From: Sulfurimonas sp. HSL3-7
GTDB lineage: Bacteria > Campylobacterota > Campylobacteria > Campylobacterales > Sulfurimonadaceae
Reading direction: 5' to 3'
NCBI RefSeq assembly: GCF_039645985.1
Contig: NZ_CP147919.1
Location: 1,054,001 to 1,118,000 of the forward strand
Length of the DNA: 64,000 bases
The translations under genes and the position numbers were made by a program. The notes below the pieces were generated by a model, which saw only the letters and a program-made list of their open reading frames with translations, had not been told where the DNA came from and did not search any database. This document shows, piece by piece, positions 1 through 64,000 of the stretch (positions are counted from its first letter, which is position 1; each line of letters begins with the position of its first letter).

Positions 1-2
1 GG

Positions 3-2357
3 ATGAAAAATCTCCTGTTGATCGCGGTATCGGCCACTTTTTTCTTTGCCGGTTGTTCGTATGACCCGCCGGCGCCGATCCAGGTCAAACGCATGGACAG
101 AGAGATTGATTACCTTGCCGATGTCAAGCCGATCCTGGACCGACGCTGCGTCGTCTGCCACTCCTGTTATAACTCCCCCTGTCAGCTGAAACTGAGCTCT
201 TACGAAGGGGCCGATCGCGGTGCGAGCAAAGAGCTCGTCTACAAGGCAGAGCGCCTTCGTGCGCAGCCGCCGACCCGGCTTTTTATGGATGCCGAGACGA
301 CGGCGGAGTGGCGTAAAAAGAGTTTTTTCAGTGTGACCGGAAATACGGCGCCGGAGGGGTTCAACAACACGACGATGGCCCACCTGTTGCGGGCGAAAAT
401 GCGCAGTCCGCTCTCACCGGGCGAATACCGGCCGGAGACTGATCTCTTGAGCTGTCCCAAAAACGGTGAGGAGGTGGCTGAATTCATCGACAACCATCCT
501 GAACGCGGTATGCCCTACGGCTTTCCGGCGTTGACGACGAAAGAGTATGAGACACTTCTGCACTGGCTTCAGCAGGGGGCGCACGGGCCAAACGAAGCAG
601 AGCAGAAGAAGCTTGTCTCGCCGAGTCCTGCAGCCCTCGAAGAGATCGGGAAGTGGGAAAACCTCCTGAACCGCGAAGAGCCGAAATACCGCCTGACGGC
701 ACGATACCTCTACGAACATCTCTTTATCGCGCATCTCCATTTTCCGTCTGCACCGAATGCGTTCTATGAGCTCGTCCGCTCCAAAACACCGTCGCCGGAG
801 AAGATCGAGGTGATCGCTACCGTCCGCCCCTTTGACGACCCCGGTGTTGAGAAATTTTACTACCGCATCCGCAAGATACATTCGACGATCGTTCATAAAA
901 CGCACATCGTCTTCGAGATGGATGACGAACAATATGAACAGATCACCCGTCTCTTTATCGGAACGCCCTGGCTTGAAGAGCCGCACCTGATGGATTATGA
1001 CGAAGTGCGCAGCGCCAACCCTTTCCTGACCTATGCGCAGATTCCTCCGGAATCACGTTACCGCTTTTTGCTCCATAACAGCGAGTATATAACCAGAACC
1101 TTCATTCGCGGTCCCGTCTGCAAAGGGCAGATCGCGCTCAATGTTATCAACGACCACTTCTGGACCATGTTTCTGGATCCGAAATCCGATTTGAGCGTTC
1201 AACACCCGGAATTCCTGATCCGCGAGGCGAAAAATCTCAGTATGCCGATAGAGAAGGGGAGCTCGATGGGTGTCTTCAGCACCTTCAGTGACCGGTACCG
1301 CGAACGCTACCTGGCTTATATGAGAGATAAAGGGGAATTCTATCAGCGCTTCGGCGTCGGTACCAGCCTGAAAGATATATGGCGGGGTACACAAGCCGAT
1401 GATGCCCCGGTTCTGACCGTTTACCGCCACTTTGACAGCGCCACCGTACGCAAAGGTGTACTGGGACAGCTGCCGAAGACGATGTGGGTGATGGACTACC
1501 CGCAGTTTGAACGTCTTTACTATGCGCTGGTCGCCGGTTTCGATGTCTTCGGGAACCTGTCGCACCAGACCAATGTCCGCCGGTATATGGACTTTCTGCG
1601 TATCGAAGGCGAGGCCACTTTCCTGACTTTTCTGCCGCAAAAAGAGCGGGTCAAGACATTCCGCTCCTGGTACATCGGCGATGACGCTGCGGAAGATATC
1701 AAAGGGATCGCCCCGAACTATGTTTCGAATATCCGTTACAGCGGCCCCCATTATAAACAGGAATTTATCGAGCAGGTCGTCGATAAGCATCTTCTCAAAG
1801 AGACCGCGATCGCATTCGACCACAACTACCTGCATCTGGGTGAAAAAGTACCCGACGTACTGCCGGAACATTATGACAGTGAAGCCGATTACCTGCAGGC
1901 TTTACGCGTCGTTGCAAGACCGGGCACGGCGTTTATGAAGGTGATTAACGGCTACAATGCCAATTTGGCACTTGTACGTGTGGTGCGAAAAGAGGGGGCG
2001 GATCTTGTCTATTCGATCGTGATCAACCGCTGGCACGACAACGTGAACGCTCTTTTCGATGAAGATGACCGCCTTGACCCAAGCAAAGACACGGCAGATT
2101 TTATCAAGGGCAGTGTCGGCTCCTACCCCAACTTCTTCATGGTCGTCAAAGAAGAGGAGCTGCCGGATTTTTTCGATTTGCTGGAACATTATGAGGAGAC
2201 CCCGGCCTACGAGGCCAGACTGCTGCGCTACGGTGTTGCCCGAAACGACCTGGACTTCTGGAAGCATTATGACTGGTTCCAGGAACATTTTTACAAGGCT
2301 GAGCCGATTCAGTCGGGAATGTATGACCTGAACCGTTATTACTTCAGAGCCTGGTGA
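3..2357 (+). CDS. cti: Fatty acid cis/trans isomerase (CTI family), heme-containing lipoprotein-like
   Basis: Periplasmic enzyme that converts cis-unsaturated phospholipid acyl chains to trans, a rapid membrane-stiffening response to solvent or heat in the family. The 784-residue protein begins with a hydrophobic signal ending FFAGC, so Cys18 may be lipidated. A c-type heme site CVVCH (Cys49, Cys52, His53) follows, as is typical of CTI. The rest, rich in aromatic and Asp/Glu residues, is the long CTI domain. The length fits the family. Only two bases precede the ATG in this window, so the ribosome site and promoter cannot be judged. No membrane-lipid gene is adjacent. The family call rests on the heme motif, its surroundings and overall composition. 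Confidence 0.85.
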   Translation: MKNLLLIAVSATFFFAGCSYDPPAPIQVKRMDREIDYLADVKPILDRRCVVCHSCYNSPCQLKLSSYEGADRGASKELVYKAERLRAQPPTRLFMDAETTAEWRKKSFFSVTGNTAPEGFNNTTMAHLLRAKMRSPLSPGEYRPETDLLSCPKNGEEVAEFIDNHPERGMPYGFPALTTKEYETLLHWLQQGAHGPNEAEQKKLVSPSPAALEEIGKWENLLNREEPKYRLTARYLYEHLFIAHLHFPSAPNAFYELVRSKTPSPEKIEVIATVRPFDDPGVEKFYYRIRKIHSTIVHKTHIVFEMDDEQYEQITRLFIGTPWLEEPHLMDYDEVRSANPFLTYAQIPPESRYRFLLHNSEYITRTFIRGPVCKGQIALNVINDHFWTMFLDPKSDLSVQHPEFLIREAKNLSMPIEKGSSMGVFSTFSDRYRERYLAYMRDKGEFYQRFGVGTSLKDIWRGTQADDAPVLTVYRHFDSATVRKGVLGQLPKTMWVMDYPQFERLYYALVAGFDVFGNLSHQTNVRRYMDFLRIEGEATFLTFLPQKERVKTFRSWYIGDDAAEDIKGIAPNYVSNIRYSGPHYKQEFIEQVVDKHLLKETAIAFDHNYLHLGEKVPDVLPEHYDSEADYLQALRVVARPGTAFMKVINGYNANLALVRVVRKEGADLVYSIVINRWHDNVNALFDEDDRLDPSKDTADFIKGSVGSYPNFFMVVKEEELPDFFDLLEHYEETPAYEARLLRYGVARNDLDFWKHYDWFQEHFYKAEPIQSGMYDLNRYYFRAW

Positions 2358-2426
2358 GAGAGCACTTCTTCGTGTCTCCGGATTTTAGCGGTTCGGCGCC
2401 GGTCCGGATGAACCCGGATGGGTCTT

Positions 2427-3026
2427 TTACTCCAGGCTCTGCAGCCAGTAGGGGGCGTTTTTCTGTTCGGCTTTGATGGAGGTTGTACCGCCGTGCCCGG
2501 GGTAAACGACTCTGTCGTAATCGATCTGCATAAAACGTTTGAGCGACTCCGCCATATCTCTCGGCGAAGAGTAGGGGAAGTCGGTGCGGCCGATACTCCG
2601 GTCGAAGATGAAGTCGCCGCTGAACATCGCATCGCCGATCTCTATCGTCGAGCAGCCCGGACAGTGGCCCGGAAAATGCCTGAAGGTGACCGGTACGCCG
2701 GCGATCTCGATCGTCGTCACCTCGCCTTCGACCGCGACATCGGGGTAGGAGGGCGGCAGATCCGGCACCCAGGAGTTGTCCGTCAGCATCGGGATGTCAT
2801 CTTTCGGGGTGTAGAGCGGAATATTGAAATACTCCTTGACCTCCTGGTTAGACCAGACATGATCAAAGTGTGCGTGGGTGTTGAGCACCGCGACAGGGTT
2901 GGTGACATTGGCTTTGACCCACGCCGTTGCGTTGACACCGGGATCGATGATGAAGTCTTTACCGTCAACGGTAACGATATAACAGTTGGTTTGGTACATG
3001 CCCATCGGCTGAACTTTGATCTGCAT
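2427..3026 (-). CDS. Metallo-beta-lactamase fold hydrolase (glyoxalase II-like)
   Basis: A 199-residue cytoplasmic hydrolase with the binuclear-zinc signature THAHFDH (His51, His53, Asp55, His56). Later ligands are His121 (HFPGHCPG), Asp138 (FSGD) and His178 (PGHGG), so the metal set is complete. This short form is the widespread YcbL/glyoxalase-II-like subgroup, which hydrolyses thioesters such as S-lactoylglutathione or related substrates; the exact substrate cannot be read here. It is divergent from the ferritin-like gene that follows, and the two starts almost touch near 3026, so a shared short promoter region is likely. Confidence 0.88.
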   Translation of the reverse strand: MQIKVQPMGMYQTNCYIVTVDGKDFIIDPGVNATAWVKANVTNPVAVLNTHAHFDHVWSNQEVKEYFNIPLYTPKDDIPMLTDNSWVPDLPPSYPDVAVEGEVTTIEIAGVPVTFRHFPGHCPGCSTIEIGDAMFSGDFIFDRSIGRTDFPYSSPRDMAESLKRFMQIDYDRVVYPGHGGTTSIKAEQKNAPYWLQSLE

Positions 3027-3064
3027 TGAAAATCTTTCACAATAATATGGATAAAATTATACCT

Positions 3065-3889
3065 ATGAATTTTTATAAATCGCTAGAGACTATTTTAACC
3101 ACGGATAATCCTTCAGAAAAGTTTGAGGCATTTCACCGTTTTTATGCGCGATACAGGGCAGGTGAGGTCAAGGTTGAAGAGAGGTTTGAACCTGTCGTCT
3201 TTACGACGCCAAGCTATGCCTCTTTTTGCAAGATCGTCCCGCCCCAGACCGTACCCAAACGCCGCAAGGTGAGCAGCGACGAAGGCAAGATCATCCTGCT
3301 CCATGCTATCGCCCACATCGAGTACAGCGCTATCGATCTGGCCCTTGACCATGCCTACCGTTTTCAGGGACTGCCCAAAGCCTACTACGATGACTGGCTG
3401 GAGGTGGCGGAGGATGAGATCCGCCATTTTGAGATGCTCAACACGCTGCTGGAAGAGCTGGGCGCCAAATACGGTGATGTAGCGGTACACAACTCGCTTT
3501 TCGAGGCCAGTGAAAGAACGCAGACACTGGTGGAGAGAATGGCCGTTATCCCGCGCTATCTGGAAGCAAACGGTCTTGATGCCACACCGCAGGTCCTCGA
3601 ACGGTTGGAACGCCTGCCGAGTGACCCTATGCTTGAACGGATCAAAGCCGCGCTCAGGACGATTTTGGCCGAAGAGGTCGACCATGTTCTCAAAGGCGAT
3701 CGATGGTTTCACTACGCGTGCGACAAAGCGGGGGTGCCGACCGACATCTTTTTTGAGATCATCCAGGCGTATTATCCCGGTTCTTTTCCCAAACAGCAGG
3801 GTGTCAATGTCAAGGCCAGACAGGAGGCCGGTTTCAGCTGCGCGGAGATGAAGAAGATTCTGGACGGGTATGCCTGTCCAGAGCCGTAA
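3065..3889 (+). CDS. Ferritin-like DUF455 protein
   Basis: An alpha-helical ferritin-like protein of the DUF455 family, whose members carry Glu/His ligands for a di-iron site but have no settled role. Visible signatures are HAIAHIEYSAIDLALDH, DEIRHFEML and EEVDHVLKGDRWF, the expected E..H metal-binding helices. The frame is open from a TTG at 3026, with ATGs at 3047 and 3065. I use 3065 (protein begins MNFYKSLETIL) because the more upstream starts overlap the neighbouring divergent start, and the run TAAAATTATACC just before 3065 looks like a promoter -10 region. The start is therefore uncertain by up to 13 residues. Confidence 0.8.
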   Translation: MNFYKSLETILTTDNPSEKFEAFHRFYARYRAGEVKVEERFEPVVFTTPSYASFCKIVPPQTVPKRRKVSSDEGKIILLHAIAHIEYSAIDLALDHAYRFQGLPKAYYDDWLEVAEDEIRHFEMLNTLLEELGAKYGDVAVHNSLFEASERTQTLVERMAVIPRYLEANGLDATPQVLERLERLPSDPMLERIKAALRTILAEEVDHVLKGDRWFHYACDKAGVPTDIFFEIIQAYYPGSFPKQQGVNVKARQEAGFSCAEMKKILDGYACPEP

Positions 3890-3961
3890 AATTACAGCAG
3901 TTGTTTACCTGGCCAACAGCGCTTTTTTCCCATTCTGTACAAAAGAGTAGACAAGGGATCG

Positions 3962-5320
3962 CTACATCAGCAAAGACGTTGCCAGAAACAGAAAAATAAA
4001 GAAGCCGAACACATCCGACGTCGTTGTCAGAAGAATGGATGATGCAATGGCCGGATCGATGCCGACACGTTTGAGCAGAAGCGGGATCAATGCACCGATG
4101 CTGCCTGCGACCAAAAGATTGATAAACATCGCGAGGGCAATGACCAGAGAAAGCATCTTGTCATCAAACCAGAGGTAGGTGATGAGTGAAACGGTGAGCG
4201 CGATGGCGAGACCGTTGATCATGACGATCGTCGACTCACGCTTCAAAATGGGCCATGCCTGGGAAAAATCGATCTCTCCGAGTGTGATACGCCGGATGGT
4301 AACGGTCATGGCCTGTATGCCGGCGTTGCCGCCTAGGGCCGCTACCAACGGCAGCAGAACGGCCAGGGCAATATAGGAGGCGATAGTCTCTTTGAAGCGT
4401 TCGATAACAAACGAAGCGGCGAGAACCGTTGCGAGATTGATAAAAAGCCAGAGCAGACGCATCTTTTGTGCCGAGTAAATACTCTCCTCTTCCGCCTCGT
4501 CGTCAACACCGACCAACTTGTAGACCTGATCGGTATGGATACTCTGGATCAATTCGTAAACATCGTCGTAGAGGATGCGTCCTTTGAGCACACCTTCCTC
4601 ATCAACAACCGCCAGGACACTCAGATCATACTCATCAAAAAGGCGGATGACCTCTTCTACGGGTGCAGTGTGGAGAATACTCAGGGGATGGTGCGGCTGC
4701 AGCTGCTCCATCACTTCCCGGATACTCTGCTGGGGTTCAAAGAGGATAAGATCGGAAAAGTGGAGGGTGGCAAGCAGATGGCGCTGCCGGTCCGTAACGA
4801 AGAGCTTGATGATGGCGCTATGGGGATCCTCTTCCCGGAAAAGGCGAATGGCCTTTTTGACATCCTCTATACTGTCGTCGAGTGTCGCGGTGAGCATCTC
4901 GATCTCCATATAGGCTCCGGCCTGCAGTTCGCTGTATTGAGACAATTCCAAAAACTCACGACGTTCTTCAGGATTCATAAGGGTGTGAAGCTTATTGGCA
5001 TAGGCTCTATCTACGATCTCGACCTGTTGCAGAAAATCCGTTACGTTGTCACTGGGAATACGGGTCATCGCATCATATACTTTGTGCACCGAAAGGCGTT
5101 GCAGCGCCTGATAGAATGACCTGTTAGAAAGCTCCAGCAGGACATCAATGAGAGAAATGTTCGGGATTTTGGACAGCGTGGAAAAAAAGAGGCCTGTCTG
5201 TCTGTCGACGAGTTCTTCCAGCGCTTTTGCGACAAGGGTCGGATTAAGCTGATGCGAGGGCGTTTGAAACGCTTGCGAATTCAGCTGATTGTCATCTTGT
5301 CTCTTGATTTTTATCATCAT
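3962..5320 (-). CDS. mgtE: Magnesium transporter MgtE
   Basis: Inner-membrane Mg2+ channel/transporter, 452 residues, the standard MgtE length. The cytosolic N-terminal superhelical domain covers about residues 25-130. Two CBS domains that sense Mg2+ cover about 135-260. A five-helix membrane domain fills about 285-450, with the conserved AALGGNAGIQAMT pore segment and PLLLKRVGIDPAIASSILLTT. The gene stands alone between the ferritin-like gene and the flavoprotein, with short gaps either side. No riboswitch-like leader is evident in the 62 bases upstream. Confidence 0.95.
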   Translation of the reverse strand: MMIKIKRQDDNQLNSQAFQTPSHQLNPTLVAKALEELVDRQTGLFFSTLSKIPNISLIDVLLELSNRSFYQALQRLSVHKVYDAMTRIPSDNVTDFLQQVEIVDRAYANKLHTLMNPEERREFLELSQYSELQAGAYMEIEMLTATLDDSIEDVKKAIRLFREEDPHSAIIKLFVTDRQRHLLATLHFSDLILFEPQQSIREVMEQLQPHHPLSILHTAPVEEVIRLFDEYDLSVLAVVDEEGVLKGRILYDDVYELIQSIHTDQVYKLVGVDDEAEEESIYSAQKMRLLWLFINLATVLAASFVIERFKETIASYIALAVLLPLVAALGGNAGIQAMTVTIRRITLGEIDFSQAWPILKRESTIVMINGLAIALTVSLITYLWFDDKMLSLVIALAMFINLLVAGSIGALIPLLLKRVGIDPAIASSILLTTTSDVFGFFIFLFLATSLLM

Positions 5321-5382
5321 ATCCCAACTCTGTGTGCAGGTAGTATAGCAGGTATTGCATCGTAACGATCAGAAGATACCGC

Positions 5383-6375
5383 TTAATAGCGATAATCGGT
5401 AAGAAGACGCATATAGTTTGCGCGCTGATAGGCGGCAGGATTGGCGGTATGGGCGAGGGAGATACTTCCCTTCATCTGTTCTATCGACTCATACTCTTTC
5501 AACGCCATCCAGGCGGTCAGGTTATCTAAAACAGTGGCGATATGCCCCTCGCCGAGCTTGAGCAGGCTGCTCACCATCTGCACGGCATCGGCACCGCTCA
5601 TCATCGCTTTGAGTATATCCTCATGGGTGTGAATGCCGGTTGAGGCGCAGAGCGAGGCATTGACTTTTTTGTAGAGAATGGCGGACCAGCGCAGTGTCTC
5701 GCTCAGGTCCCGGGAGCTGCTTGGCCTGATCACCTGCAGGGCATTGAGGTTTTCGAGGTCGATGTCGACATGGACCGGGCGGTCAAACAGCACTAGCGCC
5801 TCTGCTCCGGCATCGACAAGTCTGGCGGCCATCTGCGCGGGAGCAGAGAACACCGCGTTCATTTTGACACTGACGGGAATGGCAACATTGGCCTTGACGG
5901 CACTGAGCGCATCGATGTAGAGCTGTTCGACCGCTCGTGCGTCGACATCGGCATCGGTCGGAATATAGGTGATGTTGAGCTCAAGCGCGTCGGCGCCGGC
6001 CTGCTCGAGCTTTCTGGCATAATTGATCCAGCCCCCTTTGGAAACACCGTTGAGTGAAGCGATGATCGGAATAGAGACGTTCTCCTTGAGGTGACGTATC
6101 TCATCAAGGTAGTGGTCCGATTCGATATTGCTCAGTGCAACTTCCGGAAAATACCCCAGGGCTTCGGCGTAGCTTTCGCTCCCTTTAAAGAGAAAATAGT
6201 CCAGTTCATGTGCTTCATGGTTGATCTGCTCCTCAAAGATGGAGTGCAGAACGACCGCTGCGGCGCCGCTCTCTTCGAGCTTTTTGATCGAGTCGAACGA
6301 GGCAGTGAGGGGCGAGGCCCCGACGATAATCGGATTTTTCAGGGAAAGTCCCATGTATGTTGTTGTGATGTCCAT
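5383..6375 (-). CDS. Dihydroorotate dehydrogenase-like flavoprotein coupled to NifJ
   Basis: A 330-residue TIM-barrel flavoprotein of the dihydroorotate dehydrogenase superfamily. The N-terminal LKNPIIVGASPLT, the mid-barrel SLNGVSKGGWINYARKLEQAGADALELNITY and the phosphate-binding STGIHTHEDILKAMMSGADAVQMVS segments match FMN-binding class I-like members. Its ATG overlaps the stop of nifJ as TAATG, so the two are translationally coupled. This type of PyrD-like protein is often found beside pyruvate:ferredoxin oxidoreductase and is probably a redox partner or maintenance protein, not the pyrimidine enzyme. That role is inference; only the fold and coupling are visible. Confidence 0.8.
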   Translation of the reverse strand: MDITTTYMGLSLKNPIIVGASPLTASFDSIKKLEESGAAAVVLHSIFEEQINHEAHELDYFLFKGSESYAEALGYFPEVALSNIESDHYLDEIRHLKENVSIPIIASLNGVSKGGWINYARKLEQAGADALELNITYIPTDADVDARAVEQLYIDALSAVKANVAIPVSVKMNAVFSAPAQMAARLVDAGAEALVLFDRPVHVDIDLENLNALQVIRPSSSRDLSETLRWSAILYKKVNASLCASTGIHTHEDILKAMMSGADAVQMVSSLLKLGEGHIATVLDNLTAWMALKEYESIEQMKGSISLAHTANPAAYQRANYMRLLTDYRY

Positions 6376-9300
6376 TATACTTCTCCCTCGTCTTTGTATG
6401 ACATTTGTGCCAGATTCTGATAGCGCTTGTACATCTCTTCGGCATGCGACCGCGCCGTCTCCAGATACGCTTTCGCGTTACCGGCATTCATCTTTTCGAC
6501 CATCTTGAAGCGGCTCTCCTGATACATATAGTTTTTCACATCGATCTTGGGACCTTTGTAGTCAAGCTGCATCGGGTTCTTGCCCTCTTTCTCAAGGTCG
6601 GGGTTGTAACGGAAGGTCGCCCACAGACCGGAGTCCACGGCGAGTTTCTGATGCTCCATTCCGTAGCGGAGGTCGTAGCCGTGTGCCACACAGTGGGAAT
6701 AGGCGATGATGATCGAAGGGCCGTCATAGCGTTCCGCCTCGACAAAGGCTTTGATGGTCTGGGCATCGCTTGCACCCATGGCCACCCGCGCGACGTAGAC
6801 ATTGCCGTAGGCGATTGCCATCATGGCCAGGTCTTTGGGGACCTGTGCTTTTCCGCCGGCGGCGAATTTCGCGACCGCACCGGTCATGGTCGCTTTGGAC
6901 TGCTGTCCGCCGGTGTTGGAATAGACCTGGGTGTCGAGCACGAGAATATTGACGTTCTTGCCGCTCGCGAGTACATGGTCCAGACCGCCGTAGCCGATGT
7001 CATACGCCCAGCCGTCACCCCCGATCATCCAGACCGATTTTTTCACCAGATAATCGCTGAGCTTGCTGAGACGCTGCGCTTCAGTCCCTTTAAGGGATTG
7101 TAGAACTTTTTTAAGTTCTTCAATACGGTCCCGCTGTTCAAAGATCTCTGCTTCATCTTCCTGTTTCGAGGCGAGAATATTCTCCGCCAGCTCTTCGCCG
7201 ATCTCACCTTTGAGTCCTGTTAGGAGTTCGCGGGCCGTATGGGTGTGCTTGTCGATGGCCAGCCTGAACCCCAGGCCGAATTCGGCATTGTCCTCAAACA
7301 GCGAGTTGGACCAGGCCGGCCCGCGGCCCTCGCTGTTCTTCTTCCACGGGGTGGTCGGGAGGTTTCCGCCGTAGATGGAGGAACAGCCGGTCGCATTGGC
7401 GATGACCATGCGGTCGCCGAAGAGCTGGGACGCCAGTTTGATATAGGGGGTTTCGCCGCAGCCCGCACAGGCGCCGGAGAATTCAAAAAGCGGTTCGAGG
7501 AGCTGGGACTCCTTGACCTTTTCATGCTCAAGCTTGTTCCTGTCATAAGCAGGAAGGTTCATAAAATAGTCCCAGTTCTGTGCGCCGGCGGTGCGAAGGG
7601 GCTCCTGCGGCGCCATATTGATGGCCTTGCGATTGCTTTGTGATTTGTTTTTCGCGGGACAGACCTCCACACAGAGGCTGCAGCCGGTGCAGTCTTCAAC
7701 GGCGACCTGGAGAGTGAACTGCTCCTGCGGTTCAAAACTCTTGCCTTTGGCGCCTACATAAGCGAAGATGTCGGGTGCGTCTGCGAGAATCGCCTCATCG
7801 ACCACCTTGGAGCGGATCGCGGCGTGGGGACAGACAAGGACACATTTATTGCACTGAATACAGACATCCGGGTCCCATACCGGTACTTCCAGGGCGATAT
7901 TGCGCTTTTGATACTGTGTGGTGCCGCTGGGCCAGGTGCCGTCATCGGGCATGTCGGAAACCGGGATCTTGTCGCCCTCTCCGGCGATGATCCTTGCCGT
8001 GATCTCTTCGACAAACCGGTCAAAATCCCCTTTGACCATCGGCGTCATAGGCATATCCCCCTGGACAGAGGCGGGAAGGGGGACCTCAAAGAGATTGGCA
8101 AGGGTGTTGTCGACCGCCGCATTGTTCATTTCGACGATCTGACGCCCCTTCTTCCCGTAGCTTTTCTGGATGCTGCCTTTGATCTTGGCGATCGCTTCAT
8201 CGCGTTCTAAAATACCGGATATCGCGAAGAAACAGGTCTGCATAACGGTGTTGATACGGCGTCCCATACCGCTTTTTTTAGCAACGGCAGCGGCATCAAT
8301 AACGAAAAAACGGACCTTCTTCTCGATCAGTTCGTTTTGGACATTCCGCGGCAGTTTGGAGAAGACGATCTCTCTGCTGAAAGGGGAGTTCAGCAGAAAG
8401 ATGGCCCCCTCTTCGGCATGTTTCAAAATATCGAACTTCTCCAGAAAGACGCTTTGGTGGCAGGCGACAAAACCGGCTTTATCGATCAGGTAGGTGGCGT
8501 GAATGCGTTTGGGGCCGAAACGCAGGTGGGAGGTGGTCATGGACCCTGATTTGTTCGAGTCGTAGACAAAGTAGCCCTGGGCGTAATTGGGCGTCTCTTC
8601 GCCGATGATCTTGATGGAGTTTTTGTTGGCGCCGACGGTCCCGTCGGAACCCAGACCGAAAAAGATACCGCTGAATGTCTCCTCGTCTGCGATGGAAAAA
8701 GAGGGGTCCCACTCCAGCGAGGTGTGGGTGCGGTCATCATTTATACCGATCGTAAAGTGGTTTTTCGGCCGGTCTTTGCGCAGTTCGTCGAAGACGGCCT
8801 TGATCATGGCCGGGGTAAACTCTTTGGATGAGAGGCCGTAACGTCCGCCGATGATCCGCGGCATCTCAAATCCGAGCATCTCTTTTTCACGGAGTTCGTT
8901 CAGGGCGCTCACAATATCGAGGTAGAGGGGTTCACCCAGTGATCCCGGCTCCTTGGTGCGGTCAAGTACGGCGATGGCTTTTGTTGTTTTCGGCAGTGCC
9001 GCAACAAAATGTTCGACGGAGAAAGGCCGATAGAGCCGGACCTTGATGACGCCGACCTTCTCGCCCTGTGCACTCAGATAGTTGACAGTCTCATGCGCGG
9101 CTTCGGCACCCGATCCCATCAGGATAATGATGCGTTCCGCATCTGCTGCACCGACATAGTCATACAGTTTGTAGGCTCTGCCGGTGAGTTCGGCGAAACG
9201 GTCCATGCTCTCCTGCAGAATTGCGGGGAGGGCTAGGTAATAACTGTTGACACTTTCGCGCCCCTGAAAATAGACATCGGGATTCTGCGAGGTACCGCGG

Positions 9301-9944
9301 ACAAATGGATTGTCCGGAGAGAGTGCGCGGGAGCGGTGGGCATAGACCAGCTCCTCATCGATCATCGCTTTCAAGACCTCTTCGCTGAGCAGCTCTATCT
9401 TGCTAACCTCGTGCGAGGTGCGAAAACCGTCGAAAAAATGGAGAAAGGGGAGTCGTGCCTTCAACGCGGCCGCCTGGGCGATCAGCGCGGCATCATGGGC
9501 TTCCTGGACGGAATTGGAGGCGTAGAGAACAAAACCGGTCTGGCGCACCGCCATCACATCACTGTGATCGCCGAAGATAGAGAGGGCCTGGGCCGCGATC
9601 GAACGGGCTGCGACATGAAAAACCGTCGGGGTGAGCTCTCCCGCAATTTTGTACATGTTCGGGATCATGAGCAACAGCCCCTGAGACGAGGTAAAGGTCG
9701 TCGTAAGCGCCCCTGTCTGCAAGGCGCCGTGCACGGCCCCGCTTGCCCCGCCTTCACTCTGCATCTCCATGATCTCAGGCAGGGCGCCGAAGATATTTTT
9801 TTCTCCGCGGGTGGAGTAGATGTCACTGAGCTCGGCCATTGGGGAGGAGGGGGTGATCGGGTAGATGGCAATGACCTCGTTGATCTTGTGGGCAACGCGT
9901 GCAACCGCTTCGTTTCCGTCGATAGTGATGTAGTTCTTTGACAT
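6375..9944 (-). CDS. nifJ: Pyruvate:ferredoxin (flavodoxin) oxidoreductase, single-chain
   Basis: A 1189-residue fused enzyme that interconverts pyruvate + CoA and acetyl-CoA + CO2 with ferredoxin or flavodoxin. In reductive-TCA autotrophs it runs in the carboxylating direction. N-terminal domains carry AIYPITPSSPMAE and the gamma/beta regions. Two 4Fe-4S motifs, CIQCNKCVLVCP near residue 693 and CTGCSLCVEVCP near 751, form the ferredoxin domain. The C-terminal TPP domain has CAGCGETPY near 828 and GDGWAYDIGYGG near 985. The length is the full NifJ/PFOR length. A purine-rich ribosome site (AAGAGAAG) precedes the ATG, and the downstream flavoprotein overlaps its stop. Confidence 0.95.
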   Translation of the reverse strand: MSKNYITIDGNEAVARVAHKINEVIAIYPITPSSPMAELSDIYSTRGEKNIFGALPEIMEMQSEGGASGAVHGALQTGALTTTFTSSQGLLLMIPNMYKIAGELTPTVFHVAARSIAAQALSIFGDHSDVMAVRQTGFVLYASNSVQEAHDAALIAQAAALKARLPFLHFFDGFRTSHEVSKIELLSEEVLKAMIDEELVYAHRSRALSPDNPFVRGTSQNPDVYFQGRESVNSYYLALPAILQESMDRFAELTGRAYKLYDYVGAADAERIIILMGSGAEAAHETVNYLSAQGEKVGVIKVRLYRPFSVEHFVAALPKTTKAIAVLDRTKEPGSLGEPLYLDIVSALNELREKEMLGFEMPRIIGGRYGLSSKEFTPAMIKAVFDELRKDRPKNHFTIGINDDRTHTSLEWDPSFSIADEETFSGIFFGLGSDGTVGANKNSIKIIGEETPNYAQGYFVYDSNKSGSMTTSHLRFGPKRIHATYLIDKAGFVACHQSVFLEKFDILKHAEEGAIFLLNSPFSREIVFSKLPRNVQNELIEKKVRFFVIDAAAVAKKSGMGRRINTVMQTCFFAISGILERDEAIAKIKGSIQKSYGKKGRQIVEMNNAAVDNTLANLFEVPLPASVQGDMPMTPMVKGDFDRFVEEITARIIAGEGDKIPVSDMPDDGTWPSGTTQYQKRNIALEVPVWDPDVCIQCNKCVLVCPHAAIRSKVVDEAILADAPDIFAYVGAKGKSFEPQEQFTLQVAVEDCTGCSLCVEVCPAKNKSQSNRKAINMAPQEPLRTAGAQNWDYFMNLPAYDRNKLEHEKVKESQLLEPLFEFSGACAGCGETPYIKLASQLFGDRMVIANATGCSSIYGGNLPTTPWKKNSEGRGPAWSNSLFEDNAEFGLGFRLAIDKHTHTARELLTGLKGEIGEELAENILASKQEDEAEIFEQRDRIEELKKVLQSLKGTEAQRLSKLSDYLVKKSVWMIGGDGWAYDIGYGGLDHVLASGKNVNILVLDTQVYSNTGGQQSKATMTGAVAKFAAGGKAQVPKDLAMMAIAYGNVYVARVAMGASDAQTIKAFVEAERYDGPSIIIAYSHCVAHGYDLRYGMEHQKLAVDSGLWATFRYNPDLEKEGKNPMQLDYKGPKIDVKNYMYQESRFKMVEKMNAGNAKAYLETARSHAEEMYKRYQNLAQMSYKDEGEV

Positions 9945-9989
9945 AGGCTTCTCTTTGGATCATATCAGAGTATGAAAATTTATCGTAAT

Positions 9990-9995
9990 ATTATA
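9990..9995 (-). promoter_or_regulatory. Candidate -10 box for nifJ
   Basis: On the minus strand TATAAT reads across these bases about 46 bases upstream of the nifJ start, in a strongly AT-rich divergent gap. No good -35 hexamer is visible, which is usual for sigma-70 promoters of Campylobacterota. Confidence 0.45.
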
Positions 9996-10186
9996 ATACT
10001 ACGAAAAGTTTTTTTGTGCCTAAATATGACAAAATATTACCCACTCCAAGCCACATCTATTACGTTTTCTCCTTTATTGATCAAAGACAGCGAAAAAGTG
10101 TGAGGCAGGTATCTATTGTCGTAAAATTGGCACAAAAAATAGTTTTTATTTATATATTTGTAAACAAATTAATAATTGAAGTTAGA

Positions 10187-10197
10187 TATAATATAAT
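10187..10197 (+). promoter_or_regulatory. Candidate -10 boxes for nadE
   Basis: Two overlapping TATAAT hexamers (10187-10192 and 10192-10197) lie 32-42 bases before the nadE ATG, at the end of the 284-base AT-rich gap shared with divergent nifJ. The gap holds no convincing gene; a 62-codon frame at 10016-10204 is low-complexity and looks accidental. Confidence 0.5.
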
Positions 10198-10228
10198 TAA
10201 TTAAGTTTCGATTTAAGGTTGCTGCCGC

Positions 10229-11029
10229 ATGAGTAAATATGCAATGATCACGGATTATCTTGTCCGGTTCCTCGATGATGAAGTCCGCAAGACCGGTCTG
10301 GACAGTGTTGTACTGGGCTTGAGCGGAGGGATAGACTCTGCCGTTGTAGCCGTGCTGGCACACAAGGCTTTTGGCGACAATCTACTCTGTGTCAAGATGC
10401 CCTCGCACTATTCATCGCAAAGTTCGCTGGACGATGCCGATGAGCTGATCGCAAAGTTCGGCATGCGTGCCGTCACGTGTGACATCTCACCGCTTCTAAA
10501 AGCCTATGAAAACGATACGATGAGTAATCTGCGCAAGGGGAACTTCTCGGCGCGAATGCGAATGGCAACACTTTTCGATGTTTCGGCTGATGAAGGTGCC
10601 CTGGTCCTGGGTACAAGCAATAAAAGTGAATTGATGCTGGGTTACGGCACCCTTTTTGGGGATCTGGCCTCTGCGGTCAACCCGATTGGCGATCTGTACA
10701 AAAGCGAGGTTTTTGAACTGGCCCGTTATTTGGGCGTTCCTGATTCTATTGTGAACAAACCCCCTTCTGCCGATCTTTGGGCAGGACAGAGTGATGAGGA
10801 GGAGCTGGGTTACAGCTACGCCGAACTGGATGCTGTCCTGCGTGCTTATGTTGAAGAACGCAGGACAAAAGAGATGCTGCTTGACAACGGGTATGACCCT
10901 AAACTGATTGATCTGATCATCACACGGATCTACCGTAACCAGTTCAAGCGCAAGATGCCGGTGATCGCAAAACTGACATCACGTACGATCAACCATGATT
11001 TCAACTATCCCCGTGATATAACACTATAA
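10229..11029 (+). CDS. nadE: NAD+ synthase, ammonia-dependent
   Basis: Catalyses the last step of NAD synthesis, amidating nicotinic acid adenine dinucleotide. The 266-residue protein lacks an N-terminal glutaminase domain, so it is the ammonia-using form. The ATP pyrophosphatase P-loop SGGIDS is at residues 32-37, and LGTSNKSELMLGYGTLFGD and NKPPSADLWAGQSDEEELG are the NaAD- and ATP-binding segments. It starts a same-strand cluster running through cutA (aminotransferase, lpxK, argB), with nine bases to the next gene. The ribosome site AAGG is about 11 bases from the ATG. Confidence 0.95.
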   Translation: MSKYAMITDYLVRFLDDEVRKTGLDSVVLGLSGGIDSAVVAVLAHKAFGDNLLCVKMPSHYSSQSSLDDADELIAKFGMRAVTCDISPLLKAYENDTMSNLRKGNFSARMRMATLFDVSADEGALVLGTSNKSELMLGYGTLFGDLASAVNPIGDLYKSEVFELARYLGVPDSIVNKPPSADLWAGQSDEEELGYSYAELDAVLRAYVEERRTKEMLLDNGYDPKLIDLIITRIYRNQFKRKMPVIAKLTSRTINHDFNYPRDITL

Positions 11030-11038
11030 GGAAAACAA

Positions 11039-12157
11039 ATGCAAGTTCCATTCTACAAAATCGATATCGGCAAGAAAGAGCAGCAGCGTGTCATGGATGT
11101 GCTTCAGGGTAATGCATATTACGCAGTTGAAGACCTGGAAGCAAATTTCGAAAAATATATCGGTGCCTCTTATGCGGTATCGACATCAAGCGGAACGGGT
11201 GCGCTGCATCTTGCGATGCTGGCAATTGACCTGAAACGCGGCGACAAGGTACTTTGTTCGGTCAACGCTTATCCTGCAGTTCCGGAAGTGGTCCGTCATT
11301 TCGATGCTGAACCCGGTTTTATTGATATTGATGAAGAGACCTTCAACATCGATCTGGACAAGCTGGAGAACTATCTTGAAGATAACCAGTCCAAAAAGCT
11401 AAAAGCGGTCATCGTCTCACACATCGCGGGACAGCCGATGGATCTTGAACGTCTCTACAACATCGCCAAAATCTATAACATCAAGATCATCGAAGATGCT
11501 TCAGATGCACTCGGCGGAACCTATAGAGGTCAGAAAATAGGCTCTACCGGGGCTACCATCACCTGCTTTAGTTTCTCACAGCACCTTAAAAGAAATATCT
11601 GCCAGGGCGGTATGCTGGTCACCGAAGATGAAGATATTATGGCCCGTGCCAAACTGCTGCGCAACCATGCGCTTGTCACGGATGAGGACAGCCTGGAGTA
11701 TATCTATGATGTCACGGATGTCGGTAATAAGTACACGATGAGCGACCTTGATGCCGCGTTTATCGACGTACAGCTCTCTCGCCAGGATCAGACCATCGCC
11801 CGTCAGCAGGAGATCGCTGCAAAATTCACCCAAAAACTGAAAGGGGTTGCGCACATCACGATCCCGGAAGCAAAAGAGGATCACGCCTATACGAACTACA
11901 TCATCAAGATCGACAAAAACCGTGATTCATTTGCCCGTGAACTTGAGAAAAAAGGGATCGATACCGGGCTGCACTACATCCCCTTGCATCTTTTAAGCTA
12001 CTACAAAACCAAATACATGCTTCGTATTAACGATTTTCCGGTGGCCCTGCGCAATTACCAGACGGTGCTTTCTCTGCCTATCTACGCGGCATTGACGGAT
12101 AAAGAGGTCGATTATATCTGTGATTCGATCAAAGAGATCGCCAAAACACGCGTTTGA
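11039..12157 (+). CDS. DegT/DnrJ/EryC1/StrS family PLP aminotransferase
   Basis: A 372-residue fold-type I sugar or related aminotransferase. The Schiff-base lysine is present as Lys184 in FSFSQHLKRNICQGGML, and Asp153 of EDASDALGG contacts the PLP nitrogen. It lies directly between nadE and lpxK, and its stop overlaps the TTG start of lpxK (TTGA), so it is co-translated with a lipid A gene. A role in surface-sugar or flagellin/LPS sugar biosynthesis is plausible; the substrate cannot be told from the sequence. A strong ribosome site (AAGGAAAAC) precedes the ATG. Confidence 0.88.
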   Translation: MQVPFYKIDIGKKEQQRVMDVLQGNAYYAVEDLEANFEKYIGASYAVSTSSGTGALHLAMLAIDLKRGDKVLCSVNAYPAVPEVVRHFDAEPGFIDIDEETFNIDLDKLENYLEDNQSKKLKAVIVSHIAGQPMDLERLYNIAKIYNIKIIEDASDALGGTYRGQKIGSTGATITCFSFSQHLKRNICQGGMLVTEDEDIMARAKLLRNHALVTDEDSLEYIYDVTDVGNKYTMSDLDAAFIDVQLSRQDQTIARQQEIAAKFTQKLKGVAHITIPEAKEDHAYTNYIIKIDKNRDSFARELEKKGIDTGLHYIPLHLLSYYKTKYMLRINDFPVALRNYQTVLSLPIYAALTDKEVDYICDSIKEIAKTRV

Positions 12158-13065
12158 AACAAGGGCTGATCCTGTGGGGTGAACGCTATTTTTACGCGCC
12201 CGGCCCCATGCAAAGACTTTTGTCATTGTTACTGTGGCCTTTAAGCCTGCTCTATTGTGGCGTTGTCAACCTGCGCTACAGGATGGAGCGTCCCCGTGAT
12301 TTTAAACTGCCCATCATCAGTGTCGGCAATCTGACCGTAGGCGGCAGCGGCAAAACACCGATCGTTACCGCGTTGGCTGCACGTTATGACAAGGTCGCCG
12401 TTGTTCTGCGAGGCTATGGGCGTAAAAGTCGGGGGCTCGTCCTTGTCTCCGACGGTAAAAAGATCCTGGTCGATGTGGATGAAAGCGGCGATGAAGCGAT
12501 GCTCTATGCCACGGTCCTCCCCCGTGCGGTCGTAATCGTCAGTGAAAAGCGCGAGAGTGCCATCGAAAAAGCCAAAGAAATGGGGTGTCAATGCCTTTTT
12601 TTGGATGACGGCTACAATAAGCATCAGATCAAAAAGCTCGATATCCTCATAGAAGTAGAGACGAAAAACAACTTCTGTCTGCCTGCAGGCCCATACCGGG
12701 AGCGGCTGTGGCGGGGTAAAAAAGCGTTGATGATCAAGGAGAACCGGGAGTTCAGACGAAAAGTCGCTTTGATCGATGCGTCTGAAAAGATGGTATTGGT
12801 TACGGCAATAGCCAGAGCAGAGCGTCTTGACCCCTATCTGCCCGATGTGGCCGACAAGATCTATTTCGAAGATCACCACTATTTTACCAAGAAGGAACTC
12901 GAGTCGGTACTCGAACGTACCGGTGCACAAAGTTTATTGGTGACTTTAAAAGATTACGTTAAAATTCGCAAATTCGATCTTCCGGTCAGCCTGATGGAAC
13001 TCAGTCTGGAACTCAGTGACGATTTTACCCGAGCCGTGGATACCTATATAAGTGAGCAGCAATGA
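12154..13065 (+). CDS. lpxK: Tetraacyldisaccharide 4'-kinase
   Basis: Inner-membrane kinase that phosphorylates the 4' position of the lipid A disaccharide. The protein is 303 residues; an N-terminal membrane-associating segment (LLSLLLWPLSLLYCG) precedes the P-loop SVGNLTVGGSGKTP at about 56-69. The DDGYNKHQIKKLDILI segment is the family's Walker B-like region. The start is TTG overlapping the preceding stop; the next in-frame Met lies in the middle of the conserved N-terminal helix, which supports the TTG. The gene ends overlapping the argB start by 4 bases. Confidence 0.92.
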   Translation: MKQGLILWGERYFYAPGPMQRLLSLLLWPLSLLYCGVVNLRYRMERPRDFKLPIISVGNLTVGGSGKTPIVTALAARYDKVAVVLRGYGRKSRGLVLVSDGKKILVDVDESGDEAMLYATVLPRAVVIVSEKRESAIEKAKEMGCQCLFLDDGYNKHQIKKLDILIEVETKNNFCLPAGPYRERLWRGKKALMIKENREFRRKVALIDASEKMVLVTAIARAERLDPYLPDVADKIYFEDHHYFTKKELESVLERTGAQSLLVTLKDYVKIRKFDLPVSLMELSLELSDDFTRAVDTYISEQQ

Positions 13066-13913
13066 AAACAAAAACAAGCAAGGTCCAGATTCTCTTAGAG
13101 GCGCTACCGTTTATCAAAGAGTTTAGTGAACAGATCGTGGTCATCAAGTATGGCGGTTCAGCGCAGACTTCACCTGAATTAAAAGAGAAATTTGCGCAAG
13201 ACATCTTGCTGATGTACCTTGTGGGGCTGCGACCGGTTGTTGTTCATGGGGGTGGTCCGAGAATCACCGATATGCTGGGCAAACTTGATATCCCCACCGA
13301 GTTTGTCGACGGGCAGCGTATTACAACGCCTGAGGTGATGCGTATTGTCGAGATGGTACTTTGCGGCGAGATCAATAACGAGATCGTTTCGCTTCTGAAC
13401 TCGCATGGTGCCAAAGCGATCGGTCTTAACGGTAAAGATGCGCATTTTATCCGTGCGGAGCCTAAAGAGCATGCGAAGTGGGGGTTGACCGGAACCATCA
13501 CGAAGGTCAACGCCGATGTGATCCACAAGATGATCCGCGAGAAGTTTATTCCTGTCATCGCCCCGATAGCATCGGGAGAAGAGATGGGGCATCCGGGCTA
13601 CAACATCAATGCCGACCTGGCTGCTGCGAAGATCGCTGAAGCGATCGGTGCGAACAAAGTCATCTTTATGACCGATACGGCCGGTGTCCTTGACAAAAGG
13701 ATGGAACTTCTTGCTTCATTGACGGAAGAGGAGGTCGAAGCGCTCAAAGCGGACGGTACGATACACGGGGGCATGGTGCCGAAAGTCGATGCGTGTCTGG
13801 ATGCGATCGACGGGGGTGTCAAAAAAGCCCACATCATCGACGGGCGCATCGAGCATGCGATGCTGCTCGAGCTCTTTACCGCCGAGGGTGTTGGAACCGA
13901 GATCACACTCTAA
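13062..13913 (+). CDS. argB: Acetylglutamate kinase
   Basis: Second step of arginine synthesis, phosphorylating N-acetylglutamate. The 283-residue amino-acid-kinase fold shows IKYGGSAQ, the substrate loop VVHGGGPRI, AIGLNGKDAH, and the ATP-side motifs NINADLAAAKIA and HGGMVPKVDACLDAI. Length and N-terminal extension resemble arginine-sensitive forms, but feedback control is not demonstrable here. Its ATG overlaps the lpxK stop, so arginine synthesis is wired into an NAD/lipid A gene cluster. Confidence 0.95.
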   Translation: MKTKTSKVQILLEALPFIKEFSEQIVVIKYGGSAQTSPELKEKFAQDILLMYLVGLRPVVVHGGGPRITDMLGKLDIPTEFVDGQRITTPEVMRIVEMVLCGEINNEIVSLLNSHGAKAIGLNGKDAHFIRAEPKEHAKWGLTGTITKVNADVIHKMIREKFIPVIAPIASGEEMGHPGYNINADLAAAKIAEAIGANKVIFMTDTAGVLDKRMELLASLTEEEVEALKADGTIHGGMVPKVDACLDAIDGGVKKAHIIDGRIEHAMLLELFTAEGVGTEITL

Positions 13914-13925
13914 AAGAGCGCAACG

Positions 13926-14246
13926 ATGAAAATGCCGCTTATTCAGATCCAGTGCAGCGTCCCTTCCAAAAAGACGGCGAAACAGATCGCCAGAAAGCTG
14001 GTTGAAGAGAAGCTTTGCGCCTGCGTCACTGTTTTGCCGAAAGTAAGCTCTTTTTACATTTATGAAGGGGAGTTCTGTGAAGATGAGGAGTTTCTGCTTC
14101 TGATCAAGACCGATAAAACGCATTATGATGCCGTCGAGAAAAGGATTGTGTCGCTGCATCCTTACGAGATTCCCGAGATCATTGCGCTGCCTGTGGTCAA
14201 AGGGGTTAAGAGTTACATCAAGTGGGCGAAGAAAGCCTTGAAATAA
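13926..14246 (+). CDS. cutA: Divalent-cation tolerance protein CutA
   Basis: A 106-residue PII-like trimeric protein with the conserved LVEEKLCACVTVLPKVSSFYIYEGE and EIPEIIALPV...YIKW segments of CutA. Originally linked to copper tolerance; its general role is unsettled. It follows argB by 12 bases with a possible GAGCGCAACG ribosome region and is the last gene of the nadE-cutA run, before the convergent tetR-like gene. Confidence 0.92.
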   Translation: MKMPLIQIQCSVPSKKTAKQIARKLVEEKLCACVTVLPKVSSFYIYEGEFCEDEEFLLLIKTDKTHYDAVEKRIVSLHPYEIPEIIALPVVKGVKSYIKWAKKALK

Positions 14247-14288
14247 AGGCGCGGCATCAGTTGTATCGCTGACAAACAGCCGACAACA

Positions 14289-14894
14289 TCAACTGTCCTT
14301 AAAGACCTTTAACGCATCAAGCGCCTGTTTCGTAAGATACGGGCGCATCGCTCCCCTTATATGGGTTGTGGCATCTTCAAAACTCTCTTCATTTATATCT
14401 TTGCCCAGGGTCTCGACCATCGGGTTCCAGAATTCGAGTACCAGCATGATGGTATCCGTCAGTTGCTCAAGGATATTGTCGTAGGGAATGTTCAAGTCAC
14501 CGTGTTCAACAAGATTACCGAAGGTGATGCGAATACGTTCCCTGTGGGCAATATTGTCTTTGATGTACCGTTCTTTCAAAGCGGGGTCTCTCGAGAGCAG
14601 GAAAAGCAGTTCCCGGTAGAAAAAGCGGTATCTCCACAGTATCCTGCTCATCACTTTCTGATGTTCGAAAAGCTCGACAATATCTTTTGGAAGGTCCTGG
14701 ACAAGCAGGGTGCTCTCCTCAAGCATCTGTTCATACAGCTTTAGTATGATTGCTTCACGGTTTTTATAATGGTAGTGAAGGTTGCCGGGACTGATCCCCA
14801 TCGCCTTGGCGATGTGATTTGTCGTGGCAGCCTGGGTGTTGGTCGCATTGAAGAGTTCCAGGGCACTGTCAAGGATTTTCTGCTTTGTTGACAT
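14289..14894 (-). CDS. TetR-family transcriptional regulator
   Basis: A 201-residue one-domain-plus-ligand-domain repressor. The N-terminal helix-turn-helix is at about residues 5-50 (ILDSALELFN, AATTNHIAKAMGISPGNLHYHYKNREAI), and the rest is a helical ligand-binding domain. The NLHYHYKNREAI pattern resembles TetR regulators of membrane or lipid stress genes. It sits 6 bases downstream of yceI and is co-transcribed with it. Two related palindromes in the yceI promoter are its probable operators, giving autorepression. Confidence 0.88.
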   Translation of the reverse strand: MSTKQKILDSALELFNATNTQAATTNHIAKAMGISPGNLHYHYKNREAIILKLYEQMLEESTLLVQDLPKDIVELFEHQKVMSRILWRYRFFYRELLFLLSRDPALKERYIKDNIAHRERIRITFGNLVEHGDLNIPYDNILEQLTDTIMLVLEFWNPMVETLGKDINEESFEDATTHIRGAMRPYLTKQALDALKVFKDS

Positions 14895-14900
14895 CCGGGA

Positions 14901-15473
14901 CTACTTGGCCTGAATGCCTTCGATCTCCAGCTGCAGTTTGACATCATCGCCGACAACGAGACCGCCGGTTTCCATCAGTTTGGAGAATGTGATATTGAAC
15001 TCCTGACGGTTGATCTTTCCTTCTAGTGAAAAACCGACGCGGGTATTGCCCCACGGGTCTTTGATCGCATCCGACGCATCATCCATCTCCAAAACGACGT
15101 TTTTCGTGACATCTTTAATTGTTAATGCAACGGTGACTTTATCACCCTCCTGTTTGACAAATTTCATCGTCATAGCCGGGTATTTTTCAGCGTCGAAAAA
15201 ATCCGGACTGCGCAGGTGGTCGTCACGTTTGGCTTCATCGGTATTGACCGAAGCGACAGTGACCTTCCCCTCAAGAGCCGTCAGTTGACGGGTTTTCGGA
15301 TCATAGGAGAAGCTCCCGCTGAAGTCGTCGAAACTGCCCTGGGTGTTGCTCACCATCATATGGCGGACTTTAAACCCGATATTGGTGTGTGCTTTGTCGA
15401 CTGAAAAATCGGCTCCGAAGAGCGAAGCTGCGGTAAGCAGTGAACTTATTGCGATTACGGTGATCATTTTCAT
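14901..15473 (-). CDS. yceI: YceI family periplasmic lipocalin-like protein
   Basis: A 190-residue secreted protein with an N-terminal signal peptide (MKMITVIAISSLLTAASLFGA). The beta-barrel body has the YceI signatures FSVDKAHTNIGFKVRHMMVSNTQGSFDDFSG and LTIKDVTKNVVLEM. Family members bind isoprenoids or amphiphiles and are often induced by base or solvent stress; the exact ligand is unknown. It is the first gene of a yceI-tetR operon with a clear sigma-70 promoter and two operator palindromes. Confidence 0.92.
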   Translation of the reverse strand: MKMITVIAISSLLTAASLFGADFSVDKAHTNIGFKVRHMMVSNTQGSFDDFSGSFSYDPKTRQLTALEGKVTVASVNTDEAKRDDHLRSPDFFDAEKYPAMTMKFVKQEGDKVTVALTIKDVTKNVVLEMDDASDAIKDPWGNTRVGFSLEGKINRQEFNITFSKLMETGGLVVGDDVKLQLEIEGIQAK

Positions 15474-15499
15474 GATGGTCCTTTTATGTGATTTGAAAC

Positions 15500-15529
15500 A
15501 GTATAGTGTAATTACACTAAATATGTCAA
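15500..15529 (-). promoter_or_regulatory. Sigma-70 promoter of the yceI-tetR operon
   Basis: On the minus strand TTGACA (complement of 15524-15529) and TATACT (complement of 15500-15505) are separated by 18 bases. This is an unusually complete promoter, 27-56 bases upstream of the yceI ATG. Confidence 0.75.
15504..15519. promoter_or_regulatory. Operator-like palindrome O1
   Basis: TAGTGTAATTACACTA is a perfect 16-base palindrome filling the spacer of the yceI promoter. It shares the pattern AGnGnAATTnCnCT with a second palindrome 24 bases away, centre to centre. Binding by the neighbouring TetR protein would block RNA polymerase. Confidence 0.7.
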
Positions 15530-15542
15530 GAGCAATTGCTCT
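15529..15542. promoter_or_regulatory. Operator-like palindrome O2
   Basis: AGAGCAATTGCTCT is a perfect 14-base palindrome overlapping the edge of the -35 hexamer. It matches O1 at 10 of 14 positions, with the differences symmetric in both arms, as expected for two sites of one dimeric repressor. Confidence 0.65.
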
Positions 15543-15642
15543 AAAGTTTGATAATAAATGATCTGAAGCGCTAATGCATCGCCATACGGCGTTTTGTCCG
15601 ATACCTTTGACGAATCAAACTTTTTTGTAATCACGATTTTGT

Positions 15643-15648
15643 TATAAT
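15643..15648 (+). promoter_or_regulatory. -10 box of thrC
   Basis: TATAAT lies 28 bases before the thrC ATG behind a T-rich stretch, the usual Campylobacterota sigma-70 style. A ribosome site AAGAAGG follows at about 15663. Confidence 0.6.
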
Positions 15649-15675
15649 CGCGCCACTATTTTAAGAAGGTTATTT

Positions 15676-17148
15676 ATGAACTTTATTGAAACGCGCGGTA
15701 ATGATGGTCAGCATCCAACATCGGTAACGTTTTCAGAGGCTATCTTAAGCCCGATCGCCTCTTTCGGCGGGCTTTATGTCCCGGAAACACTGCCTCAACT
15801 CGGTCAGGCATTCTTGGCGAAACATCTCAAGAGCGATTATAAGACAATTGCGAAAGATATGCTCCTGGCATTTGAAATTGATATTGAAGAGAGCGTGCTC
15901 GATGAGGCACTCTCTCTTTATGACAAGTTTGATGATGCATCCAACCCTGTACCGGTTGTAAAAGTGAAAGATGACCTGTACGTGAGTGAGCTCTATCACG
16001 GACCGACCCGTGCTTTTAAAGATATGGCACTGCAGCCTTTCGGAAAGGTGCTTTCGGCGATTGCGCAGAAACGTGATGAAAACTATCTCATCCTGGCAGC
16101 GACAAGCGGTGACACCGGCCCGGCTGCACTTGAGACGTTTAAAAACCGCGACAAAGTCCAGGTCGCCTGTCTCTACCCGGACGGCGGAACGTCAGATGTT
16201 CAGCGTCTGCAGATGGTAACGGAGGAGGCTGAAAATCTTAAAGTTATCGGGATCAAAGGCAACTTTGATGATGCCCAGTCGGCATTAAAACACCTTTTGG
16301 CTTCCGAGACCTTCAAAGAGGCCCTGCAAAAGAAGAACATCTCCCTTTCTGCCGCCAACTCGGTGAATTTCGGCCGTATCATCTTTCAGATCATCTACCA
16401 CATCCACTCCTATCTTGAGCTGGTACGTCAAGAGGCTGTTGCGATGGGCGAAAAGGTCTACCTGAATGTGCCAAGCGGTAACTTCGGTAATGTTCTCGGT
16501 GCTTTCTATGCGCAGAAGATGGGGCTTCCTGTCGAGAAGCTTGTCGTCTCGTCCAACGAGAACAATGTTCTGACCCAGCTGATCAAAACAGGCCTGTACG
16601 ACATGCGCAACAAAGAGCTGATCGCGACGACGTCGCCTGCGATGGATATTCTAAAATCATCGAATGTCGAACGTGTGCTCTATGACCTTTTTGGGGCTGA
16701 ACGTACAAAAGAGCTGATGGCAAAACTCGACAGTGAGAAGTACTACCAGCTTGGTGCGGAAGAACTCTCGAAGCTGCAGGAGCTTTTCGTGGCCGATTAC
16801 TGTACCGGGGACGAAGGCAAGGCCTATATCAAAAAAGCTTTTGAAGAGCACGGCTATCTGATGGATCCGCATACGGCGACCTGTTTCAAGGCGTATGAGA
16901 CCTGCAGCGAGAAGCCGCTAAAGAGCATCATCTATTCGACTGCGGAGTGGACGAAGTTCTCACCGACGATCGCCAATGCACTGACAGGCGAAATCGATAC
17001 CCGTGACATCGATGCTCTCAAATCGATTGCCAAAAAAGCCGATATCGAGATCCCTGCAATGATAAACGAGCTTTTTGATAAAGAAATCGCACAAGATACG
17101 GTCATCGAAAAAGAGGATATCGAACAAGAGATCCTGGCATTTTTATAA
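15676..17148 (+). CDS. thrC: Threonine synthase
   Basis: PLP enzyme making threonine from O-phosphohomoserine. The 490-residue length and N-terminus (MNFIETRGNDGQHPTSVTFSEAIL) match the long, fungal/proteobacterial-type subgroup. The PLP lysine is Lys115 in HGPTRAFKDMALQ; the phosphate loop is NVPSGNFGNVLGAF. A -10 box and good ribosome site precede the ATG. A small unknown gene follows after 11 bases, probably in the same transcript. Confidence 0.95.
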   Translation: MNFIETRGNDGQHPTSVTFSEAILSPIASFGGLYVPETLPQLGQAFLAKHLKSDYKTIAKDMLLAFEIDIEESVLDEALSLYDKFDDASNPVPVVKVKDDLYVSELYHGPTRAFKDMALQPFGKVLSAIAQKRDENYLILAATSGDTGPAALETFKNRDKVQVACLYPDGGTSDVQRLQMVTEEAENLKVIGIKGNFDDAQSALKHLLASETFKEALQKKNISLSAANSVNFGRIIFQIIYHIHSYLELVRQEAVAMGEKVYLNVPSGNFGNVLGAFYAQKMGLPVEKLVVSSNENNVLTQLIKTGLYDMRNKELIATTSPAMDILKSSNVERVLYDLFGAERTKELMAKLDSEKYYQLGAEELSKLQELFVADYCTGDEGKAYIKKAFEEHGYLMDPHTATCFKAYETCSEKPLKSIIYSTAEWTKFSPTIANALTGEIDTRDIDALKSIAKKADIEIPAMINELFDKEIAQDTVIEKEDIEQEILAFL

Positions 17149-17159
17149 GGAGCTGAGCG

Positions 17160-17414
17160 ATGAAAGATGTTGAATTGGATGCAAAAGAGCTCTTTCTGGG
17201 GCTTGCGATGGTGCTGCACAGTACCGGGAACAATATCAAAGAGGGGAAAATGGTATATGACGAGGCACGTGCACTCTACATCGACGTGCTACCGGCGATC
17301 TCGCGCATGATCCTCGAAGAGCACAGCGACGAAGAGATGATCGCGGCTGCCAAAAAGATGGGCGACCTTCTTACCGAAGTGGCGAAAGACCACAACATCC
17401 CGCTTACGGCGTAA
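17160..17414 (+). CDS. Small acidic helical protein of unknown function
   Basis: I do not recognise this 84-residue protein. It is predicted to be mostly helical and acidic, with no signal peptide or cysteine (ELDAKELFLGLAMVLHST, EEHSDEEMIAAAKKMGDLLTEVAK). A strong ribosome site (AAGGAG, 7 bases before the ATG) and its 11-base spacing from thrC argue that it is real and co-expressed with threonine synthase. A 10-base inverted repeat lies just past its stop. Confidence 0.65.
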   Translation: MKDVELDAKELFLGLAMVLHSTGNNIKEGKMVYDEARALYIDVLPAISRMILEEHSDEEMIAAAKKMGDLLTEVAKDHNIPLTA

Positions 17415-17418
17415 CAAA

Positions 17419-17448
17419 CCTTGACATCGCTGCTTAAGGATGTCAAGG
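17419..17448. terminator. Inverted repeat between convergent genes
   Basis: CCTTGACATC and GATGTCAAGG form a perfect 10-base stem around a 10-base loop, between the thrC-side gene and convergent ppk2. There is no T-run on either side, so intrinsic termination is possible but weakly supported. Confidence 0.4.
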
Positions 17449-17462
17449 TCCGGTAACAGCAC

Positions 17463-18353
17463 TTACTCTATGGTGTCACGTTTCTTCAGTGACATGTTTT
17501 TCTCCATGTTTTTGATCTCCTGGCTGCCGCTGATCAGGATCTCTTTGTCGGTTCTGCGCCTCGACTTTTTGATCCTGTCTGGATACTCGATCTGAGAAAG
17601 AATGTGCTTGATGCAGTTGATGCGGGCCTTCTTTTTTTTGTCGGAACGGATAACCGTCCAGGGTGCATGATCGGTATGCGAAGCGAGGAGCATCGAATAT
17701 TTGGCGATGGTGTACTGATCCCACATGTTTTGTGACTTCTCGTCTACCGGCGAGAGCTTATACTGCTTCAGGGGGTCGCTTTTGCGTTTGCGGAAACGGC
17801 ACTCCTGCTCTTCCTTTGAGACGGAAAAGTAGAACTTCAAAAGTATCGTGCCGGAATTGACCAGCATGCGCTCGTACTCCGGCACCTCATGCAGGAACTC
17901 TTTATGCTCCTCCTGGGTACAGAAACCCATCACGGGTTCGACACCGGCGCGGTTATACCACGAACGATCAAGAAAGACGATCTCCCCGGCGCTCGGCAGG
18001 TAATGGGTGTAGCGTTGAAAATACCACTGCGTCTTTTCGGTATCGGAGGGTTTTTCCAGGGCAATGACACGGGCACCTCGGGGGTTGAGATGTTCGGTAA
18101 TTCGTTTGATGGTACCGCCTTTGCCTGCGGCATCTCGCCCTTCAAAGATCAGCAGCAGTTTAAGCCCTTTCTCTTTGACATGGTTCTGAAGTTTCAGCAG
18201 CTCGATCTGCAGTCTTCGCAGCTCTTTCTGATATTCGAGGGTCTCTTTTTTGATCCAGACAGGTACTCTCGTACTCTCTTTTTCGTGCCGCACTTGTGCA
18301 AAGTGCTCTTTTTCTTTCGGATCGGCTTCGGCACCTTTATTTGTTGTTGCCAT
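17463..18353 (-). CDS. ppk2: Polyphosphate kinase 2
   Basis: A 296-residue PPK2-family kinase that moves phosphate between polyphosphate and nucleotides. Walker A is EGRDAAGKGG at 71-80, Walker B FLDRSWYNRAGVE, and the lid segment holds RFRKRKSDPLKQYKLSPVD. The single-domain length is that of class I PPK2, mainly NDP-phosphorylating, although class cannot be fixed by eye. N- and C-terminal tails are basic and charged. A ribosome site AAGGG precedes the ATG. The gene is convergent with the thrC cluster. Confidence 0.93.
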   Translation of the reverse strand: MATTNKGAEADPKEKEHFAQVRHEKESTRVPVWIKKETLEYQKELRRLQIELLKLQNHVKEKGLKLLLIFEGRDAAGKGGTIKRITEHLNPRGARVIALEKPSDTEKTQWYFQRYTHYLPSAGEIVFLDRSWYNRAGVEPVMGFCTQEEHKEFLHEVPEYERMLVNSGTILLKFYFSVSKEEQECRFRKRKSDPLKQYKLSPVDEKSQNMWDQYTIAKYSMLLASHTDHAPWTVIRSDKKKKARINCIKHILSQIEYPDRIKKSRRRTDKEILISGSQEIKNMEKNMSLKKRDTIE

Positions 18354-18451
18354 AAAATCCCTTTCTCCGTGAATAGAGTTCTATTATAATCCCTATAGCG
18401 TTAAAGCTTTGTAAAACACTGCCGAAGGGAGAGAAGGGGGAGAAACGCCCT

Positions 18452-20392
18452 TTAAGGTGCCTGGAGGGAGTCCCGGATCAGACCGTTGATCTGCTCTGCA
18501 TCACGGCAGTTGGCAAAGCAGCTCTGCAGGCCGCAGACCATAAACCCTTCGGATTCACTGCTTGCATAGCGCTTTGTGTAGGGGTAGTCCACCTGTGACA
18601 AAAGTGGTGTACTTTCTGTCAGAAGAGCGGCCGGGGCTTTGATGATGCGGTCCTCTTTCTGGTAGCGGAAGGCCTGATCAAGCATGTAGGGAAAATAGAT
18701 CGGCGTTTTGGCAAGCTTCTGCGAATAGTACTCGAGCGTCTTAAAGGCAAAGTGGCGGTATTTTGGATCGATCAGCGTACCGAGGCTCAACAGCAGATCG
18801 ACCATGACGCCGACGGATCCGGGATAGGAGCTGTCTCCAATGTCGGCTTCGGTGACAAATTCGCCTTTGGAAAAGTACCAGTGTCCCTCTTCATAGTAGT
18901 TGCCCAAGGCGGTGTTGGCAAGTTGCTGGGCGAGAACGAGGTAGCGTTCGTCAAAAGTGGACTCATAGCCCTTCATCAGGGCCCGTCCCAGGTAGGCGTA
19001 ATCTTCCAAAAAGGCTTCGACCTTGGGCTGTTTGTGAATAAGCGCTGAGTGATAGAGTCTCCCCCCTATCATCATCGTCTCCAGCACTCTCTCAAGATGC
19101 TTGACGGCAGCATCTCTATAGGAACGGTCAAGGTCGCCCAGAGTGAAGAGTGCCGAGATCATCATTGCATTCCAGGAGACCTGCACCTTTTTGTCGATGA
19201 AGGGGTAGGTCCGTTCCTGACGCAAAGAGCGGAGAAGGGCCATCACCTCGGAAAACCATTCGGGACGTTCACCTTGTGTCAGCTGGATGACATTACGCCC
19301 CTCAAAATTTCCATCAGCCGAAACGGAGAGTGTTTCGGTGATCGTATCGATCTGCTCTTGATGGAAGTCATTGCTATTCAACAGAGCGACGACCTCTTCG
19401 TAATCATAGACAAAGTATTTCCCCTCTTCGCCTTCGGTGTCGGCATCGCTTGCAGAGTAGAAGAGATGGTCTTCCGCCATCTTATCCAGCATGAAATCCG
19501 CACTCTCTTTGGCCGTGGTCAAAAAACGGCTGTCATCGAGCTGTTGCGATGCTTTGGCATAGAGCTCGATCAAAAGCCCGTTGTCATAGGTCATCTTCTC
19601 AAAATGCGGCACCAGCCATCTCTCATCGGTGGAGTACCGGCAGAAGCCGCCCTCGACCAGGTCGTACATCCCGCCGAGCTGCATCTGCTCGAGGGTATGA
19701 CGGACCATCTCTCTTGCCTCGTCATACCCATTGACACCGGCGATATGGAGCAGGGCGGTAAGCGTTGAGGTGTGCGGGAACTTCGGCGAGACCGAAAAGC
19801 CGCCGTAGGCTTTTTCGTAATTGTGGCCGGCCTGTTTGACAAAAGTATCGACGATATGCAGCTGCAGCCTGGTCGCTTCTGTCGGTTTGTCTGCAGGGCG
19901 GAGGTAGGACTCTATCTCGTCGGCATTCTGAAAGAGCTTCTCGTCATTTTCAGCGATCTTCGGCGCGATGATCTCGATAAGCTGCATAAACCCCATCATC
20001 TGCGGCTGCGGCTGCGGCGGAATATAGGTAGCGGCATAAAAGGCTTTGTTCTGCGGGGTGGCAAAGATGGATGTCGGCCAGCCGCCGGCGCGGCGGTTGA
20101 GGAGCATATGGACCTCCTGGTAGTGCTTGTCGATGTCGGGACGCTCCTCTTTGTCGACCTTGATGCTGACAAAGTGTTCATTGAGATAGGCGGCGATCGC
20201 TTCGTTTTCAAAGACCTCGTGCTCCATCACATGGCACCAGTGGCAGGAGCTGTAACCGATGGAGATGAAGATCGCTTTGTTTTCGTTTTTCGCTTTTTCA
20301 AAGGCTTCATCACACCAAGGGTACCAATTAACGGGATTGTCCTTGTGCTGTTGAAGGTAAGGAGAGTCTTCGTATTGGAGAAGGTTTGCCAT
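18452..20392 (-). CDS. YyaL/SSP411-type thioredoxin-domain protein (DUF255)
   Basis: A 646-residue cytoplasmic protein: an N-terminal thioredoxin-like DUF255 domain (about 1-165) with [21 protein letters not shown] and [15 protein letters not shown], followed by an alpha/alpha six-barrel domain with [42 protein letters not shown] and [18 protein letters not shown]. The family resembles N-acylglucosamine epimerases, and its function in bacteria is not established. A TTG three bases upstream is possible, but the ATG at 20392 has AGGA seven bases before it. The gene is divergent from dsbD, another thiol protein. Confidence 0.9.
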
Positions 20393-20624
20393 CAATATGT
20401 CCTAAGTTTTATAAAAATATATCCAAAATGGGTAATGGCTTACTTAAATAGTTCGTATACTTATGAGAGTTTGGTAAAATACCAGTGCATATTTATTATG
20501 ATGTGTGACCCTATTTGCAGATTTATATGTTTGTGTCGCAAAACAGAGAGTGACAGCCTTATATTTAGCGTTTTTTGTAGTTATAAGAATGTGAAACGGC
20601 AAATGAAGTAAACAAAGGAAAGAT

Positions 20625-22427
20625 ATGAAGAAAATAGTAGCACTGCTGTTTATAGTGACCGCTCTTTTTGCTGAGACCAGGTTCCTGATGCCGGATGAAG
20701 CGTTTATTCCTTCTGCTGAAACAGTAAACGGCAGCCGTGTTGATGCAACCTTGAAGTTAGGCGACCAGATCTATATCTACAAAGATCAGTTCGGTTTTGA
20801 GATCAAAGGCGAATCCCCGATCCATATCAAAACGGTTGATGTGAGCAATGAAGCCGTTGACCATGAGGGAGAACGGGTTTACCTCGAAGATGTCAAAGCA
20901 GTCATCGACTTTACGAAGAGTCCCGGTGCGAAAGAACAAGAGAATATCGTCCTGGTGATGAAATATCAGGGGTGTTCGGAAGCAGGGCTCTGCTATGAAC
21001 CTTCAACAAAAGAGTTCGCACTTACGATCGATACGGCCTCTCTTGTTGACGAAGCGAACGCTGAAGAGGTCATTGAACCGGGCAGCCTCTTAACGGAAAA
21101 GACAGCGCAAGACGATGGCTTTGAAAGATCCGAGACAGATGCGATCGTTGATGCGCTCAAAGGCGGTTCCATCTGGTCGATACTGGTGGTCTTTTTCGGG
21201 ATCGGCGTTGTCCTCTCATTGACGCCTTGTATCTTTCCGATGATCCCGATCCTCTCTTCCATCATCGTTTCGCAAGGCGAGGGTATCAGTGCCAAAAGAG
21301 GTTTCCTCCTCTCATTGGTCTATGTACTTGCCATGGCGGTCGCCTACTCTTTAGCCGGTGTACTGGCCGGTATATTCGGCGAGAACCTTCAAGTCCTGCT
21401 GCAAAATGAGTGGGCTATTGGTGGCTTTGCCTTGGTCTTTGTTGCATTGGCACTCTCTATGTTCGGCTTTTACGAGATCGGTCTTCCTGCCTCTTGGCAG
21501 TCCAAACTCTCTTCTGTCTCGGACGAAGCGAGTAACAAAGGGGGCTTTGTCGGTGTCGCTATTATGGGTTTCCTTTCAGCTCTCATCGTCGGTCCTTGTG
21601 TGGCCCCTGGTCTTGCCGGCGCTCTGATCTATATTGGTCAGACCGGTAACGCTGTTCTCGGCGGTACGGCTCTGTTTGTCATGAGTATCGGTATGGGTCT
21701 GCCGTTATTGCTCATCGGGATAGGTGCCGGCAAGTTTATGCCGCGTCCCGGCGGTTGGATGGACACGTTGACGCATGCCTTCGGAGCAGTCATGCTTGCG
21801 ATCGCGATCTGGATGTTGAGCCGTATCCTGCCTGATACGATCACCATGCTTCTCTGGGCGATCTTCTTTATGTTCTCAGCCGTTTACATGGGTGCACTTG
21901 AGCCGTTGGAAGCCGGAAAACGTGGATGGCATGCATTGACGAAAGCGATCGGCGTTCTCTTTATGGTTTACGGTGCACTGCTCTTCACAGGTGCATTAAG
22001 CGGTTCGACCTCTATGTTTACCCCATTGGACCAATTCACAAAAAACAATTCAGCGGTTGTGGTTGTGGAGGAGAAAGGCAATGCCTTTGAGGTGATCCAC
22101 AGCAGTGCAGAACTTGATGCTATTTTGGATGCCAACAGAGACAAAACAGTGATGCTGGACTTTTCTGCAGCATGGTGTAGCTCGTGTAAAGAGATGGAGC
22201 ACATCACCTTTGCCGATGCCGCCGTCAGAACAAAGATGCAGGAGTTTGTGCTGGTCCAGGCTGACGTGACAGCCAACAGTGCGGAGGAGAAGGCACTGAC
22301 GAAACGTTTCGGCCTTTTCGGCCCTCCGGGTATCCTCTTCTTTAAAAACGGCGAAGAGGTCAAAAACGCACGTATCATCGGCTACCAACCGCCTGAAAAA
22401 TTCCTGGCGCATCTTAACAGGTTGTAA
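20625..22427 (+). CDS. dsbD: Thiol:disulfide interchange protein DsbD
   Basis: Carries electrons from cytoplasmic thioredoxin to periplasmic thiol proteins, for example for cytochrome c maturation. The 600-residue protein has a signal peptide (to about residue 16), an N-terminal cDsbD-alpha domain with the redox pair in GCSEAGLCYEP, an eight-helix membrane domain with LTPCIFPM and VGPCVAPG cysteines, and a C-terminal thioredoxin domain with AAWCSSCKEM. All three redox pairs are present. AAAGGAA precedes the ATG, and a small thioredoxin-fold gene follows after three bases. Confidence 0.95.
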   Translation: MKKIVALLFIVTALFAETRFLMPDEAFIPSAETVNGSRVDATLKLGDQIYIYKDQFGFEIKGESPIHIKTVDVSNEAVDHEGERVYLEDVKAVIDFTKSPGAKEQENIVLVMKYQGCSEAGLCYEPSTKEFALTIDTASLVDEANAEEVIEPGSLLTEKTAQDDGFERSETDAIVDALKGGSIWSILVVFFGIGVVLSLTPCIFPMIPILSSIIVSQGEGISAKRGFLLSLVYVLAMAVAYSLAGVLAGIFGENLQVLLQNEWAIGGFALVFVALALSMFGFYEIGLPASWQSKLSSVSDEASNKGGFVGVAIMGFLSALIVGPCVAPGLAGALIYIGQTGNAVLGGTALFVMSIGMGLPLLLIGIGAGKFMPRPGGWMDTLTHAFGAVMLAIAIWMLSRILPDTITMLLWAIFFMFSAVYMGALEPLEAGKRGWHALTKAIGVLFMVYGALLFTGALSGSTSMFTPLDQFTKNNSAVVVVEEKGNAFEVIHSSAELDAILDANRDKTVMLDFSAAWCSSCKEMEHITFADAAVRTKMQEFVLVQADVTANSAEEKALTKRFGLFGPPGILFFKNGEEVKNARIIGYQPPEKFLAHLNRL

Positions 22428-22430
22428 AAT

Positions 22431-22823
22431 ATGAAACTGTTTTTATCTTTGATATTGTTGGGAACCCTCTCTCTCTTTGGCGAACCGAACTGGGCCTGCA
22501 GCTATGACAAGGCGTTTGAACAGGCAGAAAAAGAGCATAAGGGTGTGATGATCATGCTATCGAGAAAGAACTGTGATGCCTGCTGGTATATGGAAAATAT
22601 TGTTTTCGAAGATGACGAGCTGACAGAGAGAATCGAGAAGAACTTCGTACCGCTCTACCTTGATGTGCATGATGACAATATCCACGGGCTCACCTATATC
22701 GGTACGCCGACATTCTATTTTAAAAAGAGCGGCGGGCGTACGATCAAAAGGTTGGACGGGGCTTCGAACCTGAAAGAGTTTGCGCTCTCTTTGGATGAGA
22801 TTGAAAAGTCGTTAAAAAAATAG
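22431..22823 (+). CDS. Secreted thioredoxin-fold protein with CDAC site
   Basis: A 130-residue exported protein: signal peptide to about residue 18, then a thioredoxin-like domain resembling the DUF255/thioredoxin_7 type (AFEQAEKEHKGVMIMLSRKNCDACWYMENIVFEDDELTERIEKNFVPLYLD). The redox motif is Cys-Asp-Ala-Cys, and a cis-proline is in YIGTPTFYF. It begins three bases after dsbD and is probably a periplasmic client reduced by DsbD. The substrate is unknown. Confidence 0.82.
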   Translation: MKLFLSLILLGTLSLFGEPNWACSYDKAFEQAEKEHKGVMIMLSRKNCDACWYMENIVFEDDELTERIEKNFVPLYLDVHDDNIHGLTYIGTPTFYFKKSGGRTIKRLDGASNLKEFALSLDEIEKSLKK

Positions 22824-22920
22824 AGAAACTGAAACGCCGCCTGTCGTGGCATCAGCAGTCTGTTCTTCTCTTTTGAAAAGAACGGTGAAAAAAGAGTAGC
22901 GTATAAATTTTTTTATTTAA

Positions 22921-23334
22921 TTAAAAATCGTATTGATAGGCGATCGTCACTTTGTTCTCTTTTTGCTGATGCAGCGCATCCTGAAGATGGTTGCCTTCGA
23001 GCGTGATATGCTGAAAATCCTTGAGCGCGTAGTTCAGACCTATATTCGCTTCAATAGCCGTACCGAAACTCTCCGTATCGGGGCCGAACCCGTTTTCGGC
23101 GGTATACTCCTCTGCGATAAAACCGAGCTTTGTTCCAATATAGAAGAGCAGATCGTCATCGGGCTGGAATTGATGCGCTGCAATCAGAAAAGAATAGCTG
23201 TCTGTTACGCCGTAAGTCGACTTGTGTTCGATATCCATGCTTTCACTTTCTATAAGGAACGTTGATTTTGCCGTATCGGACTGGGCGTTAAGGAGTGTCG
23301 ATATCAAAAAGAGCAGAAAAAGAACTTTTTTCAT
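22921..23334 (-). CDS. Secreted protein of unknown function, possible small beta-barrel
   Basis: No family recognised. The 137-residue protein has a clear signal peptide (MKKVLFLLFLISTLLNAQ), then alternating polar/aromatic stretches (SYSFLIAAHQFQPDDDLLFYIGTKLGF, IGLNYALKDFQHITLEGNHL) ending in YQYDF, a C-terminal Phe typical of outer-membrane beta-proteins. It may be a short barrel or a fragment of one. It is flanked by AT-rich gaps and appears to be transcribed alone. Confidence 0.6.
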   Translation of the reverse strand: MKKVLFLLFLISTLLNAQSDTAKSTFLIESESMDIEHKSTYGVTDSYSFLIAAHQFQPDDDLLFYIGTKLGFIAEEYTAENGFGPDTESFGTAIEANIGLNYALKDFQHITLEGNHLQDALHQQKENKVTIAYQYDF

Positions 23335-23404
23335 AAATAACCACCTTTTTATAGTATATTAATCATATACGAAAAAAATGTGGAAAATGTGTGAAACAGC
23401 GATA

Positions 23405-24490
23405 TTACTCTTTTAGAACTTCTTTAATGACCTGTTCCTGATCATCTTTGCTCATATAGGCATGCAGCGGAAGCAGAAGAAGCATGTTGCACACTTTTTC
23501 GGCTTTTGGAAAGTCCCCTTTACGATAATCCAACGGCGTAAACGCCTTGTGCAGATGTAACGGGTTCTGAAAAGGGATACGGGTCTCGATCCCCGCCTTG
23601 TGAAGCCGATCCGCCAACAGTTCCCGATCTTCACAGCAGACGGGATAGTAGGCAAAATTGCTTTCGCTATCTGTTTGAGGTGTCGTAATGAGCTGCTCTT
23701 TGAGCCGCTGCGTATAGTGCTGATGCATAGATCGGCGACGATCTGTTTCATCATCAAAGAGCGACAGTTTGTACTCGACAACAGCGGCCTGGAGCTCATC
23801 CAGCGCGGCATCTATACCGACATGGGTGAACGCTTTTTTCTCTCTACCCAGTGCGAGCAGTTTCCTCGCTTTGGCACGCAATGCAGCATCTTGAATAAAA
23901 AGAGCTGCGCCGTTTCCGTACGCGCTGAGCGGCATGTCGGGATGGAAAGAGGTGGTGGCCAGTTTGGAAAGATTGCACGACCGGCTGCCTTGATATTGTG
24001 AACCAAAGCTCTGCGCCGCATCTTCGATGACACAGATGTCGTGTTGAAGTGCCAGGGTGTTAATGGTCTCCATCTCGGGACATCGGCCAAAGAGCGAGAC
24101 CGGGATGATGATCTTGGTGCGTTCCGTGATTGCATCTTCGATCTGTGCCACATCGATGGTATAGCCGGCTTCGTCAATATCGACAAAAACCGGTCTGCCG
24201 CCCATAAAAAGGATCGCTTCAACCGCGATACCGGAGGCGAGCGGCGAGGTGATCACTTCATCGCCGGCTTTCAACCCAAGGACCATTAAAAGCAGGACGA
24301 AGGCGTTGAACTGATTGTTGCAGACGATAGCTTCATCCGTACCGATATAGCGGGCAAGAGCATTTTCGAGCTTGGCAACATTTTCGGCTCCGATCAACGT
24401 CTCATTATGCACACTCTGCACAAGAAGTTTGTCAAAGCCCTCTTGATGCGCTCTGTATTGCGCCTCTTTTGCATTAAATCTGATCTTCAT
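23405..24490 (-). CDS. DegT/DnrJ/EryC1/StrS family protein lacking the PLP lysine
   Basis: A 361-residue aminotransferase-fold protein. The frame opens at 24562, but the ATG at 24490 (MKIRFNAKEAQ) has a GGGAAGAG ribosome site and only a 17-base overlap with lpxB, so I use it. PLP-site features such as Asp157 in EDAAQSFGS are kept. The segment that should read SF.P.K.L...G reads SFHPDMPLSAYGNG, with Met186 where the Schiff-base lysine belongs. Transamination therefore looks impossible unless another lysine substitutes. It may be a dehydratase-like or non-catalytic relative. Coupling to lpxB suggests an envelope-sugar context. Confidence 0.85.
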   Translation of the reverse strand: MKIRFNAKEAQYRAHQEGFDKLLVQSVHNETLIGAENVAKLENALARYIGTDEAIVCNNQFNAFVLLLMVLGLKAGDEVITSPLASGIAVEAILFMGGRPVFVDIDEAGYTIDVAQIEDAITERTKIIIPVSLFGRCPEMETINTLALQHDICVIEDAAQSFGSQYQGSRSCNLSKLATTSFHPDMPLSAYGNGAALFIQDAALRAKARKLLALGREKKAFTHVGIDAALDELQAAVVEYKLSLFDDETDRRRSMHQHYTQRLKEQLITTPQTDSESNFAYYPVCCEDRELLADRLHKAGIETRIPFQNPLHLHKAFTPLDYRKGDFPKAEKVCNMLLLLPLHAYMSKDDQEQVIKEVLKE

Positions 24491-25529
24491 CTCTTCCCTC
24501 GATAATTTGCGCAACACGCTTGGAGCTGCCGTGTTTGAGATAACTGCGCAGACGCAGCGCATCTTCGAAGAACTTCTCCTGATCCATCTGTCGATAGGTC
24601 CGCAAAAGATTTGCCAGGGTCACTTCATTCTGCCACAGTTCGGGATGCATAGGACGCTGTTCGAACTGATCGAACATGATATTGCCGAGACCGATATAGT
24701 CGATATTGAGCAGTCTGGTCCCGATGAAGAAATCCACTTTTTTCGCGATGTAACTCAAGATGAAAGGGGTGCCGATCAGCACCGCCTCCAGGGTAGCTGT
24801 ACCGCTGCAGATAAAGGCAAAATCGCTTTCATAGAGCGTTTTATGGGCATCGTAGGCGATGGTAAAGCTGCTGACATCACCGTACAGCTCTTCGATGTTC
24901 TCTTTGAAATGTTCGGGCACGATCAGGGTCGCATCGCAGCCGAGCTCTTTTTGCAGGGCGATGTAGTGGGGCATAAGACGTGTTATCTCGCTTTTACGGC
25001 TTCCCGGCATAAAAGCGATCCTGTTGCCGACGGAACGCTTCTCTTTGAAGCGGAGGATCTCATCAAGAAGGGGATGGCCGACGTATTCGATAGGGGCACC
25101 TTCGGGGTAGTAGGCCGGCTCGAACGGCAATATGGAGGCAAGGTGGTCGATCGTCCTGGCCAGCACCGGGATCCGTTTTTTCTTCCAGGCCCAGGCCTGC
25201 GGCAGGATATAGTAGATGATCTCTTTGTCGGGGTACTTTTTCTTGATCTTCTTTGCCAGGGGGAGATTAAAGCCGCTGGAGTCGATCAGGAGGATCTTGT
25301 CGACTTCGGGGACAAGGGAGAGCATCTGCTTGCTCAGTCCAAGGAAGAAGGGGAGTTTTTTGAGTGCATCGACGATGCCCATAATGGCAAGTGCGCGCAG
25401 ATCGACGATGGGCCTGCCCAAAGAGGCGTCAAAAACGCCGACCATTTCAACATCGCCTTTAAACTCTTTGGTAAGGGCTTTAAGATGGATATTTGCCGAG
25501 TGTTCAAAAGCAGAGACTAATATTTTCAT
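24474..25529 (-). CDS. lpxB: Lipid-A-disaccharide synthase
   Basis: Peripheral membrane glycosyltransferase joining UDP-diacylglucosamine and lipid X. The 351 residues include MKILVSAFEHSANIHLKAL, IDSSGFNLPLAKKIKKKYP, YYILPQAWAWKKKR, the GSRKSEI donor loop and CSGTATLEAVLIGTPFILSYIAKK, all family signatures. It is near the usual length, though short at the N-terminus compared with enterobacterial LpxB. Its start overlaps the stop of the upstream cytochrome gene by 4 bases, and the DegT-like gene follows with overlap. Confidence 0.95.
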   Translation of the reverse strand: MKILVSAFEHSANIHLKALTKEFKGDVEMVGVFDASLGRPIVDLRALAIMGIVDALKKLPFFLGLSKQMLSLVPEVDKILLIDSSGFNLPLAKKIKKKYPDKEIIYYILPQAWAWKKKRIPVLARTIDHLASILPFEPAYYPEGAPIEYVGHPLLDEILRFKEKRSVGNRIAFMPGSRKSEITRLMPHYIALQKELGCDATLIVPEHFKENIEELYGDVSSFTIAYDAHKTLYESDFAFICSGTATLEAVLIGTPFILSYIAKKVDFFIGTRLLNIDYIGLGNIMFDQFEQRPMHPELWQNEVTLANLLRTYRQMDQEKFFEDALRLRSYLKHGSSKRVAQIIEGRDEDQI

Positions 25530-25888
25530 GATCCGCCGTCACCTTCTGTTGTAAATTCAATATCATAGCGCTCTGTCTGTTCATCGACATACTCGTTCAA
25601 AAAGGTGGTCAGCTGATCGATCTCTTTGTCGCTGAGCCCTTTTGCAAAGGGGATCATCATCTCCTGTATCTGTTTGTCGGAGATCTCGGAGCGGAAACGT
25701 CTGAGCTTGTAGGCCAGAAAACCTTTGGCGCGGTTGGCAAGGGCCGGGTAGTTGGTCATCCCTTCGGCCTTCGTGCCGTGACAACCGTTGCACCCCTTTT
25801 CAAAATAGAGGACCTTGCCCGCATTGTAGTCATCCGACAAGGCGAAGAGTGAACCAAAAGCGATAAAAATCGGTAACAATATTCTCAA
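25526..25888 (-). CDS. Small mono-heme cytochrome c
   Basis: A 120-residue periplasmic protein with a signal peptide (to about residue 16) and a class I heme site CNGCH (Cys33, Cys36, His37). The likely axial Met is Met77 or Met78 in QEMMIPFAKGLSDKEI, where the family places it before a C-terminal helix. It would act as a soluble electron carrier, with unknown partner. It is first in a run of three coupled genes with lpxB and the DegT-like gene. Confidence 0.88.
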   Translation of the reverse strand: MRILLPIFIAFGSLFALSDDYNAGKVLYFEKGCNGCHGTKAEGMTNYPALANRAKGFLAYKLRRFRSEISDKQIQEMMIPFAKGLSDKEIDQLTTFLNEYVDEQTERYDIEFTTEGDGGS

Positions 25889-25940
25889 GCTAAGCCTTAC
25901 ATAGTTATAATAACCCCAATTATAGCAAAAGAGAGAGTCG

Positions 25941-27137
25941 ATGCTTATTACTAATGCCGTGATTTGTGATGTTAATGGTGAACGAAGAGAAGACGTTCTA
26001 ATAGAAGAGGGGAAGGTCGTTGCTATCGGCAGCGGCTTGAAAAGCGACGAGGTGATCGATGCCGAGGGGGCCTATCTGCTTCCCGGCCTGGTTGACACCA
26101 ACGTCCGCCTTAAAGATGCGCAGCTAAATGCCTCGACACTTGAAAAGGTGGCGAAAGAGGCACAGCAGGGCGGTGTCACGCGTCTTGTATTGGCACCGGA
26201 TTGTACCCCGAGCATTAATGACAGCATTGTCCTGGAGTTTGTTCAGGCCCATCAAAAACGCGAAGGGCGTGTGGATCTGATGAGCACCATCGCGACGGTT
26301 GATGAGAACGAACGTCTCAGCAATATCGCCATCCTTCTGAAAAACGGGGCGATGGCACCCTATATGACAACGGCGGTCAGCAACAACACCGCCTGCCGCA
26401 TCGCGGAATATGTAAAGATGCACAAGACAACACTTTTCTGCAAGGCACAGGACACCAGCCTCTCTTCTGTCGGGGTGATGGTCGAAGGTGCGGTGGCGAC
26501 AAAACTCGGCCTTGTCGGCATCCCTCCCTTCGGCGAAGTGGTGCATGTGGCGCGTATGATCGAGATCGCCCGTAACTTCGAGATCAGCATCGTCTTTAAA
26601 AGCATTGCGTCACCGCGCTCTATTGCGCTGATCTCCAAAGCCAAAGAGGAGGGGGTGAACGTCTCCTGTGAAGTAAGTCTGCACCACCTCATGCACTGCG
26701 ACGAAGCGTGCATGGATTTCAATACAACAGCCAAGCTCAATCCGCCCCTTGTTCAAAAAGAGGCGATGCTGGCGCTGCAGGAAGCACTGAAAGCGGGCAA
26801 GATAGAGAGCCTGACACTCCTGCATCAGCCCAATTCTCCTGTGAACAAAGAGGTCGCTTTTGCCGAAGCTGCCTACGGGTGTGAAGCACTGGCAGATGCC
26901 TACAGCCTCTACTATACGAAGCTTGTCAAAAGCGGTCTGATCGATCTCCAGGAGCTTATCCGGCTCGCTGTGCAAAACCCGGCCAAATCCATCGGACAGG
27001 AAGCCGGAGAGATCCGTGTCGGTCAAAAAGCCGATCTTGTCCTTTTTGATCCAAAGGTGAGTTTTACGGTCGAAAACAGCCATTCGCTCTACCATGATGA
27101 GACGCTCTTCGGTGCGATTTCACCATTAAAGGTATAA
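25941..27137 (+). CDS. pyrC: Dihydroorotase-like protein without the metal-binding HxH
   Basis: A 398-residue amidohydrolase-fold protein. The N-terminal GAYLLPGLVDTNVRLKD corresponds to the dihydroorotase segment PG.VD.H.H.R, but both histidines are replaced (Asn54 and Arg56). Later landmarks LHHLMHCDEACMDFNTTAKLNPPL and the C-terminal RVGQKADLVLFDP still follow the family. It is probably a non-catalytic dihydroorotase such as those supporting aspartate transcarbamoylase in Pseudomonas. A true dihydroorotase would have to be elsewhere. The symbol is given for family only. Confidence 0.8.
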   Translation: MLITNAVICDVNGERREDVLIEEGKVVAIGSGLKSDEVIDAEGAYLLPGLVDTNVRLKDAQLNASTLEKVAKEAQQGGVTRLVLAPDCTPSINDSIVLEFVQAHQKREGRVDLMSTIATVDENERLSNIAILLKNGAMAPYMTTAVSNNTACRIAEYVKMHKTTLFCKAQDTSLSSVGVMVEGAVATKLGLVGIPPFGEVVHVARMIEIARNFEISIVFKSIASPRSIALISKAKEEGVNVSCEVSLHHLMHCDEACMDFNTTAKLNPPLVQKEAMLALQEALKAGKIESLTLLHQPNSPVNKEVAFAEAAYGCEALADAYSLYYTKLVKSGLIDLQELIRLAVQNPAKSIGQEAGEIRVGQKADLVLFDPKVSFTVENSHSLYHDETLFGAISPLKV

Positions 27138-27139
27138 AG

Positions 27140-27796
27140 ATGCGTATGAAGCTTTTCGGAATGAAACGCGTTGCCTTGGCACTTCTATTCGCTTTGGAAC
27201 TTTTTGCATCAACGCACTCTGCCAAAGTAGTGGAGACACTCAACAGCGGCGGGTACACCTATGTCAAAGTGCAGGAGGGGGGTGCATCATACTGGATAGC
27301 GATGACGCAGCGACCTGTTGAAACGGGTTCTACGATACAGTTCGATGAACAGGGATGGATGCAGAACTTTCACTCCAAGACACTCAACCGTACTTTCGAC
27401 AGGATTCTTTTTGCCTCCGATCCGATGCCGAAAGAACAAGGCAGGCCTTCTCTTCAACCCGACATTATGGAGTCGGCGTACAAGCAGCCGGGGACGATCA
27501 CCGTGGCGGAACTCTTTGCGAACCGTGAACGTTATGCCGGCGAAAAAGTGCGTGTCCGCGGTCGGGTGACCAAGACGTCGGCGCAGATCATGAAACGCAA
27601 CTGGCTGCACCTTCAGGATGGAAGCCGTTTCCAAAATGCGGATGACCTTGTCTTTACCTCGGAAGGCATCTTGCCAAAAGAGGGGGAGATTATTGTTGCT
27701 GAAGGGATCGTCGCTGAAGACAAAGACTTCGGTTATGGCTATTTCTATCCGGTGATCGTTGAGAACGCGACATTTACGGGTGCTTTAAAACCTTAG
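27140..27796 (+). CDS. Secreted two-domain OB-fold protein
   Basis: A 218-residue exported protein. A signal peptide covers about 1-24. The first domain (about 26-95) has AKVVETLNSGGYTYVKVQEGG...YWIAM and NFHSKTLNRTFDRILFAS, resembling the NrfJ-type domain. The second (about 118-215) is an OB-fold nucleic-acid-binding-like domain (ERYAGEKVRVRGRVTKTSAQIMKRNWLHLQDGS). Related periplasmic proteins are often called DNA-binding but their ligands are not known. It starts two bases after the pyrC-like gene and runs into the ABC exporter. Confidence 0.72.
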   Translation: MRMKLFGMKRVALALLFALELFASTHSAKVVETLNSGGYTYVKVQEGGASYWIAMTQRPVETGSTIQFDEQGWMQNFHSKTLNRTFDRILFASDPMPKEQGRPSLQPDIMESAYKQPGTITVAELFANRERYAGEKVRVRGRVTKTSAQIMKRNWLHLQDGSRFQNADDLVFTSEGILPKEGEIIVAEGIVAEDKDFGYGYFYPVIVENATFTGALKP

Positions 27797-27799
27797 ATC

Positions 27800-29566
27800 A
27801 TGCAGGCTATTACATGGAAGACCCTTCTCGAGGAAGCGAAGCCTTATCGTTTTAAGATAATCTTGGCGCAATTTGTCGCGCTTTTCGCCGTTTTGGTCTC
27901 CCTGCCTGTTCCGCTTCTTTTTCCGCTGCTCATCGATCAGATCATCCTGAACAAGCCGGCGGAGCTGGTCGCCGCGATCAAGTTCCTGTTCGACCCGAGC
28001 CAGCCCTACTACTACATCCTGATCGTGCTCGGCGTCACTCTGGGTCTGCGTCTGCTCTATCTGCTGCTCAACGTCATACAGCTGCGTCTTTTTATCGGGC
28101 TCTCAAAAGCTATTATCTACACCATCCGTAAACGGCTTCTGAGTCATTTGGAAAAAGTATCGGTTGCCGAGTATGAGGCGCTCGGCGGCGGGGGCGTGAG
28201 CGCCAAGATGGTGACCGATATCGACACGATCGATGCTTTCATCGGCGTCAGCATCTCCAAGTTCGCCGTGTCGCTCTTCTCGCTCACCGGTATTGCGGTT
28301 ATTTTGCTTTATATCAACTGGAAGCTGGGGTTGATCATCCTGCTGATCAACCCGCTGGTTCTGGGGCTTACGGTTTATCTTGGGCGCCGTGTCCGAAAGC
28401 TCAAAGCGACGGAGAACCAGAAAGTGGAGCACTTTCAGAATGATCTGAGCGAGACGCTGGATCTCTTCGTGCAGATCCGGGCCTTTAACCAGGAGAAACA
28501 CTACATCAAAAAGATGATCGCCAATGCGAAAGCGATCAAAGAGGCCTCGACCGCGTTCGGCTGGAAAAGCGAGGCGGCAGGGCAGCTTTCGGGTTTCGTC
28601 TTTTTGTCAGGCTTTGAGTTCTTTCGTGCCACCGCAATGCTGATGGTGCTGTTTTCGAACCTCTCTCTTGGCGAGATGTTCGCGGTACTGGGCTACCTCT
28701 GGTTTATGGTGACGCCGCTGCAGGACTTTTTGCAGATCATCTTCTCGTATCAAAATGCCAACAGCGCACTGGAACGTCTTAATAAACTGCTGGCTTTGAA
28801 ACAGGAACCGCAGTTTGCGCATCTTCACAACCCTTTCAAAGAGCGTGAGACCAACACGCTTAGGCTGGAGAATGTCTCTTTCTCGTACGGCGAAAAAGAG
28901 GTGCTGCATGATATCTCCATGGAGATACCGAAAGGCAAAACGGTGGCGCTCCTGGGCTCCAGTGGAAGCGGCAAAAGCACCCTGGCACAGATCATCCTGG
29001 GGCTCTACGCCAACGAGAAGGGGAAAGTCTATGTCGATGATATCCCTATTGACGAGATAGGCCTGGACCAGCTCCGCGAGCACATCGCCCTTGTCCTGCA
29101 GTCGCCGCGCATGTTCAACGATACGCTGAGGAACAATCTCACCCTGGGCAGAGAGGTAGAGGAGAAGAGGCTCTATGAGGCGATCAGCATCGCACAGCTT
29201 GACACGGTTCTTGAAAAACTGAACAAGGGGCTCGATACGATGATCGGTAAAGAGGGCGTCCGCCTCTCCGGCGGGGAGCGCCAGCGTCTGGCGATCGCAA
29301 GAATGCTGGTCCATCGGCCGAATCTCGTCATTCTGGATGAATCGACCTCGGCGCTCGATGTTCATACCGAAAAAAATCTCTTTACCTCGCTGTGTGATTT
29401 TCTGGAGGGCAAAAGCATGCTGATCATTGCCCACCGCCTCAGCAGCGTGGAACACGCGGATTACATCTATGTTCTGAACGAGGGGCGCATTGTCGAGTCG
29501 GGGACCCCGAAAGAGCTGCTCGCCGAGAAGGGGCATTACCATCAATTCGTCAAAGAACAGCGGTGA
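27800..29566 (+). CDS. ABC exporter, fused permease-ATPase
   Basis: A 588-residue half-transporter of the MsbA/lipid-exporter type. Six transmembrane helices occupy about 15-310. The nucleotide-binding domain has Walker A LLGSSGSGKST, signature LSGGERQRLAIARML, Walker B LVILDES and the H-loop IIAHRLSS. Substrate could be lipid, drug or peptide. The gene is coupled to the YheT-like gene by a GTGA overlap. No peptidase domain is present, so a bacteriocin exporter is unlikely. Confidence 0.9.
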   Translation: MQAITWKTLLEEAKPYRFKIILAQFVALFAVLVSLPVPLLFPLLIDQIILNKPAELVAAIKFLFDPSQPYYYILIVLGVTLGLRLLYLLLNVIQLRLFIGLSKAIIYTIRKRLLSHLEKVSVAEYEALGGGGVSAKMVTDIDTIDAFIGVSISKFAVSLFSLTGIAVILLYINWKLGLIILLINPLVLGLTVYLGRRVRKLKATENQKVEHFQNDLSETLDLFVQIRAFNQEKHYIKKMIANAKAIKEASTAFGWKSEAAGQLSGFVFLSGFEFFRATAMLMVLFSNLSLGEMFAVLGYLWFMVTPLQDFLQIIFSYQNANSALERLNKLLALKQEPQFAHLHNPFKERETNTLRLENVSFSYGEKEVLHDISMEIPKGKTVALLGSSGSGKSTLAQIILGLYANEKGKVYVDDIPIDEIGLDQLREHIALVLQSPRMFNDTLRNNLTLGREVEEKRLYEAISIAQLDTVLEKLNKGLDTMIGKEGVRLSGGERQRLAIARMLVHRPNLVILDESTSALDVHTEKNLFTSLCDFLEGKSMLIIAHRLSSVEHADYIYVLNEGRIVESGTPKELLAEKGHYHQFVKEQR

Positions 29567-30540
29567 ACTCCTCTTTCAGCCCGATGAAGGGGTTCTCCAA
29601 TGCCCACCTCCAGACGGTTCTGCCCTCCCTGTTGAACAGAAAAAGAGAAGCACGTTTTGTCCATGAAGTCTTCGAGCTTGCGGACGGCGACTTCCTCGAC
29701 CTGGCCTGGCATCAGCTGCCGTCGCTAGATATTCGTCCTCTGATCGTCATCTTTCACGGGCTGGCGGGTTCGGTCCGTTCGCCTTACGCCTTCAGGATGA
29801 TGGAAGCGCTCGATCGAAGCGGTTTTAATTCGGTCGTGATGCATTTTCGGGGCTGTTTCAAGGAGCCCAACCGTTTAGCGCGGGCCTATCACAGCGGTGA
29901 GACGGGGGATGCCAAAGCGTTTCTGGGCTACCTTGTCAGAGCGTACCCCGGTCGGAAAATCGGTGCTGTCGGCTATTCGCTCGGCGGCAATATGCTGATC
30001 AAACTTCAGGGCGAACTCGGCGACGCATCGCCTCTTTTTGCGGCCGTCAGCGTCTCGGCGCCGATCCGTCTGGAACAGACGGCCGATTTTATGAACAGGG
30101 GAGTGTCGCGTTTTTACCAAAAACTGTTGGTGGATGATCTTAAAAAGAGCCTGCTTCAAAAGTTTGATCGGCATGACTATGCGAAACTTATCGGGTTGAA
30201 AAAAGAGGATGTCTACCATATAAAGAGCTTTTGGGAATACGACGATCTCTTTACCGGCCCCATTCACGGTTTCAACGGCGCTGCAGAGTACTATGAAAAG
30301 TCGAGCGGATATGATTACCTCTTCAAGATTGCAAAAAAGACTCTGGTCATCCACGCTCTGGATGATCCGTTTATGCCGCCGAGTGTATTGCCGAATGAGA
30401 GCGCTTTACCGCCAGAGATAGTGATGGAAGTGAGCCGTAATGGCGGTCATGTCGGATTTGTCGGAGGGAGTATCGGGAGGCCCTTATTTTGGCTTGAAAA
30501 GCGCATACCCGACTTTTTTGGTAACCATTTGTTAGATTGA
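29563..30540 (+). CDS. Alpha/beta hydrolase, YheT family
   Basis: A 325-residue serine hydrolase. The nucleophile elbow GYSLGGN holds Ser139; LVIHALDDPFMPPSVLP and NGGHVGFVGG supply the Asp and His of the triad. FHGLAGS is the oxyanion-loop region. YheT-type proteins are probable esterases with unknown natural substrate. It starts with GTG overlapping the stop of the ABC gene, so membrane lipid export and acyl hydrolysis may be linked; that is inference. Confidence 0.88.
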   Translation: MNSSFSPMKGFSNAHLQTVLPSLLNRKREARFVHEVFELADGDFLDLAWHQLPSLDIRPLIVIFHGLAGSVRSPYAFRMMEALDRSGFNSVVMHFRGCFKEPNRLARAYHSGETGDAKAFLGYLVRAYPGRKIGAVGYSLGGNMLIKLQGELGDASPLFAAVSVSAPIRLEQTADFMNRGVSRFYQKLLVDDLKKSLLQKFDRHDYAKLIGLKKEDVYHIKSFWEYDDLFTGPIHGFNGAAEYYEKSSGYDYLFKIAKKTLVIHALDDPFMPPSVLPNESALPPEIVMEVSRNGGHVGFVGGSIGRPLFWLEKRIPDFFGNHLLD

Positions 30541-30654
30541 ACGCCCTTTATAGGGTCCTGTAAGACGTCTATCAAAGAAATATGTCTATAATCTTTCCAT
30601 TAAGAAAGAAAAGCACTTATCAAAGATATCTGTTCTCTATAGTAAAGGATTAAA

Positions 30655-31527
30655 TTGAAATATATCTATCCGGTTTTCGTGCTGGTACTATCGATTTTAT
30701 TTATGATGTCAGACGGCGGTTTTTATGAATTGAATACCGATATAGATTATTTCGGTCTTGCGCTGTATGGCAGCATTACGATCATTATGCTGCTCGCTCT
30801 TTTTATCGTGCAGAAGATCATAGATGTTGAAGAGGTCTATTACTATCTGATGGCCGGCTTTACGTTTGTCTATGTCTCCCTTTTTATGAGTACGATGGAG
30901 AAGGTTTATGCCTACCCCGTTTCAGAGGTAACCACCCTCGAAGATCTTTTCCGTCTGGTCGGCTTCGGTTTTGTTATCGTGGCGATTATCAAATGGATCA
31001 AATATAACGAAGATGTTAAGAAAAAACTGATCGAGCTGGCAAGCATTGATGATCTGACCGGTGTCATGAACCGACGGGTCTTTGATATTGAGCTCAAACG
31101 TGAGTTTGCCAATGCCAAACGTTACAGGAAGGATCTCTCTTTGATCACGATCGATCTGGATAATTTCAAAGAGATCAATGACAAGCATGGCCATTTTTTC
31201 GGCGACCTGGTATTGAAAATGTTTACAAAAGAGGTCGCCTCCCTTCTGCGCGAAGGGGATATTTTCAGCCGTTGGGGCGGGGACGAGTTTATCGTGCTTT
31301 TACCCCAAACCGGCAAGAAAGGTGCTCTGAAAGTAGCGGAGAAGATCCGTTATGCCGTGAAAAATATTCATATCAGGACGGACCATACCAATATCTATTT
31401 CACCGTTAGTCTGGGTGTCAGCGGATATGAAAGCGACGACAAAGATGCAATGTTGATTATGGAACGTGCGGACAAGGCCCTTTATGATGCAAAAAAAGCG
31501 GGGCGTGATAAAAGCGTCCTGCTTTAG
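30655..31527 (+). CDS. Membrane-bound diguanylate cyclase (GGDEF)
   Basis: Synthesises cyclic di-GMP. The 290-residue protein has about four N-terminal transmembrane helices (residues 4-20, 32-52, 62-80, 98-114) and a C-terminal GGDEF domain with the intact RWGGDEF active site (208-212). An inhibitory I-site RxxD is present as Arg199-Asp202, so product feedback is likely. There is no separate sensory domain. The start is TTG with AAAGGA ahead of it, and a TATAAT box lies at 30587-30592. Confidence 0.9.
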   Translation: MKYIYPVFVLVLSILFMMSDGGFYELNTDIDYFGLALYGSITIIMLLALFIVQKIIDVEEVYYYLMAGFTFVYVSLFMSTMEKVYAYPVSEVTTLEDLFRLVGFGFVIVAIIKWIKYNEDVKKKLIELASIDDLTGVMNRRVFDIELKREFANAKRYRKDLSLITIDLDNFKEINDKHGHFFGDLVLKMFTKEVASLLREGDIFSRWGGDEFIVLLPQTGKKGALKVAEKIRYAVKNIHIRTDHTNIYFTVSLGVSGYESDDKDAMLIMERADKALYDAKKAGRDKSVLL

Positions 31528-31536
31528 CAGGACGTT
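31513..31536. terminator. Bidirectional terminator-like hairpin
   Basis: CGTCCTGC and GCAGGACG form an 8-base perfect stem with loop TTTA, overlapping the stop codon of the diguanylate cyclase. On the minus strand the stem is followed by TTTTA, so it could end the convergent chorismate mutase transcript. Confidence 0.5.
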
Positions 31537-31547
31537 AAAGAACAGTC

Positions 31548-31847
31548 TTAAAAAACGTTGGCGTTTCTGAACTCGGAGATCTCCGACTCTACCATCTCGT
31601 TGATCATGATCGTATAGATCTCTTCAAGCAGGTTCGGTGACATACCGAGTGTCAAGGCTTTGTGGCGTATCTTGGTCATCACCTCGTCGATGCGTTTGGG
31701 ATCTTTGACCTCTTCCACCGTATTTTTGAATTTTGCCGCCTGCTTGATATAGCTGTTGCGGGCACCGATAAGCTCCACGATCTGGTCGTCGAGTTTATCG
31801 ATCTCGGTACGTACTTCCTGTAACGTATGACATGTTTTTAATTCCAT
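31548..31847 (-). CDS. Chorismate mutase-like (AroQ/PchB type)
   Basis: A 99-residue all-helical protein with the AroQ pattern: VRTEIDKLDDQIVELIGARNSYIKQAAKFK, KDPKRIDEVMTKIRHKAL and a final helix IYTIMINEMVESEI. The RNSYIKQAAKFK segment with Lys and Arg is closest to isochorismate-pyruvate lyase/chorismate mutase PchB proteins. Chorismate to prephenate is the likely reaction; lyase activity needs testing. It is monocistronic by appearance. Confidence 0.78.
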   Translation of the reverse strand: MELKTCHTLQEVRTEIDKLDDQIVELIGARNSYIKQAAKFKNTVEEVKDPKRIDEVMTKIRHKALTLGMSPNLLEEIYTIMINEMVESEISEFRNANVF

Positions 31848-31949
31848 TCTGGTTACCTTGATAGTTCTATATTTATTTTTTATAATAGCTCCTCTTTACT
31901 TGAGAAGAGCTAAGAAAAAAGAGGAGTGGATGAGATGAAAGCGACGTTT

Positions 31950-32198
31950 TCACCTGGCAGGTATGATCTGCGCACTTCCTTCCAGAAGTACAACGACCGT
32001 CTCATTCTCCTGGATGGTCTTGGCAATAGATATCTTGGCGTCGTCTGACGTTTTGACAAGCTGATCTCCGCGGTAGACGCGATAGCTTTTGCCGGGCTCC
32101 ATCTCTATTGCAACGGTGTCTGCACGGGTTTTTGTCTCATCCGTTGCCTCGCCGCAGCCGATGAAAAGCAGGGTTAAAAGCAGATAGGCATAATTCAT
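31950..32198 (-). CDS. Small lipoprotein of unknown function
   Basis: An 82-residue protein with a lipoprotein signal: MNYAYLLLTLLFIGCGEA, lipobox IGC with Cys15 as the lipidation site. The mature part is short and polar with beta-like stretches (YRVYRGDQLVK, ETVVVLLEGSAQI). It starts 8 bases after the stop of the phospholipase-like gene and is probably co-transcribed with it. No family recognised. Confidence 0.65.
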   Translation of the reverse strand: MNYAYLLLTLLFIGCGEATDETKTRADTVAIEMEPGKSYRVYRGDQLVKTSDDAKISIAKTIQENETVVVLLEGSAQIIPAR

Positions 32199-32206
32199 AT
32201 GATCTC

Positions 32207-34300
32207 CTAAAATGTAATACCGCTGTCGGGTACGGTCGTGATGATCTCAATCGTCTCATTCGTCTCGGTGGTCGCGATGATGTTCTCTTCGCCCACAAGA
32301 TCATAGAAGTAGGCCAGGATAACATCTTTCAGATAGCGTAGAAAACTATCCCACCAGCTTTCCTGCCCTTCTGGCAGTGTTGCTGCAGCACCCGTATCGA
32401 GAGCAAAGGTATCACAGCGTTTGTCATCAACACCGTCAGGAAAAGGGTTTTCGGCACAGGAGACGAAAGGGTAGCCGTCGGCAAGAACGGCCGTTTGATG
32501 AATGACTCCGGGCGTCTCCAGCCCCAGGGAGAGCGGCCCTTTAAAGATCTTGTTGAAGACGCCGAAGCGAAGGTCTTGGGATTCAAAAAGTTTAAACCCG
32601 TGCAGATCGTCGTTAGGGTAGCCGTAAAAATGGGCTGTGGTGTCATCAAAACCTTCTCTGCGGGGATAGGGCGGGGCCTGGAACAACCACTGATGGTTAC
32701 CGTCGATGGTCTTGGTGCTGTTGAAAAGAATGTTGAAGGGTTCGTCCGCCGAGGCGACGAACCGGTAGCCTGCTGCGATACCGGCACGGTTGATAAGTTC
32801 ATTCAACTGTTGCGCATCAAGAAGGGTCAGTTTGCTCAATACCACCGCATTATAGAGGACATGGTACATCTGCGGGTTAAGCTCGCCGTTCATGTTCAGC
32901 GCCATCTCGATTTTGACCCGCTGCGCAATATCGTCGATCAGCAGAAGGTGCTTCTCGCTCTGATCGAGGCCGAACTGTTCATTCAGAGAGGCTTCGCTCA
33001 CCGCCTGCTCCCTTACCGTTACGATCTCCAATGCGGCCACACCGACAAGATCGACGATCTCGGCACCAAGTCCGGCTGAGAGGGTCTTGACCTCGCTTTT
33101 AAGTCCGGAGAGAAGTGTGAAGTTGGTCTTCTCCTCTACATCGTCCAGAAAGGCAAGTTCTGAGGAGATCTGACCGGAGACGGCACAGCCGTTTTCAACA
33201 GCCCTGGCGCCGATTGTCGTCGGGTCTGTAAACGAGGTGCCGTAACAGGTGATCCACTCCGAGAGCTCGGAGTAGGTGTCGCTCTCAAGCTCCATAAATC
33301 CGCGGTTCATTCGTGAACTCGTCTTGATGTACGCATCAACGGCATGGTCGACCTGCTTCAGCCACGCGTCTTTGAAACTATAACCACTGAGAGTGAATTG
33401 CGCTTTTATGCTGTTGAGATCCTCAAGCTTTTGGCTGAGGAAGGTCTGTTGCTGGCAGGCCTCATCCTGAGAGGTGAAAATGGAGAAGAGGTACTTCCCC
33501 GGGTACCAGTCGCTGCTGCACTCCTGTTGGGCAAGCGCCAGATCATCGGCGAGCGTTGTCTCGGTGTCATCATCATCGAGTTGTGCGATCTTCTGGCGGA
33601 ATTCGTACATCTTGGCAAGGTAGTTGGCCGTGCCTGAAAGGGCATACTGCGCTGCAACCTCTTCGTTCATCAAAAGCGTCTCTTTGATGAAGCCGACCGG
33701 GAGCTCGTCGTCAACGGCGACAAGCGCATGGGCCTCTCCGATCGTCTCGCCCTGCACGTTTTTAAAGGGAGGCAGCCTGTCGCTGATAAACTTCTCCAGG
33801 AAGATATGCCGTTTTTCCACGTCGGTCTCGCCATCGTTCATGTCAAAGATGTCGCCGGAGTACATGTTGACATAGGTGTGGGCAAAAACATCCGCCGCAC
33901 CGTGGGCCAGATAACCGTAGGCAAAAGCTCTTTCCTGCGGTGTCTGTGCGTGCTGAAGCACCCATTTGAACCAGGTGTCGCTCTTCCAGCCCTGAACTAA
34001 TGTTGCCGTATCGTCATCAATGTAGCCCTCTTCAAGACCGGGGTGGACCGTGACCTGTCCGCCGATGACATCGGGGAAGCCGTCCGGGCCGATATTGGCC
34101 ATACGGTAGATGCGTCTGTTCTGCAAGATGGCATCGGAGAGTGCCGGATCCACATCGAACTCGCCGAAGGGTGCGATAGTGATCTTGCCGTCGTCGGCAA
34201 GATCGTTGAGTACCTCCTGGGCTATCCAGACATGGGTGCGGGTGTCAAAGGCGAAAAGCGAAGCCGTGAAACAGATGATCGGTAGCAGTATCTTATGCAA
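32207..34300 (-). CDS. Zinc-dependent phospholipase C-like exported protein
   Basis: A 697-residue exported protein. The signal peptide ends near residue 18, so the mature protein would start with F-D-T-R-T-H, placing His23 near the new N-terminus as in zinc phospholipases C, whose N-terminal residue binds zinc. GPDGFPD (Asp73) and AYGYLAHGAADVFAHTYVN (His133, Asp137, His141) complete a plausible metal site. The remaining 550 residues are unassigned and contain many acidic helices. It may act on phospholipids in the envelope or outside the cell; activity is inferred. Confidence 0.72.
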   Translation of the reverse strand: MHKILLPIICFTASLFAFDTRTHVWIAQEVLNDLADDGKITIAPFGEFDVDPALSDAILQNRRIYRMANIGPDGFPDVIGGQVTVHPGLEEGYIDDDTATLVQGWKSDTWFKWVLQHAQTPQERAFAYGYLAHGAADVFAHTYVNMYSGDIFDMNDGETDVEKRHIFLEKFISDRLPPFKNVQGETIGEAHALVAVDDELPVGFIKETLLMNEEVAAQYALSGTANYLAKMYEFRQKIAQLDDDDTETTLADDLALAQQECSSDWYPGKYLFSIFTSQDEACQQQTFLSQKLEDLNSIKAQFTLSGYSFKDAWLKQVDHAVDAYIKTSSRMNRGFMELESDTYSELSEWITCYGTSFTDPTTIGARAVENGCAVSGQISSELAFLDDVEEKTNFTLLSGLKSEVKTLSAGLGAEIVDLVGVAALEIVTVREQAVSEASLNEQFGLDQSEKHLLLIDDIAQRVKIEMALNMNGELNPQMYHVLYNAVVLSKLTLLDAQQLNELINRAGIAAGYRFVASADEPFNILFNSTKTIDGNHQWLFQAPPYPRREGFDDTTAHFYGYPNDDLHGFKLFESQDLRFGVFNKIFKGPLSLGLETPGVIHQTAVLADGYPFVSCAENPFPDGVDDKRCDTFALDTGAAATLPEGQESWWDSFLRYLKDVILAYFYDLVGEENIIATTETNETIEIITTVPDSGITF

Positions 34301-34371
34301 AAACAGGCCTTCTGTAAAATAATAAAATATTATAGTTATAGGAAGCTGTCAGCGTAATAAAATTGTGATAT

Positions 34372-36000
34372 TTAATGTTTTTTAGATCTTCTGTAGTTGA
34401 TTTTCTGCGCTTCAAGACGCCGGATGCCTGCAGTGAAAGCCCGGCGTTTAAACTCTCTCCAGTCGCGTCTTTTTTCATCGCTCCAGCCGATTTCCGCAAG
34501 GGCAAAGATGCGGGGCCATGCAAGGTAGTCCGCAATGCTCTCGTTCAGCGCCGTCTCGGACCAGAGGCAGCCGTGAACCCCCTGAACAAACGAGGCCTGT
34601 CCGGGCGGCAATGTTGCGGGGAGCGGTCTGTAGGCGTAGGCATCTTTTGTATCGGTCGGACCGGCCCAGGTATGGCCGGGTTCGCCTTTTTTTCTGACAT
34701 ACTGCTGATCGAAGTAGAGATGCTGTGCCGGTGCCATCACCACGTTTCGGCGGTTCTTTGCCGCTTTGATGCCGGCACCGTCACCGCGCCACGCCATGAT
34801 GATGGTATCGTCACGCAGCCCGCTGTGGGCTCCGACCTCCTGCCACGCGACCATCTTGCGCTCATACTTGGCCAGGATAGCATCCATGCGGCGGAAAAAA
34901 TAGCCCTCCACCTCTCTGGTGTTTTTCAGCCCCTCTCTCTGCATCAGCCGGGCGACGGCGGGCGACTGCCGCCATGCCCCCTTCGGTATCTCGTCGCCGC
35001 CGAGGTGGATGTAGCCGAAGGGGAAAAGGGCGGCGACCTCCCTGATGACATTGTCGAGAAAGATGTAGCTGCTCTCAAGGCCTGCATCGATCGTGTTGTT
35101 GCTGATCTTCTGCACCGAGGTGTAGCGGCTCTTGTCATGCGGCTCCTGCAGAAGCTTTGGGTAGGCCGTTACAGCGGCCTTGGCATGGCCGGGGATGTCG
35201 ATCTCGGGGAGGATGCGGACACTGCGTTTTTCGGCGTACGCCACGATCTCCCTGATGTCCTCCCGGGTGTAGTACCCCTCCTGAACTTCCTCTTTCGGGC
35301 CGCGCATCGCGGGGTAGAGAGAGAACGGCAGCTTGGTCCCCGGACCGCGCCGGGCGCCTATCCGCGTAAGCAGCGGGTACTTTTTGATCTCGATCCGCCA
35401 CCCCTCGTCGTCGGTCAGGTGCCAGTGGAAGGTGTTGATCTTGTGCTGCGCCAGACGGTCGATGAACGTTTTGACATAGTCCTTGGAGAAAAAGTTGCGC
35501 GAACTGTCCAGCATCATGCCCCGCCATGCAAAGCGGGGCGCGTCCTCTATCGTGCAGGCGCTGAGAGGCCACACCTTTACGGGCAGATCCGTTTTTTCCT
35601 GAGCCCATATCGCCGGCGGAAGGAGCTGCATCAGGCTCATCATCGCATAGAAAAAGCCGGCTTCGCTCTCTGCCTCCAGGGTGACCCGTTCCGGGGTGAC
35701 CTGAAGCCGGTAGGCCTCATTCCCGAGCCCGGTACTGTGTCTGAAGAGCAGGGTGCTTTCTTCGGCTTTCGCTGCTTTGCCGAGGGTAAAGCCGGCGTTG
35801 AGAGAGAGCTGCTTCTGCAGGTAGTCGAGGGAATTTTCTGCGAGGGGCGTCTCTAAGAAGAAACGCGTCTCTTTTGTCAGAAGAAATGCGCCGTCCCCTT
35901 TTTGCAGGTGCATCGGCCTTGGAATGATGGTGTCGACGGCTGCCGGGGCAGATGCGGACAAGAGCCATAACAGAAGGAAAATCGCAACAGAAGCTTTCAT
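34372..36000 (-). CDS. Beta-N-acetylhexosaminidase, glycoside hydrolase family 20
   Basis: A 542-residue exported enzyme: signal peptide to about residue 21, GH20b domain about 25-150, then the catalytic TIM barrel from RFAWRGMMLDSSRNFFS. The catalytic pair is Asp336-Glu337 in YIHLGGDEIPKGAW, and WHLTDDEGWRIEI lines the active site. It removes terminal GlcNAc/GalNAc from chitin, peptidoglycan or glycoprotein fragments. No transporter or chitinase is adjacent. Such an enzyme is unusual beside the chemolithotroph-type genes here. Confidence 0.92.
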   Translation of the reverse strand: MKASVAIFLLLWLLSASAPAAVDTIIPRPMHLQKGDGAFLLTKETRFFLETPLAENSLDYLQKQLSLNAGFTLGKAAKAEESTLLFRHSTGLGNEAYRLQVTPERVTLEAESEAGFFYAMMSLMQLLPPAIWAQEKTDLPVKVWPLSACTIEDAPRFAWRGMMLDSSRNFFSKDYVKTFIDRLAQHKINTFHWHLTDDEGWRIEIKKYPLLTRIGARRGPGTKLPFSLYPAMRGPKEEVQEGYYTREDIREIVAYAEKRSVRILPEIDIPGHAKAAVTAYPKLLQEPHDKSRYTSVQKISNNTIDAGLESSYIFLDNVIREVAALFPFGYIHLGGDEIPKGAWRQSPAVARLMQREGLKNTREVEGYFFRRMDAILAKYERKMVAWQEVGAHSGLRDDTIIMAWRGDGAGIKAAKNRRNVVMAPAQHLYFDQQYVRKKGEPGHTWAGPTDTKDAYAYRPLPATLPPGQASFVQGVHGCLWSETALNESIADYLAWPRIFALAEIGWSDEKRRDWREFKRRAFTAGIRRLEAQKINYRRSKKH

Positions 36001-36089
36001 AGGGAGATTGTAGCATTTTACCCGGCAGAGAGGAACCGTGCGTTGCAGGGTTTTATTGGAACCGCTCTCTAAAAGTGTTATACTAGATC

Positions 36090-36590
36090 ATGAAAAATCG
36101 ACTTTTTTTGGCACTGCCGGCAATACTGGACGACTACGAAGCGATACAGAACGATTTCGCAGAGGCCCTCGAGGGGCGCTGGGTCCCGCCCGCAAACCTC
36201 CATCTGACGCTCAGCTTTTTCGGCAGGGTGGACGATCCGGAAGCGTTGGAAGAGAAGCTCTCTTCTCTGAAGATGACGCTTACCCCTTCGATCATCGGCG
36301 GGATGGGCTGTTTTGTCCGAAAGAAGATCCTCTTTGCCACTGTGGAGAACCCCTCCCTGGAGGCGCTCTACGAAGAGGTGAACACCTTTTTCGAGCTGCC
36401 GGTGAGGCGGCCTTTTGTCGGGCATGTGACGCTGATGCGGTTCAAAAGGATCGTCGACGAGGCGAAGTTCGATGAGGCGCTGGAAGGCTACCGCGACTGC
36501 AGGATCGGCGTTCTGGGCGCGCACCCCCTGCTGATGCAGAGCACGCTGCAACCCGAGGGCGCAAAATACAGCGAGATCAGGAGGTATTAG
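36090..36590 (+). CDS. thpR: RNA 2',3'-cyclic phosphodiesterase
   Basis: A 166-residue 2H phosphoesterase. Both HxT motifs are present: His38-Thr40 in NLHLTLSFFG and His112-Thr114 in GHVTLMRF. Family members hydrolyse or ligate 2',3'-cyclic phosphate RNA ends, with an uncertain physiological role. It ends one base before the DUF503 gene, so the two are co-transcribed. Confidence 0.88.
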   Translation: MKNRLFLALPAILDDYEAIQNDFAEALEGRWVPPANLHLTLSFFGRVDDPEALEEKLSSLKMTLTPSIIGGMGCFVRKKILFATVENPSLEALYEEVNTFFELPVRRPFVGHVTLMRFKRIVDEAKFDEALEGYRDCRIGVLGAHPLLMQSTLQPEGAKYSEIRRY

Positions 36591-36591
36591 G

Positions 36592-36867
36592 ATGGTCATC
36601 TGCAGCTGCACACTTCATCTGGACCTCTACGACGTCAGTTCGTTAAAAGGGCGCCGCAGCGTGCTGAATAAGTTCAAGGAGAAGTTGAAGACCTTCAACG
36701 TGTCGGTGATGGATATCAGCGGCGAGTATGCCAGAGAGGCTGACATCGCCTTTGTGTTTTTGTCGCCGAGTGCACTCGAATCTGCACGCTACCGCGACAG
36801 GATAGAAAACGCGCTTGTGAGTCTCTTTCCCGAATACACGATAGAGATCGATCATGAAGAGCTGTAG
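36592..36867 (+). CDS. DUF503 (YlxP-like) protein
   Basis: A 91-residue ferredoxin-like-fold protein with the DUF503 pattern LHLDLYDVSSLKGRRSVLNKFKEKLK and FNVSVMDISGEYAREADIAFVFLS. In other bacteria ylxP sits in the nusA-infB-rbfA region and is linked to ribosome or RNA metabolism. Here it follows an RNA phosphodiesterase by one base, which is consistent with that. Exact role unknown. Confidence 0.82.
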   Translation: MVICSCTLHLDLYDVSSLKGRRSVLNKFKEKLKTFNVSVMDISGEYAREADIAFVFLSPSALESARYRDRIENALVSLFPEYTIEIDHEEL

Positions 36868-36916
36868 AGGCTCCCTTCGAAGCAGAGCATGGAGCCGCTG
36901 TGTATAAGGCCGCTTC

Positions 36917-38677
36917 TCATTGCGAAAGCATCTCTTCAAAATAGATATCGGCATTCTGATAGGTCTTGCCGGTATGGTCTTTGAAAATAAGGTGCTTTCT
37001 GTTCAGCGACCCGAGTGAGCTCAGCCCCGCAACGGCCAGCAGCCCGCGGATACCGCTGAGCAGCTGCGCATGATAGGAGGCGACATTCTCTGCTTTCTGC
37101 TCGACCAGGAACGAGGCCCGTTTCGAGCGGTCCTGGGTTGCGAGTCCTACGGGGCAGTGGCGTCCGTGCGCCCCGGAACACTCCCTGGCCCGGATGCAGC
37201 CGGCGCTCATCATAAAGGCGCGGGCGATCGCGATGTAATCGGCACCGATGCCGAAAAGGACAATGGCATCGTCCGGTGTCAGCACCTTCTCGCTGGCGAT
37301 CAATTTGACCCTCTCTCTGACACCTGCCTCTTTGAGTGTGTTGTCCGCGATGTAGAGGGCTTTTGCAATGGTCATGCCCACGCTCATCATCATCTCGAGC
37401 GGTGCCGCACCGCTGCCGCCGTCGGCACCGTCAATGGTGATGAAGTCGGGGTAGGCGCGGGAACCCTCTTTGATGCGCTGTGCGATCAACGCGGCGTATT
37501 CGTCAAAGTTCTCTTTTGAGGAGATGACGATCTTGACGCCGACGGGTTTGTCGCTGAGGGATTTCAGGCGCCCTATGAAATCGAAGAGCTCCTCAAGGTC
37601 GTGCGCAAAGGGGAACTGGTTGGGGCTGAAGAGGTCCTGGTGCGGTGCGACCCCGCGATAGTAGGCGATGGCGTGGCTCACCTTGTCCGCCAGAAGTTTG
37701 CCGCCTGTCTGTTTGGCCCCCTGGGCCATCTTGATCTCTGTCATTTTGGCAAAACGCATTACCTTCTGGTAACGAAGCGCATCGAACTTCCCTTCATGAT
37801 CGCGTACGCCGTAGAGTCCGCTGCCCATCTGAAAGATGATGTCGGGCAGATCGTCGGGGACACTCTCGGGAAAGGCGCCGAGAGGGGCCTGCCAGTCGAT
37901 ACGGAAACAGAGCAGGGCCGCTTCGTCGAAAAGATAGGCGTCCTCGTCGGGCGAATCGATGACCATATGGCGGTAGACACGCTGGGCAGCAGAAGGGTTC
38001 AGCAGGAACTTTATGAGCCGGTAGACCGTTTTTGCAAATATCGTCCCCTCTTTGACCTCAAGGTAGCGGCGGTTCTCCTCTTTAAAGGCATGGGTATAGA
38101 AAAAGTTGGAGGTGAGACTGCCTTCCCCGGTATTGATGGGGAACTGCCCCAAAAATGCGCCTTTGGAAAAAGCCCGCGTCCCCTCGGGGGAGATGGCGCC
38201 GTCACTCATGCCACTGCGCCCAAAGACCGAGCGGGTCGTAAAAGGGTATTTGAGGCCGCTGCCGAAGGTAACGGAAAAGTGGTCGCTGACATCGTTCGTA
38301 TTTAAAACACAGTTCGCGTTTTTTATCGAGAGGCGTGCCGAGCTCTGCGGCTGCCCGGGGGAGAAGGAGGCGTAGGCCGAGCGGCGTTCGGCCGCATCAT
38401 AGACCCATTTAACCTTGTCAAAGGATTCGTAAAACTTCTCATCGCCAAAATACTGGCGCATCGGGTCGCGCAGCAGGTAGAAAAAATAGCGCATACGGCC
38501 GATCAGGGGAAAGTTAATGAGCAGCTGGTCATGGCGCTGAAAAAAACGGTCGTAGACCAGTGTCAACAGGGCCATGACCAGCAGGACGACAGCGACCGCC
38601 TTGAGCAGAAACATCAGGATCGGAAAGTCGTAGCTGTTAAAAGAGGCAGCAAAATTACGCAGGGCTTCCATGGTCAC
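36917..38677 (-). CDS. Membrane-anchored FMN-binding glutamate synthase-like protein
   Basis: A 586-residue protein with two N-terminal transmembrane helices (about 18-45), then the glutamate synthase central/FMN barrel domain: LKSLSDKPVGVKIVIS, FITIDGADGGSGAAPLEMM, VKLIASEKVLTPDDAIVLFGIGADYIAIARAFM. Cysteines in CIRAREC...HCPVGLATQD near residue 490-505 are placed like the 3Fe-4S ligands of GltB. It lacks the glutaminase domain, so it is not a classical GltB. Its reaction is unknown. Its start overlaps the DoxX stop by 4 bases. Confidence 0.85.
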   Translation of the reverse strand: MTMEALRNFAASFNSYDFPILMFLLKAVAVVLLVMALLTLVYDRFFQRHDQLLINFPLIGRMRYFFYLLRDPMRQYFGDEKFYESFDKVKWVYDAAERRSAYASFSPGQPQSSARLSIKNANCVLNTNDVSDHFSVTFGSGLKYPFTTRSVFGRSGMSDGAISPEGTRAFSKGAFLGQFPINTGEGSLTSNFFYTHAFKEENRRYLEVKEGTIFAKTVYRLIKFLLNPSAAQRVYRHMVIDSPDEDAYLFDEAALLCFRIDWQAPLGAFPESVPDDLPDIIFQMGSGLYGVRDHEGKFDALRYQKVMRFAKMTEIKMAQGAKQTGGKLLADKVSHAIAYYRGVAPHQDLFSPNQFPFAHDLEELFDFIGRLKSLSDKPVGVKIVISSKENFDEYAALIAQRIKEGSRAYPDFITIDGADGGSGAAPLEMMMSVGMTIAKALYIADNTLKEAGVRERVKLIASEKVLTPDDAIVLFGIGADYIAIARAFMMSAGCIRARECSGAHGRHCPVGLATQDRSKRASFLVEQKAENVASYHAQLLSGIRGLLAVAGLSSLGSLNRKHLIFKDHTGKTYQNADIYFEEMLSQ

Positions 38678-39111
38678 TTCTTGTCAAAAAAGAGACGATC
38701 GAGACTGAACCGTCCGGCACCCTGTGAAAAGAAGATGAACAGAAAGAGCATAAAGTACAGGGGGATCTCAAAACCGTTGTTGCCTGCCGAAAAGCCGTTG
38801 TGCAGGTGTACGGTAAAGATGGCAACGATCATGACGATGATGAGCGGAATCGAGATAAAACGGGTAAAGAGCCCCAATATGAGCAGGACAACGCCGGCGG
38901 TCTCCATGGAGGCGGCAAGGTAGGCACTGAGCAGCGGAAAAGGGATACCCATGGAACCGAACCATTCGGCTACGGCATCCAGGTCGTTCCATTTCATCAT
39001 GGCGGGATCATAAAACCCGTAGGCTATCGCAAATCGTGCGAACAGAAGCGTAAGCGAATGGGTGTATTCGCTCAGACGCGAAAACTCACGGTAAAACTGG
39101 ATAAGACGCAT
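38674..39111 (-). CDS. DoxX family membrane protein
   Basis: A 145-residue four-helix inner-membrane protein with the DoxX/DoxD-type pattern LLFARFAIAYGFYDPAMMKWND, FPLLSAYLAASMETAGVVLLILGLFTRFISIPLIIVMIVAI and VHLHNGFSAGNNGFEIPLYFML. DoxX proteins are linked to thiosulfate or thiol redox in some organisms. Translational coupling to the flavin/Fe-S protein suggests a membrane redox pair, which is inference. Confidence 0.85.
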   Translation of the reverse strand: MRLIQFYREFSRLSEYTHSLTLLFARFAIAYGFYDPAMMKWNDLDAVAEWFGSMGIPFPLLSAYLAASMETAGVVLLILGLFTRFISIPLIIVMIVAIFTVHLHNGFSAGNNGFEIPLYFMLFLFIFFSQGAGRFSLDRLFFDKK

Positions 39112-39284
39112 GGTTGCTCCTTACATATCGTGTATTCAAGTATAACCAGTTTTAATAGCATATGTATGTGATGCGGGCACATTCGGTCGGATCATAGTAA
39201 GCCATGAGGGTAGGATGAATGCCTGAAGGGACGATCGGCGGGAGTAGGGGTGGGCGAAAAAAAACGCCAGAAGGGCACGTTGCT

Positions 39285-39452
39285 TTACCCCTTCTTGACC
39301 ACCATCTGGGTGTACTGGAACTGCTCCTCTTCGTATTCGGGATAGGCCGTGACGATCAGCTCGCCTCTGAGCTCCCATCCCTCGTTTAAATACTTGTGTA
39401 TCTCGGCGACAAGATCATGTTTGACGTTGGAAATAAGTATGTCGACTTGCAT
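39285..39452 (-). CDS. Small conserved-looking protein (DUF1737-like)
   Basis: A 55-residue protein beginning MQVDILISNVKHDLVAEIHKY. The LNEGWELRGELIVTA...QYTQMVVK pattern resembles the small DUF1737 proteins. The frame is open further upstream, but the ATG at 39452 has a clear GGAG ribosome site and lies 19 bases after upp, so the short form is chosen. Function unknown; probably co-transcribed with upp. Confidence 0.7.
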   Translation of the reverse strand: MQVDILISNVKHDLVAEIHKYLNEGWELRGELIVTAYPEYEEEQFQYTQMVVKKG

Positions 39453-39471
39453 AGGTCTCCTTTTTTGGTGT

Positions 39472-40098
39472 TTACTCTTCAGGGGTGTTGTACGCTCTGT
39501 CGCCGGCGTCGCCGAGCCCGGGAACGATGTACTTGTTCTCATTGAGGCGCTCGTCGACCTGTGCGATATAGATGTCAAGCTGCGGGTACTTCTGCTGTAT
39601 GCGTTCCAGCCCTTCCGGCGCACCGATGATATTGAGCGAGGTGATCTGGCGTGCGCCCCTGTCTTTGAGCAGTTCCATCGCGTCGATCAGCGAACCGCCG
39701 GTCGCGACCATCGGGTCGACGAAGATCAGATGCTTGCCTTTGCAGTCGGGGACGCGGTCGTAGTAGAGTTTGGACTGGTGGGTGGTCTCGTCGCGTTTGA
39801 TCGCGAGAAAACCCGCCTCTGCCTTAGGGAAGAGGTCCATCATCGCTTCGAGCATCGGCAGCCCGGCACGCAGGACGGTGACGATCAGGAGGTTGTTCTC
39901 GTCAAACTTCTTGTAGGTCTTTTCGCCTTCCCATGTCGGGAAGGTCTCGTTTTGGAGGGCATCTTCCTGAAGCGCCGCATCGGCGAGCAGGATGCTGAGT
40001 GTTTTTATTGTCTGTCTGAAGACCAGCGCATCAATACGGCTGTCGCGCAGCGTGTTGATCAGGTGGGTGCTTAGATGTGATTTGAGTTCATACAACAT
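39472..40098 (-). CDS. upp: Uracil phosphoribosyltransferase
   Basis: Salvages uracil to UMP with PRPP. The 208-residue length is standard. The PRPP loop is VDPMVATGGSLIDAMELL and the uracil-binding C-terminus reads GDAGDRAYNTPEE. Other signatures are TVLRAGLPMLEAM and FLAIKRDETT. It sits 24 bases downstream of the suf operon's last gene on the same strand. Confidence 0.95.
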   Translation of the reverse strand: MLYELKSHLSTHLINTLRDSRIDALVFRQTIKTLSILLADAALQEDALQNETFPTWEGEKTYKKFDENNLLIVTVLRAGLPMLEAMMDLFPKAEAGFLAIKRDETTHQSKLYYDRVPDCKGKHLIFVDPMVATGGSLIDAMELLKDRGARQITSLNIIGAPEGLERIQQKYPQLDIYIAQVDERLNENKYIVPGLGDAGDRAYNTPEE

Positions 40099-40122
40099 GC
40101 AGCTATTATAATACAGCGCAAC

Positions 40123-40449
40123 TTACAGCATGCCGAGCTGCAGTTTTGCTTCAATACTCATCTTCTCCGGACTCCATGGCGGCTCAAAAACGAGGTCGGG
40201 TTCGACCGTCAGCTGCGGATAGTCATCGAGGATGTAACCGATGTTGCGCACCTGGTCGACCAGCGACTCGCTGACCGGGCAGGCCGCCGAGGTGAGGGTC
40301 ATCTTGACGACGCATTTTGTCCCGTTGCCGCTCTCATTGCAGTCGATGCCGTAGATCAGTCCGAGGTCGAAGATGTTGACCGGGATCTCGGGGTCGTAGA
40401 TCTTTTTGAGCTCTTCGACGATCCTGTCCATCAGGGGGCCGTAGGTCAT
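40123..40449 (-). CDS. sufT: MIP18/SufT-type Fe-S assembly factor (DUF59)
   Basis: A 108-residue protein with the DUF59 motif YDPEIPVNIFDLGLIYGID, plus LTSAACPVSESLVDQV with the conserved Cys and the C-terminal PPWSPEKMS. SufT-type proteins help mature Fe-S enzymes. The ATG overlaps the sufE stop (ATGA), supporting this start over the one 15 bases upstream. It is the distal gene of the suf operon. Confidence 0.88.
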   Translation of the reverse strand: MTYGPLMDRIVEELKKIYDPEIPVNIFDLGLIYGIDCNESGNGTKCVVKMTLTSAACPVSESLVDQVRNIGYILDDYPQLTVEPDLVFEPPWSPEKMSIEAKLQLGML

Positions 40450-40865
40450 TGCTGCTCCTTGCATTCCCTGGCGTAGCCGTAGATGACCTTCAAGAAGGCC
40501 TCCAGCCCCTGCTGGCGCACGGGGCTCAGCAGCTCCATAATACCCATCTCCTTGAGCTCGTTGGGGTCGAAGGAAAGGATCTCGTCGGGGGTGCGGTCGT
40601 TGAAGATGCCCAGCAGCATCACCAGCATCCCCTTGGCAATGATGGAGTCGCCCTCGGCTTCAAGGTGTATCTTTTCGCCGTCAAAGCTCTTGTGGAGCCA
40701 GGCGAGCGAGGAACACCCTTTGATGATGTTCTCGTCGCACTTGAACTCCTGATCGATCGTCGGTGCATCGTGGCCGAAGTCGAGGATGTACTCCATCTTG
40801 GCGTTGTTGTCTTCAAAAAGGTCGAGGTCGGCTTTGTAGGCTTTTACCTGTTCTGACATGGTCAT
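40446..40865 (-). CDS. sufE: SufE, sulfur acceptor for Fe-S assembly
   Basis: Takes persulfide sulfur from the cysteine desulfurase SufS and passes it to SufBCD. The 139 residues include the acceptor cysteine in IIKGCSSLAWLHKS, the GCxS site of the family, and ILSFDPNELKEMGIMELLSPVRQQGLEAFLKVI. The start overlaps the end of sufD by 4 bases. No sufS lies in the operon, so the desulfurase (possibly NifS/IscS) must be elsewhere. Confidence 0.92.
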   Translation of the reverse strand: MTMSEQVKAYKADLDLFEDNNAKMEYILDFGHDAPTIDQEFKCDENIIKGCSSLAWLHKSFDGEKIHLEAEGDSIIAKGMLVMLLGIFNDRTPDEILSFDPNELKEMGIMELLSPVRQQGLEAFLKVIYGYARECKEQQ

Positions 40866-42048
40866 GATATCTCCTTTTGGTAGTAGGCGGATTCAAACGC
40901 ACTTCGGATCGCCTCCGCCGCTTTTTCGTCTTCTACCTCTTCGATCATCTCGTTGGCAAAGGCTAGGATCAGCATCTTGCGCGCCTCCTCGAGGCCGATG
41001 CCGCGCGAACGGAGATAGAAGAGGGCCGCCTCGTCGAGCTGGCCGGTGGTGGCGCCGTGCGAGGCTTCGAGCTCGTCGGTGTAGATCTCCAGCTGCGGCT
41101 TGGCCTCCATAAAAGCGTTATCGTTAAGCAGGATCGCTTTGGAGTTCTGCCTTGCAGCGGCGTAACGGGCCCCGTGGCCGACACGGATGCGCCCGTCAAA
41201 GATGCCGGCGGCGTTCTCTTTGAGGATCGATTTCGCCAGATGCACGCTTTTGGCGGAAATGCCGTTATGGCGCAGGTTGACGACATTGCCGCGGTGCGCT
41301 CTGCCCGATGCAAAGAGGAGGTGGGAGAGCATCGCAACGGTATGGTCTGAGAGGTCGTTCTTGTAGAGGTGCAGGGCGATGCCGCTGCCGAAGTCGAAGG
41401 TCTGCAGCGTCATTTCGGCCCGGGAGCCGACGTCGTAGCGGTGCGAACCGATCACCGCGGCATCGTTCTCCCCGGCGCTCTGGTTGCGGATCCAGGTCAG
41501 TGCACCCGCTTCGCCGACATGCACGTCCAGACCGTAGAGCAGCAGCGAGCCGCCGCTGCCGGCGTTCTCGAAGCTCTCGTATACCGTTGCCCGGCACTCC
41601 GGTGCGGTCCTGATGACGATGCGGCAGGGGATGAGGGTGTTCTGCCTCTCGAGACGGTGCACGATGGTAAGGTCGATGTCGTTTTCGATGCTCAGGACGA
41701 TGCAGTGCGGCGAGAGGAGGTGGGAGAGGTGGTAAAGCGCGTCGAAATGCGTTATGTCGGGTTCAAACCCTGTCTGGAACGAGACATTGACATCTTCCGG
41801 TACGGCGGTGACGACGCCGTCTCTGATCTCGAGGATCTTCTCTTTGAGAGGCGGTTTCGGCTGCTCAGGCGCGGCCAGGGTATAGTCGTCGGCCAGCAGC
41901 GGCTTGACGGAAAAATGACGGTACTGTTCGGTCTTGTTGCCGGGAATGCCGAGCTCCAAAAAGCGTTTGGCTACGGCCTCCTTGCTGCTGTCAAAATCGA
42001 GACAGCTGCGCAGTCCGGCCAGACTCTGTCCGCTTAGTTCCGAGGGTC

Positions 42049-42052
<4 letters not shown>
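40862..42052 (-). CDS. sufD: SufD, Fe-S scaffold subunit
   Basis: A 396-residue beta-helix protein, partner of SufB and SufC. Typical segments are HRGNVVNLRHNGISAKSVHLAKSILKENAAGIFDGRIRVG and LEIYTDELEASHGATTGQLDEAALFYLRSRGIGLEEARKML, with the His of SHGATTG conserved. It overlaps sufC and sufE by 4 bases each. Confidence 0.93.
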
Positions 42053-42791
<739 letters not shown>

Positions 42792-42795
<4 letters not shown>

Positions 42796-44225
42796 CCTAC
42801 ACTTCCTTCCAGGGTTAGATTGAGCAGCTCTTTGGCTTCAACCGCAAACTCCATCGGCAGCTGGCTGAAGACCTCCTTGCAGAAGCCGTGGACGATCATG
42901 GAGACGGCGTCCTCCTCCCCGATGGCGCGGCTTCGCAGGTAGAAGAGCTGTTCGTCGCTGATCTTCGAGGTGGTCGCCTCGTGCTCGATGACGGCACTCG
43001 CGTTGCGGGACTCGAGGTAGGGGAAGGTGTGTGCCCCGCACTCCGGTCCTATCAGCAGGCTGTCGCACTGGCTGAAGTTGCGTGCCCCTTCGGCCTTGGC
43101 ACCGACCTTGACGAGCCCGCGGTAGCTGTTTTGGCCGTGCATCGCGGAGATCCCTTTCGAGATGATCGTCGAGCGGGTGTTCCTGCCGACATGGATCATC
43201 TTGGTCCCCGTGTCGGCCTGCTGCGCCAGCGTCGTGATCGCGACGGAGTAGAACTCGCCGACCGAGTTGTCTCCCCGTAAGATGCAGCTCGGGTACTTCC
43301 AGGTGATGGAAGAGCCGGTCTCGACCTGCGTCCATGAGATCTTGGAGTTCTCGCCTTCGCAGAGACCTCTCTTGGTGACGAAGTTGAAGATGCCCCCTTC
43401 GCCGTTCTCGTCGCCGGGGTACCAGTTCTGTATCGTCGAGTACTTGATCTCGGCGTCTTTCTTGGCGATCAGCTCGACCACCGCGGCGTGGAGCTGGTTC
43501 TCGTCGCGCTGCGGAGCGGAGCACCCCTCGTTGTAGGAGACGTAGCTCCCCTCCTCGGCGATGATGAGGGTGCGCTCGAACTGCCCGGTGTTCTGCGCGT
43601 TGATGCGGAAATAGGTCGAGAGCTCCATCGGGCAGCGCACCCCTTTGGGGACATAGACGAAGGTGCCGTCGGTAAAGACGGCGGCGTTGAGCGCGGCGAA
43701 GAAGTTGTCGCTCATGGGGACGACGGAGAAGAGGTACTCCTGCACCAGTTCGGAATGGTCGCGGATGGCCTCGGAGATGGAACAGAAGATAATGCCGAGT
43801 TCGTGCAGCGTCTCGGAGTAGGTGGTCTTGACCGAGACGGAGTCGAAGACCGCGTCGACGGCGATCCCCTGAAGCATCTTCTGCTCTTCGAGGGGGATGC
43901 CGAGCTTGTCGTAGGCCTCGAGGATGTTCGGATCGACCTCGTCGAGCGAGTTCGGGGCCTTCTTGGGCGCGGCGAAGTAGGAGATGGACTGGTAGTCGAT
44001 GGGCTTGTAGTGCAGATGCGCCCATTGCGGCTCCTCCATCTTCTGCCACCGGTGCAGCGCCTTGATGCGCAGCTCGGTCATCCAAAGCGGTTCCTTCTTC
44101 TTGGCGGAGATAAAGCGGATGACCTCGTCATTGAGACCTGGCGCGACGGTGTCCTCTTCGACATCGACGGTAAAGCCGAGCTTGTACTCCTGTGAAACAA
44201 GCTGGTCAACATCTTTCTGTGCCAT
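42792..44225 (-). CDS. sufB: SufB, Fe-S scaffold core subunit
   Basis: The main scaffold for nascent Fe-S clusters, 477 residues, with [59 protein letters not shown] and [40 protein letters not shown] signatures. It is the first gene of sufBCDE-sufT; a TTTTTC-rich leader and AT-rich gap lie upstream. No IscR/SufR-like gene is adjacent. Confidence 0.95.
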
Positions 44226-44293
44226 AACTGCTCCTTTTTCGTCTCTCTTTAACCACTATATTCCAAATAGGAGAAAAATTATCTTATTAAAAA

Positions 44294-44326
44294 AAGGTGG
44301 TTGGAAAGTTTTAGATTGTGGAGGTT
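44294..44326. repeat. Direct repeat copy A
   Basis: A 33-base sequence containing GGAAAGTTTTAGATTG followed by TGGAGGTT. It matches copy B at 46182-46213 with three substitutions and one single-base gap, in the same orientation, about 1.9 kb apart. The pair brackets the dioxygenase and lipoprotein genes. Confidence 0.7.
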
Positions 44327-44367
44327 GATTTTGAGAGGGATGGAATAGTCTATCAATAAAATATGCA

Positions 44368-44388
44368 TTCTCACGTAAAACGTGGGAA
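44368..44388. repeat. REP-like short palindrome
   Basis: TTCTCACG-TAAAA-CGTGGGAA forms an 8-base stem with one G-T wobble and a 5-base loop, followed by CGAGG. The ACGTGGGAACGAG core resembles REP/BIME-type palindromes scattered in many proteobacterial genomes, which move with REP-associated transposases. No second copy is seen in this window. Confidence 0.5.
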
Positions 44389-44531
44389 CGAGGAAAGTAT
44401 AAAATTGGGAAATGCAGAAAATGTCTAGTATTTAGGGCTTAGGGAAGTATTCCCGAGCAAGATTCTGGATTAGGAATCAATATTGGTAACCCTTGAATTT
44501 AATACAACATATAATGATCTATAAAAATCTT

Positions 44532-45413
44532 TTAATCTGTTATTGTGATATCGAGACCAATTGATGAACGATAGCCTATATCCTTATCTGGAAGGCAAGA
44601 GATAGGGGTAACAGCATGCCATAAATCAGTATTTTTATCAGGTTGAAAGATTCCCTGGCCTGCCTGCAACGTAACCTCAAAAAGCTCAGTCTTGGCATCT
44701 TTCTCATATATGAAACTTTTTCCACCTTGTATACCATTTCTTTCAATTACTAAAGCTGAGACGATATAGTCCATTCCATCCTGGTGGATACCTTCCGGTG
44801 AATTTGTTCCATCAATGCCCTGAAAACAATAGATCACGGTATGGTGAAGTGCAACATTGAGTGAAGTAGGATGTGAAGATAGATTTATTCTCAAATCATC
44901 AGCAACTGCATTTAGCAGCACATGCCAACAGTTATATTCTAGTGATTTGGGAAGTTCTTTGAAAATACGTCTTGCCAGTCTATAGTCATGAGCATTTTCA
45001 AGACTTATCAAAGCATCATCCTGACCAAAAGGTTTGGCTGGTACACGAGAAATTTCCCATGAATTTTGAGAGTATTTCAAGTCAAACTCTGATACCAGCC
45101 GTTTTCTGGTAGGTCTGATTTTTGAAAATTTTTCAAATTGCAGTCGGGATAAGTTTTGTAAAACAGGTTCAAGTTCAGAGTCCGAAATAATTTCATTGTA
45201 ATAATGTTCCCAAAATTCTTCAGGGATCTGATTTAAAATATTATTTGATAAATTATTTTTTAAGAATTCAATTTTATTTTGTCTAAGCAGATAATTATCC
45301 CATTCATACTCAGTCTCATACGCTGGCCTTAACTTTTCAGCAATTTCCTTAACATCTATCCCGTACTCTTCCAGATTAATTAGTTTTATTGGTTTTTCAA
45401 GTTGGTAAAACAT
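44532..45413 (-). CDS. 2OG-Fe(II) dioxygenase, free-amino-acid hydroxylase type
   Basis: A 293-residue oxygenase resembling the 2OG-Fe dioxygenase family (PF10014 type) that includes isoleucine and leucine hydroxylases. The metal triad is His210 and Asp212 (EGIHQDGMDY) with His266 (DLWHAVTP); Arg282 (GYRSSIGL) should bind 2-oxoglutarate. The frame runs on to 45602, but the ATG at 45413 has a GGAGG ribosome site and avoids overlap with the next gene. The coding DNA is clearly AT-richer than flanking genes, a sign of transfer. Substrate unknown: a free amino acid or a residue in a peptide. Confidence 0.82.
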   Translation of the reverse strand: MFYQLEKPIKLINLEEYGIDVKEIAEKLRPAYETEYEWDNYLLRQNKIEFLKNNLSNNILNQIPEEFWEHYYNEIISDSELEPVLQNLSRLQFEKFSKIRPTRKRLVSEFDLKYSQNSWEISRVPAKPFGQDDALISLENAHDYRLARRIFKELPKSLEYNCWHVLLNAVADDLRINLSSHPTSLNVALHHTVIYCFQGIDGTNSPEGIHQDGMDYIVSALVIERNGIQGGKSFIYEKDAKTELFEVTLQAGQGIFQPDKNTDLWHAVTPISCLPDKDIGYRSSIGLDITITD

Positions 45414-45529
45414 TTCGCATCCTCCAGACTTATAAAAATACAATTTGATTTTCAGATCCGCGATTTTTGCGACATACAGCTGTGGTCTATTTGGCTGGCT
45501 GTTTGTCTTAGCAGCGCCTCCTTTGGGTT

Positions 45530-46009
45530 TTACTCTTTCTCCGCCCATTCGCGAAGTTTGCGTTTGAGTTTTTTCTCCACCTTGTCGCTTATCTCGTCCC
45601 ACTCTTTGACGACATCCGCGTCATCTTCGTCTTCGGCCCACTCTTTGAGCCTCCGCATGATCTTCTGTTCGACCTTCTCGCCTATCTCCTCCCACTCTTT
45701 GTCGCGCTTTCTGTTCGCGGCAGAACGGCACGAGACGTGCGAACTGCCGCCCCAGACGATGATGACGCCCAGCAGGAAACCGAAGTCATACCAGCTGCCC
45801 GTATTGTGTACCTCGTAGACAGTGACGTTGTCATTGAAGAGATGGATGATGAGCGTAATAAACGCGATCATCCCGTGCCAGAGCCCGTACCAGAACCCGG
45901 CCGGCTCCCCCTGTGTGAACTGTGCGTCACCGGCGGTGCATGCCGTAAAGAGGAAGATCAGGGGGAACAAGAGCACTGTTTTATATAGTCGGGGGTTTTG
46001 CGGTGTCAT
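45530..46009 (-). CDS. Membrane lipoprotein with two amphipathic C-terminal repeats
   Basis: A 159-residue protein. The ATG at 46009 has an AAGGAG ribosome site; the longer frame to 46060 lacks one. A lipobox-like LFTAC ends the signal. Two hydrophobic segments follow (GFWYGLWHGMIAFITLIIHLF and YDFGFLLGVIIVWGG). The tail holds two charged repeats of about 26 residues, KEWEEIGEKVEQKIMRRLKEWAE and KEWDEISDKVEKKLKRKLREWAE, likely coiled coil. Similar GLWHG/YDFGFLLG membrane proteins are common but unnamed. Function unknown. Confidence 0.75.
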   Translation of the reverse strand: MTPQNPRLYKTVLLFPLIFLFTACTAGDAQFTQGEPAGFWYGLWHGMIAFITLIIHLFNDNVTVYEVHNTGSWYDFGFLLGVIIVWGGSSHVSCRSAANRKRDKEWEEIGEKVEQKIMRRLKEWAEDEDDADVVKEWDEISDKVEKKLKRKLREWAEKE

Positions 46010-46181
46010 GGGAACTCCTTGTTGCCTGATAATTATATTCAGTGTTACCGAGGTCACCAACCAAATAGCGATGTAATTATCAGATTAAGTAATAATATAA
46101 CGTATTTGGCATTGTCAGTCAACCGCACAATCTAAGAGCAATAAAAGAGTGAAGAGCTATGTTTTTGTAGCTTTTTAATAG

Positions 46182-46213
46182 AAGGTGCCTGAAAAGTTTT
46201 AGATTGGGAGGTT
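46182..46213. repeat. Direct repeat copy B
   Basis: Containing GAAAAGTTTTAGATTGGGAG, this matches copy A (29 of 33 aligned positions identical). It lies 15 bases beyond the stop of the radical SAM gene. Confidence 0.7.
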
Positions 46214-46227
46214 CGAAATGGTGTGAT

Positions 46228-47334
46228 TTAGAGGGGTGCGATTGCGCCCACATAGGTGCGGACCGTATCGTAGAAACGGCGATGGTCGTCGCACATGATC
46301 GATTTACGCGTAAAATCGAGGGCAGTGCCGCCAAGACGGTTGGCGATAAACCCGCCGCCGCAAAGCTCGCTGTGGGTACATGCGGCGCACTCTTCGGGCA
46401 ATACGGCGTGCAGGTCGCGGCACTGCTTGATGATAGGATCTTCTGCTGCCGACTCAATGCTGTGCTCGAAAACATTAAAGTCGGTCCGTACGGCACCGTC
46501 TGTAAAATAGCGCAGGTAGTCGTGACGCTCATACTGCCCGTCGCTGTCAACAACGAGACTGCTGAGACGGTCGCCGCCAACGCCGTCGCCGTGGTGTGCG
46601 CTGCCGAGAAGGAGTTTGATGGCATCGCGAAAGATGCGGATACGAATGGTCGGATCGTCTGCTTCGCTCCAGAGACGGAAAAGTTCGGCATACCATGCGC
46701 CGTAGTCACGCTGCGGCGGGTTGTCATGGTTGTAGTGGATCGGCCAGAGGATGCTCACCTCTTTTTTGGGAAGGGTCTTGATCCAGTCAAGGTAGGCCTC
46801 GGGCGCGATGCCGGGGTCTGCGACACTGAGCACCCCGCCGAAGTAGGGCAGAAGGCCGTCTGCTTCGAGCAGCTGCAGGTTTTCGAAGACCTGTCTGTAG
46901 CTTCCCTCACCGCTATGGGTAATGCGTCGGACATCGTTATAGGGCTGCGGTCCGTCCAGACTGACGCCGATAGAACCGCCGGCGTCTACAACGCGGTGCA
47001 AAAGTGCCGCGTCGTAGCTGTAGAGGTTCGTCTGCAGTCCGATACTCAGACGCTTGCCGGTACGTTGGCGCAGTTCTTTTAAGGCCTTTAAAAAAGGGGT
47101 CATAGAGCTCTCGGGCCAAAGGGTCGGCTCACCGCCGTGCAGCACAAGCCGCAGGGAGGCATCTTGACGAGCCTGCAGGTACTCCTCGATCCGGGTGAGT
47201 ATCTGAAGGCCCGTCTCCAAATGCATGAATTTCGGCACACGCGTATGCGTTTTATCTTCGGAGTTGAACATATAACAGTAGCTGCAGTCAAGGTTGCAGG
47301 TCTCGGTCAGTTTGAGTATTAACGAAGCAATCAT
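46228..47334 (-). CDS. Radical SAM/SPASM enzyme, probable RiPP maturase
   Basis: A 368-residue enzyme. The radical SAM cluster ligands are Cys13, Cys17 and Cys20 (CNLDCSYC), followed by LVLHGGEPTLW and IGVSLDGPQPYND. A C-terminal SPASM domain holds auxiliary-cluster cysteines: near 303 (KQCRD), ECAACTHSELCGGG near 312-322, and CDD near 348. This layout matches peptide-modifying enzymes of the FxsB/XyeB/cyclophane or sulfatase-maturase types. A short peptide gene lies immediately upstream and no sulfatase is present, favouring a RiPP maturase. The ATG at 47334 is chosen over an upstream TTG because GGGAG lies nine bases before it. Confidence 0.85.
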   Translation of the reverse strand: MIASLILKLTETCNLDCSYCYMFNSEDKTHTRVPKFMHLETGLQILTRIEEYLQARQDASLRLVLHGGEPTLWPESSMTPFLKALKELRQRTGKRLSIGLQTNLYSYDAALLHRVVDAGGSIGVSLDGPQPYNDVRRITHSGEGSYRQVFENLQLLEADGLLPYFGGVLSVADPGIAPEAYLDWIKTLPKKEVSILWPIHYNHDNPPQRDYGAWYAELFRLWSEADDPTIRIRIFRDAIKLLLGSAHHGDGVGGDRLSSLVVDSDGQYERHDYLRYFTDGAVRTDFNVFEHSIESAAEDPIIKQCRDLHAVLPEECAACTHSELCGGGFIANRLGGTALDFTRKSIMCDDHRRFYDTVRTYVGAIAPL

Positions 47335-47382
47335 TTTTGGGAGCTCCCGCAGCCTCTGCAAGGGTGCGGAAGTGTCAATTGA

Positions 47383-47574
47383 TTAGGCGTTTGCAATCAG
47401 CTCGACTTGCACGTCCAAACCTGCGTCAATATCCAGGTCAAACGGGTTGAGGCCATCCATATTTGCCGATTTCAGTTCAGCAACGATGTTTTTCATAATC
47501 TTTTTCTGCATTGTTTCAGCGCTGAGGGAACCCTCCGGAAGACCTTCGATTTTGACTTGTACCTTTTGAGACAT
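47383..47574 (-). CDS. Candidate RiPP precursor peptide
   Basis: A 63-residue peptide encoded 48 bases upstream of the radical SAM enzyme on the same strand. The N-terminal half is lysine-rich and likely helical (EGLPEGSLSAETMQKKIMKNIVAELKSA), fitting a leader. The C-terminal half is acidic with one aromatic residue, Phe45, in GLNPFDLDIDAGLDVQ. It has no cysteine, tyrosine, tryptophan or double-glycine cleavage site. I recognise no named precursor family. Size, position and lack of homology to housekeeping proteins suggest it is the enzyme's substrate, but this is inference. Confidence 0.65.
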   Translation of the reverse strand: MSQKVQVKIEGLPEGSLSAETMQKKIMKNIVAELKSANMDGLNPFDLDIDAGLDVQVELIANA

Positions 47575-47809
47575 TAAGAACCCTTAAAATTGATTTTGCG
47601 AATCCAGATATGCGATTTCGCATACTCTAAGATTACATTTTCTTATATGCATTTCTGATTCTAATTTAACAGTGAATATAAACCGGTTTACAATATGCAT
47701 CACTAGGTTTGTCACGCTGATCACCGCTCAATCTTTCGGGCAGGATGAAGTTCTGAGCAGGCTGACCTGATCTCTTATATCGGGAGCTCTGGAGAGAGAA
47801 CACCCTGAA

Positions 47810-48211
47810 TCAGACCCTCTTTTTGAGAGAGCCTTTAAGCTGCATCATTGCCTGATGCTCGAGCAGATAGATCAGGGTCTCCTGAACATAGTAGCGGATC
47901 GCATCACGCGTTGCTCTGTCCAGACTATTCACCTTCTGCGTACGAAGGGTTTTGCCTTTGCCATAAAGCAGCCCGAAACGATCATCAATGAAACGCCCCC
48001 GAAACCAGCCGATCAATACCGCATCCTCCTTGACCCGGATGGAACAGAACCCGCCCTCTCTGGAAAAAAAAGAGGTGCTGTTTTCACGATGCTTCTCTTT
48101 GACACCGTTGCCGATAGAGATCTTAATATAGTCTCTCAGTGCCAAAAACAGTTCCGACTGCCCGCTTTGGGCGTCACGTTCAAAGGCGGTCGTCCTCTTT
48201 CCTATTGCCAT
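47810..48211 (-). CDS. DUF1801-like protein
   Basis: A 133-residue protein with ENSTSFFSREGGFCSIRVKEDAVLIGWFRG and FGLLYGKGKTLRTQKVNSLDRATRDAIRYYVQETL, resembling the DUF1801 (YdhG) alpha/beta fold. Function unknown. The ATG at 48211 overlaps the stop of the AMMECR1 fusion gene (ATGGCAATAG), so the two are coupled; the longer frame to 48253 would overlap more. Confidence 0.72.
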   Translation of the reverse strand: MAIGKRTTAFERDAQSGQSELFLALRDYIKISIGNGVKEKHRENSTSFFSREGGFCSIRVKEDAVLIGWFRGRFIDDRFGLLYGKGKTLRTQKVNSLDRATRDAIRYYVQETLIYLLEHQAMMQLKGSLKKRV

Positions 48212-49236
48212 GCGGCAGGATCGGGCGAGGCGTGGTGCATGAGCAGGCGCCACCCGCCGTCCGTCAGCTGGTAGACATTGGTGGCGATGGCGATCACGGC
48301 CGGCTCGCCGTTGATGATAATGCGTTCGCGCAGGGTGTGGATGCTGAGCTGGTCGTCTTTTACAAAGTGCACATCCTCAAGCTCAAACTGCATGGCAGGC
48401 TCTCCCGCAAACATTTCGCGCCAGCTCTGGGCAACCGCGTCGCGTCCCTGCAGGCGCTCGCCGACGGGGTGGATGCAGACGACGGCCTCATCATCGGCCC
48501 ACACCGCCAGCATCGCATCCAGGTCGCCGCGCTCCAGCGCGTTGTAGAACCCGATCTCGGCGTCCTGCGGGGTGGAAAAGCGCGCGGCTGCAGATGCGCC
48601 TTCGTCCCCGGCCGGCGTTGTATTCTCTTCTTCATGGGGTGTGTCCTCTTTTGCCAGGGGTGTATATGCATCTTCAAGGGGTGTGTCCTCGAAACGTTCG
48701 GCCTCGTAGGTGTAGATCTTGGGATGTCCGTCTAGCGCGGATGTCCTGACCCCGGCTTTGACGCCGAGTTGGGAAAAAAAGTAGTCAAAATCGGGGAACT
48801 CTTCCCATACCTGGGGGAGGAAGGTTGCGACGTGTTTTTCCTGCTGCAGGATGACCCCGTCGATTCCGGGCCGGATCTTGTTTCGCAGATCCTCCGTGTC
48901 GCTGTAAGAGAGCTCTCTCGGCAGGCCCAGGATTGATATCTCTATGCTGCAGTAGGGGTATTCCCCTTCGCTCAGCGGGTAAAAACGGGTGTCGCTGAAG
49001 GCCGCGGCTTTGGCATTATGGATAACGTCATCAAAAAGCGTGGTACGCGGCAGAAGAGAGCCTATACAGCCGCGCAGCGAATCGCCGTCTATGTTGATCG
49101 TAACGAAGGAGGCGCCCTTTTGCGCCAGCTCCGGGAACTGATGCAAAAGTATCTCTTTTGAATAGGGGAACGGTTTACCGAACTGTTCCTCGATCGAAGC
49201 GCGGGCGAGCTTGAGTAATATGTCTTGCAGTGTCAT
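48202..49236 (-). CDS. AMMECR1 domain fused to an NTF2/SnoaL-like domain
   Basis: A 344-residue fusion. Residues 1-180 form an AMMECR1 domain: GASFVTINIDGDSLRGCIGSLLP, NAKAAAFSDTRFYPLSEGEYPYCSIEISILG and IRPGIDGVILQQEKHVATFLPQVWEE. Residues 182-220 form an acidic Thr-Pro-rich linker. Residues 224-344 are an NTF2-like/SnoaL domain (YNALERGDLDAMLAVWADDEAVVCIHPVGERLQGRDAVAQSW, DGGWRLLMHHASPDP). Bacterial AMMECR1 often occurs with Memo and a radical SAM partner; neither partner is adjacent. An AAAGGAA ribosome site precedes the ATG. Confidence 0.85.
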   Translation of the reverse strand: MTLQDILLKLARASIEEQFGKPFPYSKEILLHQFPELAQKGASFVTINIDGDSLRGCIGSLLPRTTLFDDVIHNAKAAAFSDTRFYPLSEGEYPYCSIEISILGLPRELSYSDTEDLRNKIRPGIDGVILQQEKHVATFLPQVWEEFPDFDYFFSQLGVKAGVRTSALDGHPKIYTYEAERFEDTPLEDAYTPLAKEDTPHEEENTTPAGDEGASAAARFSTPQDAEIGFYNALERGDLDAMLAVWADDEAVVCIHPVGERLQGRDAVAQSWREMFAGEPAMQFELEDVHFVKDDQLSIHTLRERIIINGEPAVIAIATNVYQLTDGGWRLLMHHASPDPAAWQ

Positions 49237-49316
49237 AATCTATTCCTTTTTTCAATAAAACGGCAGAACCGCAGACGTTATCCGTTTTTTATTCGCATCA
49301 GTACTCCTTGTCCGCC

Positions 49317-49334
49317 CCGCCTCTGCTGAGGCGG
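49317..49334. terminator. GC-rich hairpin after the 49.3 kb gene
   Basis: CCGCCTC-TGCT-GAGGCGG is a perfect 7-base stem with a 4-base loop, just downstream of the unknown gene ending at 49343 on the minus strand. No T-run follows, so it is at best a weak terminator. Confidence 0.35.
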
Positions 49335-49342
49335 AGGGGGTA

Positions 49343-49840
49343 TTACAATTCAAATTCTGTAATATTCATTCTGTAGAGGTAAACACCGTCAATGAGCTTG
49401 CCGTTTATCTCTTCACGCGAGAAGTTGATGCCTAAAATCTCATCCCCGGTATTGACAACAGAGTTCAAAAGCTCAAGAATCGGAGCATTTGCCTGAGCCA
49501 GACCTATATCGCTCACGGCTAATTCGGGCAGTTGTGACTGGTTTGCGGCATATATCCTGGTTACCAACCGGTTAAATTCATCGTCATCGTCATTGACGCC
49601 GTTGACATGGCCCATCAACAACATCCATACGTCCGATTCCGGATTATAGATCCAAAAAGCCGCTTTAGGACTTGCATTGTTCTCGATCAGTAACTCTACA
49701 AATCGTTTTCCGCTCTCCATCATATTCTGAGTCAATGGTTTCAAAGGGTTCCTTGCTGTTGGTGTCGGTATGCATTTGTCCAAAAAGTGCAATTTCAAGT
49801 CCAGCTGAAGATGGGGCTGTGTTCTTTTCGAATTTTTCAT
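49343..49840 (-). CDS. Protein of unknown function
   Basis: I do not recognise this protein of about 165 residues (start uncertain: ATGs at 49840 and 49723). The body reads ASPKAAFWIYNPESDVWMLLMGHVNGV, QLPELAVSDIGLAQANAPILELLNSVVNTGDEI and GVYLYRMN, a plausible alpha/beta fold. There is no signal peptide or membrane segment in the chosen form. The frame stays open to 49927, but that part resembles AT-rich noncoding DNA. Confidence 0.5.
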   Translation of the reverse strand: MKNSKRTQPHLQLDLKLHFLDKCIPTPTARNPLKPLTQNMMESGKRFVELLIENNASPKAAFWIYNPESDVWMLLMGHVNGVNDDDDEFNRLVTRIYAANQSQLPELAVSDIGLAQANAPILELLNSVVNTGDEILGINFSREEINGKLIDGVYLYRMNITEFEL

Positions 49841-49888
49841 GTACAGGAAGGGTGGTTGCACTAAGCGTATTTTGATGCGGAGCAAATG

Positions 49889-50116
49889 ATGCAATACGAA
49901 TACGAAATAGTCGATGGAAGAGTACACATTGTTAAAAGCGGTAAAAGCAGAGCTGCCTATGTCTTTTGGCCGGAAGAGCTGATAAGGTCTGCGGAGGAGC
50001 AGAGAACCGGGAAGAGAGACCCTGTTCTCCCTGATTTTGCAGAGATATTGGCGGTTGTCTTAGAGGAGCACCCGGAACTGTTTACCTGCCACTATAATTC
50101 AGATGTGATTATGTAG
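49889..50116 (+). CDS. Small protein of unknown function
   Basis: A 75-residue protein (MQYEYEIVDGRVHIVKSGKSRAAYVFWPEELI..) with no signal, membrane segment or recognised family. A GGAG ribosome site lies six bases before the second of two adjacent ATGs. It is divergent from the preceding unknown gene. The sequence has ordinary coding character, but no neighbour indicates a role. Confidence 0.5.
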   Translation: MQYEYEIVDGRVHIVKSGKSRAAYVFWPEELIRSAEEQRTGKRDPVLPDFAEILAVVLEEHPELFTCHYNSDVIM

Positions 50117-50191
50117 CGTTTTGAAGAGTCATTTAAAGCATATGCTTTTGCTATCGCCTGAGCCGACTGTTGATGCAGACGGCAACGGTCT

Positions 50192-50557
50192 TTATTTGAC
50201 CGTTTCCAGACCTTTATCGATCCAGCCCCAATTTATTCCGCCATCCAACTCATAGACGTTTTCGTATTTATATTTCAAGCCCAGCATCTCACCAATGGTT
50301 TTTGATCTGTTTGCATGGGCGCACACCAGGATAAAAGGCTGTTCCTTATCCGCTACTATCTTCGTAAATGATTCAAAGAACTTATCAATATCATATTGCC
50401 CCGTCGCATCAAAAAAGGTGATCTTATGGCTACCTTCGATGATACCGTGCTCTTCCCACTCGTCAGCTCTTCTTACATCGATGACTGCAAAGCCTTCCTC
50501 TCTTTTTTGTTGAAACTCTTTCGTCGAAAGAGACTTGAACGGCCCAAAATTTAACAT
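50192..50557 (-). CDS. Rhodanese-like sulfurtransferase
   Basis: A 121-residue single-domain rhodanese: FAVIDVRRADEWEEHGIIEGSHKI at the N-terminus, the active-site loop VCAHANRSKTIGE with Cys79, and the terminal VYELDGGINWGW. It could carry persulfide sulfur or act on thiosulfate. The six-residue CAHANRS loop is usual for single-domain rhodaneses. A 7-base inverted repeat (50184-50204) overlaps the stop. It is probably monocistronic. Confidence 0.88.
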   Translation of the reverse strand: MLNFGPFKSLSTKEFQQKREEGFAVIDVRRADEWEEHGIIEGSHKITFFDATGQYDIDKFFESFTKIVADKEQPFILVCAHANRSKTIGEMLGLKYKYENVYELDGGINWGWIDKGLETVK

Positions 50558-50632
50558 TTATTTCCTTTCTGATTTGTGTTCATAACTGTCTGCCACATAG
50601 CGTCAGACCCCTAAATATAAAAAAGGCATTTT

Positions 50633-50971
50633 CTATTTTGTATACCTTTTTGTCAATCTGCAAAAATCGTAAAAATCGCTTAACATCAAATAGCGGATCT
50701 CTACATCTTCAAATTTTTTCTTTAAGATCGGGTGGCCTTGCAAATAGAGTTTTACATCGTTCTGAAACTCCTTCGGATACTCAAGTTTTTCTGCCTGTAA
50801 AGATGAAAAACAGTCTAAAAAATCAAAGAAAAGTTTTGTCACCATCTCCTCTTTTTCCTGCGACCTGTTTGAGAAAAAATCTGTTGTCTCTTCAAATGTC
50901 TCGCATATATTTACCAAACACGCATTCAAAATATACTCCCTGCTACAGACAATTTGAGAAAACATATACAT
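50633..50971 (-). CDS. Protein of unknown function
   Basis: A 112-residue protein with no recognised family: four cysteines spread through it, a helical C-terminus (FQNDVKLYLQGHPILKKKFEDVEIRYLMLSDFYDFCRLTKR) and no signal peptide. The gene is AT-rich compared with its neighbours and flanked by AT-rich gaps, which suggests a transferred or fast-evolving gene. Ribosome site weak. It may be a spurious frame. Confidence 0.42.
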   Translation of the reverse strand: MYMFSQIVCSREYILNACLVNICETFEETTDFFSNRSQEKEEMVTKLFFDFLDCFSSLQAEKLEYPKEFQNDVKLYLQGHPILKKKFEDVEIRYLMLSDFYDFCRLTKRYTK

Positions 50972-51344
50972 AAATCATACCTAGCCTTGATGTTGTATCT
51001 GAGTAGAGCAAGATATTATTCCCAAGTATAATGATGCAAAAAAATGTTATTTAATGGCAGATTGTCGTATTCTGGTTGGTTTTCTGGTTTTAGTCGTGCG
51101 CTTTTTGAATTGAGTATGTGTACTAACTCCTGAAAATGGACCTATCTGAACGAAAATGTGAGAGTTAGTCGGTTTTCAGACCTTAGTCAATGTTGTGTTC
51201 CGATTGAACCGACAAAAAATGCGTGAGTGATTTTCAATTTTCTATTCGCTTTAAACGGGAAAATAGACACTAAAAACGCCAAGAAGAACACAACTTGCAT
51301 ACCCAAAACCAGACTTTCAGAGTCAAAACAGACAAGGAAAATTT
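50972..51344. other. Gene-free region with two nested inverted repeats
   Basis: This 373-base stretch has no convincing coding frame. It contains ACTAACTC/GAGTTAGT (51122-51129 and 51162-51169) and GTCGGTT/AACCGAC (51168-51174 and 51207-51213), each with a 32-base loop and touching one another. The downstream part should hold the promoter of the ferredoxin gene. Confidence 0.55.
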
Positions 51345-51719
51345 ATGGGAATCCCACAACCAGCTTTTTATATGTTGAAATGCCAACAATCTACGCCACC
51401 GGGCATGCCGAAACCTTCATGCGTTACACCGCAGACTCAGGACCTTTACCAGCACCTGGGCCAGACACTGATGCAAAAAGGGATTATCGGTACGGTCCAG
51501 CCGATCCAGACAGGGTGTCTTAACCGCTGTAATGCCGGTCCGGTGATGCTGGTCGAACCCGGTCATTTTATGTATGCAGGTCTGACCAAAGAGAAGATCG
51601 ACAGGATCATCGACGAGCACATCATCGGCGGCAACGTCGTTTCGGAATACCTGATCCACGACGAGTTATGGGACGAAGCGATCTCGCCTTCAGCCATGAT
51701 GGCGCAGATGGGGCGCTAG
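51345..51719 (+). CDS. Thioredoxin-like 2Fe-2S ferredoxin
   Basis: A 124-residue protein of the thioredoxin-like [2Fe-2S] ferredoxin family. The four likely ligands are Cys13, Cys26, Cys58 and Cys62 (MLKCQQSTPPGMPKPSC and GCLNRCNAGPVMLVEPGHFMYAGL). Known relatives include the ferredoxin near nitrogen-fixation genes and NuoE-like domains. It is an electron carrier with unknown partner. An AAGGAA ribosome site precedes the ATG. Confidence 0.88.
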   Translation: MGIPQPAFYMLKCQQSTPPGMPKPSCVTPQTQDLYQHLGQTLMQKGIIGTVQPIQTGCLNRCNAGPVMLVEPGHFMYAGLTKEKIDRIIDEHIIGGNVVSEYLIHDELWDEAISPSAMMAQMGR

Positions 51720-51730
51720 AGCGTTTTACG

Positions 51731-52147
51731 CTAATTTATCAGTTGAATAAGCAAAATAGCCGTCAAGATCCAAATACCGATGACGACGACGGCTGCCGCT
51801 TTGGAACGGGGCAGTGATGTTAACGTTGACTCTTTTGCTTTTTCTTTGCACTCTTTCCAAACGGCTTCAGGTATCAGCCAAATAGCAAGAGCGATACCCA
51901 GCGGCACTAATAAAAAGTCATCCAGATACCCGATGACGGGAATAAAGTCGGGGATCAGGTCGATGGGGCTTAGCGCATAGGCCACGACAATGACAGCGAC
52001 TACCTTGGCCACGATAGGCACATCTTTATGGTGATATGCCAGGTAAAGTGCATACACATTGTGTTTAAGCGCAACTGCCCATTGCTTTATTTTGGTCATC
52101 ATTACGGTTTTCTGCCTGACATAATCACGGTTCCAAGCCTTTTTCAT
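51731..52147 (-). CDS. YkvA-like DUF1232 membrane protein
   Basis: A 138-residue protein with the DUF1232 signature ALSPIDLIPDFIPVIGYLDDFLLVPLGIALAIWLIP inside a hydrophobic pair of helices, and a third hydrophobic helix at the C-terminus (AAVVVIGIWILTAILLIQLI). Function unknown. The start could also be the ATG pair at 52102/52099. It is convergent with the ferredoxin gene. Confidence 0.85.
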   Translation of the reverse strand: MKKAWNRDYVRQKTVMMTKIKQWAVALKHNVYALYLAYHHKDVPIVAKVVAVIVVAYALSPIDLIPDFIPVIGYLDDFLLVPLGIALAIWLIPEAVWKECKEKAKESTLTSLPRSKAAAVVVIGIWILTAILLIQLIN

Positions 52148-52315
52148 AGTGACTTTTTATGGAAGATCCATTACTGAAACACTCAAAGCATCGTTCTCCC
52201 TATTGTACAACACGCTCGTAAAAGCCGCCTAAAAAAAGTTCTTAAGCAGCATAAGATTGCAATCATCTTTTGAAGCCTGTTATAATCAGACAATACAAAC
52301 AAAAGGACGCACCCC

Positions 52316-53092
52316 GTGTATGACGTCATCAAAACCATCGCCAGATCCGCAGCTCCTCTTTTCCTGGAGGGGTACAACCACGCCAAGACCATCACCTACA
52401 AAAGCGCCGTCGACCTCGTCACCGAGTACGACGTCAAGGTCGAACTGCTGCTCAAAGAGAAGCTCTCCGCCGCCTTCCCGGAACACACCCTCGTGGGGGA
52501 GGAGACAAACGAGGGGATCACGCACCCCGACAAGGCGATCTACATCGACCCCATCGACGGCACGACCAATTTTGTCCACGGCATCCCCTTCTGCGCCGTC
52601 TCCATCGGCATCTGGGAAGGGGGCGAAGCGGTCGCGGGGGTGGTTTACAACCCGGTACTGGACGAACTCTTCTACGCGGAGAAGGGCAGAGGGGCGACCT
52701 GCAACGGCAAAGTATTGCGCGTGAGCGAGGCGCAGACGCTCGAGAAGTCGCTTGTCGCGACGGGCTTTCCCTATACCAAGATAGAGCAGGGGGAGGACTT
52801 TCGCTGGGTGATGAAGAGCATGGAAACGCTGCTTCCCTACACCCGCGACATTCGCCGTCTGGGCTCGGCGGCTATGGACCTCTGTTATGTGGCGCGCGGG
52901 ACCTTCGAGGGGTTCTATGAGGTGAACCTCAAGCCGTGGGACGTCGCGGCGGGTATTCTGCTGGTGACGGAGGCCGGGGGAGAGGTCAGCCGCCGGGACG
53001 GCGGGGCCTACACTTTTGACGAGCGCGTTGTGGTGGCGTCCAACGGCCGCATCCACGGCAGCCTTGTCGAGAAATTATCCGACCTGCTTTAA
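52316..53092 (+). CDS. suhB: Inositol monophosphatase family protein
   Basis: A 258-residue Mg2+-dependent phosphatase. Metal ligands are in VGEETNEG (Glu62, Glu63) and IDPIDGTTNFVHGIP (Asp78, Asp81), and the third Asp in KPWDVAAGILLVTEAGG. It acts on inositol phosphates or related sugars; SuhB relatives also affect rRNA synthesis. The symbol reflects family resemblance only. The start is GTG after an AAAAGGACG ribosome region. Confidence 0.88.
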   Translation: MYDVIKTIARSAAPLFLEGYNHAKTITYKSAVDLVTEYDVKVELLLKEKLSAAFPEHTLVGEETNEGITHPDKAIYIDPIDGTTNFVHGIPFCAVSIGIWEGGEAVAGVVYNPVLDELFYAEKGRGATCNGKVLRVSEAQTLEKSLVATGFPYTKIEQGEDFRWVMKSMETLLPYTRDIRRLGSAAMDLCYVARGTFEGFYEVNLKPWDVAAGILLVTEAGGEVSRRDGGAYTFDERVVVASNGRIHGSLVEKLSDLL

Positions 53093-53202
53093 GGGGAGAT
53101 GGCAAAACCGGACTGCCTCCGTTTTCTTATCTGTCTGTCATCGTCGCTGTGCGACAATACGGCAAATCAAACGAGGTGGTGCATCGTGTCAGGTCGGCGT
53201 CT

Positions 53203-53793
53203 ATGAATTTTCTCGCGCATGTCATGCTCTCGAGCCACGACAATGAAGAGATGGTCGGCAACCTGCTGGGTGATTTTGTGCGCAAAGGCGGGGAAGGGGC
53301 GTTCAGCGAGCGGATGCAGCGGGGCATCGAACTGCACCGCAGGATCGACGGTTTTACGGACCGTCATAGCGTCTTCAGGCGTAGCCGGAGACGTATACGT
53401 CCGGAACTTCGGCGCTTCGGGGGGATCGCGGTCGATCTCTTCTACGACCACTTCCTGGCACGCGAGTTCTCAAGCTACCACGACATCCCGCTGGAGCAGT
53501 TCGCCGAGCGCCTCTACCGCCTGCTTGAACAGTACGAGCCGCAGCTGCCTGCACGACTGCAGCAGATTATGCCGTCGATGATAGCGCGCAACTGGCTCGT
53601 CTCCTACCGCGAGGTTGATGCCATCGAGCGGGCGCTTTCGCGCATCTCTCTGCGTCTCAGCCGCCCCAACGCGCTGGGCGAGACGGCAGAAGATCTCCGT
53701 CTCTGCTACGACGACTTCGCTTCGGACTTCGAGGAATTCTTCCCGGAACTGCTGGCATTCACCAGGGAACAGCAGATCCTGCTGTTGCGGTGA
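53203..53793 (+). CDS. acpH: Acyl carrier protein phosphodiesterase-like
   Basis: A 196-residue helical HD-related protein of the AcpH family, which removes the phosphopantetheine arm from ACP. Signatures are MNFLAHVMLSSHDNEEMVGNLLGDFVRKG, GIELHRRIDGFTDRHSVF and VDLFYDHFLAREFSSY with the expected His/Asp residues. The frame is open from 53149, but the protein family begins at the Met at 53203. Confidence 0.87.
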   Translation: MNFLAHVMLSSHDNEEMVGNLLGDFVRKGGEGAFSERMQRGIELHRRIDGFTDRHSVFRRSRRRIRPELRRFGGIAVDLFYDHFLAREFSSYHDIPLEQFAERLYRLLEQYEPQLPARLQQIMPSMIARNWLVSYREVDAIERALSRISLRLSRPNALGETAEDLRLCYDDFASDFEEFFPELLAFTREQQILLLR

Positions 53794-53882
53794 AAACGGA
53801 CGATGCCATAAGATTTTTTTTCTGAATATTGATTAGTATGTGAAAGTAGCGTCAAAAAGAGATGTCAGAGGGGGCCGGAGAG

Positions 53883-53913
53883 AAAAACTGCCTATAACGA
53901 AAAAGCAGTTTTT
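53883..53913 (+). terminator. Rho-independent terminator candidate
   Basis: AAAAACTGC and GCAGTTTTT form a 9-base stem around a 13-base loop, followed by TCTTCTT on the plus strand. It lies 90 bases beyond acpH and would also work on the minus strand, where the stem is preceded and followed by A/T runs. Confidence 0.6.
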
Positions 53914-53982
53914 TCTTCTTTAGTATTGTAAAAAATTATTTTGTGAAGTTTGAATCGAAGAGTTGATTCTAAAGTGTCGTGA

Positions 53983-53996
53983 CGGCCCGAAGGCCG
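53983..53996 (-). terminator. UUCG-type hairpin
   Basis: On the minus strand CGGCC-TTCG-GGCCG is a stable tetraloop hairpin 16 bases past the stop of the 61-residue gene. It has no T-run, so it may stabilise the 3' end instead of terminating transcription. Confidence 0.35.
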
Positions 53997-54011
53997 GGTG
54001 TTTGTGCCGGA

Positions 54012-54197
54012 TCAATCCCGAAGATTTAGCCATGATGCCGGATTGTCAAAATCGAGTCCGCTAAGTTGCCACTCGTTTCTCTCGCCTCGACGAGAATGCA
54101 GTTTGCCATCGATCAACATATATTGCAGCTCGGTAACACTGCTGGTCAGTTTTTTACCTTCTTGTAACGCATTTAAAACAGCTTCTCGGGTTTCCAT
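54012..54197 (-). CDS. Small protein of unknown function
   Basis: A 61-residue protein (METREAVLNALQEGKKLTSSVTELQYML..) with no recognised family. A clear AAAGGAA ribosome site eight bases before the ATG makes it a likely real gene. It has no signal or membrane helix. It lies downstream of cspA on the same strand with a 97-base gap. Confidence 0.6.
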   Translation of the reverse strand: METREAVLNALQEGKKLTSSVTELQYMLIDGKLHSRRGERNEWQLSGLDFDNPASWLNLRD

Positions 54198-54294
54198 TGT
54201 GTTTCCTTTAAATCGCTCAGGAAAAGACCTTATAGTCTCTTCATAGAACCCTTTAAATCAAACCAGGGGCAGAAACAGTTCTGCCGCTATGGAA

Positions 54295-54513
54295 TTAAAG
54301 CGCGGTAACGTTTTCGGCTTGTGGGCCTTTTTCGCCTTCACCAACTTCGAAAGTCACTTTTTGACCCTCTTGGAGAGAGACACGGTCGTAACCATTGCTG
54401 TTGATCTGACGGAAGTGAACGAATACGTCTTTGCCGCCGTTGTCTTGTTGGATAAATCCATAACCTTTTTCATCGTTGAACCATTTAACGGTTCCATTAA
54501 CTTGATTTGCCAT
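54295..54513 (-). CDS. cspA: Cold shock protein
   Basis: A 72-residue single CSD-domain RNA-binding protein: [17 protein letters not shown] holds RNP1 and DVFVHF holds RNP2. It melts RNA structure and may respond to cold or growth phase. A promoter 152 bases upstream (see separate entry) gives a leader of about 145 nt, typical of temperature-controlled csp mRNAs. AAAGGAA precedes the ATG. Confidence 0.95.
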
Positions 54514-54664
54514 TGCAATTCCTTTGGAAATAAATACACCCCATCGCTGAAGTGGTCGAAAATATAAAGTGGAGTATTCTTCAGGGTGAATAGTATTGCA
54601 AACGGAAGGTCATTAATATCAAGCAAGCCAAAGATGAAACTCTAAATCATCTTTCAATACCTGA

Positions 54665-54693
54665 ATTATAGCTGAAAAAATCAAAAATAGCAA
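54665..54693 (-). promoter_or_regulatory. cspA promoter
   Basis: On the minus strand TTGCTA (complement of 54688-54693) and TATAAT (complement of 54665-54670) are 17 bases apart. Transcription would begin near 54658, giving a 5' leader of about 145 nt before the cspA ATG. Confidence 0.65.
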
Positions 54694-54727
54694 GCACCTG
54701 ATGCCTATAATGATCATTTTGCAGGTT

Positions 54728-57082
54728 TTACCGGGTTTCACCACTCTTTATCTGCACCCTTTTTTCTGTTTTAAGTTTCATCCGTCTGAGTCTGAGGGCG
54801 TTGGTGATGACCGAGACCGAGCTGAAGCTCATCGCTGCGGCAGCGATCATCGGCGAGAGAAGCAGGCCGAAGAAGGGGTAGAGGACACCGGCGGCGATCG
54901 GTATGCCCGCGGAGTTGTAGACAAAGGCGAAGAAGAGGTTCTCTCTAATGTTGCGCATGGTGGCTTTGCTGAGCTGCCTGGATCTGACGATGCCGTTAAG
55001 ATCGCCTTTGACCAGGGTGATGTCGGCGCTTTCCATGGCGACATCCGTGCCTGTACCCATCGCGATGCCGACATCTGCCTGTGCCAGCGCCGGGGCATCG
55101 TTGATGCCGTCACCTGCCATCGCGACGATGTGCCCTTGGGCCTGAAGCTCTTTGATGATCTTGGCTTTCTGTTCAGGCATGATCTCTGCATGTACCCGGT
55201 CGATTCCCAGCCTCTTTGCAACGGCTTCTGCGGTTGCCCGGTTGTCCCCCGTGAGCATGACGATATGAATGCCTTCGGCATGCAGAGTACGAATGGCGTC
55301 GGGCGTTGACTTTTTGACGGGGTCGGCGACAGCGATCAGCCCCGCCGCTTCGCAACCGATAGCGACCAGCATGACCGTTTTGCCCTCGGCACGCTCACTG
55401 CGGGCGTGCTGAAGTAGAGTTTCCGCATCGATCCCCAGCCTTTCCAGCAGTTTTGCATTGCCCACCGCCACTGTACGGCCGTCCACTTTGCCTATGATGC
55501 CTTTGCCGGTAATAGACTTGAATCTGTCGATCTCGGCGAGGGCGATCCCTCTCTCTATGCTGGCATTGACCACGGCTTCTGCCAGAGGATGCTCGCTGGC
55601 TCGCTCCAGACTAGCGGCAGTGCGCAATACCTCCTCTTCGCTGAACCCGGCCGCGGCCTGCACGGCGGCGAGTTTCGGTCTGCCCTCGGTCAGTGTCCCG
55701 GTTTTGTCAACGACCAGGGTATCGACCTTCTCCATGGTCTCCAGTGCTTCGGCGCTCTTGATCAGGACCCCTGCTGTCGCGCCGCGTCCTGTTGCGACCA
55801 TGATGGAGATAGGGGTGGCGAGTCCCAGCGCACACGGGCAGGCTATGATGAGTACCGCAACCGCATTGACAACGGCATGCGCCAGGCGGGGCTCCGGTCC
55901 TATGAACCACCAGAAGAGAAAGGTGATGACGGCAATGCCTATGACGGCAGGGACAAAATAAGCGGCTACGGTGTCGGCAAGGCTTTGAATAGGGGCACGC
56001 GAGCGTTGTGCTTCGGCTACCATATTGACGATCTGGGAGAGCAAAGTGTCGGAACCGACCTTTTCTGCCTCCATGAGCAGCGAGCCGGTGGTGTTGACCG
56101 TTGCCCCTATGAGGTTGTCACGGGACGATTTTGCCACGGCGACAGGTTCACCGGTGATCATAGACTCATCCACGTTGCTTTTGCCGGAGACGACTTTGCC
56201 GTCCACCGGTATCTTCTCGCCGGGTCGGACACGCAGAATATCGCCGGGTCGGACCTCTTCCAAAGGGATGTCACGTTCGCTGCCGCCATCTTCCACGATG
56301 TGCGCTATATTCGGCGCAAGTCTGAGCAGCATCGTGATGGCGGTATTGGTCTGCGAACGGGCACGCAGTTCAAGCACCTGTCCCAAAAGCACAAGCACCG
56401 TGATGGTGGCCGCGGCTTCAAAATAGACCGCCACCAGACCGCTCTCCATCTGCATGATGGAGGGGAAAAGGGCCGGAAACAGCAGGGCCACAACACTATA
56501 CCCCCATGCTACCGAAACGCCAAGGGCGATCAAGGTGAACATGTTGAGGCTTCTGCTGAGCAGAGAGTGCCAGCCGCGTACAAAAAAAGGCCAGCCGCCC
56601 CACAGCACGACGGGCGTGGCCAGGACGAACTCGATCCACTGGACGGTACGCATCGAAAGGCGCTGCGGCAGCCAGTCAGGGACCATATCGGCGATCATGG
56701 CAAGAAAAAAGACCGGCAGTGCCAGTACCATACCGATCCAAAAGCGGCGGCGCATATCGGTGAGCTCACTGTGCTCTTCGTTAACGCCGGCTGTCACCGG
56801 TTCGAGCGCCATGCCGCATTTCGGGCAACTGCCGGGATGGTCCTGGCGCACTTCAGGGTGCATGGGGCAGGTGTAGATCGTTGCGTTGCCGTTTTTTTCT
56901 TCCGCAGGTGAGGGCGTCTGTCCAAGGAACTGTTTCGGGTGGGCTTTGAACTTATGCAGGCAATGCTCGCTGCAGAAATAGTAGGGTTTTCCCGCATATT
57001 GGTAATGATAGGGGGAGTCGCTTGAGACCGCCATATGGCAGACCGGATCTTTCAGTTGAGGTGTATTCTGTTCTGTACGCAT
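54728..57082 (-). CDS. P1B-type metal-translocating ATPase with YHS and heavy-metal-binding N-domains
   Basis: A 784-residue exporter, probably for Cu+ or a similar soft metal. The N-terminus has a YHS domain ([29 protein letters not shown], about 11-52), then a heavy-metal-binding module [25 protein letters not shown] (about 71-95). Eight transmembrane helices carry the CPC motif ([12 protein letters not shown], about 415); DKTGTLTEG and [10 protein letters not shown] are the P- and hinge-domain sites. No HMA domain is present. The ATG at 57082 has a GGAG site; the frame open to 57157 is probably leader. Confidence 0.92.
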
Positions 57083-57336
57083 ATCTCCGCCCCCTTTTTG
57101 CAAGTCGGCCGACAGGACATACAAACGTATAAGATGAATATCTCTCTTTGTATACACAGTCCCAACGGCAGGAGTCTTTTTTCATTATAGGGAAGCCGAT
57201 ATAAAGCCGATATGAATTTTTTATATTAATGTTTTGGTCGGCGGTTTCGTTGTCTATATTTTAGGCAGACACTTTTGTCGTTTGAACAAGTTTAATATAT
57301 AATATTGTTATATTTCACTGTTCAAGGAACTCCCCT

Positions 57337-58059
57337 ATGATAACTCTCAGAAGATCTTTCTCCGCCATGATATTTTTTTCACTCGTTAGCGCAGCCTCCT
57401 ATGCCAATGAAGGGCTGATCGAAGCCGCTAAAAAAGGCGATGTCGCAGCCGTAAACAAAGTTCTTGAGATGAAGACAGATATCGATGCCAGGCATAATAA
57501 CGCCACTGCTCTGATGTGGGCGGCCAAAAACGGCCATGATGATGTCGTCAAGGTACTGATAGCCAAAGGGGCCGATGTCAAAGCCGAAGACACAGCCGGG
57601 TACAGTCCTGTTATCTACGCCGCGATACAGGGGCACACCGATATTCTTTCGCTTATGATTGACCATGGTGCCAACGTCAATGCGAAGACCAACAACGGCA
57701 AGTATGCCCTCACATGGGCAGTCGAAAAAGGGCACACCGAAACGGCCAAAGAGCTGATTAAAAAGGGTGCCGATGTCAATATCAAGTCCCCATGCGGCGC
57801 GTCATTGGTACTGACAGCGGTCATCAGCGGCCATACCGACACGGCAATTATGCTGGTCGAGAACAATATCGACATCAATATTGCAGACGAAGACGGTGCC
57901 ACGGCATTGATGATGGCGGCAGAAGCCGGTAATGCCGAGATGGTCAGAGTGCTGCTCGAGAAAGGGGCTGACCGTTCTCTAAAAGACAGCGAAGGGCAGC
58001 GCGCCATAGACTATGCCCGACTGAGCGAGAACGAAGAGGTCATTACGCTATTACAGTAG
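57337..58059 (+). CDS. Secreted ankyrin-repeat protein
   Basis: A 240-residue exported protein: signal peptide to about residue 23 (SAASYANEG), then six to seven ankyrin repeats with the GHDDVVKVLIAKGADV / GHTDILSLMIDHGANV / GHTETAKELIKKGADV pattern. It probably binds a protein partner in the periplasm; ankyrin proteins near catalase genes can protect against oxidants, but no catalase is here. AAGGAA precedes the ATG. Confidence 0.9.
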   Translation: MITLRRSFSAMIFFSLVSAASYANEGLIEAAKKGDVAAVNKVLEMKTDIDARHNNATALMWAAKNGHDDVVKVLIAKGADVKAEDTAGYSPVIYAAIQGHTDILSLMIDHGANVNAKTNNGKYALTWAVEKGHTETAKELIKKGADVNIKSPCGASLVLTAVISGHTDTAIMLVENNIDINIADEDGATALMMAAEAGNAEMVRVLLEKGADRSLKDSEGQRAIDYARLSENEEVITLLQ

Positions 58060-58184
58060 GCGCTTAGAATCTTCAAACACCCGTACCAGGGGTGTAAAGA
58101 TCTGCCGCATCGTCAGCGGAAAGATCGAGAGGTTGCAGAGCAATCACGAAATAGAGAAGGAGCAGATGCCTTCATGCTGAGAGC

Positions 58185-59147
58185 TCAGCTCTCTTTTGAA
58201 CTCTTCGAAACGGGTATTCTGATGGTGCGGCCGGTACGTTTGGGTGCCGGTTTTACACTTTCTCTGCCCCGCTCATCACTGCGTTTGTCGCCTGTCGAAG
58301 AGGCATTACCCTCCCACGGTTTTTTGGCATAAGGCTTTCTGCCGTTGGAACTTTTCTCTTTGTCCCACGGTTTTTTAGCATCGCTATTCTTGTCCCAGGG
58401 TTTCTTCTCACCTTTGGTTTTATCCCACGGTTTTCTTTCGCCTCGGTTTTCGTTTCTGCTGTTCTCTTTATCCCAAGGTCTTTTGTCACCACTTTTGTGC
58501 GGTTTGGCTCTGCCGCTTGCACGTTTCTCCTCTTCGCTTCTCGGAGTACCGTCATAACGGTGGTTCCGTTCCCTGGTCTTGCCGGAGAAGATCGGTTTGC
58601 CGTTTTCGTCCTTGCCGAGGTATTTGGACTCTTTTCTCTCTTTTGCCTGGGCTTTAGCGCGTTTTTCGTCCCGCTCTTCCTGGTTTTTGATGTTTTCGGC
58701 CTGGCGTGCTTTAAGGTCTTTGGCTGCCTTACGGTCTTTGAGGTAGGAGGCCGGTTCAAAATCGGTAATGACCTCTTTTGCAAGGGTGCGTTTCAACAGG
58801 GTCTCTATCTTGTAGAGCTCCTGCTGCTCTTTGTCGTCAGCCAGAAGCAGGGCATAGCTCTTTGCCTGGCCGAGACGTTTGACGTAATTTTCAGGGGAGT
58901 CGGAAAGGTCGAGACTGATGATCATGTCGCACTTGAACTTGGTGTTCTCGATGAGCTCTTTGTCACTTTTGAACGAAACGTTGTCCGCGTCGATCTTCTG
59001 CTCAAGCGCAGCGATGTCCGGGGATGCGATAACAACGATCTCTTTGTCACTGTGCAAAGCAATAAGATGTTTTAAAAGGGCGAGTTTCTGGCTGCGGTCA
59101 CACGGGTGAACACGGTGGTTGTGGCGTTTGATGGTAATAGATGACAT
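58185..59147 (-). CDS. Helicase RecA2-like domain with KPWDK-repeat basic tail
   Basis: A 320-residue protein. Residues 1-125 resemble the second RecA domain of DEAD-box helicases: SQKLALLKHLIALHSDKEIVVIASPDIAALEQKI, DMIISLDLSDSPENYVKRLGQAKSYALLLADDKEQQELYKIETLL. The position of motif VI (HRxGR) reads KRLGQA, so ATPase function is unlikely. No RecA1 domain is present. From about 130 the protein is highly charged, and the tail holds five repeats of the KPWDK type. RNA binding is plausible. The repeat DNA (58313-58495) shows TCCCACGG cores. Confidence 0.68.
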   Translation of the reverse strand: MSSITIKRHNHRVHPCDRSQKLALLKHLIALHSDKEIVVIASPDIAALEQKIDADNVSFKSDKELIENTKFKCDMIISLDLSDSPENYVKRLGQAKSYALLLADDKEQQELYKIETLLKRTLAKEVITDFEPASYLKDRKAAKDLKARQAENIKNQEERDEKRAKAQAKERKESKYLGKDENGKPIFSGKTRERNHRYDGTPRSEEEKRASGRAKPHKSGDKRPWDKENSRNENRGERKPWDKTKGEKKPWDKNSDAKKPWDKEKSSNGRKPYAKKPWEGNASSTGDKRSDERGRESVKPAPKRTGRTIRIPVSKSSKES

Positions 59148-59381
59148 AAAAGTCCTTGAATAAATAGGCCTCTGATAGGAGGGAGATAAGCGGTCAAAAA
59201 AGAAGGCTTAAGCGCAGACCGAGTGCGCAAATGTTGGCGGTATTATAGCGTAAAGTAAGCGTATTGTCGTCTCTGTTTTTTTGTTTTGTAGAAATGCATC
59301 TTAATAAGGTGCCGGCAGATATCGATATTAGCAGCAGAGTTGCTCTATAATTAAACAGTAGCTCTTTTTGGAGGTAAAGCT

Positions 59382-59756
59382 GTGTCTACCGTCATCATGA
59401 TGTTCATACTTCCGCTCGGGATCCTGCTTTTTTTCTGGGACAAAAAAAACTATACACAGAGTCTTGCGGTCTTCAGAGAGTACATCGTCAAAATGCAGCA
59501 TGCCGACCTCGACGATGCGGCGAAGATGCAGCGCATCGATGCGATGTTCTATGAGAACGGCTACAAGATCGTCCGCAGAGAGGCAGGCTCCCTTATCGCC
59601 GAAAAAAAACATTTCAACATCGGTGTTCTTTTCATCATGTTCGGTCTGCTGAACTACTTCGGCATCTTCGGTTACGTCATCTTCTACCGCTTTTTCCTGA
59701 AACCCCGCCGCCTGAGCGTGGACCTGCTGTCGGACGACCCGCTTGCAGAGAGTTAG
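59382..59756 (+). CDS. Small membrane protein of unknown function
   Basis: A 124-residue protein with an N-terminal helix (VIMMFILPLGILLFFW), a cytoplasmic alpha/beta region and a second helix (IGVLFIMFGLLNYFGIFGYVIFYRFF), then a basic-to-acidic tail ending DDPLAES. No family recognised. The start is GTG, with a strong GGAGG seven bases upstream. Its 3' end and following hairpin are duplicated at 61051-61189. Confidence 0.68.
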   Translation: MSTVIMMFILPLGILLFFWDKKNYTQSLAVFREYIVKMQHADLDDAAKMQRIDAMFYENGYKIVRREAGSLIAEKKHFNIGVLFIMFGLLNYFGIFGYVIFYRFFLKPRRLSVDLLSDDPLAES

Positions 59757-59765
59757 GGCTCTCTG
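59746..59765. terminator. Hairpin at the end of the small membrane protein gene
   Basis: CAGAGAG and CTCTCTG form a 7-base stem with loop TTAGGG, overlapping the stop codon. The copy at 61151-61170 has kept and even lengthened this stem. Confidence 0.45.
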
Positions 59766-59987
59766 CCGCTGTTTTCAACGTCATGCGACAAAGTAGAGTC
59801 CTGTGCAAATAAAAGAGTTCCGAAGTGTAAAGTTGAGGAGAATGGTGTGTTTTGACTTTTTGACGTACACTCCTCTGTGTTGTGGTAGAATAGTTTGATA
59901 TGGTGTTTTTACGACTAATATGAGACCTGTTTTGAAAGTGATCTGTCCGTTTGGTCTTTAAGAAAAGAAAGATAAAAAGGGAAAAGT

Positions 59988-60779
59988 ATGCGATTTGAAA
60001 CACTATTATTGTTGACATTGGCAACAACGTCTTTTCTCTCTGCTGAGGCCAAGGTCGATGCCGCTTCTGTAGCTCAGGCCAACAATCCGCTGGCAAATAT
60101 GAAAGCGCTGAACTTTCATAACTACTACATGGGGGAGTTGACGGAAAGTGACGAGAGTGCCGACCAGTTGTGGGTACGCTATGTCCAGCCCTTTTCATTG
60201 GGAGAGACCAATTGGCTTTTGCGTGCGTCTTTGCCTGTCAACTCTTTCCCTGTCGGCCCAAAGGGTGCGACAAAGAGAGGTCTTGGTGATTTTAACATCC
60301 TGGCAGTCAATCTGATAGATGTGGGTGTTCCTGCTGTCAGTTTTGGTGTGGGGCCGCTGTTAACACTGCCGACGGCGACTGAAGAGCGGCTGGGAAGTGA
60401 AAAATATTCGGCGGGAATAGCCAATGTCCTGTTTGATGCACGGTCACGTCTGTTCCAGTATGGATATCTGCTTACCTGGCAGCACAGCTTTGCCGGTGAT
60501 GCAGACAGAGAGACGGTTAATATAGCAGCACTTCAGCCTTTCGCCATGTTGCAGTTAGGCGGCGGCACTTACTTAAGGTCGGTAGGTATCTGGTATTACG
60601 ATATTGAACGGGAGAAATACTCTATACCTATCGGTCTGGGTGTGGGGCAGGTTATCAAAATGGAGAAGACGGTGTTTAACGTCTTTATCGAACCGCAATA
60701 CAGTGTTGCACACAAGGGTGCCGGTATAACGCAGTGGCAGGTGTTTACAGGTCTGAACATACAGTTTTTTGGGCAATGA
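59988..60779 (+). CDS. Outer-membrane MetA-type (phenol_MetA_deg-like) protein
   Basis: A 263-residue exported beta-barrel-like protein with a signal peptide (to about residue 20). The body has repeated amphipathic strands ([65 protein letters not shown]) and ends IQFFGQ with aromatic strands before it. It resembles the MetA-pathway family of probable outer-membrane channels. Substrate unknown. A GGGAAAAG site precedes the ATG. Confidence 0.75.
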
Positions 60780-61304
60780 ATTTCATTTTCTTTCCCCCTC
60801 TGCGATTTTGTAGTTTGATATTAACCTGTTTGCAAACACTACCGACATCTGTTGGAAAGTGTAAACGTCCCGGGCTTGTCAATGCGGAGATAAACGTATG
60901 AAAAGTCATTTGAACGGCTATACCTTCTTATCTCGCTTTCTGTGCAGTAAAGTACAACACACCGCCGTTTGTGTTACAACGGTTGTAGCGCAGTCCGTTA
61001 CAAGAACAGAGTCTTTGAATATCGGCTTCGGTAAAAGCGTGAAGGCCCCGTCTGCTGAACTACTTCGGCATCTTCGGCTACGTTATCTTCTACCGCTTCT
61101 TTTGAAACCCCGCCGCCTTTATGTGGATCTGCTGTCGGACGATCCGCTTGCAGAGAGCTGAAGCTCTCTGTCACAATCTGTAACGCCATGTAGCTTATGA
61201 ATATGCCGCTTTGTATTCTATGTTTTGCGGATCATTTATCCGGCGGCAGGCGATGATTGTTCCGAATCTTAATAAAATTCGGAAACAACAAGAAAGCAGG
61301 TCGA
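60780..61304. other. Gap holding a duplicated gene relic
   Basis: These 525 bases lie between the outer-membrane gene and the convergent FG-GAP gene. The only recognisable content is the relic of the small membrane protein gene at 61051-61189. An 87-codon frame at 60898-61161 with a GGAG site would make a chimera of unrelated N-terminus and the duplicated tail. Confidence 0.6.
60898..61189 (+). pseudogene. Frameshifted duplicate of the 3' end of the 59.4 kb gene
   Basis: Bases 61051-61170 repeat 59645-59765 at roughly 85-90% identity by eye, with weaker match on to 61189. A one-base deletion near 61100 puts the upstream part (YFGIFGYV) out of frame, while the tail LKPRR..VDLLSDDPLAES stays in frame with an 87-codon ORF from 60898. 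The 3' hairpin is kept as a 9-base stem (61151-61170). This looks like a decayed partial duplicate, although the ORF has a ribosome site and could be expressed. Confidence 0.7.
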
Positions 61305-62507
61305 TTATGGGGCCAGTAAAGTATGCGTAAATACACCTGTACCGTCATTTAAATAGCCAAATCCGCGGCCTGCATCGTCTGGAGCAAAATCAATATCGCC
61401 ATCGTTATCGACATCTTGTGCTCTTACCCAGGGAAACCATTGATCAGTATCGCCCCCTGGATAATCGATATTTGTTGCGGTGGCATCAGTAAAGCTTCTG
61501 CCGCCATTGTTGACCAAAAGTTGTATTGTTCTACCCTGATAAAACCCTTTTCCTGCTCCGTCATCGCCATCTCTTGTTCGGTTGATGATCAGATCACGAT
61601 CCCCATCTGAATCGATATCTTCTGCATCAAAATCCAGAATTGCTCCGAAATAGGTTACCATCGGAATCAGGGTCCTCAAATTCTGGGTGTAGGATCCTGT
61701 TGTACTCCCCCAGTATATTGCTGTTTTATCGCCATCTCGTTCGTGAGCACCGATTAAAAGATCGACGAAGCCGTCTTGGTCAACATCAATCAATTCTGCC
61801 GAAAATATCTTATCCATGCTGTTGTCAAAACGATTGTCAACTTTACTGAAGTTCCCATCACCATCATTGACAAAGAAGAAGGGGGCAAAGCCTCCAACAA
61901 AAATATCAATATCACCATCATTGTCGATATCTGCTGCTGCTCCACCGTGATGGAAACCTGTTTGCGCTGTTAACTTTTCCCATGAGAAAGAACCGATAGT
62001 ATTTTGCATAATCAATTTTGGCTGGCTTCCAGGAAAGGGGTTGGCATCATAGCCATGATCAAACACAAATATATCTTGTAGACCATCATTGTTAAAATCA
62101 CTTACAATGGATTTTCTGGCATGCGTCGCGGGAGGCATATTGCCGCTAAACTCTGCTGTTGATGACGTGAAGGTCTGTGCACCGTCATTTAGTGCGAGAA
62201 TACTGTTCACTTCTCCCTCAAGTAAATAGTCACCTGTCGCAAGAAATACATCGGTATCGCCGTCGCCATCGGCATCCAAATAGGCAATTGCATCTCGAAG
62301 CGTGCCCGTTCCATCAGGCCTGGGTAAAGAAGAATATGCAATATAAATATCTGTCTTTGAATTTGTATATGAACTTTGTGCATCCGCATCTGGTGAAGAA
62401 GATATACCTAGATTTACCACTGACGTTGCGTCACTACCGCTATCACTCGTACCACATCCAACAATAATAGTTGACAATACTATTGCACCGAAACATTGCT
62501 TAATCAT
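61305..62507 (-). CDS. FG-GAP/VCBS-repeat lipoprotein
   Basis: A 400-residue lipoprotein: signal VLSTIIVGCGTS with Cys18 lipidated, then a probable beta-propeller of FG-GAP-like blades. At least six Ca2+-binding loops of the DxDxDGxxD type are visible (DADGDGDTDVF, DFNNDGLQDIF, DIDNDGDIDIF, DVDQDGFVDLL, DIDSDGDRDLI, DVDNDGDIDFA). Such proteins act in adhesion or polymer binding. The region is less GC-rich than the housekeeping genes. AGAGGTG precedes the ATG. Confidence 0.88.
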   Translation of the reverse strand: MIKQCFGAIVLSTIIVGCGTSDSGSDATSVVNLGISSSPDADAQSSYTNSKTDIYIAYSSLPRPDGTGTLRDAIAYLDADGDGDTDVFLATGDYLLEGEVNSILALNDGAQTFTSSTAEFSGNMPPATHARKSIVSDFNNDGLQDIFVFDHGYDANPFPGSQPKLIMQNTIGSFSWEKLTAQTGFHHGGAAADIDNDGDIDIFVGGFAPFFFVNDGDGNFSKVDNRFDNSMDKIFSAELIDVDQDGFVDLLIGAHERDGDKTAIYWGSTTGSYTQNLRTLIPMVTYFGAILDFDAEDIDSDGDRDLIINRTRDGDDGAGKGFYQGRTIQLLVNNGGRSFTDATATNIDYPGGDTDQWFPWVRAQDVDNDGDIDFAPDDAGRGFGYLNDGTGVFTHTLLAP

Positions 62508-62620
62508 TTTACACCTCTTTATACATTGTCGAACTATTCGTTGAACGAATAGTTCATCTAGAAATCATTATAGCACTGATCGGTAGGTATTGCAGCTACA
62601 TCGGAAATATTAGTATTAAT

Positions 62621-62908
62621 TTAATCTTGTTCATGAGCTGATGTGGATTTTGCTTGGTCCAACCTTGTGCCTTTCATTATTTTATTTCCGTTTTTTTGAA
62701 ACGCATAAGCGACTGTCTCAATCCGGCACAGATACCCATTTTGCTTCAGCTTATTCACAAGTGGTTTCAAATAGCCCGGCCTGTCTCCTTTAAGATCAAC
62801 CAGGGGGAAAACTCTGGTCTCTTTTCCGATAAGGCACATTTCCAGAACCGAATCGATGTGAAAATCCAGATCAAAATGGTCGCTGTAAAAAATAGGAAGT
62901 GCGAACAA
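62621..62908 (-). pseudogene. Possible gene remnant
   Basis: The frame encodes 95 residues from a TTG without ribosome site, with a stop just upstream. The text (TRVFPLVDLKGDRPGYLKPLVNKLKQNGYLCRIETVAYAFQKNGNKIMKG) looks protein-like, but I recognise no family. It may be the C-terminal part of a truncated gene, or chance. The surrounding gap has no other feature. Confidence 0.3.
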
Positions 62909-62991
62909 AGGAGCAAGTCAAAACTGTTGTTTTCAGATGGTAGATCGTGTCATTTTTCAACCTTAGTGCGTGCAAAATTTAAAATAGCCAA

Positions 62992-63615
62992 TCAAAAATC
63001 CTCAAGCGGCTTTTTGATTGGCCCGCGATGAGTTGTGATGCGTTCCATAAAGTCGGCAGCCTCATGGTTGCCGATACCTCTTAATCCTTCGATGACGCTT
63101 TCTATATCTTCATCCGGTTTGTTCTGATTGAATTTGAATTTGGCTTCGATACGTTTTATTTCAAACGCAAAGAAGCGAATGAACCCGGTTAGATCTTTGA
63201 ACTTCTCTTCGTTTGGGAGTTGCCATCCCGCTTCGCCTTCGTAGCGATAGACAAGCTCATGAAACAGATTCCATATTTTGGTTTCGTTGTCGATAAAACG
63301 AATGTTTCCGTAGCAGTGGACCGCACTGTAGTTCCATGTCGGTACGTTGAAGTCCGAAGCGTACATCGACGGTGAGATATAGGCGTGCGGACCGGTAAAG
63401 ATGACAAGCGTCTCTTCGTTTTCCTGGATCCTTGATTGCGGGTTGTTCAGGGCAAAGTGCCCGTAATAGTGTCCATCCTGAAAGCGGTCAATCGGCATGT
63501 GTGTCGCCACGATCTTCCCATCGATATTCGAAACGACGGTGGCAAATGGATTTGAGCGTATGAATTGATGAATGGACTGCGCATTGTTTATATTGAATTG
63601 TTCGGGTATATACAT
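62992..63615 (-). CDS. FMN-binding PaiB-like protein
   Basis: A 207-residue FMN-binding split-barrel protein of the PaiB family: MYIPEQFNINNAQSIHQFIRSNPFATVVSNIDGKIVATHMP at the N-terminus, HFALNNPQ, FTGPHAYISPSMY and NVPTWNYSAVHCYGNIRF in the core. PaiB in Bacillus is a negative regulator of sporulation and protease genes; most relatives are untested. The longer frame to 63675 lacks a ribosome site, while AGAGGAAGC precedes the ATG at 63615. Confidence 0.9.
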   Translation of the reverse strand: MYIPEQFNINNAQSIHQFIRSNPFATVVSNIDGKIVATHMPIDRFQDGHYYGHFALNNPQSRIQENEETLVIFTGPHAYISPSMYASDFNVPTWNYSAVHCYGNIRFIDNETKIWNLFHELVYRYEGEAGWQLPNEEKFKDLTGFIRFFAFEIKRIEAKFKFNQNKPDEDIESVIEGLRGIGNHEAADFMERITTHRGPIKKPLEDF

Positions 63616-63681
63616 GCTTCCTCTTTGACGTATAACAGCAAACCAAAGGGTAGCAGAATTGAGGTTAAGCGGCAAACTTTG

Positions 63682-64000
63682 TCACAACGTTTTTTTAAAT
63701 ACCCGAAGACGTAGCTGTTTCTCGAATTGGATGATGACAAACATCGTGACGCCGATACCGAGCATCAACATGCTGTCAAACAGACCCACATCTTCGGTCG
63801 CGAAAACACTTTGGAGCCATGGTACATAGGTAATGGCAATCTGACCGAGTACAACGACGATGATGGATAGCCAAACAGCAGGGGTGGCACGTATTACGCT
63901 CCATGTCCATGCACTTCCATGCATATTACGGATGAAGAGAAGGTGAAATATCTCCAGCACTACCAGCGTATTCAATGCGATCGTCTGTGCAAGGCGTTCG
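63682..64000 (-). CDS. Cation-transporting P-type ATPase, C-terminal part
   Basis: Only the last 106 residues or so are in the window; the frame is open to the edge. The text ERLAQTIALNTLVVLEIFHLLFIRNMHG, VWLSIIVVVLGQIAITYVPWLQSVFATEDVGLFD and the final membrane helix match the C-terminal domain of P2A-type (Ca2+/Mg2+-like) ATPases. The catalytic domains lie upstream, beyond base 64000, so the ion cannot be stated. Confidence 0.85.
   Translation of the reverse strand, partial: ERLAQTIALNTLVVLEIFHLLFIRNMHGSAWTWSVIRATPAVWLSIIVVVLGQIAITYVPWLQSVFATEDVGLFDSMLMLGIGVTMFVIIQFEKQLRLRVFKKTL

Follow-up and report, generated by a model that had tools for sequence, protein, structure and literature searches.

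Two adjacent genes of Sulfurimonas sp. HSL3-7 very probably encode a RiPP precursor and its maturase. Our preferred reading, to which we give a probability of roughly 0.58, is a minimal two-gene RiPP of the triceptide type, in which a radical SAM enzyme would link Phe45 and Leu47 of a 63-residue peptide in a cyclophane. The genes lie in a window (the whole stretch of DNA analyzed) of 64,000 nucleotides on contig NZ_CP147919.1, positions 1,054,001 to 1,118,000. The pair falls in no named precursor or enzyme family and is triceptide-like in its predicted working.

Genes of the pair

The features of the locus are as follows (window coordinates).

47383..47574, minus strand: precursor peptide gene, 63 aa, ATG start, sequence MSQKVQVKIEGLPEGSLSAETMQKKIMKNIVAELKSANMDGLNPFDLDIDAGLDVQVELIANA
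47434..47442, minus strand: codons of Phe45-Asp46-Leu47, the proposed three-residue cyclophane site (Phe ring to C-beta of Leu47, a prediction); sole aromatic, invariant in five genomes, with aromatic-X-Leu recurrent in clade precursors
47335..47382, minus strand: 48-base spacer from precursor to enzyme with a G+C-rich hairpin (fold -18.5 kcal/mol, z -2.6)
46228..47334, minus strand: radical SAM/SPASM peptide maturase, 368 aa, a proposed three-residue cyclophane synthase (NCBIfam, ChlB structure match, its own 100/100 clade)

Both frames and the 48-base gap are as described in a sequence-only reading of this DNA, which had proposed a peptide gene followed by a radical SAM enzyme with CxxxCxxC and SPASM cysteines. 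The conserved start of the enzyme is the ATG at 47334 (MIASLILKLTETCNLDCSYC), matching the ATG at which its relatives start; the listed 377-aa open reading frame begins at an upstream TTG. The CxxxCxxC motif is Cys13/17/20, and the SPASM domain is a shortened one with four cysteines (316, 319, 325, and 348), the same four as in all aligned FxsB/HaaB/YhhB relatives. An extra cysteine, Cys305, occurs in the alignment only in the five enzymes of this bacterial family.

A residue count bears out that Phe45 is the only aromatic residue of the peptide, which contains no Cys, Trp, Tyr, His, or Arg. The peptide matched no family in NCBIfam, Pfam, or PHROGs, in keeping with the earlier statement that it could not be placed in a named family. 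Its PDB matches were to unrelated or designed proteins (E 0.004 or worse) and were rejected. Modeled alone, the peptide is predicted at low confidence to form a strand-helix-strand.

Placement of the enzyme

The enzyme reaches the curated cut-off of no named NCBIfam subfamily. The best models are YhhB (NF041707, 242 bits vs a cut-off of 445) and FxsB (TIGR04269, 219 vs 370); XyeB scores 129 bits (cut-off 450), and all three models are named as cyclophane-forming. No epimerase model of the PoyD/YydG type is among the best 25 NCBIfam matches listed. By sequence, the closest solved structure proved to be that of the ChlB radical SAM domain (9gm3, E 1e-39), ahead of a sulfatase maturase (E 1e-10). 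In a Foldseek search with the predicted enzyme model (barrel fair, SPASM part poor with a mean pLDDT of 58), ChlB again came first (E 2e-17) and anSME structures second. The ChlB crystal structure contains the leader of its precursor; PMC12636437, which cites the ChlB work, calls ChlB a multiple cyclophane synthase and gives the HExxH partner as an Asp and His hydroxylase. Matches of the enzyme to viperins in PADLOC were attributed to general radical SAM similarity.

A scan of genome contigs recovered three more relatives at 40-44% identity, in Oxalobacteraceae OM1 (locus L016), Rhodospirillales 70-18 (L017), and Polaromonas JS666 (L018). A maximum-likelihood tree was built from the window enzyme, its four near relatives (below), these three, HaaB, YhhB, FxsB, and other plasmid relatives. 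The window enzyme, the four near relatives, and L016-L018 form one clade with support 100/100, and everything else falls outside it. Taken together, profiles, structure, and tree place the enzyme among the three-residue cyclophane synthases of the FxsB/YhhB/ChlB type, as a separate clade. The earlier label of an unclassified RiPP stands in that no named precursor or enzyme family takes in the pair, and is narrowed by this placement among cyclophane synthases.

The clade has eight members in the scans made and is rare. Several hundred genomes of Burkholderiaceae and other Proteobacteria (classes and near relatives of the L016-L018 hosts) held no new members; this wider search gave two enzymes at 31-33% identity, one of which is accompanied by a YhhA-like precursor. 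So scattered a distribution points to horizontal transfer. A phage or plasmid origin was considered and rejected: the best enzyme matches reach only about 31% in phages (over short stretches) and about 31% in plasmids, viral contigs likewise lack a close enzyme, and the peptide has no match in plasmids.

Comparison with known systems

Judged by curated or motif definitions, the pair lies outside YhhAB, FxsAB, HaaAB, and ChlAB. It resembles YhhA/YhhB/YhhC, the top curated model, in that the gene for a small precursor immediately precedes that of a radical SAM enzyme whose SPASM is truncated. The window enzyme is, however, only about 27-30% identical to annotated YhhB proteins, the peptide lacks YDR, HHR, or HNR (that is, a Tyr/His-X-Arg near the C-terminus), and no YhhC lies beside the pair. 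FxsA/FxsB and HaaA/HaaB (TIGR04269 family) share the enzyme architecture and the single precursor, and FxS systems use a Phe donor; the window peptide has neither FxS near its C-terminus nor HAA, and the locus lacks HaaT/HaaN or an HExxH partner. ChlA/ChlB (a fused radical SAM and aKG-HExxH protein, PDB 9gm3/9gmc), the nearest in both sequence and fold, makes cyclophanes but is about 27% identical, and the window has no HExxH domain or gene and a precursor with a single aromatic. The TvgABC cyclopropylglycine system likewise combines a radical SAM enzyme with a small peptide, but has a repeat TVGG peptide and transporters that are absent from the window locus (PMC11002830, PMC9062424). Sactipeptides and ranthipeptides carry Cys in the precursor core, whereas this peptide has none, so the earlier doubt about thioether chemistry holds. 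As in triceptides, the precursor adjoins a radical SAM/SPASM maturase, and the enzyme is related to cyclophane synthases.

Several plasmids hold other pairs of this general kind. Those of Calothrix (L035, 3556-5149) and Spirosoma (L039, 2594-6506) encode unnamed pairs of a small peptide and an FxsB-like radical SAM enzyme; the Spirosoma pair has a peptidase-containing ABC transporter alongside. On a Rhizobium lusitanum plasmid (L040, 1721-5276), the gene for a protein of 380 residues containing numerous MHDQTHSE repeats precedes radical SAM and HExxH genes, making this locus a candidate multi-core cyclophane RiPP.

Conservation of the pair

The enzyme occurs at 72-74% identity in only four other genomes among 100 relatives and 397 genomes drawn from the phylum, all four belonging to a single other genus of this bacterial family. 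A search of 200 relatives with the peptide matched the same four genomes, with no further convincing match and none where the enzyme is absent. The pair is thereby found together in five genomes of two genera, and in each of the four others the peptide gene lies 40-46 bases ahead of the enzyme gene.

Compared with the window copies, the peptides of the other four genomes are 82-89% identical, against 72-74% for the enzymes. The five peptides have in common MSQKVQ, GLPEG, SAETMQKKI, KNIVAE, and the entire block SANMDGLNPFDLDIDAGLDV. For the peptide, dN is about 0.08-0.11 and dS about 1.2-1.5, giving a dN/dS of about 0.05-0.09, an approximate ratio because dS is near saturation; the enzyme has a dN of about 0.2 across the same genomes. 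Conservation in five genomes, dN far below dS, and the higher dN of the enzyme mark the peptide as a real gene that is under purifying selection and more tightly constrained than the enzyme. Since the peptide adjoins the enzyme in four further genomes at these substitution rates, the pairing is not due to chance. The sequence-only reading had proposed a precursor and radical SAM pair that would fall if the 63-residue frame were not conserved in related genomes; the co-conservation in five genomes supports the proposal.

Precursors of the clade

In L016 and L018 a small peptide ending in GFNPAAIS(V/I)VFGLKW is encoded directly upstream of the enzyme, and an aKG-HExxH peptide hydroxylase (TIGR04267, 89 and 97 bits) directly downstream. 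The L017 peptide holds GINLGTANAALSWGLDFTLHIS, and no HExxH partner was seen at that locus. Over 38 residues (I...A.L..A...G.NP......GL), the window peptide can be aligned with those of L016 and L018 at shuffle p values of 0.002 and 0.001, vs only 0.02 for the L017 peptide; it is homologous to the L016 and L018 precursors. These two loci share the enzyme clade and a homologous precursor with the window, and differ from it in the FGLKW end of the peptide and in the hydroxylase gene, which was found neither in the window genome nor in its four relatives.

Every precursor type of the clade contains an aromatic-X-Leu triplet: FDL in the window, FGL in L016 and L018, and both WGL and FTL in L017. 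Multiplied together, the three shuffle probabilities give about 0.001, for a motif picked after looking. Precursors outside the clade have other motifs, YDR/HHR/HNR in YhhA and FNS at a Nocardia FxsB locus. Pairwise alignment puts the L016 and L018 FGL on Ala51-Gly52-Leu53 of the window peptide, not on Phe45-Asp46-Leu47, so the triplet is not positionally homologous and would have moved. Within the window peptide, Phe45-Asp46-Leu47 also fits an aromatic-X-X3 core motif and is invariant in five genomes, a weak test in that any internal aromatic yields such a triplet.

Proposed chemistry

In a three-residue cyclophane, the synthase has bonded an aromatic ring to the beta-carbon two residues further on (i+2). 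As Phe45 is the sole aromatic, a three-residue cyclophane would be limited to Phe45 and Leu47, and with Cys also missing this is the likeliest product. We infer that the peptide is the substrate, and from there predict a crosslink, the residues it joins, and what becomes of the product. The enzyme would recognize the leader of the precursor (the N-terminal strand and helix, about residues 1-40), generate a 5'-deoxyadenosyl radical from SAM, and take a beta-hydrogen from Leu47. The C-beta of Leu47 would then be bonded to the Phe45 ring, giving a Phe-Asp-Leu cyclophane with a mass change of -2 Da. Cleavage of the precursor would probably fall to a peptidase that the host encodes at another locus, or the precursor may act as a modified small protein.

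Among the cyclophane pairs given in PMC11002830, Trp is joined to Arg, Asn, or Asp; Phe to Asn or Ser; Tyr to Asp or Arg; and His to Ala or Arg. Phe is thus a known donor, and Leu is not among the acceptors given there (Asn, Arg, Asp, Ser, and Ala). The Ala acceptors indicate that a polar side chain is unnecessary, which makes Leu chemically reasonable.

The strongest competitor, possible but a good deal less probable, is that the pair makes a RiPP with a different modification: a change at the beta-carbon of Asp or Asn, an aliphatic cyclopropane as made by TvgB, a crosslink at Ala51-Gly52-Leu53, or epimerization. Asp and Leu, and not Phe alone, are prominent in the invariant block, the clade is distinct from the characterized enzyme families sampled, the FGL of the relatives aligns with an AGL that has no aromatic, and TvgB, a radical SAM enzyme of related type, makes cyclopropylglycine (PMC9062424, PMC11002830). 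Against this, the nearest curated and solved enzymes form C-C cyclophanes, and an aromatic-X-Leu triplet is kept in every clade precursor. Epimerization and Asp beta-carbon modification had been named earlier beside a Phe-Asp-Leu crosslink; they are retained as alternatives and now rank behind the cyclophane because the enzyme is placed with the FxsB/YhhB/ChlB synthases, and the crosslink is supported as a candidate.

It is unlikely that the peptide is a small partner or an unrelated protein and that the enzyme acts on something else. Such a role would fit the very high conservation and the predicted fold of the peptide (at low confidence), and the missing protease and exporter. The peptide nevertheless sits where a precursor would in every genome that has a close enzyme, is homologous to the peptides in that position in L016 and L018, and is paired with an enzyme whose nearest structure, ChlB, acts on a peptide and was solved with the leader.

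Spacer and neighboring genes

A hairpin of different sequence occupies the same spacer in two of the other genomes (L019 and L020, z about -2); the other two (L021 and L022) have a stem that is not better than shuffles. The hairpin may be an attenuator or an mRNA-stability element that tunes the ratio of precursor to enzyme.

In the window, neither the open reading frame list nor profile searches of the nearest six genes showed a transporter, peptidase, or sulfatase next to the pair, in agreement with the earlier account. In the other genus, genes resembling D-Ala-D-Ala dipeptidase and cytochrome c lie upstream of the pair and, in at least two genomes, a PEBP-like gene lies downstream (all named by reading the sequences); none of these neighbors is common to the window.

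One further gene lies on the same strand:

44532-45416, minus strand: PF10014 2OG-Fe dioxygenase gene, matched by Pfam only with no NCBIfam match, 0.8 kb downstream of the enzyme gene

PF10014 corresponds to InterPro entry IPR018724, to which TvgC, a 2OG enzyme, belongs. The preferred cyclophane could in principle be followed by an added step in which this oxygenase hydroxylates the crosslinked peptide, and 2OG oxygenases are known in such clusters (YhhC; TvgC, PMC11002830). We regard this step as quite improbable. The gene is AT-rich (about 33-37% G+C vs about 58% for the enzyme gene), sits between higher-G+C genes, and is separated from the enzyme gene by a lipoprotein-like gene. A search of 59 relatives, two pair-bearing genomes among them, did not find it, and it was not seen around the pair in any of the four other genomes. 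It is probably a separate, recent-looking acquisition. Its identification as YhhC was rejected, as it matches PF10014 alone and an annotated YhhC matches other Pfam models.

The intervening gene (45530-46060, minus strand) has no family above cut-off, and the C-terminus of its product carries two copies of a charged KEW-E/D-EI...KVE-KI/KL..LKEWAE repeat. On the other side of the pair, 48202-49236 (minus strand) encodes an AMMECR1/AmmeMemoRadiSam protein A domain with a C-terminal SnoaL-like domain, a fusion that looks unusual. Genes read as SufD, SufC, and SufB, for Fe-S cluster assembly, lie about 2 kb downstream (40862-44225, minus strand), probably by coincidence.

That the enzyme is an anaerobic sulfatase maturase is hardly credible: the two belong to the same broad family and anSME structures come second in the fold search, but the enzyme scores 113 of the 349 bits required by TIGR03942, its SPASM is truncated, its peptide partner is conserved, and no sulfatase was seen alongside in the loci read, an association named earlier as evidence against a RiPP.

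Implications

Our literature search returned no study of three-residue cyclophanes in this phylum. If the preferred cyclophane is correct, the pair would extend the three-residue cyclophanes by a new family of precursors and by Leu as a new acceptor. The single aromatic of the peptide makes the position of the crosslink accessible with one or two mutants. More speculatively, the enzymes may form a new cyclophane synthase clade that uses an unactivated Leu acceptor and a stand-alone conserved precursor with neither exporter nor protease, in a housekeeping or cofactor-like role and not as an antibiotic. With its slower evolution relative to the enzyme and no adjacent exporter or immunity gene, the precursor is unlike a bacteriocin, and its physiological role is a testable question.
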